From positions 1 to 44,106 of the forward strand of contig JABDLO010000042.1 in NCBI GenBank assembly GCA_013002995.1: a DNA stretch of 44,106 bases, written 5' to 3'. The notes under the pieces are model-generated. The model saw only the letters and a list, made by a program, of their open reading frames with translations. It had not been told where the DNA came from and searched no databases. The translations under genes were made by a program, and so were the position numbers. Positions 1 through 44,106 of the stretch are shown piece after piece; the first letter of the stretch is position 1, and each line of letters starts with the position of its first letter. The stretch is from Saprospiraceae bacterium (GTDB lineage: Bacteria; Bacteroidota; Bacteroidia; Chitinophagales; Saprospiraceae).

Positions 1-2
1 GA

Positions 3-869
3 AATATCCCGGTCACTATGCTTGTTAGAGAAGAACACTACTGGGACAATGTTTTACCCAAAGAAGAAGCCATCATGATCGGTAATCACATTCAGGAGCA
101 CCACATTGATCTCCGCCTTGGTGTGAATCTTTCTGAAATCCTGGATAACGGAAATGGAAGCTGTGCGGGAGTCATTGTGAAGGAAACAGGAGAAAAAATT
201 AATTGCGGTTATGTAGGACTCACCCCAGGGGTCAGCCCCAATGTATCATTTTTGAAATCTAGCGGTATAGAGATTAATCGAGGAATACTTGTTAACAATC
301 AATTGTGTACCAATCATGATGATATATATGCGATAGGAGATTGTGCTGAACTAAGAGACCCCCGACCTGGAAGAAAATCAATTGAAGCAGTATGGTACAC
401 CGGACGAATGATGGGAGAAACTGTAGCCTATAACATTTGCGGTAGCGAAATAAATTATGACCCGGGAATCTGGTTTAACTCAGCAAAATTCATTGATATT
501 GAATATCAAGTATACGGAGAAGTACCCAGAACCATCGAACCACCACTTGACTCCATCTACTGGCAACATGAAGATGGCAAAAAATCTGTGAGGATCTCTT
601 ATAATATTGATTCTATGGAAGTAAAAGGTTTCAATCTCATGGGTATAAGGTATCGACATGAAGTGTGTGAACAGTGGCTGAAGGAAGAAACCCACATGGA
701 TCAGGTTATGGAACAACTATCTATCGCCAATTTTGATCCTGAATTTTTCAAATCTTATGAGGCAGACATCATAAGTACTTATGCCCGGAAAACCGGACGT
801 CAGATCACCTCAAAAAGTAAACGACGGCTCAATAGTGTTCTTAAATTTCTAACCTCATCAATCGATTGA
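3..869 (+). CDS. FAD/NAD(P)-dependent oxidoreductase, C-terminal part (5' end outside window)
   Basis: This is the C-terminal 288 residues of a pyridine-nucleotide-disulphide-type flavoprotein. The frame is open to the left edge, so the N-terminal FAD-binding Rossmann motif is missing and the ATG at 18 is internal. The visible part carries the end of the NAD(P)-binding domain and then the second FAD-contacting motif (DDIYAIGDCAEL, about residue 100 from position 18), which is diagnostic of the fold. The family moves electrons between NAD(P)H and a partner such as a ferredoxin, rubredoxin or quinone. The next gene, a membrane iron-sulphur protein, starts 2 bp after the stop codon, so the two are almost certainly co-transcribed and probably exchange electrons (inference). 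The substrate cannot be told from this fragment. Confidence 0.85.
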   Translation, partial: NIPVTMLVREEHYWDNVLPKEEAIMIGNHIQEHHIDLRLGVNLSEILDNGNGSCAGVIVKETGEKINCGYVGLTPGVSPNVSFLKSSGIEINRGILVNNQLCTNHDDIYAIGDCAELRDPRPGRKSIEAVWYTGRMMGETVAYNICGSEINYDPGIWFNSAKFIDIEYQVYGEVPRTIEPPLDSIYWQHEDGKKSVRISYNIDSMEVKGFNLMGIRYRHEVCEQWLKEETHMDQVMEQLSIANFDPEFFKSYEADIISTYARKTGRQITSKSKRRLNSVLKFLTSSID

Positions 870-871
870 TC

Positions 872-2668
872 ATGAATACTATTCAAAAAACAGGAATAAG
901 CCTCTTCTTACTGGCCATGGTCATATTCACCTTAGCACTTGGTTGGAGTGATCATACCTTATCAACTGATTCCATTTATGCTGACAACGACTATCATCGA
1001 TCAGCTATAGCAAATACCGCTGAGAGCCGAGGTTTACTTAATAAAACATACAGCTCAAATCTGTCTTTTATAAGTGATTACCAGTCTATATTAAATGAGG
1101 CCCAGAGCAATCTCAATTCTCAATTTCAGGGTGAAGGTGCCCCAGATGGTGTCGCAGAGTGGGATTTTAAAATTGGAGACTGGAAGATTAAGGATTACAT
1201 TTTTCAGGCAGTTAGAAACTCCAGTTCAGGATGGGTTCCCAACCGACCTATGTTATTTTTCTTTCTGACATTCGGGTTGGCAATTTTGGGAGGATTTCTA
1301 TATATCATACCGATGTTTCAGACAGTTCCGGGAATTAAACACAATGGAATCTATAATGACAGCCTAACCAGAGGATTGACCCTTCCGGTTAGAAAAATAT
1401 TACTATCACTTGCCATTATCGGATTAGTCATTTATGGGGTGTTTTATATGAATAAAGATTTCGTATGGCCATTGTTGACCTTAATCATTATAGGTTTAAT
1501 CATTTATATGGTTATGGTTAGAGAAGCGTCCAAGGATCGTACCCCTCAGAGGTCAGCTTCTCCTACAACAACAGGCTGGATTGGTCTTGGAGTAGGGATC
1601 TATTTTATAGCCTTCTATATTCTTTTATATTGGAAAGCAGAATACCTGACCAATTGGATAGAAATGGTAGATCCGATCTCTATGGCATTGAGTGGGAATC
1701 CAGCAAGTCAGTGGTTCTTGTATGGTCTGATGTATACCATAATTGTTTTGGTTATGGGAATCAGGATGATTGCTAAATACCGGCATAATAAGTATCAGAT
1801 CATCCGTACCATTTCAGTTATTTTCTTTCAGACGGCATTCGCCTTTTTATTGCCAGAAATACTGGTTAGGATGAATCAACCATGGTATGACTTCAAGAAC
1901 ATCTGGCCCTTGAATTATACTTTTTTCTTTGACTGGAACATTGAGACACTGACAAGTAGTGGAGCTCTGGGCATCTTTATGTTTGTCTGGGGAATTGCTT
2001 TAATTATTATAGGAGTTCCTGTCATCACATATTTTTTCGGTAAGAGGTGGTATTGTAGTTGGGTGTGCGGATGTGGAGGATTAGCAGAAACAATGGGTGA
2101 CCCTTACCGACAGCTATCAGATAAAAGTCTAAGGGCCTGGAAATATGAGCGATATATCATTCATGGGGTGCTGGTTTTTGCAATTGTGATGACGGCACTC
2201 GTATTATTTACTGCAATAACAGGGAGCCGGTCTGTATTATTTTTAAGTAGTGATACAGTCAGGGGATGGTATGGTTTCTTGATTGGGTCCGCATTTGCAG
2301 GAGTTGTAGGTACGGGATTTTATCCTTTGATGGGAAATAGAGTGTGGTGTAGGTTTGGATGTCCATTGGCAGCCTATTTAGGATTGGTTCAGCGATTCAA
2401 GTCCAGATTCAGGATTACGGTTAATGGATCTCAGTGTATTTCATGTGGCAATTGTTCCACCTATTGTGAGATGGGTATTGATGTAAGATGGTATGCACAG
2501 AGAGGTCAGGATATTGTCAGGTCATCTTGTGTTGGTTGTGGAGTTTGTTCTGCGGTCTGTCCACGAGGGGTGCTGAGGTTGGAAAATGGATCTGTTGATA
2601 TTGATGAGCGCACCTCACAATTGAGGACGGTCCATATTGATGAAAGCCAGGTTAAGATTCTGTATTAA
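872..2668 (+). CDS. Membrane-bound 4Fe-4S polyferredoxin (NapH/CcoG/NosR-like)
   Basis: This multi-pass membrane protein of 598 residues ends in a ferredoxin domain. It has an N-terminal membrane segment, a soluble loop of about 100 residues, several more hydrophobic segments, a cysteine cluster (YCSWVCGCGG) and a CRFGCP motif like the CxxxCP motifs of NapH, NosR and CcoG. Near the C-terminus are two 4Fe-4S motifs, CISCGNCSTYC and CVGCGVCSAVCP. Such proteins pass electrons across or along the membrane. I chose ATG 872, which is 2 bp after the upstream flavoprotein; a TTG at 866 in the same frame would overlap that gene. The stop overlaps by 3 bp the stop of the opposite-strand acyltransferase. 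The terminal acceptor is unknown, since no nitrate, nitrous oxide or oxidase genes are visible. Confidence 0.85.
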   Translation: MNTIQKTGISLFLLAMVIFTLALGWSDHTLSTDSIYADNDYHRSAIANTAESRGLLNKTYSSNLSFISDYQSILNEAQSNLNSQFQGEGAPDGVAEWDFKIGDWKIKDYIFQAVRNSSSGWVPNRPMLFFFLTFGLAILGGFLYIIPMFQTVPGIKHNGIYNDSLTRGLTLPVRKILLSLAIIGLVIYGVFYMNKDFVWPLLTLIIIGLIIYMVMVREASKDRTPQRSASPTTTGWIGLGVGIYFIAFYILLYWKAEYLTNWIEMVDPISMALSGNPASQWFLYGLMYTIIVLVMGIRMIAKYRHNKYQIIRTISVIFFQTAFAFLLPEILVRMNQPWYDFKNIWPLNYTFFFDWNIETLTSSGALGIFMFVWGIALIIIGVPVITYFFGKRWYCSWVCGCGGLAETMGDPYRQLSDKSLRAWKYERYIIHGVLVFAIVMTALVLFTAITGSRSVLFLSSDTVRGWYGFLIGSAFAGVVGTGFYPLMGNRVWCRFGCPLAAYLGLVQRFKSRFRITVNGSQCISCGNCSTYCEMGIDVRWYAQRGQDIVRSSCVGCGVCSAVCPRGVLRLENGSVDIDERTSQLRTVHIDESQVKILY

Positions 2669-3216
2669 TCCTTACTGAAGCTTTTTTCTGCTCTTTTCCC
2701 TTTTACTCCTTCAAAGTAAGCATGGATGTATTTCCAATCTGCTTCTTCGTCATCTGTGGCAAAAAATGGATTATCGAAATGCACGGTTTTCATGTGATAG
2801 TCAAATCTCACCAATACAATTGGAATCTCTGCCAGCTTGGCGATAAAGTAAAAACCCCTCTTTAATCGATCCACTTTAGACCTGGTGCCTTCTGGTGCAA
2901 TGGCGATGGCTAATCGCTCTTCCCGCTTATACGTTTCTGCAACGGCCTGTACTGTGTTTTGACTTTTGGATCTGTCAACTGGTATACCGCCCATATATTT
3001 AAAAAACCACCCGTAAGGCCATTTAAACAGACTTCTCTTGGCGATAAAGTTGATCCTGGCTGACAATGCCCACTTGACAAGAATACCAAGTGGGAAGTCC
3101 CAATTAGAGGTATGAGGAACTACAGCAAAGATTACTTTCTTGTGCTCATAAGGATATTGACCTTCAATTTTAAAGCCCAATATTTTCAGCACCAATCTGG
3201 CAAAATATTTCAACAT
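2665..3216 (-). CDS. 1-acyl-glycerol-3-phosphate acyltransferase-like protein (PlsC family)
   Basis: This small acyltransferase of 183 residues belongs to the LPLAT/PlsC superfamily, which transfers fatty-acyl groups onto lysophospholipids or related alcohols at the inner membrane. The catalytic H(x4)D motif is present as HTSNWD at residues 35-40, and the substrate-binding EGTRS motif lies near residues 109-113. It is shorter than classical PlsC (about 240 residues) and has no clear N-terminal membrane helix, resembling the compact 'glycerol acyltransferase' group common in Bacteroidota. It stands alone, convergent with the polyferredoxin gene. A role in lipid remodelling is inferred from the family, and the actual acceptor is unknown. 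Confidence 0.88.
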   Translation of the reverse strand: MLKYFARLVLKILGFKIEGQYPYEHKKVIFAVVPHTSNWDFPLGILVKWALSARINFIAKRSLFKWPYGWFFKYMGGIPVDRSKSQNTVQAVAETYKREERLAIAIAPEGTRSKVDRLKRGFYFIAKLAEIPIVLVRFDYHMKTVHFDNPFFATDDEEADWKYIHAYFEGVKGKRAEKSFSKD

Positions 3217-3352
3217 CGTGCTAAAAATTTTAGTACTCCAAACTTAACCATTTCTGATCATCTGTGCCCTGATTATTGGAAAATATTATAACATGTGCTT
3301 AGCAGATGCTTTTATTAATCTGTATTTTAGAGTTTGTAATCCGAATCATTAT

Positions 3353-4315
3353 ATGTCGATCAGAATTCCTAAACCATTTGACCGAAGGACAAGAGCTAAA
3401 AAGGTAAAATCAGATCTTGGAATAGATGACACCTTTATTAGTGGAAGAGCCAGGTTATTACATAAGGACGGAACTTTCAATGTCACAAGAAAAGGAAAAA
3501 AATCATTTAACCTGTATAAGTTTCTTATGCAGATGTCCTGGACCAAATTCTTTTTATTACTTTTTCTTGCTTACATCAGTATTAATAGTTTCTTCGGATT
3601 ATTATACTCCATTGAAGGAGCTGAAGGAATTTATGGAATGGAACCTGGGTCCTGGGCAGAAGAATTCATTCAGTCATTCTTCTTGAGTGTACAGACATTC
3701 ACTACTGTAGGATATGGCAAACTAAACCCAGAAAGCATGTGGGCTAATGTAATATCAGTAGCCAATGCATTTATAGGGTTGATGTCATTTGCATTGGCCA
3801 CCGGTTTGTTTTTTGCTAAATGGTCCAGCCCCACTCATGAAATCTTGTTCAGTAACAGAATTTTAGTCTCGAAGCATGAAGGGAAGAAAGCGTTGATGGT
3901 GCGATTTATTAATGGAATGGATAACCACATTGTCGATTTAAAAGCTCGGATCACTATGACCTGGGTAACAACCATCGGAACTAAATTTAGAAGGAAATTT
4001 GCACTGCTCGATTTAGAACTCGATCATATATACATGTTTCCACTCAACTGGACACTGGTCCATATCATTGATGAAAACAGCCCTCTAAATGCCAGGGACT
4101 TAAAACAATTGGAAGATAACAATACAGAGTTCTTATTGGTAATTAAGGGCTATGACGTCACTTATGGAAAGGCCATTCATATAGCGAGGTCTTATAATTG
4201 TGAAGATTTGGTATATGGAGCAAGCTATGTGCCGATGTACGAAACTACAGATGATGAAACCATAATCAATCTCGACCAAATTGATGATATTGAAAAAATC
4301 CAACTCAAAGATTAA
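3353..4315 (+). CDS. Inward-rectifier potassium channel (KirBac type)
   Basis: This 320-residue protein has the layout of prokaryotic Kir channels: a cytoplasmic slide helix (starting MSIRIPKPFD), a first membrane helix, a pore helix with selectivity filter TTVGYGKLNP, a second membrane helix ending in FFAKWSSP, and a C-terminal immunoglobulin-like cytoplasmic domain of about 190 residues. The TVGYG filter indicates K+ selectivity. An upstream in-frame ATG at 3293 adds 20 residues. I prefer 3353 because homologues usually begin just before the RIPKPFD stretch. The neighbours do not suggest a partner. Gating by lipids or pH is known for the family and not visible here. Confidence 0.93.
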   Translation: MSIRIPKPFDRRTRAKKVKSDLGIDDTFISGRARLLHKDGTFNVTRKGKKSFNLYKFLMQMSWTKFFLLLFLAYISINSFFGLLYSIEGAEGIYGMEPGSWAEEFIQSFFLSVQTFTTVGYGKLNPESMWANVISVANAFIGLMSFALATGLFFAKWSSPTHEILFSNRILVSKHEGKKALMVRFINGMDNHIVDLKARITMTWVTTIGTKFRRKFALLDLELDHIYMFPLNWTLVHIIDENSPLNARDLKQLEDNNTEFLLVIKGYDVTYGKAIHIARSYNCEDLVYGASYVPMYETTDDETIINLDQIDDIEKIQLKD

Positions 4316-4354
4316 ACCTATTCACATTCTTCAAGTCTTATTATTGAATTTATT

Positions 4355-4933
4355 ATGAAAGACCCTGGTAATAAAGATCATAAAGAATATCCTAAGGATG
4401 AAGTCCTTATTGATATGATTTTAGATCCCGTCTCATGTGATGCGGGCTTCAGGTTATTGGTTATGAAATACCAGGAATCTTTGTATTGGCACATTAGAAA
4501 ACTGGTGCATCGACATGAAGATGCCGATGATGTGATTCAGAATACTTTTCTGAAAGTATATAGAAACCTGAAAAACTTCAAGAAAGAATCCAAGTTGTAC
4601 ACCTGGCTGTACAGGATTGCCACCAATGAATCTATCACACATATAAATGATAGAAAAAGAAGAGCAAGTTATGAAGATGGCCAGGCCAATGAGTTAAAAG
4701 ATCAGCTGAAGGCAGATACATATTTCGATGGAGGAGAAGCTGAAAGAATGATGGCACTTGCTATTGCAGAGTTACCTGAAAAGCAAAGAGTTGTTTTTAA
4801 TTTGAGGTATTATGAGGAAATGAGTTACAATGATATGTCCCAGGTACTTGAAACATCAGTCGGAGCATTGAAAGCTTCATACCATCATGCTGTCAAGAAG
4901 GTTGAACATTATATTAAAAAAGCAATGTCATGA
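4355..4933 (+). CDS. ECF-type RNA polymerase sigma factor
   Basis: This sigma-70 family protein of 192 residues has region 2 (DADDVIQNTFLKVYRNL, then the promoter-melting segment KLYTWLYRIATNE) and region 4 (LPEKQRVVFNLRYYEEMSY followed by a helix-turn-helix), with no region 1 or 3. It directs RNA polymerase to a dedicated set of promoters. Its stop codon overlaps the start of the next gene by 4 bp (ATGA), which implies translational coupling. The gene order sigma factor, single-pass membrane protein, small periplasmic protein is typical of a Bacteroidota ECF signalling operon. The regulon cannot be told from the window. Confidence 0.93.
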   Translation: MKDPGNKDHKEYPKDEVLIDMILDPVSCDAGFRLLVMKYQESLYWHIRKLVHRHEDADDVIQNTFLKVYRNLKNFKKESKLYTWLYRIATNESITHINDRKRRASYEDGQANELKDQLKADTYFDGGEAERMMALAIAELPEKQRVVFNLRYYEEMSYNDMSQVLETSVGALKASYHHAVKKVEHYIKKAMS

Positions 4934-5457
4934 AGAGAAAGGACAAAATACCTGGCACTGACATATTTCCCGAAAGAACAGGATATCAAGTACCCAATGG
5001 TTACTTTGATGAACTGACAGATAAAATTATGGATCGAGTAGACATCCCTACATATGATGATACTGACTTGCCGGAATCCTACTTTGAAAGTCTTCCTGAT
5101 CGTATAATGAGTCGTACAGGAACTGAGGAATCATCTGGAAGAGTTGTTAAGATGTCGGGATGGAAGAAATATATGTCTATTGCTGCATCACTTGCCATTT
5201 TCATAATGGGGTATAACTATTTCAATACCGATGCTGAATCAGACATTGACATGGTTGCTTCTGATGAATTGATCCTGGAATACCTTGATGAATATGATGT
5301 AGACCTGGAGACTGCTACGTTATCAGAACTAGAATTCATAAAGGATGAATTTAATGTAATGGAAGTTGTAGAAGAATCAGATGAATTATATGAATACTAT
5401 TTAGATTATCATATTGATGATCTTCCGGCAAATGAGCTGGAAGAAATCATAAAATAA
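4930..5457 (+). CDS. Probable anti-sigma factor, single-pass membrane protein
   Basis: This 175-residue protein has one hydrophobic segment near residues 82-98 (YMSIAASLAIFIMGYNYF), placing an N-terminal half in the cytoplasm and an acidic C-terminal half in the periplasm. The N-terminal half contains a visible internal duplication: VPNGYFDELTDKIMDRV and LPESYFESLPDRIMSRT share the pattern P..YF..L.D.IM.R about 29 residues apart. No zinc-binding (ZAS) HxxxCxxC motif is present. The 4-bp overlap with the sigma factor gene and the topology make an anti-sigma role likely, but this is inference. The C-terminus is rich in Asp, Glu and Leu. Confidence 0.75.
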   Translation: MKRKDKIPGTDIFPERTGYQVPNGYFDELTDKIMDRVDIPTYDDTDLPESYFESLPDRIMSRTGTEESSGRVVKMSGWKKYMSIAASLAIFIMGYNYFNTDAESDIDMVASDELILEYLDEYDVDLETATLSELEFIKDEFNVMEVVEESDELYEYYLDYHIDDLPANELEEIIK

Positions 5458-5479
5458 AAACACTTTAACAATTATAATT

Positions 5480-5959
5480 ATGAAGATGAAAATCTTATTT
5501 CTTGGAATGCTGATGCTGATCTGTACCATCACCCATGCTCAAGATAGGAGACATGATGATAGAAATTCTGATAGATTAAAATCTCAGAAAATCGCCTTTA
5601 TCACATCTAATTTAGATCTCTCTGTAGAAGAAGCCGAAAAATTCTGGCCCATCTACAACAAGTATCAAGACAAACAAGATGCCTTGAGAAAAGAATCCAG
5701 AGATTATATTTCCAATGCTAAAGCTAGTGATGAAACCATTACAGAAGATGAAGCAAAAGGTATCGTAATGAAGGGGCTTGACATGGAAGAAAAAGAACTT
5801 GAGTTGAAGCGGGCATTTGTAGATGAAGTTTCAGGTGCAATTTCTATGAAGAAAATCGCCAAACTTAAAATGGTAGAACGAGAATACAAGCGCTCAATGA
5901 TTGACAAAATCAAAAAACGATATAATAGGTCTAAAGGAGATCGCTCAAGAAGACCTTAA
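5480..5959 (+). CDS. Periplasmic Spy/CpxP-like protein ('sensor of ECF-type sigma factor' group)
   Basis: This 159-residue protein has an N-terminal signal peptide (about 20 residues, ending THAQ). The mature part is predicted to be helical and highly charged, with LDLSVEEAEKFWPIYNKY near residues 49-66, which resembles the LTxxQ-type segments of Spy/CpxP periplasmic chaperones. Proteins like this are regularly found third in Bacteroidota ECF operons. It starts 22 bp after the probable anti-sigma gene and is followed by a terminator at 5996. A role in sensing or buffering periplasmic stress upstream of the sigma factor is inferred from position. An alternative ATG at 5486 would shorten the signal peptide by two residues. 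Confidence 0.75.
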   Translation: MKMKILFLGMLMLICTITHAQDRRHDDRNSDRLKSQKIAFITSNLDLSVEEAEKFWPIYNKYQDKQDALRKESRDYISNAKASDETITEDEAKGIVMKGLDMEEKELELKRAFVDEVSGAISMKKIAKLKMVEREYKRSMIDKIKKRYNRSKGDRSRRP

Positions 5960-5995
5960 AGATTTAGTCATTGAATGATATAAAGTAATTACCTT

Positions 5996-6024
5996 GGGCT
6001 TTCGATTTCGGAAGCCCTTTTTTC
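5996..6024 (+). terminator. Rho-independent terminator of the sigma-factor operon
   Basis: An 8-bp stem (GGGCTTTC / GGAAGCCC, one G-T pair) with a 6-nt loop is followed by six T and a C. It lies 36 bp after the stop of the CpxP-like gene and ends directly at the ATG of the next gene at 6025. Confidence 0.85.
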
Positions 6025-6918
6025 ATGCTATCACATCGTATTTTTCCACATCTTGCTTTAGCAACAGTTGCCATCATCTACGGCCTCAACTATGTCATAG
6101 CCAAAGGAGTGATGAACGATGGTCATCTGAGTCCTTTTCAATTTATACTATTAAGAGTAGGTGCTGGCGTGCTCTTGTTTTGGCTTTTCTTTTCGATCTT
6201 CATTAAGGAAAGGATTGACTATAAAGATATCCCATACTTAATATTATGTGCTGCATGTGGAACAGCAATCAATCAATTGGCATTTTTTGCAGGATTGAAC
6301 CATACAACTCCTATACATGCTTCTTTGATTATGACTCTTGTTCCTATCCTTGTGTTGATAGCATCCAGAGTCGTAATTAAAGAAAGGATTACATTACGTA
6401 AGGTTATTGGAATTATACTAGGCATTAGTGGAGCTGCCTACCTTATATCAAGTGGTCAGGAATTGAGCCTCACTAATACTCTAATAAAAGGAGACTTATT
6501 TATTTTGATCAATGTGACTACTTACGGTTTATACCTGGTCCTGGTAAAAAAGATGCTCACCAAGTATAATGCAATAACAGTTGTTACATGGTTGTTCACA
6601 ATAGGATTCTTCATGGTCCTACCATTTGGACTAGAAGGAATCACCGAAGTAAAATGGCATTCATTTGATGCTGGGGTATGGTGGGCCATTGCTTATGTCC
6701 TTATTGGCACTACTTTTCTTACCTATTTATTAAATGCGGTGGCACTTGCACGAGTCTCTCCATCTACGGTGAGCATATATATATACTTACAACCATTTAT
6801 CGCTACCTTGGCTTCTGTTGCTCTTGGAGAAGAATCATTAGATCACATTAAGGTCTTATCCGGTATTTTAATTTTTGCAGGCGTTTATCTCGTCTCTTTC
6901 CGTCCCAAAAGGACTTGA
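6025..6918 (+). CDS. EamA/DMT-family transporter
   Basis: This 297-residue membrane protein has about ten hydrophobic segments arranged as two EamA halves, typical of drug/metabolite transporters that export amino acids, nucleobases or related metabolites. The first helix (LALATVAIIYGLNYVIAKG) begins about ten residues after the chosen start. The second half starts near residue 155 (GDLFILINVTTYGLYLVLVKKM) and contains the family-typical GTTFLTYLLNAVALARVSPSTVSIYIYLQP stretch spread over about 30 residues. The ATG at 6025 abuts the T-run of the preceding terminator, so there is no room for a normal ribosome binding site. Substrate unknown. Confidence 0.9.
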   Translation: MLSHRIFPHLALATVAIIYGLNYVIAKGVMNDGHLSPFQFILLRVGAGVLLFWLFFSIFIKERIDYKDIPYLILCAACGTAINQLAFFAGLNHTTPIHASLIMTLVPILVLIASRVVIKERITLRKVIGIILGISGAAYLISSGQELSLTNTLIKGDLFILINVTTYGLYLVLVKKMLTKYNAITVVTWLFTIGFFMVLPFGLEGITEVKWHSFDAGVWWAIAYVLIGTTFLTYLLNAVALARVSPSTVSIYIYLQPFIATLASVALGEESLDHIKVLSGILIFAGVYLVSFRPKRT

Positions 6919-7165
6919 ATTTTTAATAATATTGTTCGGATTGTGGAAAAAAATAAATTTTAACACTTTTTGAATCGCATCGTCTTGTAAATCTTTGACA
7001 TGTGTAATGTTGTATAAGCTAATTGTTTATACATTTTTCTTAAAGGGGTAATATCCATATTGGTCTGTAAATCAACACTTTATGTTACATTTCGAATTGT
7101 AAACAATTATACCAGAATGTGGAAAAAATTATTTTGACATAGTGTTCGAATGACAACAGTTTATT

Positions 7166-7173
7166 TATATTTG
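7166..7173 (+). promoter_or_regulatory. Bacteroidota -7 promoter box for the TPR gene
   Basis: TATATTTG matches the TAnnTTTG -7 consensus and predicts a transcript start near 7180, supporting ATG 7206 rather than the TTG at 7176. The nearest upstream TTG (7134) is 29 nt away, longer than the usual spacing of about 20, so the -33 element is unclear. The rest of 6919-7165 is AT-rich and shows no further gene. Confidence 0.5.
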
Positions 7174-7205
7174 GCTTGTCGATAATCCCAGACACAGTAG
7201 CATAT

Positions 7206-8612
7206 ATGGAACACAGGACAAAACGCGACCTAGCTTTGATCAATTTGGTTTCTAACTTTGAGTCAAAATATGAGAAAGGTCATATAGAGTATTTAGAGGA
7301 GAAGACACTGTACCAACTTATCAACTACTATGAAGAAGAACGTCAGTTTGAAAAAGCAATTGACGTTGTTGAGCTTGCATTAGAGCAGTTCAAATATAGA
7401 TCAGACTTCTACATCCTGAAAGCCAGAATTTTGTTAAATCAAGGAAATATCCGGGAAAGCCTGGATACCATCAGTACTGCTGAATCCATTGCTCCATTTG
7501 AGAATGAAATCATCATTCTTAAGTCGCGAGCTTTAAGCATGTGCGGGAATTATGACGAAGCCCTATCCATCCTTGAACAAATGAAATCGTACGCCATGAA
7601 AAGTGATCTTTCTGACGTACTTATTAGTGAATCCTACATATACGAAGAAATGAAGGACTATGAATCGATGTATGAGGTTCTGAAAGAATCTATCTTACTA
7701 GACCCCAATAATGACGAAGCACTGGAAAGGATGCTCTTATGTACTGAGTTATCCCGAAAATATGAAGAAAGCATAGAGTTGCTGGAAAACCTCCTTAATG
7801 AAGAACCGTACAGTTACATGGCCTGGTATAGCTTAGGACATGCTTATAGCTATATGGGTGAGTATGCTAAAGCAATTGATGCCCTTGAATACTCATTTAT
7901 CATCAACAAAGACTATGAAGTAGGATACATAGATTGTGCTGAATTGTGTGTTCAGGAAAAATTATATGAGAGAGCCTATAACATTTACCATGAGGCTAAT
8001 GATATATTTGGCCCTGAAAGCGACTTAATGGTGAGTATGGCTCATTGTAAAATTCAATTGGGCAATATTTCCAAAGCAAAGCATTTGCTTTTTAAAGCTG
8101 TCAAATACGATCCATATAATGACGAAGCGTTCTTCGCCCTCGGCATGTGTTATGTGAGAGAACAAAACTGGTATACTGCCATCAATTCTTTCCATAAAGC
8201 CGTTGAACTAGATGATAGATGTGAACAGTACTACTTTGAACTTGCTAAGGCATATGTAGAAGTAGAAGATTACACAAAGGCAACATTCAATTTCAATAAG
8301 GCTACTAAAAATGGTCCTGAGCAATCTTTATACTGGTCTGAGTATACGAGCTTCTTATTAAAAATGGGATTATATCAGGAAGCCTTATGCATCCTTGATG
8401 AAGCTGAGGAATATACATTCGGTGCAGATCTTCTTTATTGCCGGGCAATCTGTCTATACTATATTGAAGACAGAAAACAGGCAATTTCTATTCTTGAAGA
8501 AGCACTTGAAGAAGATTTCACCATCCATAGGATGATATTTAACATTGCTCCTGAGCTGGAAGTTGATCGTGAAATCACTGCAATGATCAGATATTTCAGT
8601 AATGTAGAGTAG
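7206..8612 (+). CDS. Tetratricopeptide-repeat protein
   Basis: This protein of 468 residues is built almost wholly from TPR units. Repeats are clear across most of its length, for example NDEALERMLLCTELSRKYEE, PYSYMAWYSLGHAYSYMGEY, YNDEAFFALGMCYVREQNW and QYYFELAKAYVEVEDYTKAT in order. There is no signal peptide or membrane segment, so it is probably cytoplasmic and acts as a protein-binding scaffold. I chose ATG 7206 because a -7 promoter box at 7166-7173 would leave an earlier TTG (7176) outside the transcript. The protein is acidic. No adjacent partner is evident, and I cannot assign a specific role. Confidence 0.88.
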   Translation: MEHRTKRDLALINLVSNFESKYEKGHIEYLEEKTLYQLINYYEEERQFEKAIDVVELALEQFKYRSDFYILKARILLNQGNIRESLDTISTAESIAPFENEIIILKSRALSMCGNYDEALSILEQMKSYAMKSDLSDVLISESYIYEEMKDYESMYEVLKESILLDPNNDEALERMLLCTELSRKYEESIELLENLLNEEPYSYMAWYSLGHAYSYMGEYAKAIDALEYSFIINKDYEVGYIDCAELCVQEKLYERAYNIYHEANDIFGPESDLMVSMAHCKIQLGNISKAKHLLFKAVKYDPYNDEAFFALGMCYVREQNWYTAINSFHKAVELDDRCEQYYFELAKAYVEVEDYTKATFNFNKATKNGPEQSLYWSEYTSFLLKMGLYQEALCILDEAEEYTFGADLLYCRAICLYYIEDRKQAISILEEALEEDFTIHRMIFNIAPELEVDREITAMIRYFSNVE

Positions 8613-8653
8613 TCTTTAGAAAGAAATTTAAAAGAAAAATTATTACGAGATAG

Positions 8654-8690
8654 AAAAAGGCATTTTACACATTGTGTAGAATGCCTTTTT
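8654..8690. terminator. Bidirectional terminator between TPR gene and ppgK
   Basis: A long near-perfect hairpin: AAAAAGGCATT plus TACAC pairs with GTGTA plus AATGCCTTTTT around an ATT loop, with one internal mismatch. It is bounded by A5 on the left and T5 on the right, so it can stop transcription from both sides. Its right half lies inside the last codons of the minus-strand kinase gene. Confidence 0.85.
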
Positions 8691-9435
8691 CCATTAATTC
8701 TTTATGCATGGCAAGAGCTGCACCTACAATTCCTGCTTTGTTCAATAGCTTGGCAGGTACAATTTTATGTCTTAATGTCAGGAATTCACTATACTTATGA
8801 TATTTCTTACTTATACCCCCACCCAGTATGAACAGGTCCGGATTAAATACAAAATCAATGTGGTCAATTACTGCATCCAATTCCTTTCCCCATTCTTTCC
8901 AACTCAAGTCTTTATCTTCTCTGGCCTTATTGGAAGCATATTTTTCAGCTACACTCTTTTTATATTTCAAATGTCCAAATTCTGTATTGGGCATCAAAAT
9001 TCCATTATGAAAAACCGCTGAACCTATTCCGGTTCCCAGAGTGAGTAGAATTACTATCCCCTGCTTATCCACAAGACTTCCGTATTCCAGCTCAGCATAA
9101 CCAGCAGCATCAGCATCATTAATCAATACAACATTCTGTGTATATCGTTGACGTAAAGCTTGCAATAAGTTGAATCCGATCCAGGAGTCATCAATATTAC
9201 TTGCTGTGTGACATATACCGCCTTTTATGACCGAGGGAAACCCTACACCAAATGGCTTTCCTTCCCACTTATGGTCTCTAATGATCTTGCCTATTACATC
9301 AAGAACATTCTCAATGGACGCCGGTTTAGGAGTAGGATATTTAATCCTTTCAGAAACAAAATCTCCTTCAGTAATATCCACTATGGCTCCCTTAATTCCA
9401 GTTGCCCCTACATCTATACCTAATACTTTATCCAT
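8665..9435 (-). CDS. ppgK: Polyphosphate glucokinase (ROK family)
   Basis: This protein of 256 residues phosphorylates glucose, using polyphosphate (and in some family members also ATP) as donor. The N-terminal phosphate-binding motif is LGIDVGATGIKGAIVD, the sugar site includes GVGFPSVIKGG, and the ROK/PpgK signature LTLGTGIGSAVFHNG is followed by PNTEFGHL. A C-terminal GGGISKKYHKY segment completes the fold. Length and the LTLGTGIGSA..PNTE signature match polyphosphate glucokinases rather than ATP-only ROK glucokinases. It starts 14 bp after a cyclophilin gene on the same strand and is probably the last gene of that operon. Its final codons are part of a terminator hairpin. Confidence 0.92.
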   Translation of the reverse strand: MDKVLGIDVGATGIKGAIVDITEGDFVSERIKYPTPKPASIENVLDVIGKIIRDHKWEGKPFGVGFPSVIKGGICHTASNIDDSWIGFNLLQALRQRYTQNVVLINDADAAGYAELEYGSLVDKQGIVILLTLGTGIGSAVFHNGILMPNTEFGHLKYKKSVAEKYASNKAREDKDLSWKEWGKELDAVIDHIDFVFNPDLFILGGGISKKYHKYSEFLTLRHKIVPAKLLNKAGIVGAALAMHKELMEKGILHNV

Positions 9436-9449
9436 TTTATACAGCCAGA

Positions 9450-10352
9450 TTATTTAATTACTCTAATCTTTTTAATCAATATATCTTCCAAAGGTCGGTC
9501 ACCCCTATTGGTTCTGACAGAAGCAATGGAGTCAATTACCTCTATCCCTTCAATTACCTGCCCGAAGACCGTATACTGGCCATCCAGGTAAGGATATCCA
9601 CCTTGTTCAACATACTGCTTTATTTGGTTAGGGCTGTATATTATACCAGTTCTACTGGAAATCTGTTCAAATTGTTCTTCACCCAAAGATTGTCCATGGA
9701 CGATATAAAACTGCGATCCTGAAGATCTTTTATCAGGATTTACATTATCAGGAGTTCTTGCTGCTGCCAATGCCCCTTTAATATGTAATAATGAATCTAC
9801 AAATTCCGCCGAAATCGTATATCCCGGTCCACCACTTCCAAGCATTGCATTTGGTCCTGCATTCTTTGACCTTGGATCCCCACCTTGAATCATAAATCTT
9901 GGAATGACTCGGTGAAAGATCAACCCCTCATAGAACCCTTCTTCTGCCAATTTAATAAAATTATCCCGGTGTTGTGGAGTCATATCATATAACTTAATCA
10001 ACATCTCACCGGCGCTTGTTTCCATTTGCAGCAAACATTCAACAGGTGGAGCAATGATAATGTCCTTTTCAAGTGTCTTACGTTTTCCTCCTTCAATTGC
10101 AGTAAGCGAGGCCTTATACCTCCCGGATAAAAGATACCTGTGATCAGGTGACGAATCTCTTGAAATTGTTCCATCTCCAAAACTCCATATAAAAGAGTCC
10201 GCCTTCTCTGTTTGGTTTATAAAATCAACACTTGCAGGTGCTGAGTTGGCTTCAGAGACCCAATCAAACATGGGTTTAGGACCACCACATCCTATACATA
10301 TTATTAATAGAAAAAATCCTAAGCTATAAGATATCTGTTTCATCCTTTTCAA
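9450..10352 (-). CDS. PKD-domain cyclophilin-type peptidyl-prolyl isomerase, lipoprotein
   Basis: This protein of 300 residues has a lipoprotein signal (LLIICIGCGG, lipid Cys about residue 22). Next come a PKD-like beta-sandwich (SFIWSFGDGTISRDSSPDHRY, residues about 40-100) and a cyclophilin domain from about residue 107 with FHRVIPRFMIQGGDP and GSQFYIV. The catalytic Arg, Phe and Gln of FHRVIPxFMxQGG are present, so isomerase activity is likely. It should be anchored in the envelope and assist folding of exported proteins. Its start overlaps the stop of the upstream cyclophilin gene by 4 bp. The PKD-cyclophilin pairing is less usual than a cyclophilin alone. An alternative start at 10343 is possible. 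Confidence 0.9.
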   Translation of the reverse strand: MKRMKQISYSLGFFLLIICIGCGGPKPMFDWVSEANSAPASVDFINQTEKADSFIWSFGDGTISRDSSPDHRYLLSGRYKASLTAIEGGKRKTLEKDIIIAPPVECLLQMETSAGEMLIKLYDMTPQHRDNFIKLAEEGFYEGLIFHRVIPRFMIQGGDPRSKNAGPNAMLGSGGPGYTISAEFVDSLLHIKGALAAARTPDNVNPDKRSSGSQFYIVHGQSLGEEQFEQISSRTGIIYSPNQIKQYVEQGGYPYLDGQYTVFGQVIEGIEVIDSIASVRTNRGDRPLEDILIKKIRVIK

Positions 10353-10999
10353 TTAGCTATCCTTACCTTCATTTTAATGTCCTGGACGGGTCTGTTTCTT
10401 GGATCAGTCTGGACAGAACATAATTTATCAATCACTTCAATTCCTTCAACAACTTCACCGAATACTGTATATTCAAGATCCAGATCAGGCCTACCTCCTA
10501 TGGTTCTGTACTTTTCTTTCTGAGCTTCATTATACTGAATGCCTTTTCTCTTCTCCCAACTGTTTATTTGAGCGTCTGATTGTGGAGTACCCTGTACTAC
10601 ATAGAATTGAGAACCGTTGGATCTTTTTTCCGGATTAAAAGCATCACCTTGCCTTGCAGCCGCAAGAGCACCTTTAAAATGAGGTGCACCTATTTCTGCT
10701 TCAAGAGTATATCCTGGACTTCCAGCTCCTAATTGGACACCTGGAGCAGCACCTTTTGATTGAGGATCTCCCCCCTGAGCCATAAACCCACTCATTACTC
10801 TATGAAACAAAAGGTCATCATAAAATCCTTCTTTTACCAATTTGATAAAGTTCTCTTTATGCTTAGGAGTTGAGTCATACAACTCTGCTTTCATATCTCC
10901 GAATTCCGTCTCAATAACTACATAAGTAGGACCACTCGAGCAAGCATTAAATAAAATTGCCATCAATGCCAAAAAGGCTATTAAAACTATTCTTTTCAT
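10349..10999 (-). CDS. Cyclophilin-type peptidyl-prolyl cis-trans isomerase, lipoprotein
   Basis: This 216-residue protein has a lipoprotein-type signal peptide (FLALMAILFNACSS, Cys about residue 20) followed directly by a cyclophilin domain. The active-site stretch FHRVMSGFMAQGGDPQ and GSQFYVVQG are present. The domain aligns along its length with the cyclophilin part of the next gene, including the loop insert rich in Glu, Asn and Gln and the C-terminal YTVFGEVVEGIEVIDK. The two are therefore tandem paralogues, and the second has gained a PKD domain. They overlap by 4 bp and are co-transcribed. Role: folding of envelope proteins. Confidence 0.92.
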   Translation of the reverse strand: MKRIVLIAFLALMAILFNACSSGPTYVVIETEFGDMKAELYDSTPKHKENFIKLVKEGFYDDLLFHRVMSGFMAQGGDPQSKGAAPGVQLGAGSPGYTLEAEIGAPHFKGALAAARQGDAFNPEKRSNGSQFYVVQGTPQSDAQINSWEKRKGIQYNEAQKEKYRTIGGRPDLDLEYTVFGEVVEGIEVIDKLCSVQTDPRNRPVQDIKMKVRIAN

Positions 11000-11050
11000 C
11001 TCTGTAATATTTCATTTTTTCGACCAGATTGAATATTCGATATCCACTGC

Positions 11051-11419
11051 TTATTGGTCAAAGTATTTAATGATCTTTTTCTTCAATATATTTTCCTGTT
11101 CTTTAACTCCTTTTACAGAAAATGGTTTTTCAACTTCCCAATGAGGCCATCCATCCTGATCTCTCCCTTTGAATTTATAGTATCCTTCATCTTCAAGTAA
11201 AGAACAGACTGCAACATGCATCAAATCTTGCTTTTCCTCTTTAGAAAATTTTTTTCCACTTTCAAATATCCCAAGTTCCTGTACACCTATTAGAAACAAT
11301 ATCACTTTAAGGTCAGGTAGGTCTTTACTAGCCAGACTTTCCTTAACCAGGTGTCTGATGCGCAACCACTCGAAGTCAAGTTGCCATGAATCATTTTCTA
11401 TTTCCTGATTTTCAAGCAT
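11051..11419 (-). CDS. Conserved-looking hypothetical protein
   Basis: I do not recognise this 122-residue protein. It has no signal peptide or membrane segment, is rich in Glu and Lys, and contains hydrophobic stretches suggesting a compact alpha-helical fold (KVILFLIGVQELGIF, DLMHVAVCSLLEDEGYY). A segment RDQDGWPHWEVEKPF near residues 85-99 has several aromatic residues. It ends 51 bp before the first cyclophilin gene on the same strand and could be the first gene of that operon. Codon use resembles its neighbours. Function unknown. Confidence 0.7.
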   Translation of the reverse strand: MLENQEIENDSWQLDFEWLRIRHLVKESLASKDLPDLKVILFLIGVQELGIFESGKKFSKEEKQDLMHVAVCSLLEDEGYYKFKGRDQDGWPHWEVEKPFSVKGVKEQENILKKKIIKYFDQ

Positions 11420-11612
11420 ATAAAATAAAGCCGCAAATATACACTTTCATATGTTTAATTCTTTCCGTTATTAGAATATGCAGAAAAATTTCTGTGCCGA
11501 TGGAACCACACCAATAATTCTTCGCTTTAACCTGATTTCAATCATCCTGATTGATGAATATGGAATGATGAATTGGGTAAGCAAAGGCCTAGTGTCCAGG
11601 TAGGAAAATTCT

Positions 11613-11640
11613 CATCTCTCATCTCTCATCTCTCATCTCT
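11613..11640. repeat. Short tandem repeat, 7-bp unit x4
   Basis: Four perfect copies of CATCTCT lie just 5 bp from the end of rsgA, in the gap between rsgA and the hypothetical gene. No coding frame uses them. Perfect copy identity suggests recent slippage. Confidence 0.9.
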
Positions 11641-11644
11641 TAAA

Positions 11645-12586
11645 CTACATATCCGTTCTCAACTCCCAATAATTCTGATCCTCGATCTCATCCAGTATGG
11701 TGAGATAATTAAGATACCGCAACTCTGATATTTCATTGGTTTCGACTTTTTCCTTGACCGCACACTTCGGTTCATTCCTGTGGGTACAGTCTGAAAACTT
11801 ACATTCTTTAGAAGCCAGGAATAATTCCCTGAAGTTATGAGCTACATCCATGACTTCAAGATGATTAAATCCTAGTGTTTTTATTCCTGGTGTATCTATG
11901 ATATTACCACCATCTGTTAATTCAAGCATTTCTGCAAATGTTGTTGTATGCTGGCCCTTACCTGAAAAATCAGACAATTCCTGGGTGCGAAGATCCAATT
12001 CGCCATCTATGGCATTGACCAGGGTTGATTTACCTACCCCCGATTGACCACTTATCAGTGTCGTCTTATTATGCAACACTTCCTTAAGATCTTCAACTCC
12101 ATTTGCCGTAAGGCTAGAAACTAAATAAACTTTGTATCCAATCCGCTCATATATCTCCCTCAGGTAATGGTACACAGATAATTCTCCCTCTCCATATAAG
12201 TCACTCTTGTTAAATACAATGTGTACAGGGATATTGTAGGGCTCTGTCATCAGCAAGAAACGATCAATAAAGCCTTGCTTTAGATTGGGTTGAATGATGG
12301 TTACGATAAGTATGGCCTGGTCTATATTGCTTGCCAGCAAATGGAGTTGGTGTTTCTTTCGAGGGGACTGCCTTACTACATAATTCTCCCGGGGAAGAAT
12401 TTCAATAATCAATCCCACATCTTCTTCAATTAAAACCTTTACATCATCCCCTACTGCAACAGGATTGGTAATTTTTAATCCTTCAATTCTAAATTTACCT
12501 CTTATTCTGGAAGGGATAACGGTCCCGTCTTCTAGTTTGACATCGTACCAGCTTCCAGTAGATTTAATGACCTTCCCTGTTTTCAA
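11645..12586 (-). CDS. rsgA: Ribosome small-subunit-dependent GTPase A
   Basis: This 313-residue circularly permuted GTPase matures the 30S ribosomal subunit. In order it has an N-terminal OB-fold, the G4 motif NKSD (about residue 125) before the G1 P-loop GQSGVGKST (about residue 178), and G3 as DTPG. A C-terminal zinc knuckle has CKFSDCTHRNEPKC, with ligands Cys, Cys, His and Cys. The permuted order of the G motifs is diagnostic. The start overlaps the stop of the upstream GGGP synthase gene by 4 bp, so the two are translationally coupled. Confidence 0.96.
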   Translation of the reverse strand: MKTGKVIKSTGSWYDVKLEDGTVIPSRIRGKFRIEGLKITNPVAVGDDVKVLIEEDVGLIIEILPRENYVVRQSPRKKHQLHLLASNIDQAILIVTIIQPNLKQGFIDRFLLMTEPYNIPVHIVFNKSDLYGEGELSVYHYLREIYERIGYKVYLVSSLTANGVEDLKEVLHNKTTLISGQSGVGKSTLVNAIDGELDLRTQELSDFSGKGQHTTTFAEMLELTDGGNIIDTPGIKTLGFNHLEVMDVAHNFRELFLASKECKFSDCTHRNEPKCAVKEKVETNEISELRYLNYLTILDEIEDQNYWELRTDM

Positions 12587-13377
12587 GATACTTCCTTTGA
12601 TTTTTTGGAAACTTCATGGATGGCCTGAGAGATTTCAATAATTAGTGAAGGATCTTTCTCAATAGCAGTTCCCACCACAATATTATCAGCTCCTGCTTTT
12701 ACATTTTCTACAGCCTTTTCAGGGGTAGATATCCCACCGCCTATAGTAAGTGGAATGTTAATTCCACTGCTTACAGTATTAATCATCCGCGTCGAAATGG
12801 CATTATGTGCTCCACTTCCTGCATCCATGTAAATCATTTTTAATCCCAGTAATTCACCGGCTATCGCAGTACATAAAGCAATATCATCTTTATCTGCAGG
12901 TATCGGCTTGGTATTGCTCATATAACTTACCGTAGTCTCAATGCCTCCGTCTACCAGCATATAACCTGTAGGAATTATCTCAAGAGGACTTACCTTCAGA
13001 AAAGGGGCACTTATCACGTGATTGCCGATGAGAAGATCAGCATTGCGGCCTGATATTAATGACAGAAACAATATGCCATCTGCCTTATAACTTAACTGAA
13101 ATGAATTTCCCGGAAATAAGATCATCGGTATGTCACAATGTTTCTTGATGTCTGTAAGTACCTTATCAAGCATATCATTTACCACAAGGCTACCACCTAT
13201 TAGGAAGTAGTCAACTTTTGCCCTTTGAGCGAGATCCAATACCTGATCCATTCTACCCAGCCTCAACTTATCAGGATCAATTAGTACCGAAAACTTCTTC
13301 TCTCCTTTCCTCTTTGCATCAAGTAGGTCTTGATAAATATGTGATAATGGTTCAAACATCGAATCAAAAGTAAACAT
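12583..13377 (-). CDS. Geranylgeranylglyceryl/heptaprenylglyceryl phosphate synthase family
   Basis: This TIM-barrel prenyltransferase of 264 residues makes the ether bond between sn-glycerol-1-phosphate and a polyprenyl diphosphate. Family motifs are visible: VLIDPDKLRLG at the N-terminal strand, YFLIGGSLV, PMILFPGN, GYMLVDGG, YMDAGSGA and PLTIGGGISTPEKA with GADNIVVGTAIEK at the phosphate-binding end. Size and motifs fit the group found in Archaea and Bacteroidota. The start may be 13377 or the in-frame ATG at 13359. The gene overlaps rsgA. No G1P dehydrogenase is in the window, so the final product remains open. Confidence 0.92.
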   Translation of the reverse strand: MFTFDSMFEPLSHIYQDLLDAKRKGEKKFSVLIDPDKLRLGRMDQVLDLAQRAKVDYFLIGGSLVVNDMLDKVLTDIKKHCDIPMILFPGNSFQLSYKADGILFLSLISGRNADLLIGNHVISAPFLKVSPLEIIPTGYMLVDGGIETTVSYMSNTKPIPADKDDIALCTAIAGELLGLKMIYMDAGSGAHNAISTRMINTVSSGINIPLTIGGGISTPEKAVENVKAGADNIVVGTAIEKDPSLIIEISQAIHEVSKKSKEVS

Positions 13378-13426
13378 ATTTGTTGAAGTCTATGATGGTT
13401 GACTGGAATATCTGGTCGATAATAAT

Positions 13427-13434
13427 TAGCTTTG
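13427..13434 (+). promoter_or_regulatory. Possible -7 promoter box of the ALDH7 gene
   Basis: TAGCTTTG fits TAnnTTTG and lies 34 bp before the start codon. An upstream TTG at 13399 is 25 nt away, a little longer than the usual spacing, so support is moderate. Confidence 0.4.
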
Positions 13435-13468
13435 AGGCCTTATTAAAATACTCTGAAACCCTAATCAT

Positions 13469-15001
13469 ATGAACACTAGATTTTTAAGAAAACTAGATCT
13501 CAAAAAGAAAAATAACGGCAGCTCTTCAGGCTTAAAATCATGGGCCGATTCAGGTGAATACATCGATTCCTGTTCTCCTGTTGATGGAAAATTGATCGGA
13601 TCAGTATCCGTCACCTCCAGAAAAGAATACGATAGGATCATCAGAGCTTCTCAAAGAGCTTTCATAAAGTGGAGAGCAATACCCGCACCTCAACGCGGAG
13701 AGATCGTCAGGCAATACGGTGATATGTTGAGAAAGCACAAAGAAGATCTGGGAAAGCTTGTTTCATATGAAATGGGTAAATCCCTCCAGGAAGGATACGG
13801 TGAAGTACAGGAGATGATAGACATCTGCGACTTTGCTGTGGGTTTATCCAGGCAATTATATGGCTTATCCATGCATTCAGAGCGTCCTTCTCATCGCATG
13901 TATGAGCAATGGCATCCCCTTGGAATTGTAGGAATCATCTCAGCATTCAACTTTCCCGTTGCAGTATGGTCATGGAATGCCATGATCGCAATGGTATGTG
14001 GTGACACAGTGGTCTGGAAAGCAAGTGAGAAGGCACCGATGTGTGCAGTTGCTTGCCAGAACCTGATGGCTGAAGTACTTAAAACCAATAAAGTACCGGA
14101 AGGTGTGAGCTCTATCATAAATGGGGATTACACAGTAGGAGAATATATGACTACCGATTCACGCATTCCTTTGGTTTCAGCAACTGGTAGTACAAGAATG
14201 GGCAAGATAGTAGGAACAACTGTCGCCCAAAGATTGGGTCGTAGTCTGTTGGAGTTGGGTGGAAACAACGCCATTATTGTCACTCCTGAAGCAGATCTTA
14301 AACTTGTTCTTACAGGAGCCGTATTCGGAGCAGTAGGAACCTGTGGGCAGAGATGTACTTCAACGAGAAGATTGATCATCCATGAGTCCATCTACGATAC
14401 TGTGAAAAAGCAACTCAGAAAAGCTTACAGACAGCTCAGTATAGGAAATCCACTCGATTCTAAAAACCATGTAGGACCACTGATTGATACAGATGCAGTA
14501 GACAATTACCTCAACGCTATTAAATCTGTAAAGGAAGAAGGTGGTAAAATGCTCGTCGCCGGTGGTAAATTAAAAGGTGAGGGATATGAAAGTGGCTGTT
14601 ATGTTAAGCCTGCCATCGCTGAAGTAACCAATGATATGGCTATTGTCCAGCATGAAACATTTGCTCCTATACTATATCTAATTAAGTATTCAGGAACGGT
14701 AGAAGATGCCATAGCCGTACAGAATGACGTACCACAAGGCCTGTCTAGTGCGATCATGACAACCAATCTCAGAGAGGCAGAATTGTTCCTATCCAATGCA
14801 GGGTCCGATTGTGGGATTGCCAATGTCAATATTGGAACCAGTGGTGCAGAAATAGGTGGCGCATTCGGTGGTGAAAAAGAAACAGGAGGAGGCCGTGAAT
14901 CAGGTTCTGATTCCTGGAAGGCGTACATGAGAAGACAGACCAATACGATCAACTACAGTACAGATCTACCGCTGGCACAAGGTATTAAATTTGACTTTTA
15001 G
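13469..15001 (+). CDS. Aldehyde dehydrogenase, ALDH7 type (probable aminoadipate-semialdehyde dehydrogenase)
   Basis: This NAD(P)-dependent aldehyde dehydrogenase of 510 residues carries the cofactor-binding region (SAFNFPVAVWSWN, WKASEKAP, ATGSTRMG), catalytic Glu in LLELGGNNA (about residue 262) and catalytic Cys in GQRCTSTRRL (about residue 296). The GQRCTSTRR signature and the C-terminal GGAFGGEKETGGGRESGSD with WKAYMRRQT match the antiquitin/ALDH7 group. That group oxidises alpha-aminoadipate semialdehyde or piperideine-6-carboxylate in lysine breakdown. It stands alone, so the lysine-pathway role rests on family membership only. It converges on the M14 peptidase with 27 bp between stops. 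Confidence 0.93.
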   Translation: MNTRFLRKLDLKKKNNGSSSGLKSWADSGEYIDSCSPVDGKLIGSVSVTSRKEYDRIIRASQRAFIKWRAIPAPQRGEIVRQYGDMLRKHKEDLGKLVSYEMGKSLQEGYGEVQEMIDICDFAVGLSRQLYGLSMHSERPSHRMYEQWHPLGIVGIISAFNFPVAVWSWNAMIAMVCGDTVVWKASEKAPMCAVACQNLMAEVLKTNKVPEGVSSIINGDYTVGEYMTTDSRIPLVSATGSTRMGKIVGTTVAQRLGRSLLELGGNNAIIVTPEADLKLVLTGAVFGAVGTCGQRCTSTRRLIIHESIYDTVKKQLRKAYRQLSIGNPLDSKNHVGPLIDTDAVDNYLNAIKSVKEEGGKMLVAGGKLKGEGYESGCYVKPAIAEVTNDMAIVQHETFAPILYLIKYSGTVEDAIAVQNDVPQGLSSAIMTTNLREAELFLSNAGSDCGIANVNIGTSGAEIGGAFGGEKETGGGRESGSDSWKAYMRRQTNTINYSTDLPLAQGIKFDF

Positions 15002-15028
15002 ATAAATAGAATACCCAATAGTGGGGAT

Positions 15029-16789
15029 TTACTCAATCCTCAGTATCGGGTAATGCATATACTGTTGCTCATAATGGGGTGATCGCTCGTAGATGAACCT
15101 CAGCTGAGCTCGTGCATCCTTGCTGAATGCTTCATCCTCATCCTTTTTCTTCTCGAATGCCCGACGGAGGGATCGATCCTTTTTAAGGAGTTCTTCTGCT
15201 CGCTCCTCGAAGACATAGGATGAGAAGTATTCCTTGGACATCAGAACTCCGTCCATGAAGTTCCACGCAAAAAAAGAATCGGGGGCTTGTGGCTCCAGGG
15301 TTTCTATGACATAGCGGTCTTTACCCTGTCCGGTATAGATGATGTAATCCCCTTTGCGGATGAGCATTTCCTTCTCCACAGGAGTAACTTCTACATTGTA
15401 ATGGAGATAGTGCCCTTCATATGGAGACTTGCGACTCTCATAATTGTCGATTTTATATTGAACCACATCTATCAGTGTATCGGATTCTACCCTCTCCATC
15501 ACTACATTATTCCATTTCAATCTTTCAATGACCTTCCGGTAAGCCTGAGGGATGATGTAAGCCTTTGGTTTCTTAATGGTTGCGGTGCTATTATAGGTAT
15601 TGTAAAAGGGGATTTTCTTAGTAAACGGTTTATCCCTGTCATAATACAATCTGGATTGACCTGTCACTTTGCTTTCTTTATATCCGGCTTCATAACCTTT
15701 AAATTCAATTTCGTCCGTTTCATCGAAGTCCAATGTCCAACTCAGATCATGCTCCTTTGCAGAAGCATATTCTTTTCGGCCCTTATTTCTAACCTTAATA
15801 ATTTCTTCATAATTCTCATTCAGATGATGTAGCATATTTTCCATAAAGTAGAAAACGCTCCATACACGATCTTTAAATGGCTTGAGCATATGGGTCTCCG
15901 GCATAAAGGAGATGGTATGATTCATAGCTGCATATCCTGATGAATATCGTGGGAGGTCCAGGAATCCGGCAATACCTTCATCTGGAGTTCCCCTGGAAAA
16001 CACATATGGTGTCATTTCATAACCATCATTTTTCATCTCTTTATAGAGTTCAGGCAACATTTCCCTGGTCATATATTTTGAAATATCCTTCTGCAATTTA
16101 TCTTTCTGGGTTGCAATCAAAGTGATGACATATTGATAATCCGCTCCATTGGAAGTATGGTTATCGATGAATACATCAGGATCCCATTTATTAAACAACC
16201 TGTTAAAGGATTCCGCATTTCTGGTATCCGCTTTTATGAAATCCCTGTTGAGGTCAAGATTCTGAGCATTCCCTCTGAATCCATATTCTTCAGGTCCATT
16301 CTGATTGGCTCTACTGTATGATCCTCTATTCAATCCACCACTTATGTTATAGAAGGGGATTATTACAATGACAGTTTGATCAAGTAATTCCGCCCATTCC
16401 TTGTTTTCCAATAATTCTCTCGCTAGCATCATGGAGGCATCAACTCCACATGGTTCTCCCGGATGGATGGCATTATTCACCAACAATATCACTTTACCTG
16501 ATGATTTTGATACTTCAGGATCAAAGACCATGTCCTTATCTATGATGACTTCATGCAATGGAAATCCACTGTCGGTCAAGCCAAATGGAACAGTAATGAT
16601 CTGATTGTATTTTTGCGAAAGCAGATTGTAGTATGCTATCGCCTCCTCGTATGTAGCAGAATGATTATCATTAATTTCAAATGGTGTTTTCATATCTTCT
16701 GTAGAAGAAGTAATGCGTTTTTTAGTCCCACAGGATGTCGTAAAAAACAGAATCACTAATAAAATGGTTAAATATCTGGAAGTCATCAT
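15029..16789 (-). CDS. M14-family zinc carboxypeptidase, lipoprotein
   Basis: This 586-residue protein has a lipoprotein-type signal (LVILFFTTSCGTKK, lipid Cys about residue 20) followed by a carboxypeptidase A-like domain. Zinc ligands are visible as HPGEP within NNAIHPGEPCG (about residue 114) and a later His in FIDNHTSNGADY. The catalytic Glu probably lies in FMPETHMLK. The C-terminal 250 residues form an extra domain I do not recognise. The protein should act in the periplasm or at the outer membrane on exogenous peptides or cell-wall fragments. It reads toward the ALDH gene and diverges from the 17000 gene. Confidence 0.9.
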   Translation of the reverse strand: MMTSRYLTILLVILFFTTSCGTKKRITSSTEDMKTPFEINDNHSATYEEAIAYYNLLSQKYNQIITVPFGLTDSGFPLHEVIIDKDMVFDPEVSKSSGKVILLVNNAIHPGEPCGVDASMMLARELLENKEWAELLDQTVIVIIPFYNISGGLNRGSYSRANQNGPEEYGFRGNAQNLDLNRDFIKADTRNAESFNRLFNKWDPDVFIDNHTSNGADYQYVITLIATQKDKLQKDISKYMTREMLPELYKEMKNDGYEMTPYVFSRGTPDEGIAGFLDLPRYSSGYAAMNHTISFMPETHMLKPFKDRVWSVFYFMENMLHHLNENYEEIIKVRNKGRKEYASAKEHDLSWTLDFDETDEIEFKGYEAGYKESKVTGQSRLYYDRDKPFTKKIPFYNTYNSTATIKKPKAYIIPQAYRKVIERLKWNNVVMERVESDTLIDVVQYKIDNYESRKSPYEGHYLHYNVEVTPVEKEMLIRKGDYIIYTGQGKDRYVIETLEPQAPDSFFAWNFMDGVLMSKEYFSSYVFEERAEELLKKDRSLRRAFEKKKDEDEAFSKDARAQLRFIYERSPHYEQQYMHYPILRIE

Positions 16790-16999
16790 TGAATTGACTT
16801 AAATTGTTTGGTGATTGTCAACTGTAATATCTGAATTGAATCGAACTTAAATTGTCTTGAAAAGTATCAATTTATAGGACAATATCGGATATTTAAGAGG
16901 AAATTAACGAGATGTAAACTTTCTCTTTATAACACTTTGACCGTCAATACAGTTAACATTAATACTGAATATACCCACAAGGACATAAAATATCGCCCG

Positions 17000-19900
17000 A
17001 TGAAAAAATATTTGATTCTTTTGTTAGTCACCCTGATCGCTGCTCCGGTATTGAACGCTCAATATTTTGGCAGAAATAAACCACGATATAAAAGTTTCGA
17101 CTTTAAGGTAAAAGAAACTGAAAACTTTCTAATCTATAACTACTTCGAGGATGAAGAAGTGGTCAATAGGCTCGGTCAGATGTCAGAGCAGTGGTATGAT
17201 TATCATAAAGACGTACTCAGAGAAGATCTGTACGGCAAGAATCCTATGATTTTTTATTCTAATCATGCAGAGTTTCAGATGACCAATACCATTCAGGGCG
17301 GTATCGGTGTAGCCACGGGTGGTGTAACTGAGGCATTCAAAAACCGGGTTGTTATGCCGGTCACATTTACCAACCAACAGACCTTCCAGGTTCTCGGGCA
17401 CGAGTTGGTACACGCATTTCAGTTCAACTCCATATTAAAGGGTGACTCTACCAATCTGAGGTCGCTCGGAAATCTGCCCTTATGGTTGGTTGAAGGAATG
17501 GCGGAGTATATGTCACTCGGCAGGGTCGATCCATACACTTCCATGTGGATGAGAGACGCCATCCTTAATGAGGATTTACCTACGATTGATGAAATGTACA
17601 ATCCCAGATATTTTCCTTATCGATATGGCCAGGCATTGTGGTCATTCCTCACCGGATATTATGGTGATGGGGTTATAAAACCTTTCTTCAGAGGCACAGC
17701 TATATTCGGATTAGATTATACAATTGATTCATTGTTGCTCAACAGTTCTGACAATCTTACCAATATGTGGCACAACGCCATGAAGACCCATTACAATCAA
17801 TTTATAAAAGACAGAAAAGAAACACCTCAAGGTAAGCAACTGTTATCTCAAGAAAATTCAGGTCGGATCAATGTCTCTCCATCCTTAAGTCCCGATGGGA
17901 GATATGTAGTATTCCTGAGTGAAAAAGATCTTTTTACCACAGACCTATTTCTTGCTAATGCACGCACCGGTGAGATCATCAGAAAAGTATCCAGTCTTGT
18001 AAATGATGGTGACCTTGATAATTTCAATTTTCTAGAATCTTCCGGCACCTGGTCTCCAAGAGGAAAAGAGTTTGCCTTTATAGCTTTCAAGAAGGGTCAG
18101 AATGTAATTGTAGTTAAAGATGCTGAAAATGGTAAAACTGTTGAAACCATAGAGGTTCCCGGTGTTCCTGCTATGTCAGGCCCAAGTTGGTCTCCTGATG
18201 GGAAAACCATCGTATTCACAGGATTGGTTGATGGCCAACCAGATCTTTATGAATATACATTTAGAACCAAAAAAGTAAGGCAATTAACAGATGACGCATA
18301 TTCTGAGATTCATGCCAATCATTCTGCTGATGGTAAGAAACTGACCTTTTCTTATGATCGTAAAAGTATGGATAGGGGAAGGACATTCGGTAAGTATACC
18401 ATGGATATTGCTGTTATGGACCTGGAGACCACAAGGATTTCCACATTGAATGTGTTTCACGGTGCTGACAATTTAAATCCACATTTTGATCATGAAGGCA
18501 ATATCTATTTCTTCTCAGACAGAGATGGATTCCGAAACCTTTACCGATATATGGTAGAAACCGGAAAGGTTTTGAAAATGACAGACCTTATGACCGGTAT
18601 AAGTGGTATCACCAGATATTCTCCTGCCATTTCAGTTTCAAGAAAGAGAGATAGAGTTCTTTATACCCATTACTGGAAAAATGGATACAGTATTTATCAG
18701 GCACAGACCAAATCACTCCTCAATGAAGAGGTTGAAAAAAATAAGGTGGATCTGACTGCAGGTACACTTCCAGTAATTGGTTATGAAAAAACTGACATTG
18801 TCAATGCCAACCTGAATAACATTGACGATTTTACTTATGATGACCCAAGAGAATTTAATGATGTAGAATATGAACCGCGGTTTAAGTTGGACTATATCGG
18901 TGGTGGTGGTGGTGTAGGTGTTACTACATCCAATGTATATCAGAATTACACTGGTCTTCAGGGAGGAGTTCAGTTGCTCTTCAGTGATATCCTTGGCAAT
19001 AATCAACTCTTCACTAATTTATCTGTGAATGGTGAGATATTTGATATCGGGGGACAATTTGCATACTTGAATAAAAAGCACAGGACTGTGTGGGGCGTGG
19101 GTCTTTCACATCTCCCATTACGTACTGGTTTCCAGACTTTTGAAGAGGATAACGAGACTGTCCTATTTAATGGTCAGCCTATCACAACACTGAAGAATTC
19201 TATAAATATCATCAGAATTTTTGATGAAGGACTGGATTTCTTTGCACAACGTCCATTTTCAAGCACATTGAGACTTGAAGGAGCTGTAGGTGCCAGGTAT
19301 CGTCATTTCAGATATGATATCTATAATGAGTACTATCTATATAATCCTTCATTTAACTCTTATCAACTGGTCTTCAATGACAGGGAAACAGAGGAAATAG
19401 GTGATGAGATTTCATTGAACCGCTATTATTTACTGAGAAAGGGATTCAATACAAATGCCAATATTGCCTTGGTTGGAGATAATTCATTTTTCGGTTTAAC
19501 CGCACCACTCGCCGGACATCGATTCAGGATAGGGGCAGATTATGTAACTGGTGTGGATAAATACTATGGTGCCATTCTTGACTTTAGAAAATATTTCTGG
19601 AAGCGTCCATTTTCTTTTGCCTTCAGAGGTATGAGTTACCTGAGATGGGAACAGACAGATAATTCTGTCTTCCCGATTTATATAGGAGATATGGGATTTG
19701 TCAGAGGATATGGTTCCGTATTTTCTAATAATAATATAGAAGCATTGGGTCTTGATTTTGGTCAGTTGATTGGTTCCAAAATGGCCATGTTCAATGCTGA
19801 GATCAGAATTCCATTCACTGGGCCTAAGAACCTTGCATTGTTTTCATCAAATGCTTTATTTACTGATCTCAACTTCTTTTTTGATGGTGGAGTCGCGTTT

Positions 19901-20155
19901 GATGAATTTAGCCACCTGACTGATGGAGAACCATTATTTGTTCCGCTCAGAGATGAAAGTGGTCAGTTAATTACTGATAGCAATGGAAATATATTCTATG
20001 AAGAGCAACTGTTGAAACCTACATTTGCTACCAGTGTTGGTGTTTCTCTTAGGGTAAACCTATTCGGAGCAATGATCCTGGAACCTTACTATGCTTTACC
20101 ACTACAGAAAAATGGCAGTGCAATTTTTGGATTGAATTTCATTCCTGGATGGTAA
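17000..20155 (+). CDS. Tripartite outer-membrane protein: HExxH peptidase domain, PD40 beta-propeller, Omp85-like barrel
   Basis: This protein of 1051 residues starts with a signal peptide (MKKYLILLLVTLIAAPVLNA). Residues about 25-270 form a gluzincin-like domain with zinc motif HELVH (His 134) and a downstream Glu helix LPLWLVEGMAEYMS. Residues about 280-620 contain PD40/TolB-type propeller blades, each with a SPDGRYVVF- or SPDGKTIVF-like motif. Residues about 640-1051 are rich in alternating beta strands, carry GFVRGYG (about residue 900) like the VRGF/Y loop-6 motif of Omp85 proteins, and end in an aromatic residue (Trp). An earlier ATG at 16937 lacks the signal-peptide context, so I chose 17000. 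Function unknown; a surface- or periplasm-facing protease on an Omp85 barrel is the inference. Confidence 0.88.
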   Translation: MKKYLILLLVTLIAAPVLNAQYFGRNKPRYKSFDFKVKETENFLIYNYFEDEEVVNRLGQMSEQWYDYHKDVLREDLYGKNPMIFYSNHAEFQMTNTIQGGIGVATGGVTEAFKNRVVMPVTFTNQQTFQVLGHELVHAFQFNSILKGDSTNLRSLGNLPLWLVEGMAEYMSLGRVDPYTSMWMRDAILNEDLPTIDEMYNPRYFPYRYGQALWSFLTGYYGDGVIKPFFRGTAIFGLDYTIDSLLLNSSDNLTNMWHNAMKTHYNQFIKDRKETPQGKQLLSQENSGRINVSPSLSPDGRYVVFLSEKDLFTTDLFLANARTGEIIRKVSSLVNDGDLDNFNFLESSGTWSPRGKEFAFIAFKKGQNVIVVKDAENGKTVETIEVPGVPAMSGPSWSPDGKTIVFTGLVDGQPDLYEYTFRTKKVRQLTDDAYSEIHANHSADGKKLTFSYDRKSMDRGRTFGKYTMDIAVMDLETTRISTLNVFHGADNLNPHFDHEGNIYFFSDRDGFRNLYRYMVETGKVLKMTDLMTGISGITRYSPAISVSRKRDRVLYTHYWKNGYSIYQAQTKSLLNEEVEKNKVDLTAGTLPVIGYEKTDIVNANLNNIDDFTYDDPREFNDVEYEPRFKLDYIGGGGGVGVTTSNVYQNYTGLQGGVQLLFSDILGNNQLFTNLSVNGEIFDIGGQFAYLNKKHRTVWGVGLSHLPLRTGFQTFEEDNETVLFNGQPITTLKNSINIIRIFDEGLDFFAQRPFSSTLRLEGAVGARYRHFRYDIYNEYYLYNPSFNSYQLVFNDRETEEIGDEISLNRYYLLRKGFNTNANIALVGDNSFFGLTAPLAGHRFRIGADYVTGVDKYYGAILDFRKYFWKRPFSFAFRGMSYLRWEQTDNSVFPIYIGDMGFVRGYGSVFSNNNIEALGLDFGQLIGSKMAMFNAEIRIPFTGPKNLALFSSNALFTDLNFFFDGGVAFDEFSHLTDGEPLFVPLRDESGQLITDSNGNIFYEEQLLKPTFATSVGVSLRVNLFGAMILEPYYALPLQKNGSAIFGLNFIPGW

Positions 20156-20177
20156 GGATTGTAGAGATTATTGATTG

Positions 20178-20197
20178 TTGATTACCATGTTAATCAA
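20178..20197 (+). other. AT-rich hairpin after the tripartite gene
   Basis: TTGATTA and TAATCAA form a 7-bp inverted repeat with a 6-nt loop, 22 bp after the stop at 20155. There is no T-run, so terminator function is uncertain. The rest of 20198-20400 shows no gene. Confidence 0.35.
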
Positions 20198-20404
20198 TTA
20201 ATTACAACATCAGCCATCTACTGGATACTCTGAATCAAAATATCATCTCTGCAATGAGATATCTTAAGTAGTAAACATCGGTCAAGTTATATTAGGCAGG
20301 TATAAGGTACAACTGCTCACTGTCCACTGTTTCCTAAATTACAGGGTATTCCCCCATTTTTTAAAAAAAATAAAAGAATACAACCAAATTGAAAAATTCA
20401 TATG

Positions 20405-20412
20405 TATATTTG
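20405..20412 (+). promoter_or_regulatory. -7 promoter box for the T9SS cargo gene
   Basis: TATATTTG fits TAnnTTTG. A TTG at 20389 is 13 nt upstream, shorter than the usual spacing. If used, the 5' leader would be about 135 nt long and would contain the hairpin at 20496-20515. Confidence 0.45.
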
Positions 20413-20495
20413 TTATAATATGTATTGAGATGCTTCTCAGTGCTGCAGGTGTCTAAACCCACTATCCCTCAACTCAGTAATCTATTACAATGTAA

Positions 20496-20515
20496 TCTGA
20501 TGCAAAGGCATCAGA
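20496..20515 (+). other. Leader hairpin upstream of the T9SS cargo gene
   Basis: A perfect 8-bp stem (TCTGATGC / GCATCAGA) with a 4-nt AAAG loop lies 40 bp before the ATG at 20556. A second smaller stem, ATTAC-AAT-GTAAT at 20484-20496, touches its left arm, so the two could compete. A regulatory role is inference. Confidence 0.5.
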
Positions 20516-20555
20516 AAGAAAAAGCAATTTATCACTGAGGTCAAAATAAGAAAAC

Positions 20556-22841
20556 ATGAAAACTACTTCTACCTTAATTAAGAGTAGCCTCCTGGCTATT
20601 TTATTTCTTTTTGCACTAAATCTTCAGGCAGAAGATGATTTTTTAGGTCTTTTCTGTCCTGATGATGAATATGTAGACTGCGATGATGAAATTTGGGATC
20701 TCAGCATTTATGGTAATGCGTACTATAAAAGCTACAGCGGAACCTACGATGCCGGGCCTCCTTCTGTGTCATATTATCTGAATTCATGCAACCAGGGAAC
20801 AATAGTCAGGACCTGGTCTGTATATCTTTACGGTCAGAACCTTACTTGCTCTCAGACTATTTATGTTCAGGGAGATGGAGGTTTCAGTCCTAACAATATC
20901 AACTGGCCTCCTAAACATGTTGATGTCGCCGGATGTAATCCTGAAACGGATCCATATCAATTGACAGATGGAGTTCCTACATGGAATAACGCAGGATGTA
21001 GTATGCTTGGAAGCTCATATCGAGACAGTTACTTCCATATATCAGGAACATGTGATAAAATTTTAAGAGAATGGACAGTCATCGACTGGTGTACTTATGA
21101 TCCATGGAATAATCCTTACCAGGGCAAATACAAGTACTTACAGACCATCAAAATTTCGGTAGATGATATCCCATATGTGGTATGTCCTGATGATATTTAT
21201 GTTGATGCATACAATTGCAGTGATGCTTATGTAGATGCAGAACCTTTAACTCTTGATGCCTCAAGTTGTGGCTCAGGGTTTTCTGTTTTCAATAATTCTC
21301 CATACGCAGATAGCAATAGGAATGATATATCAGGAACTTATCCCGTCGGTGAGACCTGGGTCACCTATACCATAAAATATGGTTGTGGGTTAAAAGAATT
21401 CTGTAAAATAAAAGTAGTGGTGAAAGAAGGAAAAGCTCCTACTCCTTATTGTTATGCAGAAATGACCATGCCTCTGATGGGAATTGATAATGATGGTGAT
21501 GGCATCAATGATGAAGGAATGGCTGAAGTGTGGGCCAAGGACCTGGATAAGGGCAGTTACGCTCATTGTGATAATGGCCCTGTAACCTATTCTTTTTCTC
21601 CTGATCCTACAGATGACGTAAGAATTTTTACATGTGATCATCTTGGTGAGAATGAAGTAGAAATGTGGGTAACCGATAAGAAGGGAAATCAGTCCTATTG
21701 TCTTGTGATTCTGGACATTCAGAATAATGGAGCAAGGATAAGTCCTTGTGAGCGGCTTGTTGAAGAGGAGGAAGAAGAGCAATATCCAGATTCGACTGCG
21801 ATGTACACAGTAGAAGGGTTGGTAGCGGATGCATTCGGTACTGCCATTCCGGAAATTGAAATCTCGATGGCTCAAGCCACTGAAGATGTAGAAATCATTA
21901 CACGTATTGACACCTCAATAGTCTTTGTCTCTGATACTATTGTGAGATCTGACGGATCTATTCTAATAAGATATTGGGAAGAAGAAGTAATTTCTGAAAT
22001 ACATGATACCATATATCACTCGACTCCGGAAACAAAAATTACGGATGGAGTGGGTGTATTTACCTTTGCAGAAATGGCTGCAGGTGGAAATACCTATAAA
22101 CTAGGAGCAGAAATTGATCCACAAGAGTACGCAGAGGTTGATCTTGACGATGTTGATGTCCTCTTTGATCATTTGATCGGTAAAACACCATTCACAGAAC
22201 CATATCAGTACGTTGCAGCTGATGTTGATGGAGATGGAGAGGCTACATTCCTAGATATGCGGCATATGCTGAGATATATTACTGGAAGAATTGATGCATA
22301 TCCAATTGAAGTGGGATCTGTACTTCTAGATGGGACTATGGAATTTGAAGATCCATCTAAAGTGATATCTGAAGGATGCCCTGATTATATCATGCTTGAA
22401 GCTATCAGTAATGACCAATTGGATTTAAGCTTCATAGTTGTTCAACTGGGAGAATTAACGGGCCAGATAACTGAAGGTGCCAGAAGAGAGATCAGTACTT
22501 TCAGATCTCAGAATTTGTGGGATAAATGGTTATCTCATGAGACCGCAGTAGAGTTTATAGACCTGGATGAAAATCGTTCTTCGTATTCAGCGGTCAACTT
22601 AAACCTTGCACCTAATCCATTTACCACTTTTACTAACTTGCTTATTGAAGCTGATGATGATCAACAAGCCACACTTTCAATATATAACCTGGAAGGAAGG
22701 GAGATCAACAATCATAGGGTTAGTATATCGAAGGGGCAAAATCAATACGAAATAGACTTAAACAATCATCCTCAAGGTATGTATATGTACCGTCTTGTAA
22801 TCGGACAAAAGATCTATCAAGGCAAACTCATAAAGAGATAG
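20556..22841 (+). CDS. Secreted T9SS cargo protein with dockerin-like module
   Basis: This protein of 761 residues begins with a signal peptide (KSSLLAILFLFALNLQAE). The first 400 residues hold several Cys-rich, aromatic beta-sandwich-like modules of the kind common in Bacteroidota adhesins. A Glu-rich linker follows (VEEEEEEQYPDST, about residue 402). A segment with AADVDGDGEATFLDMRHMLRYITGR (split at residues 550-575) resembles the calcium-binding half of a type I dockerin. The last 77 residues, with LAPNPFTTFTNLLIEA and NNHPQGMYMYRLVIG and ending KLIKR, are a type A T9SS sorting domain. It is therefore exported across the outer membrane, where the domain is removed. Ligand unknown. Confidence 0.9.
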   Translation: MKTTSTLIKSSLLAILFLFALNLQAEDDFLGLFCPDDEYVDCDDEIWDLSIYGNAYYKSYSGTYDAGPPSVSYYLNSCNQGTIVRTWSVYLYGQNLTCSQTIYVQGDGGFSPNNINWPPKHVDVAGCNPETDPYQLTDGVPTWNNAGCSMLGSSYRDSYFHISGTCDKILREWTVIDWCTYDPWNNPYQGKYKYLQTIKISVDDIPYVVCPDDIYVDAYNCSDAYVDAEPLTLDASSCGSGFSVFNNSPYADSNRNDISGTYPVGETWVTYTIKYGCGLKEFCKIKVVVKEGKAPTPYCYAEMTMPLMGIDNDGDGINDEGMAEVWAKDLDKGSYAHCDNGPVTYSFSPDPTDDVRIFTCDHLGENEVEMWVTDKKGNQSYCLVILDIQNNGARISPCERLVEEEEEEQYPDSTAMYTVEGLVADAFGTAIPEIEISMAQATEDVEIITRIDTSIVFVSDTIVRSDGSILIRYWEEEVISEIHDTIYHSTPETKITDGVGVFTFAEMAAGGNTYKLGAEIDPQEYAEVDLDDVDVLFDHLIGKTPFTEPYQYVAADVDGDGEATFLDMRHMLRYITGRIDAYPIEVGSVLLDGTMEFEDPSKVISEGCPDYIMLEAISNDQLDLSFIVVQLGELTGQITEGARREISTFRSQNLWDKWLSHETAVEFIDLDENRSSYSAVNLNLAPNPFTTFTNLLIEADDDQQATLSIYNLEGREINNHRVSISKGQNQYEIDLNNHPQGMYMYRLVIGQKIYQGKLIKR

Positions 22842-22878
22842 TAAAATTAAAACAAGTGGTTTTGTTTTTTATTACAAG

Positions 22879-22906
22879 CCCCGGTTGTATTCAACCGGGG
22901 TTTTTT
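22879..22906 (+). terminator. Strong Rho-independent terminator of the T9SS cargo gene
   Basis: A 9-bp perfect stem (CCCCGGTTG / CAACCGGGG) with a 4-nt loop is followed by six T. Confidence 0.95.
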
Positions 22907-22937
22907 ATAGAAAGTAGGATGCTTTAACTATTCACAT

Positions 22938-22970
22938 AAAAAAAGGAACAGAGAAAATGCTCTGCTCCTT
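22938..22970 (-). terminator. Rho-independent terminator of pckA
   Basis: Read on the minus strand, AAGGAGCAGAG pairs with CTCTGTTCCTT (one mismatch, 6-nt loop) and runs into seven T. It lies 31 bp beyond the pckA stop and back-to-back with the terminator at 22879. Confidence 0.85.
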
Positions 22971-23001
22971 AAATATCAAAATCAAGAAAAATCATTCTTT
23001 A

Positions 23002-24615
23002 TTACACAGCCATCGGTAATTTTATTTCTGCACTCTTAATTTCATCTCCTGCAAATTTAACATACTCTTTAAAATTATCAGCAAATAGTTTAGCAAGAAA
23101 TCTGGACTTCATATCATAATTCCTTCTATCCTTCCAGGAATTTCTAGGATTTAATAATTCTGAAGGTACTCCGGGGCAGAAAGTAGGAAATGCTAAATTG
23201 AAATCCTGTGTCTTTCCATACCTTACATGGTCCAGGCAATCGTTCATAATGGCTTTGATAATTGCTCTTGTATATTTTAATTTAATCCTTGATCCTTGAC
23301 CATACGATCCTCCGATCCATCCGGTATTGATCAGCCACACCTTAGAACCATGTTGTTTCATTTTTTTTCCAAGCATTTCAGCATACTTAGTAGGATGAAG
23401 AGGTAAAAATGGTGCACCGAAGCATGCCGAGAATGTCGCCTGAGGTTCATTCACTCCATCTTCCGTTCCAGCGACCTTTGCAGTATAACCACTTATAAAA
23501 TGGTACATCGCCTGACCTGGAGTTAATCGAGATACAGGAGGAAGTACTCCAAAAGCGTCACAAGTGAGAAAGAAAATATTGCGAGGATGTCCCCCTTTTG
23601 ATGGGGTTTTGGCATCATCAATATGGAATATAGGGTAAGAGACCCTTGTATTTTCAGTAATAGTCGTATCATGAAAATCAGGAGTCAGGCTATCCTTTTT
23701 ATAGCCAATATTCTCAAGAATTGCTCCTGGCTTAATCGCATTGAAAATCTGAGGTTCCTTTTTCTTTGACAACCCTATACATTTGGCATAACATCCTCCT
23801 TCAAAGTTGTAAATACCCTGATCACTCCAACCGTGTTCATCATCACCTATGAGTTTTCTTGCAGGATCTGCTGAAAGAGTGGTTTTACCCGTACCTGATA
23901 ACCCAAAGAAAATGGCTATATCGCCATCCCTCCCTTCATTTGCACTGCAGTGCATCGAAAGTATATCCTTCTCCTTAGGGAGAGAATAGTTCAATACTGA
24001 AAATATTGATTTCTTAATTTCACCTGTGTATCCTGTACCACCTATGATGATCTCCTGATCTGTAAAGTTGATGATTGCAAAATTCTCCGAGCGAGTATGA
24101 TCTGCACTTGGGTCTGCTTTAAAAGTAGGTAAACACAGAATATGCCATTCCGGGGTGAATGTATTAAGCTCAATATCAGACAACCTGATGAACATGTTAC
24201 TGGCAAATTGAGCACTCCATGGCTTCTCAGCAAGCAGCCTTACATTTAATCGGTAATCTTGATCTGCTCCTGCAGCTACATCCTGTAGATACAGTGCTTT
24301 ACCTTCTGCATATTTCAGCATCTTATCTCTCAGAATCAGATAATCCGAAGTTCTGTAAGGTTGATTTATTTTATTCCAATCAACAGAGGTAGCAGTTAAG
24401 CTATCCTGAACAATATACCTGTCTTTAGGTGCTCTTCCTGTAAATCTACCAGTCTTTATACTCAAGGCTCCGGTATCAGAAATAACTCCCTCTCCTATTT
24501 CAACAGATTTCTTCTGTAAATAGTGAGCGTGACAGTTGGCATGCAGGGTTGCAGGATGTAAATCGTGGGTTTTGAAAATAGGAATACTGGGATTCGTAAA
24601 TCCAATTTGTTTCAT
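23002..24615 (-). CDS. pckA: Phosphoenolpyruvate carboxykinase (ATP)
   Basis: This 537-residue enzyme converts oxaloacetate and ATP to phosphoenolpyruvate and CO2, the first committed step of gluconeogenesis. The kinase-1a P-loop GLSGTGKTTLS (about residue 243) is followed by the metal-binding LIGDDEHGW. The substrate-binding GRFTGRAPKDRY lies near residue 55, and the adenine-site region includes TRVSYPI. Length matches ATP-type PckA (about 530-540). The gene has its own terminator and a likely promoter in the 200-bp AT-rich upstream gap. Confidence 0.97.
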   Translation of the reverse strand: MKQIGFTNPSIPIFKTHDLHPATLHANCHAHYLQKKSVEIGEGVISDTGALSIKTGRFTGRAPKDRYIVQDSLTATSVDWNKINQPYRTSDYLILRDKMLKYAEGKALYLQDVAAGADQDYRLNVRLLAEKPWSAQFASNMFIRLSDIELNTFTPEWHILCLPTFKADPSADHTRSENFAIINFTDQEIIIGGTGYTGEIKKSIFSVLNYSLPKEKDILSMHCSANEGRDGDIAIFFGLSGTGKTTLSADPARKLIGDDEHGWSDQGIYNFEGGCYAKCIGLSKKKEPQIFNAIKPGAILENIGYKKDSLTPDFHDTTITENTRVSYPIFHIDDAKTPSKGGHPRNIFFLTCDAFGVLPPVSRLTPGQAMYHFISGYTAKVAGTEDGVNEPQATFSACFGAPFLPLHPTKYAEMLGKKMKQHGSKVWLINTGWIGGSYGQGSRIKLKYTRAIIKAIMNDCLDHVRYGKTQDFNLAFPTFCPGVPSELLNPRNSWKDRRNYDMKSRFLAKLFADNFKEYVKFAGDEIKSAEIKLPMAV

Positions 24616-24659
24616 CGTAGGGTAGAGGTTTAGGTTAGTGGCAAACGGTTTTCAGACTT

Positions 24660-24667
24660 CAAAATTA
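24660..24667 (-). promoter_or_regulatory. Possible -7 box of pckA
   Basis: On the minus strand the sequence reads TAATTTTG, fitting TAnnTTTG, 45 bp upstream of the pckA start. No well-spaced TTG is seen, so support is weak. Confidence 0.3.
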
Positions 24668-24815
24668 GGAATTGATAGCACAAATAATAACTATTACTAA
24701 GTGTCCAAATCACACCAAACCCCCACATTTAATTAGTGTAAAAAAAACAAAAAGTTTGCCTGTATTGACTTACAGCACTATTTTATTACAATAATATATA
24801 TATGTTAAGATAATG

Positions 24816-27215
24816 TTAAAATAAAAATCTACCTGTTATTATCAGGTTTCTACCTGGCGCACTTACTCCAGAAGCAAAAGTGCGATAATGTCTATCGAAT
24901 ATATTCTCCAGGCCAACATCAATATTTATATGCTCATTGATCATCCACTTATGATATAAATTCAATGTATTCCAGGTCAATGTTCCTTCTTGCGTTGCAT
25001 ATTCAGGATTATCTGCTGACCCACCATACTCAGAAAGAGGTTTGGCCAGATTATATCTCCATTGAATCGAAATTTTATGATCCTCAGAACTATAATTCAC
25101 AGCTATCTTTCCATATGACGGTGGTATATGGGATAATGGACTTGTTTCATTACTGAGAATTCGTCCTCTGGTCCAATTATAAGTTGCGTCGAGATTAAGT
25201 CTTGCAGAAATTTTTGCCACCAATCTGGATGAAATTCCATAAACCCTCGCTTTCTGGGCATTAATATTTCCTACAACCGTTAACGTATCTGGTCCATCTA
25301 TGAATGTTGTAGATCCATCAGGCAATGAAAATGGAGCTCTGACAATGGCATCAGATAGTTCAGTAAAAAAAATAGTGTTGGACCATGAAATACGGCTTGT
25401 GGGTGACCAACCAATGGTTAGATCAGTATTTAATGTTTTCTCAGGTTCAAGTTCAGGATTGGGTGCTGTTAATTCTATACCATTTACCCTGATCTTAGCC
25501 ATATCATCCAGGTTGGGAGATCTGAAAGCTGTTGCAATCATGGCTTGAATTCTGAAATTATCGAAATGATTATTAACTCCTAAAGACCAGGTTAAGGCAT
25601 TATTACTACTGGATATACCGGAATAGAAGTTGTCCGGCCAGGATATCTCATCAGAATTAAGGTAATCGAATTCAAGAGTGGTCCTCGTCCATCTGATGCC
25701 AGTTAACAATTTACTCCGGTCTGATAAATTATAGTTGCCTGCAAGATAAGCAGCCATTGAAGACATAGCATTATCACCAGATGGATATCGTGTGAGTATA
25801 TTTAATCCATCAACGCCACTTGACATGTTGATGCCCTCCGCTTCTGAGTTTATGATATTATGATTGACTTCAAATCCATACTGAAGATCCAATTGATTGA
25901 TGGATTTTTCAATATCAGTTGTCAATGAAAAGACTTGAACATATTCATCCTGCCTTTCACGTATGTCATCCATAAATCGTCTATTGTTTCGTGTTTCCAG
26001 GATATTCTGATATGCTCCTATGATATGTATAAGGTCTGAATAGGATCTCTTCCTTGTATTGGTATAAGAGAGACTTGACATCCATCTTTTCTGTGGGCCA
26101 TAATTCCATTCTGCCCACCTTGGAAAGCCATTGCTCCTCTCTATCAGAGCATCATACCTGGGTACATCACTACTCGTACTATAATGAAGATTTAAGAGGA
26201 GTTTTTCATATTCACTTTTTTGGTATAAAAGCTTTTGAATAAGATCCAGCTGTTCATATGCTGTACCTATCTGAACATTGACATCGTCATTGTTCACTTC
26301 AATATCACTCCCATTTCTTCTTTCAACATAGGAGAAGCGTTTACCAAAATCAGGAAATTCTTCAGATCTGTTTCCACCTGTTTTCAAGTCACCATATTTA
26401 CTACCTGTAACACTAGTCCATGAAGCAAATTGTGCTCCTCTAACTTCCAGATCTGCATGAAAGGTGCGTTCTCCATTTGCAGAAGAGGTACGACCATACA
26501 CCATTCCACTGTAGGAATGATCAAGCCCGAGCGATAATCTCGGAACCCTGGTCTGAAAGTGCATCACTCCGCCTATAGCATCACTCCCATACTTAAGAGA
26601 ACCAGGGCCAAAGATTACGGAAACATTATCCAGGGCAGAACCATCAATTGTAATTGCATTGTGCAGGTGTCCATTGCGATAAATGGCATTATTCATACGT
26701 ACACCATCGACCACCAATAACACTTTATTGGCTTCAAAGCCTCTCAATATCGGGCTACCTCCTCCCATTTGAGACTTCTGCACAAACACTTGCCCGGAGG
26801 CAGCAAGAACATCAGCAGGCGTCTGTTGATTCAGTAATAAAATTTCATCCCGCTCAACTTTATGGACCTGGTTGGTCATTCTGCTGCTTTCTTCTGCTCT
26901 TCCTACAATTACTACTTCTTCTAGTTGTAAGCCAGGCATTAATTGCACACGATAATCCATATCAGACAATTCCTGCAGGGATAATTGTTGGCTTTTGTAG
27001 CCTAGAAATTGAAAGTATAGAATGGTTGAAGATGACATGCCTTGTGGCAAATGTGCCACTCCTTGCTGATCGCTAATGGTCTGAAATGTCTGATCTCGTG
27101 AATATACAGAGACACCAATCAATGGTTGGCCATCCTCATCGACAATCAATACTGTTGATTGACAGATGGTGATATTAAACCACAGGAAGCTTAATAGTAA
27201 ATGTAGTCCCTTCAT
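24816..27215 (-). CDS. TonB-dependent outer-membrane receptor
   Basis: This receptor of 799 residues has a signal peptide (MKGLHLLLSFLWFNITICQS) and a carboxypeptidase-regulatory-like domain (VLIVDEDGQPLIGVSVYSRD, about residues 22-105). A plug domain follows (VFVQKSQMGGGSPILRGFEA, VLLVVDGVRMNN, YGSDAIGGVMHFQT), then a 22-strand-type barrel ending in a C-terminal Phe. It imports a substrate that cannot be read from sequence; the plug style is closest to haem/siderophore/cobalamin-type receptors rather than SusC with a SusD partner, and no SusD gene is adjacent. I chose ATG 27215, immediately before the signal peptide, over an upstream ATG at 27290. It overlaps the end of the histidine kinase gene by 41 bp. 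Confidence 0.9.
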   Translation of the reverse strand: MKGLHLLLSFLWFNITICQSTVLIVDEDGQPLIGVSVYSRDQTFQTISDQQGVAHLPQGMSSSTILYFQFLGYKSQQLSLQELSDMDYRVQLMPGLQLEEVVIVGRAEESSRMTNQVHKVERDEILLLNQQTPADVLAASGQVFVQKSQMGGGSPILRGFEANKVLLVVDGVRMNNAIYRNGHLHNAITIDGSALDNVSVIFGPGSLKYGSDAIGGVMHFQTRVPRLSLGLDHSYSGMVYGRTSSANGERTFHADLEVRGAQFASWTSVTGSKYGDLKTGGNRSEEFPDFGKRFSYVERRNGSDIEVNNDDVNVQIGTAYEQLDLIQKLLYQKSEYEKLLLNLHYSTSSDVPRYDALIERSNGFPRWAEWNYGPQKRWMSSLSYTNTRKRSYSDLIHIIGAYQNILETRNNRRFMDDIRERQDEYVQVFSLTTDIEKSINQLDLQYGFEVNHNIINSEAEGINMSSGVDGLNILTRYPSGDNAMSSMAAYLAGNYNLSDRSKLLTGIRWTRTTLEFDYLNSDEISWPDNFYSGISSSNNALTWSLGVNNHFDNFRIQAMIATAFRSPNLDDMAKIRVNGIELTAPNPELEPEKTLNTDLTIGWSPTSRISWSNTIFFTELSDAIVRAPFSLPDGSTTFIDGPDTLTVVGNINAQKARVYGISSRLVAKISARLNLDATYNWTRGRILSNETSPLSHIPPSYGKIAVNYSSEDHKISIQWRYNLAKPLSEYGGSADNPEYATQEGTLTWNTLNLYHKWMINEHINIDVGLENIFDRHYRTFASGVSAPGRNLIITGRFLF

Positions 27216-28326
27216 TGATCTTTGAGCTCTTGACAAATATCTTTCCTTTATGGTAGTTTTCAATGATTCTTTTAGCCAGTGATAATCCAAGTCCCCAACC
27301 CCTTTGCTTAGTTGAATAACCGGGTTTAAATACTTGTTGAAATTTACCGGAAGGAATCCCTTTTCCCGTATCTCTTATATCTATAACAACCTGACCATCA
27401 TCCTGTTGTATGGACGCACTGATCTTTCCTTTTCCATCCATAGCGTCCAGAGCATTTCTAAGAAGATTCTCGATGACCCAATCAAATAGATGTTGATTGA
27501 TGTTGACGTATAATTCTCCCGGGCCTTCATCCCAATCAAATGTGATATTCCGGGGAGATCGCCTTGCCATATACTCCTTACACTTGTTCATTTCTTCATA
27601 GATGTTCACCTTATTCAGTGCAGGTGCGGAACCAATTTTAGAAAATCTATCAGCTACCAATACCAGGCGTTCCACATCGTTGTTCAGTTCATTAATGATC
27701 TCTAGCTGTTCATTGTCCCCTTCTGCATTTAACTTCAGATGTTCGATCCACGCAATGATGGCACTGATCGGTGTACCCAGTTGATGGGCAGTTTCTTTTG
27801 CCATACCAGCCCACACCCGGTTCTGCTCTGCACGCTTGGACGCATTGAATAAAAAATATGCAAAGAGCACAAATAGTGAAATTAACCCAATCTGAACGAT
27901 AGGGAAATATCTGATATAGGTTAACGTGGGAGAATTGAATACATAGATCTTCTCCGAATAACCTGCAGGACCTTCCAAGGGTTTTTTCCCGTCATCAATG
28001 AATTCAGATACTTTTTTTCTAAGAAAAACAGAATTTGTATCGTATGCTTCACCCCAATTGTATCCTGATATCACTTCTTCTCCTTCAGTAATTACAGGCA
28101 GAGCAAAAGAGTCTACGATGGCTGCAGGCAGACCAAAATCGGCCTGGAATTCAGTATTCTCTGTAAATTCACTTAGGGCCTCTACAAAAATGTATGCATT
28201 CTTTCTTTCGTTCTCCTCAAGCTTATTGGCAAGGTAATTAGAATAAAAAATGGTGATCAGTAATAGCACCAATGCCATTGCCGTAAGAATGACTCTCCAA
28301 TTAGATCGCTGTCGATATATATCCAT
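27175..28326 (-). CDS. Membrane sensor histidine kinase
   Basis: This kinase of 383 residues has two membrane helices (about 11-30 and 138-158) enclosing a periplasmic sensor region of about 105 residues. The catalytic part has an H-box (MAKETAHQLGTPISA, phosphorylated His about residue 180), an N-box (ENLLRNALDAM), G1 (DTGKGIP) and G2 (GWGLGLSLAKRI). It should phosphorylate a response regulator, but none is encoded nearby, so it is an orphan. The 3' end overlaps the downstream TonB receptor gene by 41 bp, so they are probably co-transcribed and perhaps functionally linked. Confidence 0.93.
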   Translation of the reverse strand: MDIYRQRSNWRVILTAMALVLLLITIFYSNYLANKLEENERKNAYIFVEALSEFTENTEFQADFGLPAAIVDSFALPVITEGEEVISGYNWGEAYDTNSVFLRKKVSEFIDDGKKPLEGPAGYSEKIYVFNSPTLTYIRYFPIVQIGLISLFVLFAYFLFNASKRAEQNRVWAGMAKETAHQLGTPISAIIAWIEHLKLNAEGDNEQLEIINELNNDVERLVLVADRFSKIGSAPALNKVNIYEEMNKCKEYMARRSPRNITFDWDEGPGELYVNINQHLFDWVIENLLRNALDAMDGKGKISASIQQDDGQVVIDIRDTGKGIPSGKFQQVFKPGYSTKQRGWGLGLSLAKRIIENYHKGKIFVKSSKINEGTTFTIKLPVV

Positions 28327-28504
28327 TTATACAACGGGTGTCGTAAGGAATCACAATATAGCAGTACTTAACATGATATTGAATACTACAGGGTGATTTC
28401 AGCACCGTAACTTTCCGAAAGCTTTAATTATTGTTTAATTAGAGATCTTTACATATCATTGTTAATGAAACTCTAATGATAATAATCGGGTTAAAAAGAT
28501 AAAT

Positions 28505-28533
28505 CATCTTGAAACGGCTTTATCATCAAGATG
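28505..28533. repeat. Inverted repeat upstream of the EAD11-like gene
   Basis: CATCTTGA and TCAAGATG form a perfect 8-bp inverted repeat with a 13-nt spacer, 106 bp before the start at 28640. It has no T-run and could be an operator or leader hairpin. The rest of the 28327-28639 gap is AT-rich and shows no gene. Confidence 0.5.
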
Positions 28534-28639
28534 CAGTTATACCTACCGAAATAACACTTAGTAATATTTTTAACATTCATTCAATCTTTTCATATGGGTT
28601 GAACGAAATAATTATGAGACAAACAACTAAGGTGTCAAT

Positions 28640-29533
28640 ATGGAAGAATTAAAATCGAAATTGAAAGACCTCATCACCAGTGGCAAGATCGATAAAGCCA
28701 TCAAGCAATTGGTGTCAATGGACCTGGATTCATCTAAAAAGGATAAAGTTGCAGCCATTGCCTCAAGATACAATCGTTATAAAGAAGAAAAGAACCAGGG
28801 TACTTTAACTTACGAGCAAGCTACCGTAACTGAAAATCAAATTGTGGCCAGCTTAATTGAAGTGGTTAATAACCTGGATAAAAAAGAAATCAAGATTACC
28901 GGAGGTGGAGGATTACCATTAAAACCCATTTTGCTTTCACTTGCGGGTGTGATTATTATTGCCCTGATATTATTCCAATCAGGGGTATTCAGCAAATCCG
29001 GGTCCGATAATTTGCAATTAACCGTATTTGTACAAGATGAAGCCGGAAATCCGGTACTGGAGAATGAAGGGAAGCTAAATATCCCCCTGGGAAACCGAGC
29101 TCTCAATTCACTAATTGGTCCCAATGGCAGAACTAATTTTGCTGACATCACCGGGGATAACGTAGGAGATTCAATTGTAATAGGGTTGGAGGCAGAAGGA
29201 TGGGAGATTGTTGACGGCAAAAATGCATTTGTCTTCGATGGAGAACCTATTAAACTTACTGTTATGAAAGATGAAAGTCTTGGTATCGTAAAAGGAGTAG
29301 TAAAATCTCGAGATGGACAGGAATTCATTCAAGGTGCTTCTGTCACTATAGGTGCAGATACTGTGATTACAACAAATGCGTCTGGTGTGTTCAATACAAC
29401 CTTACCATCACATATGAGGGTTACTGCTGAATCTACTCCATACAACCTTACAATAAGTGCCCCTGGCTACAAAACAACAACACAATATTACTACCCTGGT
29501 CAATCAACAGAAATACGTCTCAACAAAAATTAA
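28640..29533 (+). CDS. Single-pass membrane protein with EAD11-like N-terminal domain and periplasmic beta-sandwich domains
   Basis: This protein of 297 residues has an N-terminal helical domain (residues 1-80) that strongly resembles effector-associated domain 11: a first helix LKDLITSGKIDKAIKQL, then ASRYNRYKEEKNQGTLTYEQ and a last helix VASLIEVVNNL. EADs are adaptor domains known from bacterial conflict and signalling proteins. One membrane helix follows (residues 94-113), then two beta-rich regions. The second (about 216-297; GVVKSRDGQEFIQGASVTIG) is a carboxypeptidase-regulatory-like sandwich. Lysines before the helix suggest a cytosolic EAD and periplasmic C-terminus. The next gene starts 5 bp after the stop, so they form one operon. 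The EAD11 call is by eye. Confidence 0.78.
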   Translation: MEELKSKLKDLITSGKIDKAIKQLVSMDLDSSKKDKVAAIASRYNRYKEEKNQGTLTYEQATVTENQIVASLIEVVNNLDKKEIKITGGGGLPLKPILLSLAGVIIIALILFQSGVFSKSGSDNLQLTVFVQDEAGNPVLENEGKLNIPLGNRALNSLIGPNGRTNFADITGDNVGDSIVIGLEAEGWEIVDGKNAFVFDGEPIKLTVMKDESLGIVKGVVKSRDGQEFIQGASVTIGADTVITTNASGVFNTTLPSHMRVTAESTPYNLTISAPGYKTTTQYYYPGQSTEIRLNKN

Positions 29534-29538
29534 CTACC

Positions 29539-31689
29539 ATGAAACCTATAATAACCTTATTGATCTTATTCTTTACTACTTTATCATTCTCTCAGCAGAT
29601 TAATGGGGTTATACTGTATCAGAACAGTGGTGGACAGCCAGCTGAGGGAGTTGAAATTACTGCCTTTGGTTGCAGTACTGTTTACTCTCAAAGCAACGGT
29701 ATGTTTATTTTGCCTTGCACCAAAAAACCCGGCCAAAAAATAAAATTACGAATAGGAAGGGAAGATGCAGGTGGCACCGATATAGAATGGGTAAACAGCG
29801 ATCAACTTAAAGTATTCAATATGCCTGCAAGTCCAGATCACGACCCCATTGACATCATTGTATGCGTTGCCGGAACAAGGAATGAAGCAGCTTCAAGCTT
29901 TTATGGTATACTGATTAAAGACAACACCAACAAGTTTGACAAGAAGCTAAAGGAACTTGAAAAACTCATCCAGGAAGGAAACAACAATACTGAAACAACT
30001 GCAAGTCTTGTTGAGCAACAGCAACAATTGATGCAGGAAAAGCTGGAGGCTGAAGAAAAAATTGAAGAATTGGCCCAGGAATTGGCCAATATAAACCTTG
30101 ACCAGGCTTCAGAAATTGTAAAAGAAGCCATAAGAAAACTCACAGAAGAACAAGATGTGGAAGGAGCCCTTGAAATCCTTGATGAAACCAGACTCGATGA
30201 ATCTATAATAATTGCTTCCAACGAAATTGAAAAGGCTAATAAAGCCATAAAAGAAGCTATTGAAGGATATGAACTTAGGATCTCGTTATTGGCTCCTAAA
30301 TTCGATTACGAGAATATTGCTAACCTATATGATAAGATCATTCTTACTTATGAAACATACAACTTCAATAAAGAGGAACTCGGGTACATTCTTCTAGATG
30401 CAGCTTTAAATAAATATGAGAGTGGTAAATACCAGGAAGCTATTGATCTTCAGACAAAGACATTAAACATTGTCAATAATTTAGAAGAAAAAGATCTGAG
30501 TTTACTTGGAAGTATATATACAGGGATAGGTTTAAGTAAATATGAAATGGGTGAATTTCAATTGGCCCTTGAAAACCATCAAAAATCTATTGACATATTA
30601 AAGTCAACTGAGGATTCCACTTCCATGGTGATGGCAGAGGCATACAGCAATATCGGACTGGTCAACAAAGAGTTAGAAAAATATGAAGATGCTTTACAGT
30701 ACTTTAATATGGCCTTGGACCTGGAGCAAAGACAGGATTCTCTCAATCTAAAAGCAATAGCTCTATCCAACCACAATATCAGTTATGCATTAACAGGTCT
30801 TGGCAATCACGAAGAAGCCATAGAATATGAATTGAAAGCAATAGATCAGGCAGAGGAAGTCCTAAAATCCAATGACCCTCAACTGGCGACCCATTATAGT
30901 CTGTTATCATACAACTATAGCAAAATCAGGAATTATGAAAAAGCCCTGGAATATCAATTAAAAACAGTAGAGATAAGGGAAAAAGTACTTCCCCCTATGC
31001 ATCCTGACCTGGCCCTGGCTTATAACAACATAGGCGATGTCTATCGGCGAATTGATAAGCAGGAAGAATCCCTTGAATATCATAAAAAAGCCGTAGAAAT
31101 AGGGGAAGTAGTCCTAAGTTCCACACACCCCAAACTAGCAATTTATTATCAGAATACAGGGCTATGTTATAGAAGGACAAAACAGTATGATCAGGCCATT
31201 ATGTACCAGCAGAAAGCATTATCTATTAAAGAAAATACTCCTAGCATTACGGATAGAAGTCTGGCCATTTCATATGCCAGCCTTGGAACTACACTTTATC
31301 TATCGACTGATTTTACGAAAGCATTGGAATACTTAAAGAAAGCATCAGATATAAGAAGAGAAATCTATGAACCAGGACATCGCGCATTGACCAGGACTCT
31401 TCTGGATTATAGTCTTTCATTGAGTGCCACAGGAAATACAGATGAAGCTAAAGCAATCTTGGAAGAACTTGAATCTACCCTTCCGGAAGACGAACGCATA
31501 CACAGGAATAGGGTTATCATGCACGCTTGTTCAGGTGATGAAAAAGCAGCCTTGAAATCCCTTAAAAAAGCTATAGAACTGGGATACAAAGATCTTGAAT
31601 GGCTGATGACCAATCCATGTATCGACACCCTGGTCGAAAATGAAAAGTATAAGGAGATTACAGCACCGCTGATGGTCTCTGAAAAATAA
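29539..31689 (+). CDS. Secreted TPR protein with carboxypeptidase-regulatory-like N-terminal domain
   Basis: This protein of 716 residues has a signal peptide (MKPIITLLILFFTTLSFSQ). A small beta-sandwich domain (residues about 20-95) has the carboxypeptidase-regulatory pattern (NGVILYQNSGGQPAEGVEIT). A Gln/Glu-rich coiled coil follows (about 118-185). From about residue 265 to 690 there are many TPRs, several of the 40-42-residue kinesin-light-chain-like type, for example HPDLALAYNNIGDVYRRIDK and TDRSLAISYASLGTTLYLS. It should sit in the periplasm, where it could bind the periplasmic sandwiches of the preceding EAD-type membrane protein, with which it is co-transcribed. No enzymatic domain is visible. 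Confidence 0.85.
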   Translation: MKPIITLLILFFTTLSFSQQINGVILYQNSGGQPAEGVEITAFGCSTVYSQSNGMFILPCTKKPGQKIKLRIGREDAGGTDIEWVNSDQLKVFNMPASPDHDPIDIIVCVAGTRNEAASSFYGILIKDNTNKFDKKLKELEKLIQEGNNNTETTASLVEQQQQLMQEKLEAEEKIEELAQELANINLDQASEIVKEAIRKLTEEQDVEGALEILDETRLDESIIIASNEIEKANKAIKEAIEGYELRISLLAPKFDYENIANLYDKIILTYETYNFNKEELGYILLDAALNKYESGKYQEAIDLQTKTLNIVNNLEEKDLSLLGSIYTGIGLSKYEMGEFQLALENHQKSIDILKSTEDSTSMVMAEAYSNIGLVNKELEKYEDALQYFNMALDLEQRQDSLNLKAIALSNHNISYALTGLGNHEEAIEYELKAIDQAEEVLKSNDPQLATHYSLLSYNYSKIRNYEKALEYQLKTVEIREKVLPPMHPDLALAYNNIGDVYRRIDKQEESLEYHKKAVEIGEVVLSSTHPKLAIYYQNTGLCYRRTKQYDQAIMYQQKALSIKENTPSITDRSLAISYASLGTTLYLSTDFTKALEYLKKASDIRREIYEPGHRALTRTLLDYSLSLSATGNTDEAKAILEELESTLPEDERIHRNRVIMHACSGDEKAALKSLKKAIELGYKDLEWLMTNPCIDTLVENEKYKEITAPLMVSEK

Positions 31690-31724
31690 GATCTTAAGAG
31701 TGAACTGAAGGATGTGCATCTCCA

Positions 31725-31756
31725 TTGATGCATATAAATTAGGAATGTTACTTTTG
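31725..31756 (+). promoter_or_regulatory. Bacteroidota promoter of rlmN
   Basis: A TTG at 31725-31727 (-33) and TACTTTTG at 31749-31756 (-7, TAnnTTTG) are 21 nt apart, an excellent match. The start codon at 31765 is only 8 nt beyond the -7 box, so the mRNA should be leaderless or nearly so. Confidence 0.7.
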
Positions 31757-31764
31757 TATCTCTT

Positions 31765-32808
31765 ATGACTACAGCTAAAATCGATATCAGAAGTCTTGAA
31801 TTGAATGACATCACTGACTGGGTGACTGGAAGTGGTATGCCTAAATTCAGGGCCAAGCAGATCTATGAATGGTTGTGGTTGAAAGGGTGCCTGGACTTCG
31901 ATGAGATGTCCAATCTTCCTAAAGACCTTCGATCCAGGCTGCAAGAAGAATTCACTATAGATGGCATCACTGAAAATACAGTCCAGAAAAGTGATGATGG
32001 CACCATGAAAAGCAGATTCCGATTACACGACGGTGCCATGATTGAATCCGTATTAATACCAGTACCTTATGATAAGAGATTCACCGTCTGTGTTTCTTCA
32101 CAAGTCGGATGCAGTCTATCCTGTAAATTCTGTGCTACCGGACAGATGAAAAGGGTAAGAAATTTATCACCCGGAGAGATCTATGACCAGGTAGTAGCTG
32201 TCAACAAACAGTCTTTAGAACATTTCGGTCACCCACTCACCAATATCGTTTACATGGGTATGGGTGAGCCTTTATTGACTTATCGGAACGTTCTGAAATC
32301 AATTGAACACATAACAGGTGATCATGGCCTGGGGATGTCTCCAAGAAGGATCACCGTCAGTACAGCTGGAATCGCAAAAATGATCCGCAAGCTGGGCGAT
32401 GACGAAGTACGATTTAACCTTGCTCTTTCACTACATGCGGCTGATGATGCCAAGCGTAATGAGATCATGCCCATCAATGAGCAGAACAATCTGGATGTCC
32501 TGGTTGATGCCATTGAGTACTTCTATCAAAAGACCCGTAACAAGATCAGTTACGAGTACATCGCCTTTCAGAATTACAACGATAGTGAGGAAGATGCTTA
32601 CAACCTGATTAACCTATGTAAGAAATATCCAGTCAAGGTCAATATTATAGAATACAACCCCATTGAAGGAGTCGATTTCATCAAATCGGAAGAAGATACG
32701 ATCGATCGCTTTGCCCGCATTTTGCGAAAGCATGATGTGATGGTTACTGTAAGGCGGAGCCGTGGTAAAGACATCGATGCAGCTTGTGGTCAGCTGGCCA
32801 ATAAATAA
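31765..32808 (+). CDS. rlmN: 23S rRNA (adenine2503-C2)-methyltransferase
   Basis: This radical SAM methyltransferase of 347 residues methylates A2503 of 23S rRNA (and A37 of some tRNAs in known members). The 4Fe-4S motif is CSLSCKFCATG (CxxxCxxC). Also visible are the N-terminal helical domain KFRAKQIYEWLW, YMGMGEPLLTYRNV with the GEP motif, STAGIAKMIRKLG, LSLHAADDAKRNEIMPIN, and the C-terminal RRSRGKDIDAACGQL with the catalytic cysteine. The start at 31765 matches the family N-terminus. It has its own promoter, separate from the upstream TPR gene. Confidence 0.97.
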   Translation: MTTAKIDIRSLELNDITDWVTGSGMPKFRAKQIYEWLWLKGCLDFDEMSNLPKDLRSRLQEEFTIDGITENTVQKSDDGTMKSRFRLHDGAMIESVLIPVPYDKRFTVCVSSQVGCSLSCKFCATGQMKRVRNLSPGEIYDQVVAVNKQSLEHFGHPLTNIVYMGMGEPLLTYRNVLKSIEHITGDHGLGMSPRRITVSTAGIAKMIRKLGDDEVRFNLALSLHAADDAKRNEIMPINEQNNLDVLVDAIEYFYQKTRNKISYEYIAFQNYNDSEEDAYNLINLCKKYPVKVNIIEYNPIEGVDFIKSEEDTIDRFARILRKHDVMVTVRRSRGKDIDAACGQLANK

Positions 32809-32925
32809 AGATTTTATAGATTAAAAGACTTCATATTGATCACATGTAAAAATGAAAATCAAGTAAAATCACATTTACAATTTCAGAAAAACGAAGTAGA
32901 AACGACACCTTACATCTTAAGTCAC

Positions 32926-32947
32926 CTATTCAAATAATACTGAATAG
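32926..32947. other. Hairpin between rlmN and the minus-strand duplicated-domain gene
   Basis: CTATTCA and TGAATAG form a perfect 7-bp stem with an 8-nt loop in the convergent gap. With no T-run on either side, terminator function is uncertain. Confidence 0.4.
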
Positions 32948-32988
32948 ATCGTCATGTGAAAATTAAAGAATGCGTGCTGTTATACATA

Positions 32989-33633
32989 TTAAATTCGCGC
33001 AGCTCTTATTGGCATTCCTTGTCGATTTTGTCCAATGAGCACATTTCCACCAGTTTTAATCATTAATCTATCTGTATATCCTCCATTGGTCCATCTGACT
33101 CTTATCTTGCCATTTTCACATGCCCATTTTCCTGTGTTCCGTAATTGTCCCCCATTGAAATGCTGTGTAGTGCCATCCTGAAAAATATTTACAGTACCAT
33201 AACTACCCCACTCCCATTTTCCAACAATCGATACACAATTGGAACTGAATCCACTTTCTCCAATCCTGGTGGCCACAATGGGCATATTTTTTTGATTGGA
33301 ACCCTCCATCCTGGTTCCACTGGCATTAATTTTTAATCTATCAGACCAGCCGGTTTTGGTCCATTCAACTTTTAGTACGTCAATGTCACAAAGCCACTTT
33401 CCTGTATTTTGAATGACATCTCCAACAATGTGTTCGGTTGTTCCATCAGGAAAAATGTACACGGTACCGTATTGATCCCATTTCCATTCTCCTATTACTT
33501 CATTACATAATGTGGAAGTTAATTCTGTATCTATATTGATAGGTCTAAGGATGAAGGTGAATAAACTAAAAATAATAATCACACCAGCATAATTAAAATA
33601 ACGTGATAAGCTTAAATCCCTGTTAGCTCTCAT
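32989..33633 (-). CDS. Membrane-anchored protein with two copies of an 82-residue domain
   Basis: I do not recognise the family of this 214-residue protein. It has one N-terminal hydrophobic segment (AGVIIIFSLFTFIL), probably an anchor or uncleaved signal. Two copies of the same domain follow, at residues about 43-124 and 133-214. Shared features in order are CxxxxGxWxW, YGTVxIFxDGTTxH, NTGKWxC, a basic strand ending WT, DRLxI, and MPIxAxRI. Each copy holds two Cys in equivalent places, suggesting one disulphide per domain in the periplasm. I chose ATG 33633; an upstream ATG at 33684 adds 17 residues. A stress or lipocalin-like sandwich is possible but not shown. Confidence 0.75.
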   Translation of the reverse strand: MRANRDLSLSRYFNYAGVIIIFSLFTFILRPINIDTELTSTLCNEVIGEWKWDQYGTVYIFPDGTTEHIVGDVIQNTGKWLCDIDVLKVEWTKTGWSDRLKINASGTRMEGSNQKNMPIVATRIGESGFSSNCVSIVGKWEWGSYGTVNIFQDGTTQHFNGGQLRNTGKWACENGKIRVRWTNGGYTDRLMIKTGGNVLIGQNRQGMPIRAARI

Positions 33634-33806
33634 GAGATTAATTTTTATGTGAAAAAAATAATCATGCCAATGCTTATAAAACAAGTTGATCTGAACGTAA
33701 GTTCGTCAAGAATGTGTTCATTTAATCCGGGATCATTTCTACATCTTCTCCTTTTCTGTCGAGGTACTATTTGTTGCTTATACAATTATATGGGTTTGAA
33801 GCCTAC

Positions 33807-33822
33807 CCTGTCGGCAGACAGG
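33807..33822. repeat. Short palindrome CCTGTC-GGCA-GACAGG
   Basis: A perfect 6-bp inverted repeat with a GGCA loop in the gap before the SUMF-like gene. Similar CTGTCGGCAGACAG-type palindromes recur in Bacteroidota intergenic regions as far as I recall; only one copy is in this window. The rest of the 33634-34002 gap is AT-rich with no convincing gene. Confidence 0.5.
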
Positions 33823-34002
33823 TTACAAACTTCATACAGCGACTCTGAATTTTTAGTGTGTAGTCAAACTTAAGACTGCGGGTAATCAATCTTCGGATTA
33901 TTTTATACATACTAGTCTGTTCAAGAATGACTTCAAACTTTTCAATTTCTCAAAATAGAAAGACTTGCTTATCTGGTGAAGTGATCTGCTAACTATGCTT
34001 TA

Positions 34003-34037
34003 TAATTGACCAATCAATCATTCATACAGGTCAATTA
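34003..34037. promoter_or_regulatory. 9-bp inverted repeat upstream of the SUMF-like gene
   Basis: TAATTGACC and GGTCAATTA are perfect inverted copies separated by 17 nt, 54 bp before the start at 34091. The spacing (centre to centre 26 bp) would suit binding of a dimeric regulator on one face of DNA, or a leader hairpin. Which one is not visible. Confidence 0.5.
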
Positions 34038-34090
34038 ATATTAAACGATGGACTTCTGGCTTATATATCCATAACTTGGAATTAAAAGTC

Positions 34091-35575
34091 ATGAAACCAT
34101 TTACATTAATCACTTGCATGGTGATATCCTTGTCATCATATGCAAACAATATCAAAATAAGCAATGTCACTTTTGCCACTCAGGACAAAAACAATGACTA
34201 TTACATGATAGAATTTGATCTGAGTTGGGAAAACAGTTGGAGGACGTCAACCTATGAAACCAATTGGGATGCTGCCTGGGTATTTATAAAATTCACTCCA
34301 AAAAATATTCAGAACTGGCAACATGCGAGTCTACATTATGTCAATGGAGTGAATGACGGTCATGTTGCTCCTACAGGTGGCATCATCAATACAGCTAATA
34401 ACTCCTACGGAAATGCAAATACCGGGATAGGAGTATTTATTTACAGAGACAGTGATGGTATAGGAAATATCAACTTCAATCAGGTTCAATTGAGATGGGA
34501 TTATGGCTTGGATGGTGTAGGAGATGATGATGTTATAGAAATCAGTGTTCACGCCATTGAAATGGTTTATGTGCCTCAAGGTGCTTTTCAGGTAGGCGAT
34601 GGAATGGGTGATTTTGGACAGTTTGAAGCAGGTAATACTGGGAATCCATTCACCATCTCTTCAGAAGGAGCATTAACCCTGGGAGGAACTAATGTTAATA
34701 ATCTCTCAAATAATGATGCATTAAACCAGCAGTTTGCTGATGATTTCAACTATGCCACCACTCAATCCTTACCCGCAGATTTTCCAAAAGGTTATCATGC
34801 CTTCTATTGCATGAAATACGAAGTAAGCCAGGAGCAGTATGCCGCGTTTTTAAGCCACCTCACGCAGACGCAAAGGAGTGACAGGACTGAAGTCATATAC
34901 ATAAACAATATCAATGTCTATCCAATTGCTACCGGCAATCATTATGCGACACCTGATTTTCCTTCTAGAGCAATGGACTACACCAATTGGGCTGATGTGG
35001 CTGCTTACCTGGACTGGGCCGGTTTGAGGCCTATGAGTGAATTGGAATATGAAAAAGCTACCAGAGGTGTCAATGATCCGGTCCCTGAAGAATATGCCTG
35101 GGGAAATGATACCTGGTATCTGGAAGGGATCTATACACTTCAAAATGAAGGGACTGAGGACGAAATAATTGTTTCCGGTATAGGTGAAAATGTAGGCAAT
35201 GCTAATTCTGTTAGCATCTATCAGGGATGGGAAAGGCCTTTGAGATGTGGTATTTTTGCAGCAAGTGCGATCAATAAAACCAGAGAAGAAACGGGAGCAA
35301 GTTATTGGGGGATTATGGAATTGACTGGAAACTGTTATGAACGTGTCATCTCTGTAGGTGAAAGTCAAGCCAGAGATTTTTCAGGGTTCCATGGTAATGG
35401 ATCTCTTCAGGCATCTGGTAATGCCTCATTTTTTTTATTAACTGATTGGGCATTTGTGAGTTCTATAGGAGCCGGATTCAGAAACTCTGAAATATCTCAA
35501 CGCTACCTCATCAACACCTGGGATGCTGACAGGAACAGATCTTATGGAATCAGAGGGATTAGAACTGCTCCATAA
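34091..35575 (+). CDS. Secreted SUMF1/FGE-type protein
   Basis: This protein of 494 residues has a signal peptide (MKPFTLITCMVISLSSYA). Residues about 20-155 form a beta-rich domain of unknown type. A formylglycine-generating-enzyme-like domain follows from about residue 160: VYVPQGAFQVGDG, FYCMKYEVSQEQYAAFL, AMDYTNWADVAAYLDWAGLRPMSELEYEKATRG (in three blocks), and the C-terminal GFRNSE...RSYGIRGIRTAP. The core fold is complete, but the copper-binding Cys pair of true FGE near the C-terminus is not evident, so it is probably a binding or other non-FGE member. I chose ATG 34091 over a TTG at 34076. It overlaps the next gene by 1 bp (TAATG). Confidence 0.85.
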   Translation: MKPFTLITCMVISLSSYANNIKISNVTFATQDKNNDYYMIEFDLSWENSWRTSTYETNWDAAWVFIKFTPKNIQNWQHASLHYVNGVNDGHVAPTGGIINTANNSYGNANTGIGVFIYRDSDGIGNINFNQVQLRWDYGLDGVGDDDVIEISVHAIEMVYVPQGAFQVGDGMGDFGQFEAGNTGNPFTISSEGALTLGGTNVNNLSNNDALNQQFADDFNYATTQSLPADFPKGYHAFYCMKYEVSQEQYAAFLSHLTQTQRSDRTEVIYINNINVYPIATGNHYATPDFPSRAMDYTNWADVAAYLDWAGLRPMSELEYEKATRGVNDPVPEEYAWGNDTWYLEGIYTLQNEGTEDEIIVSGIGENVGNANSVSIYQGWERPLRCGIFAASAINKTREETGASYWGIMELTGNCYERVISVGESQARDFSGFHGNGSLQASGNASFFLLTDWAFVSSIGAGFRNSEISQRYLINTWDADRNRSYGIRGIRTAP

Positions 35576-36387
35576 TGAAGTTTCGCCACTGCATATCGAT
35601 CATCGGTTGTTTAATGGTTGCTCACAATGTCTGGAGCCAAAACAATGGGATATATAATGGGTCTTCTGGAACAGGATACCATGTAGTTTATTATTCTCAT
35701 CAGGATAATGGTAATATATTCTCCGGAAGTGTTGATGATGGATACAGTATTCACCACCAATCTCTTGAGTCAAATCATACTGTCTTCATAGGTGGAACTG
35801 GAGATGGTTACGCCTACTTAATCAAAGGGCTGAAAGAGAACAATGCAATATTTTACGGAGGTCCTGATGATGGATTTTCATTTATAGTGAAGGAACAATT
35901 GGAGAACAATGTTATTTATTCAGGAGGAAGTGATGACGGGTATGATCATTTATTTAATGAGACATTGTCTTCTGGTGCCATTTTCGCAGGAGGCAAAAAC
36001 GACGGTTACGATTTTTCGGGGATGTCCAAGATAATATGGAAAGGAAGTTATAGTGATAATTGGCTGATGGCTGGAAATTGGAATCTAAACCGCATACCTA
36101 TGCAACAAGACCAGGTATTGATCCCTTCATCACTTAGGGTGTATCCACAATTGCACGGGTTATTAAGGGTAAATTCTGACGGATGCTACAATTATACCTG
36201 TCGGTCATTGATTATCGAGACCAATGCCTCTCTTACCGGTTTATCCCAGGCTTCACTCTTCAACAATGGAAGAATAAACGTAAGAGGTATGCTCCATTTT
36301 ATGGGCAATCATAGTGAGGTGTTTATGAATACAGGAAAGTCAGAATTGATCATCCACACAGGAGGCCAGGTGAAAATAGGTAACTAA
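35575..36387 (+). CDS. Secreted protein with tandem 22-residue GGxxDGY repeats
   Basis: This protein of 270 residues has a signal peptide ending VWSQ (about residue 22). Residues 25-134 are five consecutive repeats of exactly 22 residues, with a sixth partial copy to about 146. The consensus is xIFxGGxxDGY followed by about 7 variable residues and LExN, for example AIFYGGPDDGFSF. The remainder (about 154-270) resembles the Bacteroidota module with GNWNLNRIP..DQVLIPSS..YPQL often seen in T9SS-exported proteins, although no sorting domain is present. The start overlaps the SUMF-like stop by 1 bp, so expression is coupled and the two products may work together at the cell surface (inference). 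Confidence 0.82.
   Translation: MKFRHCISIIGCLMVAHNVWSQNNGIYNGSSGTGYHVVYYSHQDNGNIFSGSVDDGYSIHHQSLESNHTVFIGGTGDGYAYLIKGLKENNAIFYGGPDDGFSFIVKEQLENNVIYSGGSDDGYDHLFNETLSSGAIFAGGKNDGYDFSGMSKIIWKGSYSDNWLMAGNWNLNRIPMQQDQVLIPSSLRVYPQLHGLLRVNSDGCYNYTCRSLIIETNASLTGLSQASLFNNGRINVRGMLHFMGNHSEVFMNTGKSELIIHTGGQVKIGN
35647..36015 (+). repeat. Tandem 66-bp coding repeats (22-residue unit)
   Basis: Five full units and one partial unit of 66 bp lie within the gene at 35575. Units share GGxxDGY at the protein level but have diverged in DNA, so the array is old rather than recently slipped. Confidence 0.85.
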
Positions 36388-36464
36388 ATTAAGGAGCGAA
36401 TAGAGCAACTAACCATTCCACTTCAAAGCAACTGAATACTACTCAATAAGGTGTGACCTTCAAC

Positions 36465-38807
36465 TCAAGGCCTTATCACTTTCTTTTTCGCCTTTTGCAT
36501 TGGATTATCCTTTTCTTTCATCTTGCTTTCCTTAAAAACCTGGAATCGGTCTGGTAATTCACGTACCGGCCAGTTATTATTGGATTCATCAATATCAGCA
36601 GTTTCTCGATAAGGATCAATGACTATTGCAGTAACTTCCTTGTCTTTAACAAAGACCTTTTTAAAATTGAATTCATTTTTACGCCAGATATCTACTGGGA
36701 TTCGTTCAACCTCTTTGGTCCCATCAGCAAAAGCCCATTCTATTATCACAGGCATAACCAGCCCTCCCTTATTGCTGAAATGGAGTTCGTAATAATTGTT
36801 ATTTCCGTATCGCTCCCTTTTCTCTTCCTCGGTAAATAGCTTATCGGCAATGATGCGTTCATTATAGGTCACTGAATCCTCAGTTTCCCATGGCTTGTAA
36901 TTGGAATAAAAATCCACCAGGTCAGGATCTTTATCTACGGCAAATTCGAGACCTGACTCTTTATATCTCTTTTTAGTAATATGCTCGTATGGTTTTTCTC
37001 GTACCTGTTTAGTAGAATCAATCCTTGGTGTAGGATCATTTTCCAGATCTACTTTGTACCACTTTATACTGTCCAGACTGATATCCACCGCATCGATGCT
37101 ATAAAACCAACCTCTCCAGAACCAATCCAGGTCAACACCACTGGCTTCCTCCATGGTGCGGAAAAAATCTTCCGGTGTAGGATGCTTAAATGCCCATCGA
37201 CGGGCATATTCCTGAAAGGCAAAATCAAACAACTCCCTCCCCAGTATGGTTTCCCGTAAAATATTAAGAGCTGCAGCCGGTTTGCTGTAAGCATTATTCC
37301 CGTAGTCAATGATGTTTTCGCTATTGGTCATGATGGGTTCCAGCTGATCCTTGGGCCTGGCCATGTAATCAATGATGGTATGTGCTGCCCCTCCCCCGGA
37401 AGGATAATTGTTGTCAAACTCTTGCTCGGCAATAAACTGCATAAATGAGTTGATCCCTTCATCGAACCAGGCCCATTGTCTTTCATCGCTGTTGATGATC
37501 ATCGGAAAATAGTTGTGCCCCACTTCATGGATGATGACCAGGATAGCTGCATATTTTGCTCGTTCAGTATAGGTACCATCCTCTTCCGCTCTTCCCGGGT
37601 TAAAACAAATCATTGGATACTCCATTCCATTAGCTGCTTCTACTGAAATGGCAACAGGATATGGATACGGGATGGTGTATTTGGAATAAGTGGCAAGCGT
37701 ATGTTCCACTGACTTGGTGGAATACTTACGGTATATGGGATAAGCCTCTTTTCCATAGTAACTCATACACATCACCTTCATACCGTCGGCATTCATATGT
37801 GGCATGGCATCCCAGACAAATTTCTTACTGGCAGTCCAGGCAAAGTCTCTCACATTCTCAGCCTTAAATCTCCAGGTCTTCATCTCACTCGAAACTGGTG
37901 TTTTCTCATTGGCTTTAGCCTCATCCAGTGTTACAATTTCCAGTGGCTCGGTCGCTGATTGAGCCTGTTCCCATCGTTCCAGTTGTGTGGGTGTCAATAC
38001 TGCATTGTAATTCTGACACTCTCCTGTGGATCCTACCATATGATCAGCAGGTACCGTGATCTCTACATCATAGTTTCCAAAATTCACGGCAAACTCTCCT
38101 CTTCCCACAAATTGCTTATTCTGCCATCCCTCGAAATCACTGTATACACATAACCGTGGAAACCATTGTACGATGGTATACAGGTAATTGTCATGATCTT
38201 CAAAAAACTCATATCCTCCCCTCCCCCAACTGGTGGAGTTCATCCTGTTGATCAGGTAATAGTTCCAGTCTATTTCAAATGAAAACTGCTCTCCCGGAAG
38301 AAGTGGCTTTGGCAGATCCAATCGCATGACTGTGCCATTGATCATGTAATTGAGATCGTTTCCATTGGTATCAGTGACCTTGAGAATGTTTACTCCATAT
38401 TTTTCCAGCTCTCTCCAGGCTTCCAGTCTTCTCAATTCATCACGGCTCATCGCTTCGGAAATACTTGAAGGATCTTGTCGATGTTTTTGTGCATCTGCCG
38501 CGTGCTCGTTTTCATCCAGTTGCAACCACAAATAACGGTGGGTGGATGGTGAATTGTTATGATAGGTTACAATTTCAGTTCCATCCAATCGCTGTTCTTT
38601 AACATCCAGAGCGCATTTGATCTTATAATCCACTTGTTGTTGCCAGTATTCAGGCCCCGGTGCTCCATCAGCATTCCGGTAGGTATTGGGGGAGGCAAAC
38701 ATTTGATCCAACTGCTCAAATTTGTTGCCATGATTCGATCTATCCTGTGCATTGACGGAAACTATAAAAGAAAATGAAAACAGAAAAATAGATAAGATTG
38801 ATTTCAT
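36465..38807 (-). CDS. M1-family aminopeptidase
   Basis: This protein of 780 residues has a signal peptide (MKSILSIFLFSFSFIVSVNA). The zinc motif HEVGHNYFP (about residue 422) with a Glu about 19 residues further on (WFDEGINSF) and the exopeptidase-type NGMEYP (about residue 393, in place of GAMEN) identify a gluzincin of the M1 family. The N-terminal 330 residues form the M1 saddle domain. It should degrade peptides in the periplasm. The C-terminal 200 residues carry a charged beta-rich domain ending in Lys/Arg, not a T9SS sorting domain. A 15-bp palindrome lies 29 bp upstream of the start. Confidence 0.92.
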   Translation of the reverse strand: MKSILSIFLFSFSFIVSVNAQDRSNHGNKFEQLDQMFASPNTYRNADGAPGPEYWQQQVDYKIKCALDVKEQRLDGTEIVTYHNNSPSTHRYLWLQLDENEHAADAQKHRQDPSSISEAMSRDELRRLEAWRELEKYGVNILKVTDTNGNDLNYMINGTVMRLDLPKPLLPGEQFSFEIDWNYYLINRMNSTSWGRGGYEFFEDHDNYLYTIVQWFPRLCVYSDFEGWQNKQFVGRGEFAVNFGNYDVEITVPADHMVGSTGECQNYNAVLTPTQLERWEQAQSATEPLEIVTLDEAKANEKTPVSSEMKTWRFKAENVRDFAWTASKKFVWDAMPHMNADGMKVMCMSYYGKEAYPIYRKYSTKSVEHTLATYSKYTIPYPYPVAISVEAANGMEYPMICFNPGRAEEDGTYTERAKYAAILVIIHEVGHNYFPMIINSDERQWAWFDEGINSFMQFIAEQEFDNNYPSGGGAAHTIIDYMARPKDQLEPIMTNSENIIDYGNNAYSKPAAALNILRETILGRELFDFAFQEYARRWAFKHPTPEDFFRTMEEASGVDLDWFWRGWFYSIDAVDISLDSIKWYKVDLENDPTPRIDSTKQVREKPYEHITKKRYKESGLEFAVDKDPDLVDFYSNYKPWETEDSVTYNERIIADKLFTEEEKRERYGNNNYYELHFSNKGGLVMPVIIEWAFADGTKEVERIPVDIWRKNEFNFKKVFVKDKEVTAIVIDPYRETADIDESNNNWPVRELPDRFQVFKESKMKEKDNPMQKAKKKVIRP

Positions 38808-38835
38808 GATGGGTTAAAATTTTGCGAAAGATAAG

Positions 38836-38871
38836 TAAAGTGGTTTTATGATTTTTCATAAAACCACTTTA
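38836..38871. repeat. Perfect 15-bp inverted repeat upstream of the M1 gene
   Basis: TAAAGTGGTTTTATG and CATAAAACCACTTTA pair perfectly around a 6-nt loop. It lies between the M36 terminator and the M1 start codon, in the likely 5' leader or promoter of the M1 gene. It lacks a T-run, so a second terminator is less likely than an operator or leader hairpin. Confidence 0.8.
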
Positions 38872-38924
38872 TTACTTCATAGATATATCCAACAGTACAA
38901 TTTTGACAATTTCTTATAAAAGAG

Positions 38925-38952
38925 AAAAGGCCTCCATTACTGAAGGCCTTTT
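38925..38952 (-). terminator. Rho-independent terminator of the M36 gene
   Basis: AAAAGGCCT and AGGCCTTTT form a perfect 9-bp stem with a 10-nt loop, 30 bp beyond the M36 stop. On the minus strand it ends in T4 followed by CTCTTTT. Confidence 0.8.
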
Positions 38953-38981
38953 AATTATATATTAAGAGCTAATTATTACAA

Positions 38982-41900
38982 TTAACCTAATATTGTCTTA
39001 CGTTGTCTTACTGAAGCGATACCAATGATCATCAGTAAGAAGGAGAGTATAATGATTCCCCATTCTCCCATGGTTGGAATCGGAGCAATCTCACAATTCT
39101 GTCCCGGGAAGATCGCAGGATCAGTATCATCACAATCCTGATTGTTCAATACAAAACCTGGTTGACATGGTCCACACATGGTAACTTCTGTACCAGGATC
39201 ACCGTATCCATCCATATCTACATCTGCATAGCAGGTCTGAGGAGCAGAGTAACACCCAGCTAAGCTCCATGAGTTTAAGGATCCTGTATCTAGTGAAGCA
39301 TCATCATTAACTTCAAGTGTCCATGTACCTGTTATGCATTCACCGTCAAAGGCTGAAAGCGGTTGTAAAGGTTGATAAGTACCACCTCCACCAACAGGAT
39401 CCATACAAGATATTGACATATGATCATTAGGAGATTCATCATCAAAGTTGATGTCAAGATTATCAACATTTCCATTATTACAAGCATCAAACAACAGATC
39501 TACCCTTGTACCAGCAGGGCTAACAAGAGTTATTTCTAAATCTCCAATCCAAGTATGATCCATGGTAAGATTGGTCACATCCATATCAGTTATAAAACCA
39601 TCATCTGGGATATTTAACGTTGATGATATCAATCCAGAAGTGGCGCCACCCCAATCAACCGGAACATCAGTACTTGCCCATGTATTACAAGTTTCACCAG
39701 CAGTAGTAAACTCCCATACCGGGGAAACTTCCATGCCACAACCATTGATACCTGTTACTCTCCAGTAATATGTTGTACCGGCCACACTTCCTGTGAATGC
39801 ATACGTATTGGTCACCAAGGTTTCACTAACCTCCGGTGATCCAAATGCCATATCATCATCTACTTCAAGCAACCAGGAATTGGCACCATTGGTGTTGTCC
39901 CATACCAGATTAGGATTGAATACTCCTGAAGTCATATCTATTGGTGAGATGAGTGATTGAGCAGTTGGAGCTGCATCGCTTATGATAAGATCAACAGTAG
40001 TCATATTGGTAGCCATTCCGTCATCAGCTGTTATGGTGATGGTTGACATTCCTGGAGCTGCAGCTCCAGTTCCAGAAACAGTCATTGTTACCATTGACAT
40101 TGCAGGAGCAGGATTAGGAGAAAATGTAACAGTTGTTCCAGCAGGCTCTCCTGATGAGGATAATGTCCACATTCCCATAGATGCTCCAGTTGTAAGATTG
40201 TATACTGCATCAGCTGGGGCACATATATCCTGTGTAGCAGGAGCCGCATCTAGCAAACATGAAGGTGGCATATCGAATGCTTCTGTTCCGTCATCTCTAC
40301 TAGCTGTACTTCCCTGATCTGCACTGAAACCGAGACCTCTTTTTGCAAAAGCTTCCCAAATAGTGCACTGATTAGCACCTCCAGTGAGAGCCACATCAGC
40401 AGCCAATATGGCATCTCTGCCATCAACAAATCCTGGGCTACATGCAGTAAGTTTCATACCATCCATCACCAATTGCATGGCGAGATTATTACCACCAGTG
40501 GTCCAATCATCATAAATATTTTCATTTAATCCATGTACATCAATAAGTGCCCAGGTCATCTCCCACAACATCATATTCCAAACTTCCCCAACTGGGTGTG
40601 GGAATGGTCCTGTCCCAATTATTGAATTGTAGGTTTGAGGGTTGACCACCATATCTGTTGAATAAGGGAATGTTCTTACTCCCGGGCCATTTTCATCTGA
40701 TCCTAACAGCCAAGTACCAACTGTTCTTGGATCAGCACCATTATCGCCCATTTTTATAGTATGGATAAGTGACATATAGTCGCTCCATCCTTCTCCCATC
40801 TGTTCATCATTATTGAGACATGAAGTATTCATAGGTCCGCCTACAAGCCTGTTAGAAACACCATGGCCAATTTCATGTGTAATAACTTCTGCATCAAGTG
40901 AACCGTCTCTATCAGGTGTTGCTATATCACAGGTGAACATTTGATTTCTTCCACTCGATCCATCTGGAGGTGTGGCAAAATTAGCATTACAATTTCCCCC
41001 GGCATCAGCTGCATCTTGAGCTTCAGAAAGTACCGGATCACCACCTAAACCACCATTTCCATAGTTATTCACCTGAAAATTTCCAGCAGCCTCATCAAAT
41101 CCATATAGATATGTAATATCATGCATGATATTGGTCCAATAAAATAAGTTGGTTACTGATGCTGGCTGATAAGTTATCGGAGCCATACTTAAGTCTATTG
41201 GAAAATTAAAATCCAATGTCATTCCTCCATCAGGATCTGATCCTACATCAGGAATATTATCATCATTTCTGTCAGCATAAGTATGAGTATTATTTCCCTG
41301 AGTCGTTGTGAATTCAGCACCAGCCATACCATCTATATCATGCCATCCAAAGGGACTGCCTGTAGGGTGAGCAGGATCAACTTCAATTGTTCTTGCTACT
41401 CCTCCATCATCATGAGGGCTTGCATTGGGCCATGCATACACATTATAAGAATCAGGAGCAAACATTGCTAACGGATCTTCAAGAGGATTAAAACCTTTAT
41501 TTTCTTCTTTATTACTTAAAGGTGATCCGTGATCATGAGAGTTATGGTCAAATAGTTCTTCAAAACAAGTATCAACCATATTATCTTCATCCAATAATTC
41601 ACCATTGTTGGCATCTACTCTTAGATTGAACCAATTAGCGCCACCTAATTCATATATAGATACTTCCCATGTTAATCTTACTGCTTTGCCAGTATCAACA
41701 TACTTCAATTTAGCAGTAATATTTTCAAGTGATATACCACCCTTAGATATTGTATGAAATTGATCAGGACCATCTTCTTGAGAAAGAATCTGTAAATTTT
41801 CTGAAATATTATATCCTTTTGCTTTTGCTGCTTCACTTACAGCTCGAAGAACTCCTAGAGATGGAGACTGACTTCCAGTCATTCTAGATTCAAAGTCTCT

Positions 41901-42218
41901 GCTGAATCCAACGTTTTTGGTTAATACATTTCCATTGGAAAGGACGTGCATAGAGCCTACTGCATTATGTATATCAATGCCGTTGTATGTCTGACAGAAA
42001 TACATGTGATCAACACCATTTCCTTTGGAAACATAATGATCCGTCATTCGATATTCATCAATATCATCGGCTGTTAATTCTCCTTTTGCTACCATCTCCT
42101 GAAGAGCCTGATCGATCATGGCCTCAGTTCCCTGGGCCGACATATTAATAGTAAAGGAGAGAGAGAAAAATAAAAGAACGCACGGAAATACATTCTTTAA
42201 GAGTGTACTCTTACTCAT
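38982..42218 (-). CDS. Secreted M36 (fungalysin-type) metallopeptidase with P-domain and IPTL-type C-terminal anchor
   Basis: This protein of 1078 residues has a signal peptide, an N-terminal FTP/PepSY-like propeptide (about 35-215), then an M36 catalytic domain with zinc motif HEIGHGVSNR (about residue 446) and a second-ligand region EGWSDYMS (about 474). An Ig-like and a fibronectin-III-like region follow (about 670-850), then a proprotein-convertase P-domain (about 858-990; DHTWIGDLEITLVSPAGT). A Cys-rich thrombospondin-3/MopE-like calcium segment (DVDMDGYGDPG) comes next. The C-terminus has IPTMGEWG, a membrane helix and a short basic tail (RQRKTILG), an IPTL-CTERM-like sorting signal rather than a T9SS domain. 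It is probably surface-bound and proteolytic. Confidence 0.92.
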   Translation of the reverse strand: MSKSTLLKNVFPCVLLFFSLSFTINMSAQGTEAMIDQALQEMVAKGELTADDIDEYRMTDHYVSKGNGVDHMYFCQTYNGIDIHNAVGSMHVLSNGNVLTKNVGFSRDFESRMTGSQSPSLGVLRAVSEAAKAKGYNISENLQILSQEDGPDQFHTISKGGISLENITAKLKYVDTGKAVRLTWEVSIYELGGANWFNLRVDANNGELLDEDNMVDTCFEELFDHNSHDHGSPLSNKEENKGFNPLEDPLAMFAPDSYNVYAWPNASPHDDGGVARTIEVDPAHPTGSPFGWHDIDGMAGAEFTTTQGNNTHTYADRNDDNIPDVGSDPDGGMTLDFNFPIDLSMAPITYQPASVTNLFYWTNIMHDITYLYGFDEAAGNFQVNNYGNGGLGGDPVLSEAQDAADAGGNCNANFATPPDGSSGRNQMFTCDIATPDRDGSLDAEVITHEIGHGVSNRLVGGPMNTSCLNNDEQMGEGWSDYMSLIHTIKMGDNGADPRTVGTWLLGSDENGPGVRTFPYSTDMVVNPQTYNSIIGTGPFPHPVGEVWNMMLWEMTWALIDVHGLNENIYDDWTTGGNNLAMQLVMDGMKLTACSPGFVDGRDAILAADVALTGGANQCTIWEAFAKRGLGFSADQGSTASRDDGTEAFDMPPSCLLDAAPATQDICAPADAVYNLTTGASMGMWTLSSSGEPAGTTVTFSPNPAPAMSMVTMTVSGTGAAAPGMSTITITADDGMATNMTTVDLIISDAAPTAQSLISPIDMTSGVFNPNLVWDNTNGANSWLLEVDDDMAFGSPEVSETLVTNTYAFTGSVAGTTYYWRVTGINGCGMEVSPVWEFTTAGETCNTWASTDVPVDWGGATSGLISSTLNIPDDGFITDMDVTNLTMDHTWIGDLEITLVSPAGTRVDLLFDACNNGNVDNLDINFDDESPNDHMSISCMDPVGGGGTYQPLQPLSAFDGECITGTWTLEVNDDASLDTGSLNSWSLAGCYSAPQTCYADVDMDGYGDPGTEVTMCGPCQPGFVLNNQDCDDTDPAIFPGQNCEIAPIPTMGEWGIIILSFLLMIIGIASVRQRKTILG

Positions 42219-42306
42219 GGGAATATTGTTTTGGTGATTAAATTGGTTATTGTGTTGTTAATAAATTGGTATTCGTTCAGTATACTTTTATACACAGATT
42301 ACAGAG

Positions 42307-42334
42307 TAAATATAAGTTCAGAGGTTGGTAACAA
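42307..42334 (-). promoter_or_regulatory. Possible promoter of the M36 gene
   Basis: On the minus strand a TTG is followed after 17 nt by TATATTTA, close to TAnnTTTG, about 90 bp before the start codon. The rest of 42335-42520 is very AT-rich with no gene visible. Confidence 0.35.
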
Positions 42335-42523
42335 GAAATGTTAAGGAATTAGATTTTAAATAGATATATTACTAATACATATGTATTTATAAATATGGAT
42401 AATATATATTATAATTAAATATAATGTTTAAAATATTACTGATCTAAATCAATTATTTTAATGCTTGATTTTTATGCGGTTTTACTTTCGTAAATTTCCC
42501 ACTCATTTTTTCTTTAAAAAATA

Positions 42524-42554
42524 TTGCATAGAACAATCAATAATTATACATTTG
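42524..42554 (+). promoter_or_regulatory. Promoter of tRNA-Asn
   Basis: TTG (42524-42526) and TACATTTG (42547-42554) are separated by 20 nt, a full match to the Bacteroidota -33/-7 consensus. The tRNA begins 18 nt after the -7 box. Confidence 0.75.
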
Positions 42555-42572
42555 CCGTCGCTTATAAAGTAA

Positions 42573-42649
42573 GCCTCCTTAGCTCAGCTGGTTAGAGCGG
42601 CGGACTGTTAATCCGTAGGTCCAAGGTTCAAGTCCTTGAGGAGGCGCCA
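42573..42649 (+). tRNA. tRNA-Asn (anticodon GTT)
   Basis: The cloverleaf folds fully in 77 nt: acceptor GCCTCCT with AGGAGGC, D-arm TAGCTCAGCTGGTTAGAGC, and anticodon loop CTGTTAA with GTT at 42607-42609 and stem GCGGA/TCCGT. The T-arm is CAAGG-TTCAAGT-CCTTG, with discriminator G and an encoded CCA. It has its own promoter and terminator. Confidence 0.97.
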
Positions 42650-42651
42650 TG

Positions 42652-42690
42652 AAGGACGTCGTTCATAAAAATGGACTTCGTCCTTTTTTT
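42652..42690 (+). terminator. Terminator after tRNA-Asn
   Basis: AAGGACG pairs with CGTCCTT, the stem continues after a small internal loop with six more pairs, and seven T follow. Together with the tRNA CCA end the left side reads CCATGAAGG, the same nonamer as the arms of the downstream hairpin family. Confidence 0.75.
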
Positions 42691-42700
42691 ATTCCTTGCG

Positions 42701-42730
42701 GTGAAGGTGAAGAGTAACGTAATCCTTCAC
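42701..42730. repeat. Hairpin of the AAGG/CCTT family (left-most copy)
   Basis: GTGAAGG and CCTTCAC form a perfect 7-bp inverted repeat with a 16-nt loop, the same geometry as the hairpins at 43096 and 43295, with changed but still paired arms. Confidence 0.6.
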
Positions 42731-42733
42731 TGA

Positions 42734-42759
42734 CTTTGCCTTCATGGCAAGCCATAAAT
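42734..42759 (-). repeat. Left inverted repeat flanking the GIY-YIG gene
   Basis: This 26-bp segment is the reverse complement of 43084-43109 with one mismatch. It flanks the nuclease gene on its upstream side. Confidence 0.9.
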
Positions 42760-42810
42760 AAGTCATTAAGCATTGATTCATCAATCGACATTCTTTCTTT
42801 ATATTATGGA

Positions 42811-43077
42811 ATGATTTTCTATTACACTTACGTGCTATATAGCTTAAAAGATAATCAACTCTACATTGGGTATACTACAGATGTATTTGAAAGATTAAAA
42901 CAGCATAATAATGGTGAAAGTCTCAGCACTAAATCCAGAATACCGTTCAAGTTGATTTATTATGAAGCTCACCTATCTAAGAATGATGCAATAAGAAGAG
43001 AGAGATACTTTAAAACCTCTCCAGGAAAAAGAACACTTAACCAAATGCTGAGAAGTACTTTAAAACACTTGAAATGA
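42811..43077 (+). CDS. Small GIY-YIG nuclease
   Basis: This 88-residue single-domain protein of the GIY-YIG superfamily (UPF0213/YhbQ-like) shows the paired motifs YTYVLYS and LYIGYTTD, then FERLKQHNNG with the catalytic Arg, a PFKLIYYEA strand, and AIRRERYFKTSPGKR with a Glu in the usual metal-binding place. The ATG at 42811 fits the family N-terminus; an earlier ATG at 42736 would start in the flanking repeat. It lies just downstream of tRNA-Asn between inverted repeats and is followed by two damaged copies of its own 3' half. Small GIY-YIG proteins are often repair- or mobility-related; the target is unknown. Confidence 0.88.
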   Translation: MIFYYTYVLYSLKDNQLYIGYTTDVFERLKQHNNGESLSTKSRIPFKLIYYEAHLSKNDAIRRERYFKTSPGKRTLNQMLRSTLKHLK

Positions 43078-43083
43078 TTAACA

Positions 43084-43109
43084 ATTTATGGCTTGCCATA
43101 AAGGCAAAG
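43084..43109 (+). repeat. Right inverted repeat flanking the GIY-YIG gene
   Basis: Matches the left repeat (42734-42759) in opposite orientation at 25 of 26 positions. It starts 6 bp after the nuclease stop and runs into the hairpin at 43096. Confidence 0.9.
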
Positions 43110-43129
43110 CAAAGCGACGTCCTTTATGG
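43096..43129. repeat. Hairpin element copy 1
   Basis: CCATAAAGG and CCTTTATGG form a perfect 9-bp stem with a 16-nt loop. Compared with the copy at 43295, the A-T pair at arm position 5 has become G-C on both sides, so the stem is conserved by compensation. Confidence 0.85.
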
Positions 43130-43248
43130 AAGATGCAATAAGAAGACTCGTCATGAAGGCAAATAAAATGTGTCCTTCATGAGAAAAGTATTTTAAAACC
43201 AGTTCTGGAAAGAGATCTCTAAAACAAATGTTGCGTAATACGTTATAG
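43129..43248 (+). pseudogene. Decayed GIY-YIG 3' fragment (copy 2), interrupted by a hairpin
   Basis: The translation EDAIRR (43129-43146) is followed by a 36-nt insertion and then EKYFKTSSGKRSLKQMLRNTL and TAG at 43246-43248. Both parts align with DAIRR-ERYFKTSPGKRTLNQML in the intact gene and lie in the same frame. The insertion places a TGA at 43180-43182, so the fragment cannot be read through. The N-terminal catalytic half is missing. Confidence 0.8.
43151..43182. repeat. Hairpin element copy 2, inside the GIY-YIG fragment
   Basis: TCATGAAGG and CCTTCATGA form a perfect 9-bp stem with a 14-nt loop. The terminal C-G pair of the other copies is T-A here, again compensated. Confidence 0.85.
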
Positions 43249-43294
43249 AAAATTCATTAGCATAATAAGATCCATCCAATGAAATGATTGCTTG

Positions 43295-43328
43295 CCATGA
43301 AGGCAAAGCAAAGCGGCGTCCTTCATGG
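43295..43328. repeat. Hairpin element copy 3
   Basis: CCATGAAGG and CCTTCATGG form a perfect 9-bp stem with a 16-nt loop that differs from copy 1 at a single position. It directly abuts the third GIY-YIG fragment and supplies an ATG at 43325. Confidence 0.85.
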
Positions 43329-43438
43329 AAGCATATTTATATAAAGAAGACGCCTTAAGTAAGGAGCAATATTTCAAAACAAGTAAAGGCAAGAGGGCTT
43401 TAAAGCTGATGCTGAGTAATACATTGAATAGATTGTAA
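43325..43438 (+). pseudogene. Decayed GIY-YIG 3' fragment (copy 3)
   Basis: From 43328 the frame reads EAYLYKEDALSKEQYF and then KTSKGKRALKLML with a TAA at 43436-43438. It aligns without gaps to EAHLSKNDAIRRERYF of the intact nuclease. Only the C-terminal third remains. The hairpin's right arm provides an in-frame ATG at 43325, giving a possible 37-residue peptide that is unlikely to be functional. Confidence 0.75.
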
Positions 43439-43656
43439 ACAGGATAACCATTAATATTTTGATGACCATAAATTATTGCTATCATAAGGCTGGAAACAAT
43501 TATAGTCTGTTTAAAGATTAACCCTAATTATGATCCTAATCATGTTTTTCTTTCAGTTTACGTTCTAACATTGTATGTTAAAAATTTTTCTAAAAACTTT
43601 CCGTTGATAATCCTAGCATGTTTGTAATAGGAGTATTAAAAGTTAAAAATTAAGCC

Positions 43657-43998
43657 ATGAAAAGATTACTGATTTTTTTATTAAGTATACTTTTTACATC
43701 CATTTATATTTCATGTGACACAGACAGCAAGATACTCACCCATCACCAGGAAGAACTCTTGATCGATCAAATTGCTGCATCAACAAGCATTGATGCTGTC
43801 AACGTGGTTGATTTACCATCGACAATTTCAGGTTATGTGAACGATAATCACGAACCTTTTGAAATTGAACTGGCATTTCATGCCAATCACTTTGGATATG
43901 AAGTATTCCTGGAAAATGGACTTTGTCTATACTTTGATGAAGAGGGTCATCACCTGAACCATGATGGCATCCACGGGGATATAGGCAATCACCATTGA
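43657..43998 (+). CDS. PepSY-like lipoprotein, possibly interrupted by a stop codon
   Basis: This product of 113 residues has a lipoprotein-type signal (LLSILFTSIYISCDT, lipid Cys about residue 20). The mature part has a PepSY-like pattern: VVDLPSTISGYVNDNHEP, an E-rich strand and YEVFLENGLCLYFDEEGHHL, with a His/Gly/Asp-rich end. Such proteins are exported and of unknown role. After the TGA at 43996 the same frame stays open to the window edge and shows a second PepSY-like segment, so this may be the first half of a larger interrupted gene. Confidence 0.7.
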   Translation: MKRLLIFLLSILFTSIYISCDTDSKILTHHQEELLIDQIAASTSIDAVNVVDLPSTISGYVNDNHEPFEIELAFHANHFGYEVFLENGLCLYFDEEGHHLNHDGIHGDIGNHH

Positions 43999-44106
43999 GT
44001 TGGTGACCATGGCATCAATTTCTGTCTGGCGGGGGATACACTTGAAGTAGCTGTATTGCCGCAAACTGTAATTCATTTCATCAGTCATAATGATGCAGGA
44101 GCAGCC
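43999..44106 (+). pseudogene. In-frame continuation of the PepSY-like protein after a TGA (partial)
   Basis: The frame directly after the stop reads VGDHGINFCLAGDTLEVAVL then PQTVIHFISHNDAGAA without stops to the window edge. The LPQTVIHFISHNDAGA part parallels LPSTISGYVNDNHEP in the first domain. This suggests a tandem-domain protein broken by a nonsense codon, a sequencing error, or a coincidental open frame. The right end lies outside the window. Confidence 0.45.

Follow-up and report, generated by a model that had tools for sequence, protein, structure and literature searches.

The window, by which we mean the whole 44,106-nucleotide stretch of DNA from a Saprospiraceae bacterium analyzed here, contains an intact tRNA-Asn gene that is followed on the same strand by a small GIY-YIG nuclease gene, decayed copies of that gene and a set of hairpins. 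This locus is probably (at a probability of about 0.7) a minimal free-standing homing element of the GIY-YIG type that has the tRNA-Asn gene as its target and regenerates the tRNA, with the hairpins as secondary insertions. The reading draws on the architecture of the locus, the same-strand association of such nuclease genes with tRNA genes, the tRNA fragments displaced beyond them, the agreement of target identity with the protein tree, an empty site in a congener and a hairpin that was inserted as a unit.

All features of the locus are on the forward strand. The tRNA-Asn(GTT) gene at 42573-42649, called by ARAGORN and by the Rfam tRNA model (72.9 bits; locus L021), is the presumed target, apparently rebuilt intact. 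It stands just upstream of the GIY-YIG gene, a neighbor that was absent from the preliminary description of this DNA. A terminator hairpin at 42651-42686 (AAGGACG..CGTCCTTTTTTT) follows the tRNA and is present only in genomes with the element. An outer palindrome at 42646-42751, recovered as entries I1, I2, I4, I5, and I6 of the repeat search (folding z-score -4.8), contains GCCATGAAGGACGTCG, which begins at the 3' end of the tRNA, together with CTTTGCCTTCATGGCAAG. This palindrome encloses the T-run terminator, and it (GCCATGAAGGACGTCG ... CTTTGCCTTCATGGC) matches the reverse complement of the window hairpins. Judged by sequence, the hairpins look like the reverse complement of the outer palindrome minus its inner terminator. 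The intact nuclease gene at 42811-43077 (Pfam PF01541, E = 1.8e-15) encodes 88 amino acids from the ATG at 42811, and its frame stays open further upstream of this ATG. Alignment to the intact gene places the 3' parts of two decayed copies downstream of it: copy 2 at 43125-43245 with 72% nucleotide identity and the older copy 3 at 43328-43428 with 62%.

The region from 42.65 to 43.43 kb has four hairpins intermixed with this intact gene and its two decayed 3' copies, just as the preliminary description had it. Hairpin 0 (42699-42732) has a 9-bp stem with one G-T pair, which bears out the claim of a fourth hairpin of like geometry, and is a weak match to our covariance model (E = 0.003). Hairpin 1 (43096-43129; E = 5e-10) and hairpin 3 (43295-43328; E = 1.3e-10) lie directly 5' of copies 2 and 3, respectively. 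Hairpin 2 (43147-43182, with its stem at 43151-43182; weak match, E = 0.016) lies inside copy 2. The perfect 9-bp stems reported earlier for hairpins 1 to 3 are all present. Hairpin 2 is a clean 34-nt insertion, visible as an alignment gap at 43147-43180 with sequence of copy 2 on both sides, and it shows directly that hairpins of this kind insert as a unit. Three perfect stems of at least 9 bp are found in the 791-base region, while 200 dinucleotide shuffles gave 0.02 on average and never more than 1; folding z-scores range from -2.3 to -4.9. It had been claimed that changes in one arm are matched in the partner arm. This holds in a set of nine hairpins from the window locus and four relatives, where 6/9 pairs vary on both sides (shuffled mean 1.9; 0/500 as high), and the signal is gone when the pairing register is slid.

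A free-standing homing gene is expected to keep its nuclease domain, and the putative catalytic residues Y13, Y15, Y26, G28, R36, H40, and E72 are invariant in an alignment of eight sequences. The nuclease genes are under strong purifying selection (pN about 0.2-0.3, pS 0.77-1.0; only pN and pS are given because dS was saturated). We considered a viral origin of the window protein (P0001) and set it aside: tblastn against phage records gave identities of no more than ~41%, over 63-74% of the protein, PHROG gave no match, and no relative was confirmed in viral_contigs. A weak PADLOC match (E = 5e-4 over 23 residues) was also set aside. A group I intron homing endonuclease was ruled out, as an Rfam scan of 20 loci found only tRNAs and no intron family above threshold.

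The association with tRNA genes extends throughout the genome of the window. Besides UvrC, four loci of this genome carry five small GIY-YIG genes, all of which are beside tRNA genes (Asn, Leu, His, and Arg). On contig C370, tRNA-Leu(CAA) is followed by units of a terminator, a GIY-YIG gene and a 3' part of tRNA-Leu. Of the nuclease copies there, the second is interrupted by a stop and the third is cut off by the contig end; palindromes are inserted in the displaced tRNA-Leu parts. On C386, the tRNA-His terminator is repeated beyond the nuclease gene. On C97 (L018 2064-2330, reverse-complement coordinates), the order is reversed; the nuclease gene is directly upstream of tRNA-Arg(CCT) and is preceded by a broken tRNA-Arg copy. 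The nuclease frame at this locus (G000:C97) ends inside the following tRNA-Arg, so the last residues are encoded by tRNA sequence. Frames likewise end in the tRNA at L038, L043, L047, and L126.

Homologues of the nuclease gene were found in 57/150 genomes of the family and at 80 loci of a general genome collection (genome_contigs), many of them in Patescibacteria, where the association with tRNA genes recurs. Many of these genomes are fragmented or metagenome-assembled, tandem repeats are prone to misassembly, and contig ends hide some neighbors. Among the loci in other Saprospiraceae genomes, 24/29 have a neighboring tRNA and none has it on the opposite strand. The tRNA is on the same strand within 450 bp at 21/29; the remaining three of the 24 are L024 (beside a scaffold gap) and L025, both at tRNA-Asn, and L035, where the tRNA is cut by a contig end. 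As in the window, homologues follow tRNA-Asn at L023, L025, L026, L033, and L052, and runs of N lie at the tRNA of L023 and L024. In genome_contigs, the density of same-strand tRNA genes is 0.341/kb within 450 bp of the nuclease gene vs 0.033/kb further out, and opposite-strand tRNA genes are not enriched (0.014/kb vs 0.025/kb). The nuclease family is not exclusively tRNA-bound, since 59/80 of these homologues have no tRNA within 450 bp. In a tree of 46 proteins, which is based on a short alignment and leaves many forks open, tRNA identity needs 19 changes vs 34.5 when shuffled (0/200 as low). A branch with support of 90/90 separates the Asn proteins from all the others.

A homing gene is also expected to have a functional target beside it, and across loci an intact tRNA is found next to the nuclease gene with a fragment beyond it. 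At 26/46 tRNA-GIY loci, a fragment of the same tRNA or of its terminator is present on the far side of the gene and outscores each of 100 shuffles, as if the tRNA had been interrupted and then rebuilt. The displaced piece is a 3' part when the tRNA is upstream of the gene and a 5' part when it is downstream, and the gap between gene and fragment is mostly under 300 bp. In the Asn clade, a displaced fragment is kept only in L026 (AGGTCCAAGGTTC); the window locus has no significant tRNA-Asn fragment (score 10; 11/100 shuffles as high). The displaced piece often extends along the tRNA sequence with inserted palindromes, which in Saprospiraceae and Patescibacteria alike are mostly in the D-loop (positions 15-23), the anticodon loop (30-36), and the T-loop (55-65). 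When folding stability was ranked within each locus, 24 of the 28 palindromic inserts came out in the top 5% and 15 in the top 1%; these percentages are descriptive and do not form an independent test, as the inserts were picked by alignment after the pattern had been noticed. Related debris is seen away from nuclease genes. At L186 (G000:C260, 2072-2464), tRNA-Arg(TCG) comes after two tandem broken 5' tRNA copies with two palindromes each and no GIY-YIG gene, and this is a decayed or non-autonomous form. In genome G101, displaced 3' tRNA pieces with hairpins come after tRNA-Gly (L174) and tRNA-Glu (L193), with no GIY-YIG gene nearby.

Empty sites, another expectation for a homing gene, were sought in relatives. 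The congener G001, the other genome of the genus that was compared (74% complete), has a tRNA-Asn with a homologous upstream region and a different terminator. There is no GIY-YIG gene or hairpin within 900 bases downstream of it, and the 74% complete genome gave no match to the nuclease or to the hairpin model. The terminator of the element follows tRNA-Asn in only 5/132 family genomes with a tRNA-Asn match (G000, G101, G015, G112, and G119); it is also found in G150 and is absent from the congener. A terminator of the congener type was not recognizable beyond the element in the window (score 13 vs a null maximum of 19.5).

The simplest account of these features is the following proposed route. 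The nuclease of ~88 amino acids would cut inside an unoccupied tRNA gene, and one of the broken ends would invade the homologous tRNA sequence of a donor in a one-sided break repair. Repair would then copy in the rest of the tRNA, the terminator and the nuclease gene, and the far end would be joined to the remaining sequence. The tRNA would be rebuilt in this way, and the old tRNA part, its terminator and any older nuclease gene would be pushed outward. After repeated rounds, the youngest nuclease copy would be next to the tRNA, with decayed copies further out. One-sided repair would account for both of the observed gene orders and for the outward decay of older copies, as at the window locus and on C370. 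The palindromic hairpins would be secondary insertions in the displaced copies, which are free of constraint, and would enter them mainly at tRNA loops. Several points stand against the homing reading: the window has no significant displaced tRNA-Asn fragment, no congener-type terminator is recognizable beyond its element, the congener genome is incomplete, most genome_contigs homologues have no tRNA within 450 bp, and a rebuilt tRNA should restore the cut site, with protection of the host unaccounted for.

The closest parallel is SegB, a GIY-YIG homing endonuclease of phages that is often found with phage tRNAs, makes breaks mapped within tRNA genes and causes tRNA units with truncated segB copies to be amplified (PMC13096335). 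An insertion between tRNA-Arg and tRNA-Ile is also on record (PMC2988022). Like the window gene, SegB of phages T4 and T6 and other Seg proteins are GIY-YIG nucleases beside tRNA genes. Unlike SegB, the window-type genes are chromosomal, encode ~90 amino acids and are beside cellular tRNAs, which appear to be interrupted and rebuilt and to leave displaced fragments with palindromes. We liken SegB and the window protein by architecture and by the GIY-YIG domain that both contain, the latter protein having no PHROG match. Cleavage of the tRNA gene as in SegB would fit the architecture of the loci and the way in which protein clades follow tRNA identity, and the best reading of the tRNA-GIY element is as a probable chromosomal counterpart of phage SegB-type homing. 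Our literature search, which left most subscription papers and preprints outside its coverage, returned no paper on bacterial chromosomal tRNA-GIY elements.

Other known systems share parts of this arrangement. The homing gene at Allomyces atp6, in a fungal mitochondrion, reportedly brings a replacement gene end. Truncated gene duplications are found next to free-standing homing genes at Armillaria atp9 (PMC6506933). As proposed for the tRNA-GIY loci, the target of such fungal genes is regenerated from the copy of the invader and the old end is left displaced; the targets are protein genes in mitochondria, whereas here they are bacterial tRNA genes. Genomic islands with a tyrosine recombinase insert in a tRNA gene, restore the tRNA and leave a duplicated tRNA piece. 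The apparent restoration and the duplicated piece are alike at the tRNA-GIY loci, where the element is under 1 kb. At most of these loci, the nuclease gene and the displaced fragment are ~300 bp apart or less; judged by gap length, an integrase would not fit between them. Organelle GC clusters and double-hairpin elements (PMC4478555; PMC2800124) are likewise short palindromes that multiply near or inside structural RNA genes, while the window hairpins are bacterial and at tRNA-GIY loci.

The preliminary description had tied the hairpins to the GIY-YIG gene and had proposed a search with a covariance model in this and related genomes. Large searches with the model were run behind a pre-filter. 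In its own genome of 5.35 Mb, the hairpin family has four copies, all at the window locus (the first scan scored 150/386 candidates). Among 150 Saprospiraceae genomes, the model matches 6, and all of them have the tRNA-Asn element or, in G112, the terminator without a GIY-YIG gene; four of the 6 supplied sequences to the model, which leaves just G013 and G112 as independent matches. The co-occurrence that had been supposed is supported, and the earlier interpretation stands in part. Family copies in G101, G013, and G112 are also found at tRNA-Pro, tRNA-Ala, tmRNA, an rRNA spacer and a few gene ends, without an adjoining GIY-YIG gene. In the rRNA operon spacer at L216 (G112:C75) and L148 (G013:C51), family hairpins directly adjoin tRNA-Ile and tRNA-Ala at their ends. 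Hairpin families differ from locus to locus. A second palindrome type (CCTGCC; CCTGCCTG...CAGGCAGG) has 1-11 exact copies in 6/7 genomes. Of the copies examined, 7/32 are near a tRNA, some with displaced tRNA pieces and no GIY-YIG gene. Many CCTGCCTG palindromes are far from any tRNA or GIY-YIG gene, and a strictly GIY-bound family was therefore rejected for this type.

How the hairpins relate to the nuclease can be explained in more than one way. They might be REP-like palindromes that have nothing to do with the nuclease, move by a RAYT/Y1 transposase or by replication slippage, and are tolerated in unconstrained DNA. We consider this possible, though we doubt it; it concerns the hairpins alone and would leave room for tRNA homing by the nuclease gene. 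The hairpins had indeed been compared with REP palindromes and their RAYT (TnpA-REP), which are likewise dispersed short bacterial palindromes, some of them near a nuclease or transposase gene (PMC3733652). Y1_Tnp genes are present in 8/10 of these genomes, and palindromes are found at gene ends and at tRNA, tmRNA, and rRNA-spacer sites that have no adjoining GIY-YIG gene. RAYT genes are normally flanked by their own REPs. Against this reading, ten Y1_Tnp loci with up to 1.5 kb on each side have neither a window-family hairpin nor a CCTGCC palindrome (0/10), and a REP/RAYT system was ruled out on this count. Further, the nuclease is a GIY-YIG protein, the four copies at one locus of the own genome fall short of many dispersed copies, the window family tracks the tRNA-Asn element, and G034 has a palindrome in a displaced tRNA-Leu copy and no Y1_Tnp match. 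The association that recurs across genomes is that of GIY-YIG genes with tRNA genes. Alternatively, in a broader version of the idea in the preliminary description, the nuclease and hairpins might be one mobile system. The enzyme would nick or cut the DNA of tRNA loops or hairpins, and palindromes copied into these breaks would mark or block the displaced site. Such a system is rather unlikely. It would fit the inserts in the three loops of displaced tRNAs in Saprospiraceae and Patescibacteria alike, their high stability (24/28 and 15/28, as above), the clean insertion of hairpin 2, and the restriction of the window family to genomes with the element or its remnant. Endonuclease-assisted mobility has also been proposed for the palindromic GC clusters of yeast mitochondria (PMC4478555). 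The one-system reading fits poorly with the differing hairpin families, the distant CCTGCCTG palindromes, the hairpin-bearing tRNA fragments that have no GIY-YIG gene, and the contribution of four of the six positive genomes to the model. A two-part selfish system, widespread on bacterial chromosomes, in which the minimal nuclease breaks into and rebuilds essential tRNA genes and plants hairpins in displaced tRNA loops, perhaps keeping old sites from being cut again, is a shade less credible and also unlikely. The co-occurrence favors some link between nuclease and hairpins, and the palindromes without a GIY-YIG gene argue against strict dependence; mobilization of the hairpins by the nuclease is thus possible and unproven.

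Two further explanations do without mobility of one part or the other. The hairpins at tRNA ends might be functional terminators or processing signals that are alike through function. This is improbable, although the first palindrome begins at the tRNA-Asn 3' end with the T-run terminator inside it and hairpins lie right against the ends of tRNA-Ile and tRNA-Ala in the rRNA spacer; hairpins 1-3 lack a T-run and are 450-680 bp downstream, hairpin 2 interrupts a pseudogene, and the congener ends its tRNA-Asn with unrelated sequence. The small GIY-YIG protein, for its part, might be a cellular enzyme (UPF0213/YhbQ-like, in DNA repair) that is beside tRNAs by chance, with the fragments being ordinary tandem tRNA duplications. 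The solved structures closest to it belong to UPF0213 proteins, which have no known function, and most genome_contigs homologues have no neighboring tRNA. This explanation is highly improbable in view of the patchy presence in 57/150 genomes, the many different tRNAs with a same-strand bias, the protein clade that follows tRNA identity, the stacked decayed copies and the empty site in the congener.

If the homing reading is correct, a class of small GIY-YIG genes that are annotated by domain only would act in Bacteroidota and Patescibacteria as homing elements that target cellular tRNA genes, and the findings on phage SegB would apply to chromosomes as well. Pseudogene fragments of tRNAs and tandem tRNA debris would then have an explanation, and such loci would be a natural record of repeated break-ins at essential genes. 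The spread of short palindromic repeats is poorly understood, and the homing reading would connect such repeats to an endonuclease in a way that can be tested.

Some minor observations were made at other loci and elsewhere in the window. At L153 (G101:C191, 290-1530), a GIY-YIG gene is 3' of tmRNA on the same strand and family hairpins are on the other side of the tmRNA, an arrangement by which tmRNA may be a further target. At L149, L153, and L160 of the same genome, hairpins adjoin GGGTGTGGGTGTG-like simple repeats in three places, which suggests a longer composite unit. Upstream of the tRNA-Asn gene in the window, 38982-42218 on the reverse strand encodes a predicted M36 fungalysin metallopeptidase of 1078 amino acids with a P-domain and an IPTL-CTERM sorting motif.
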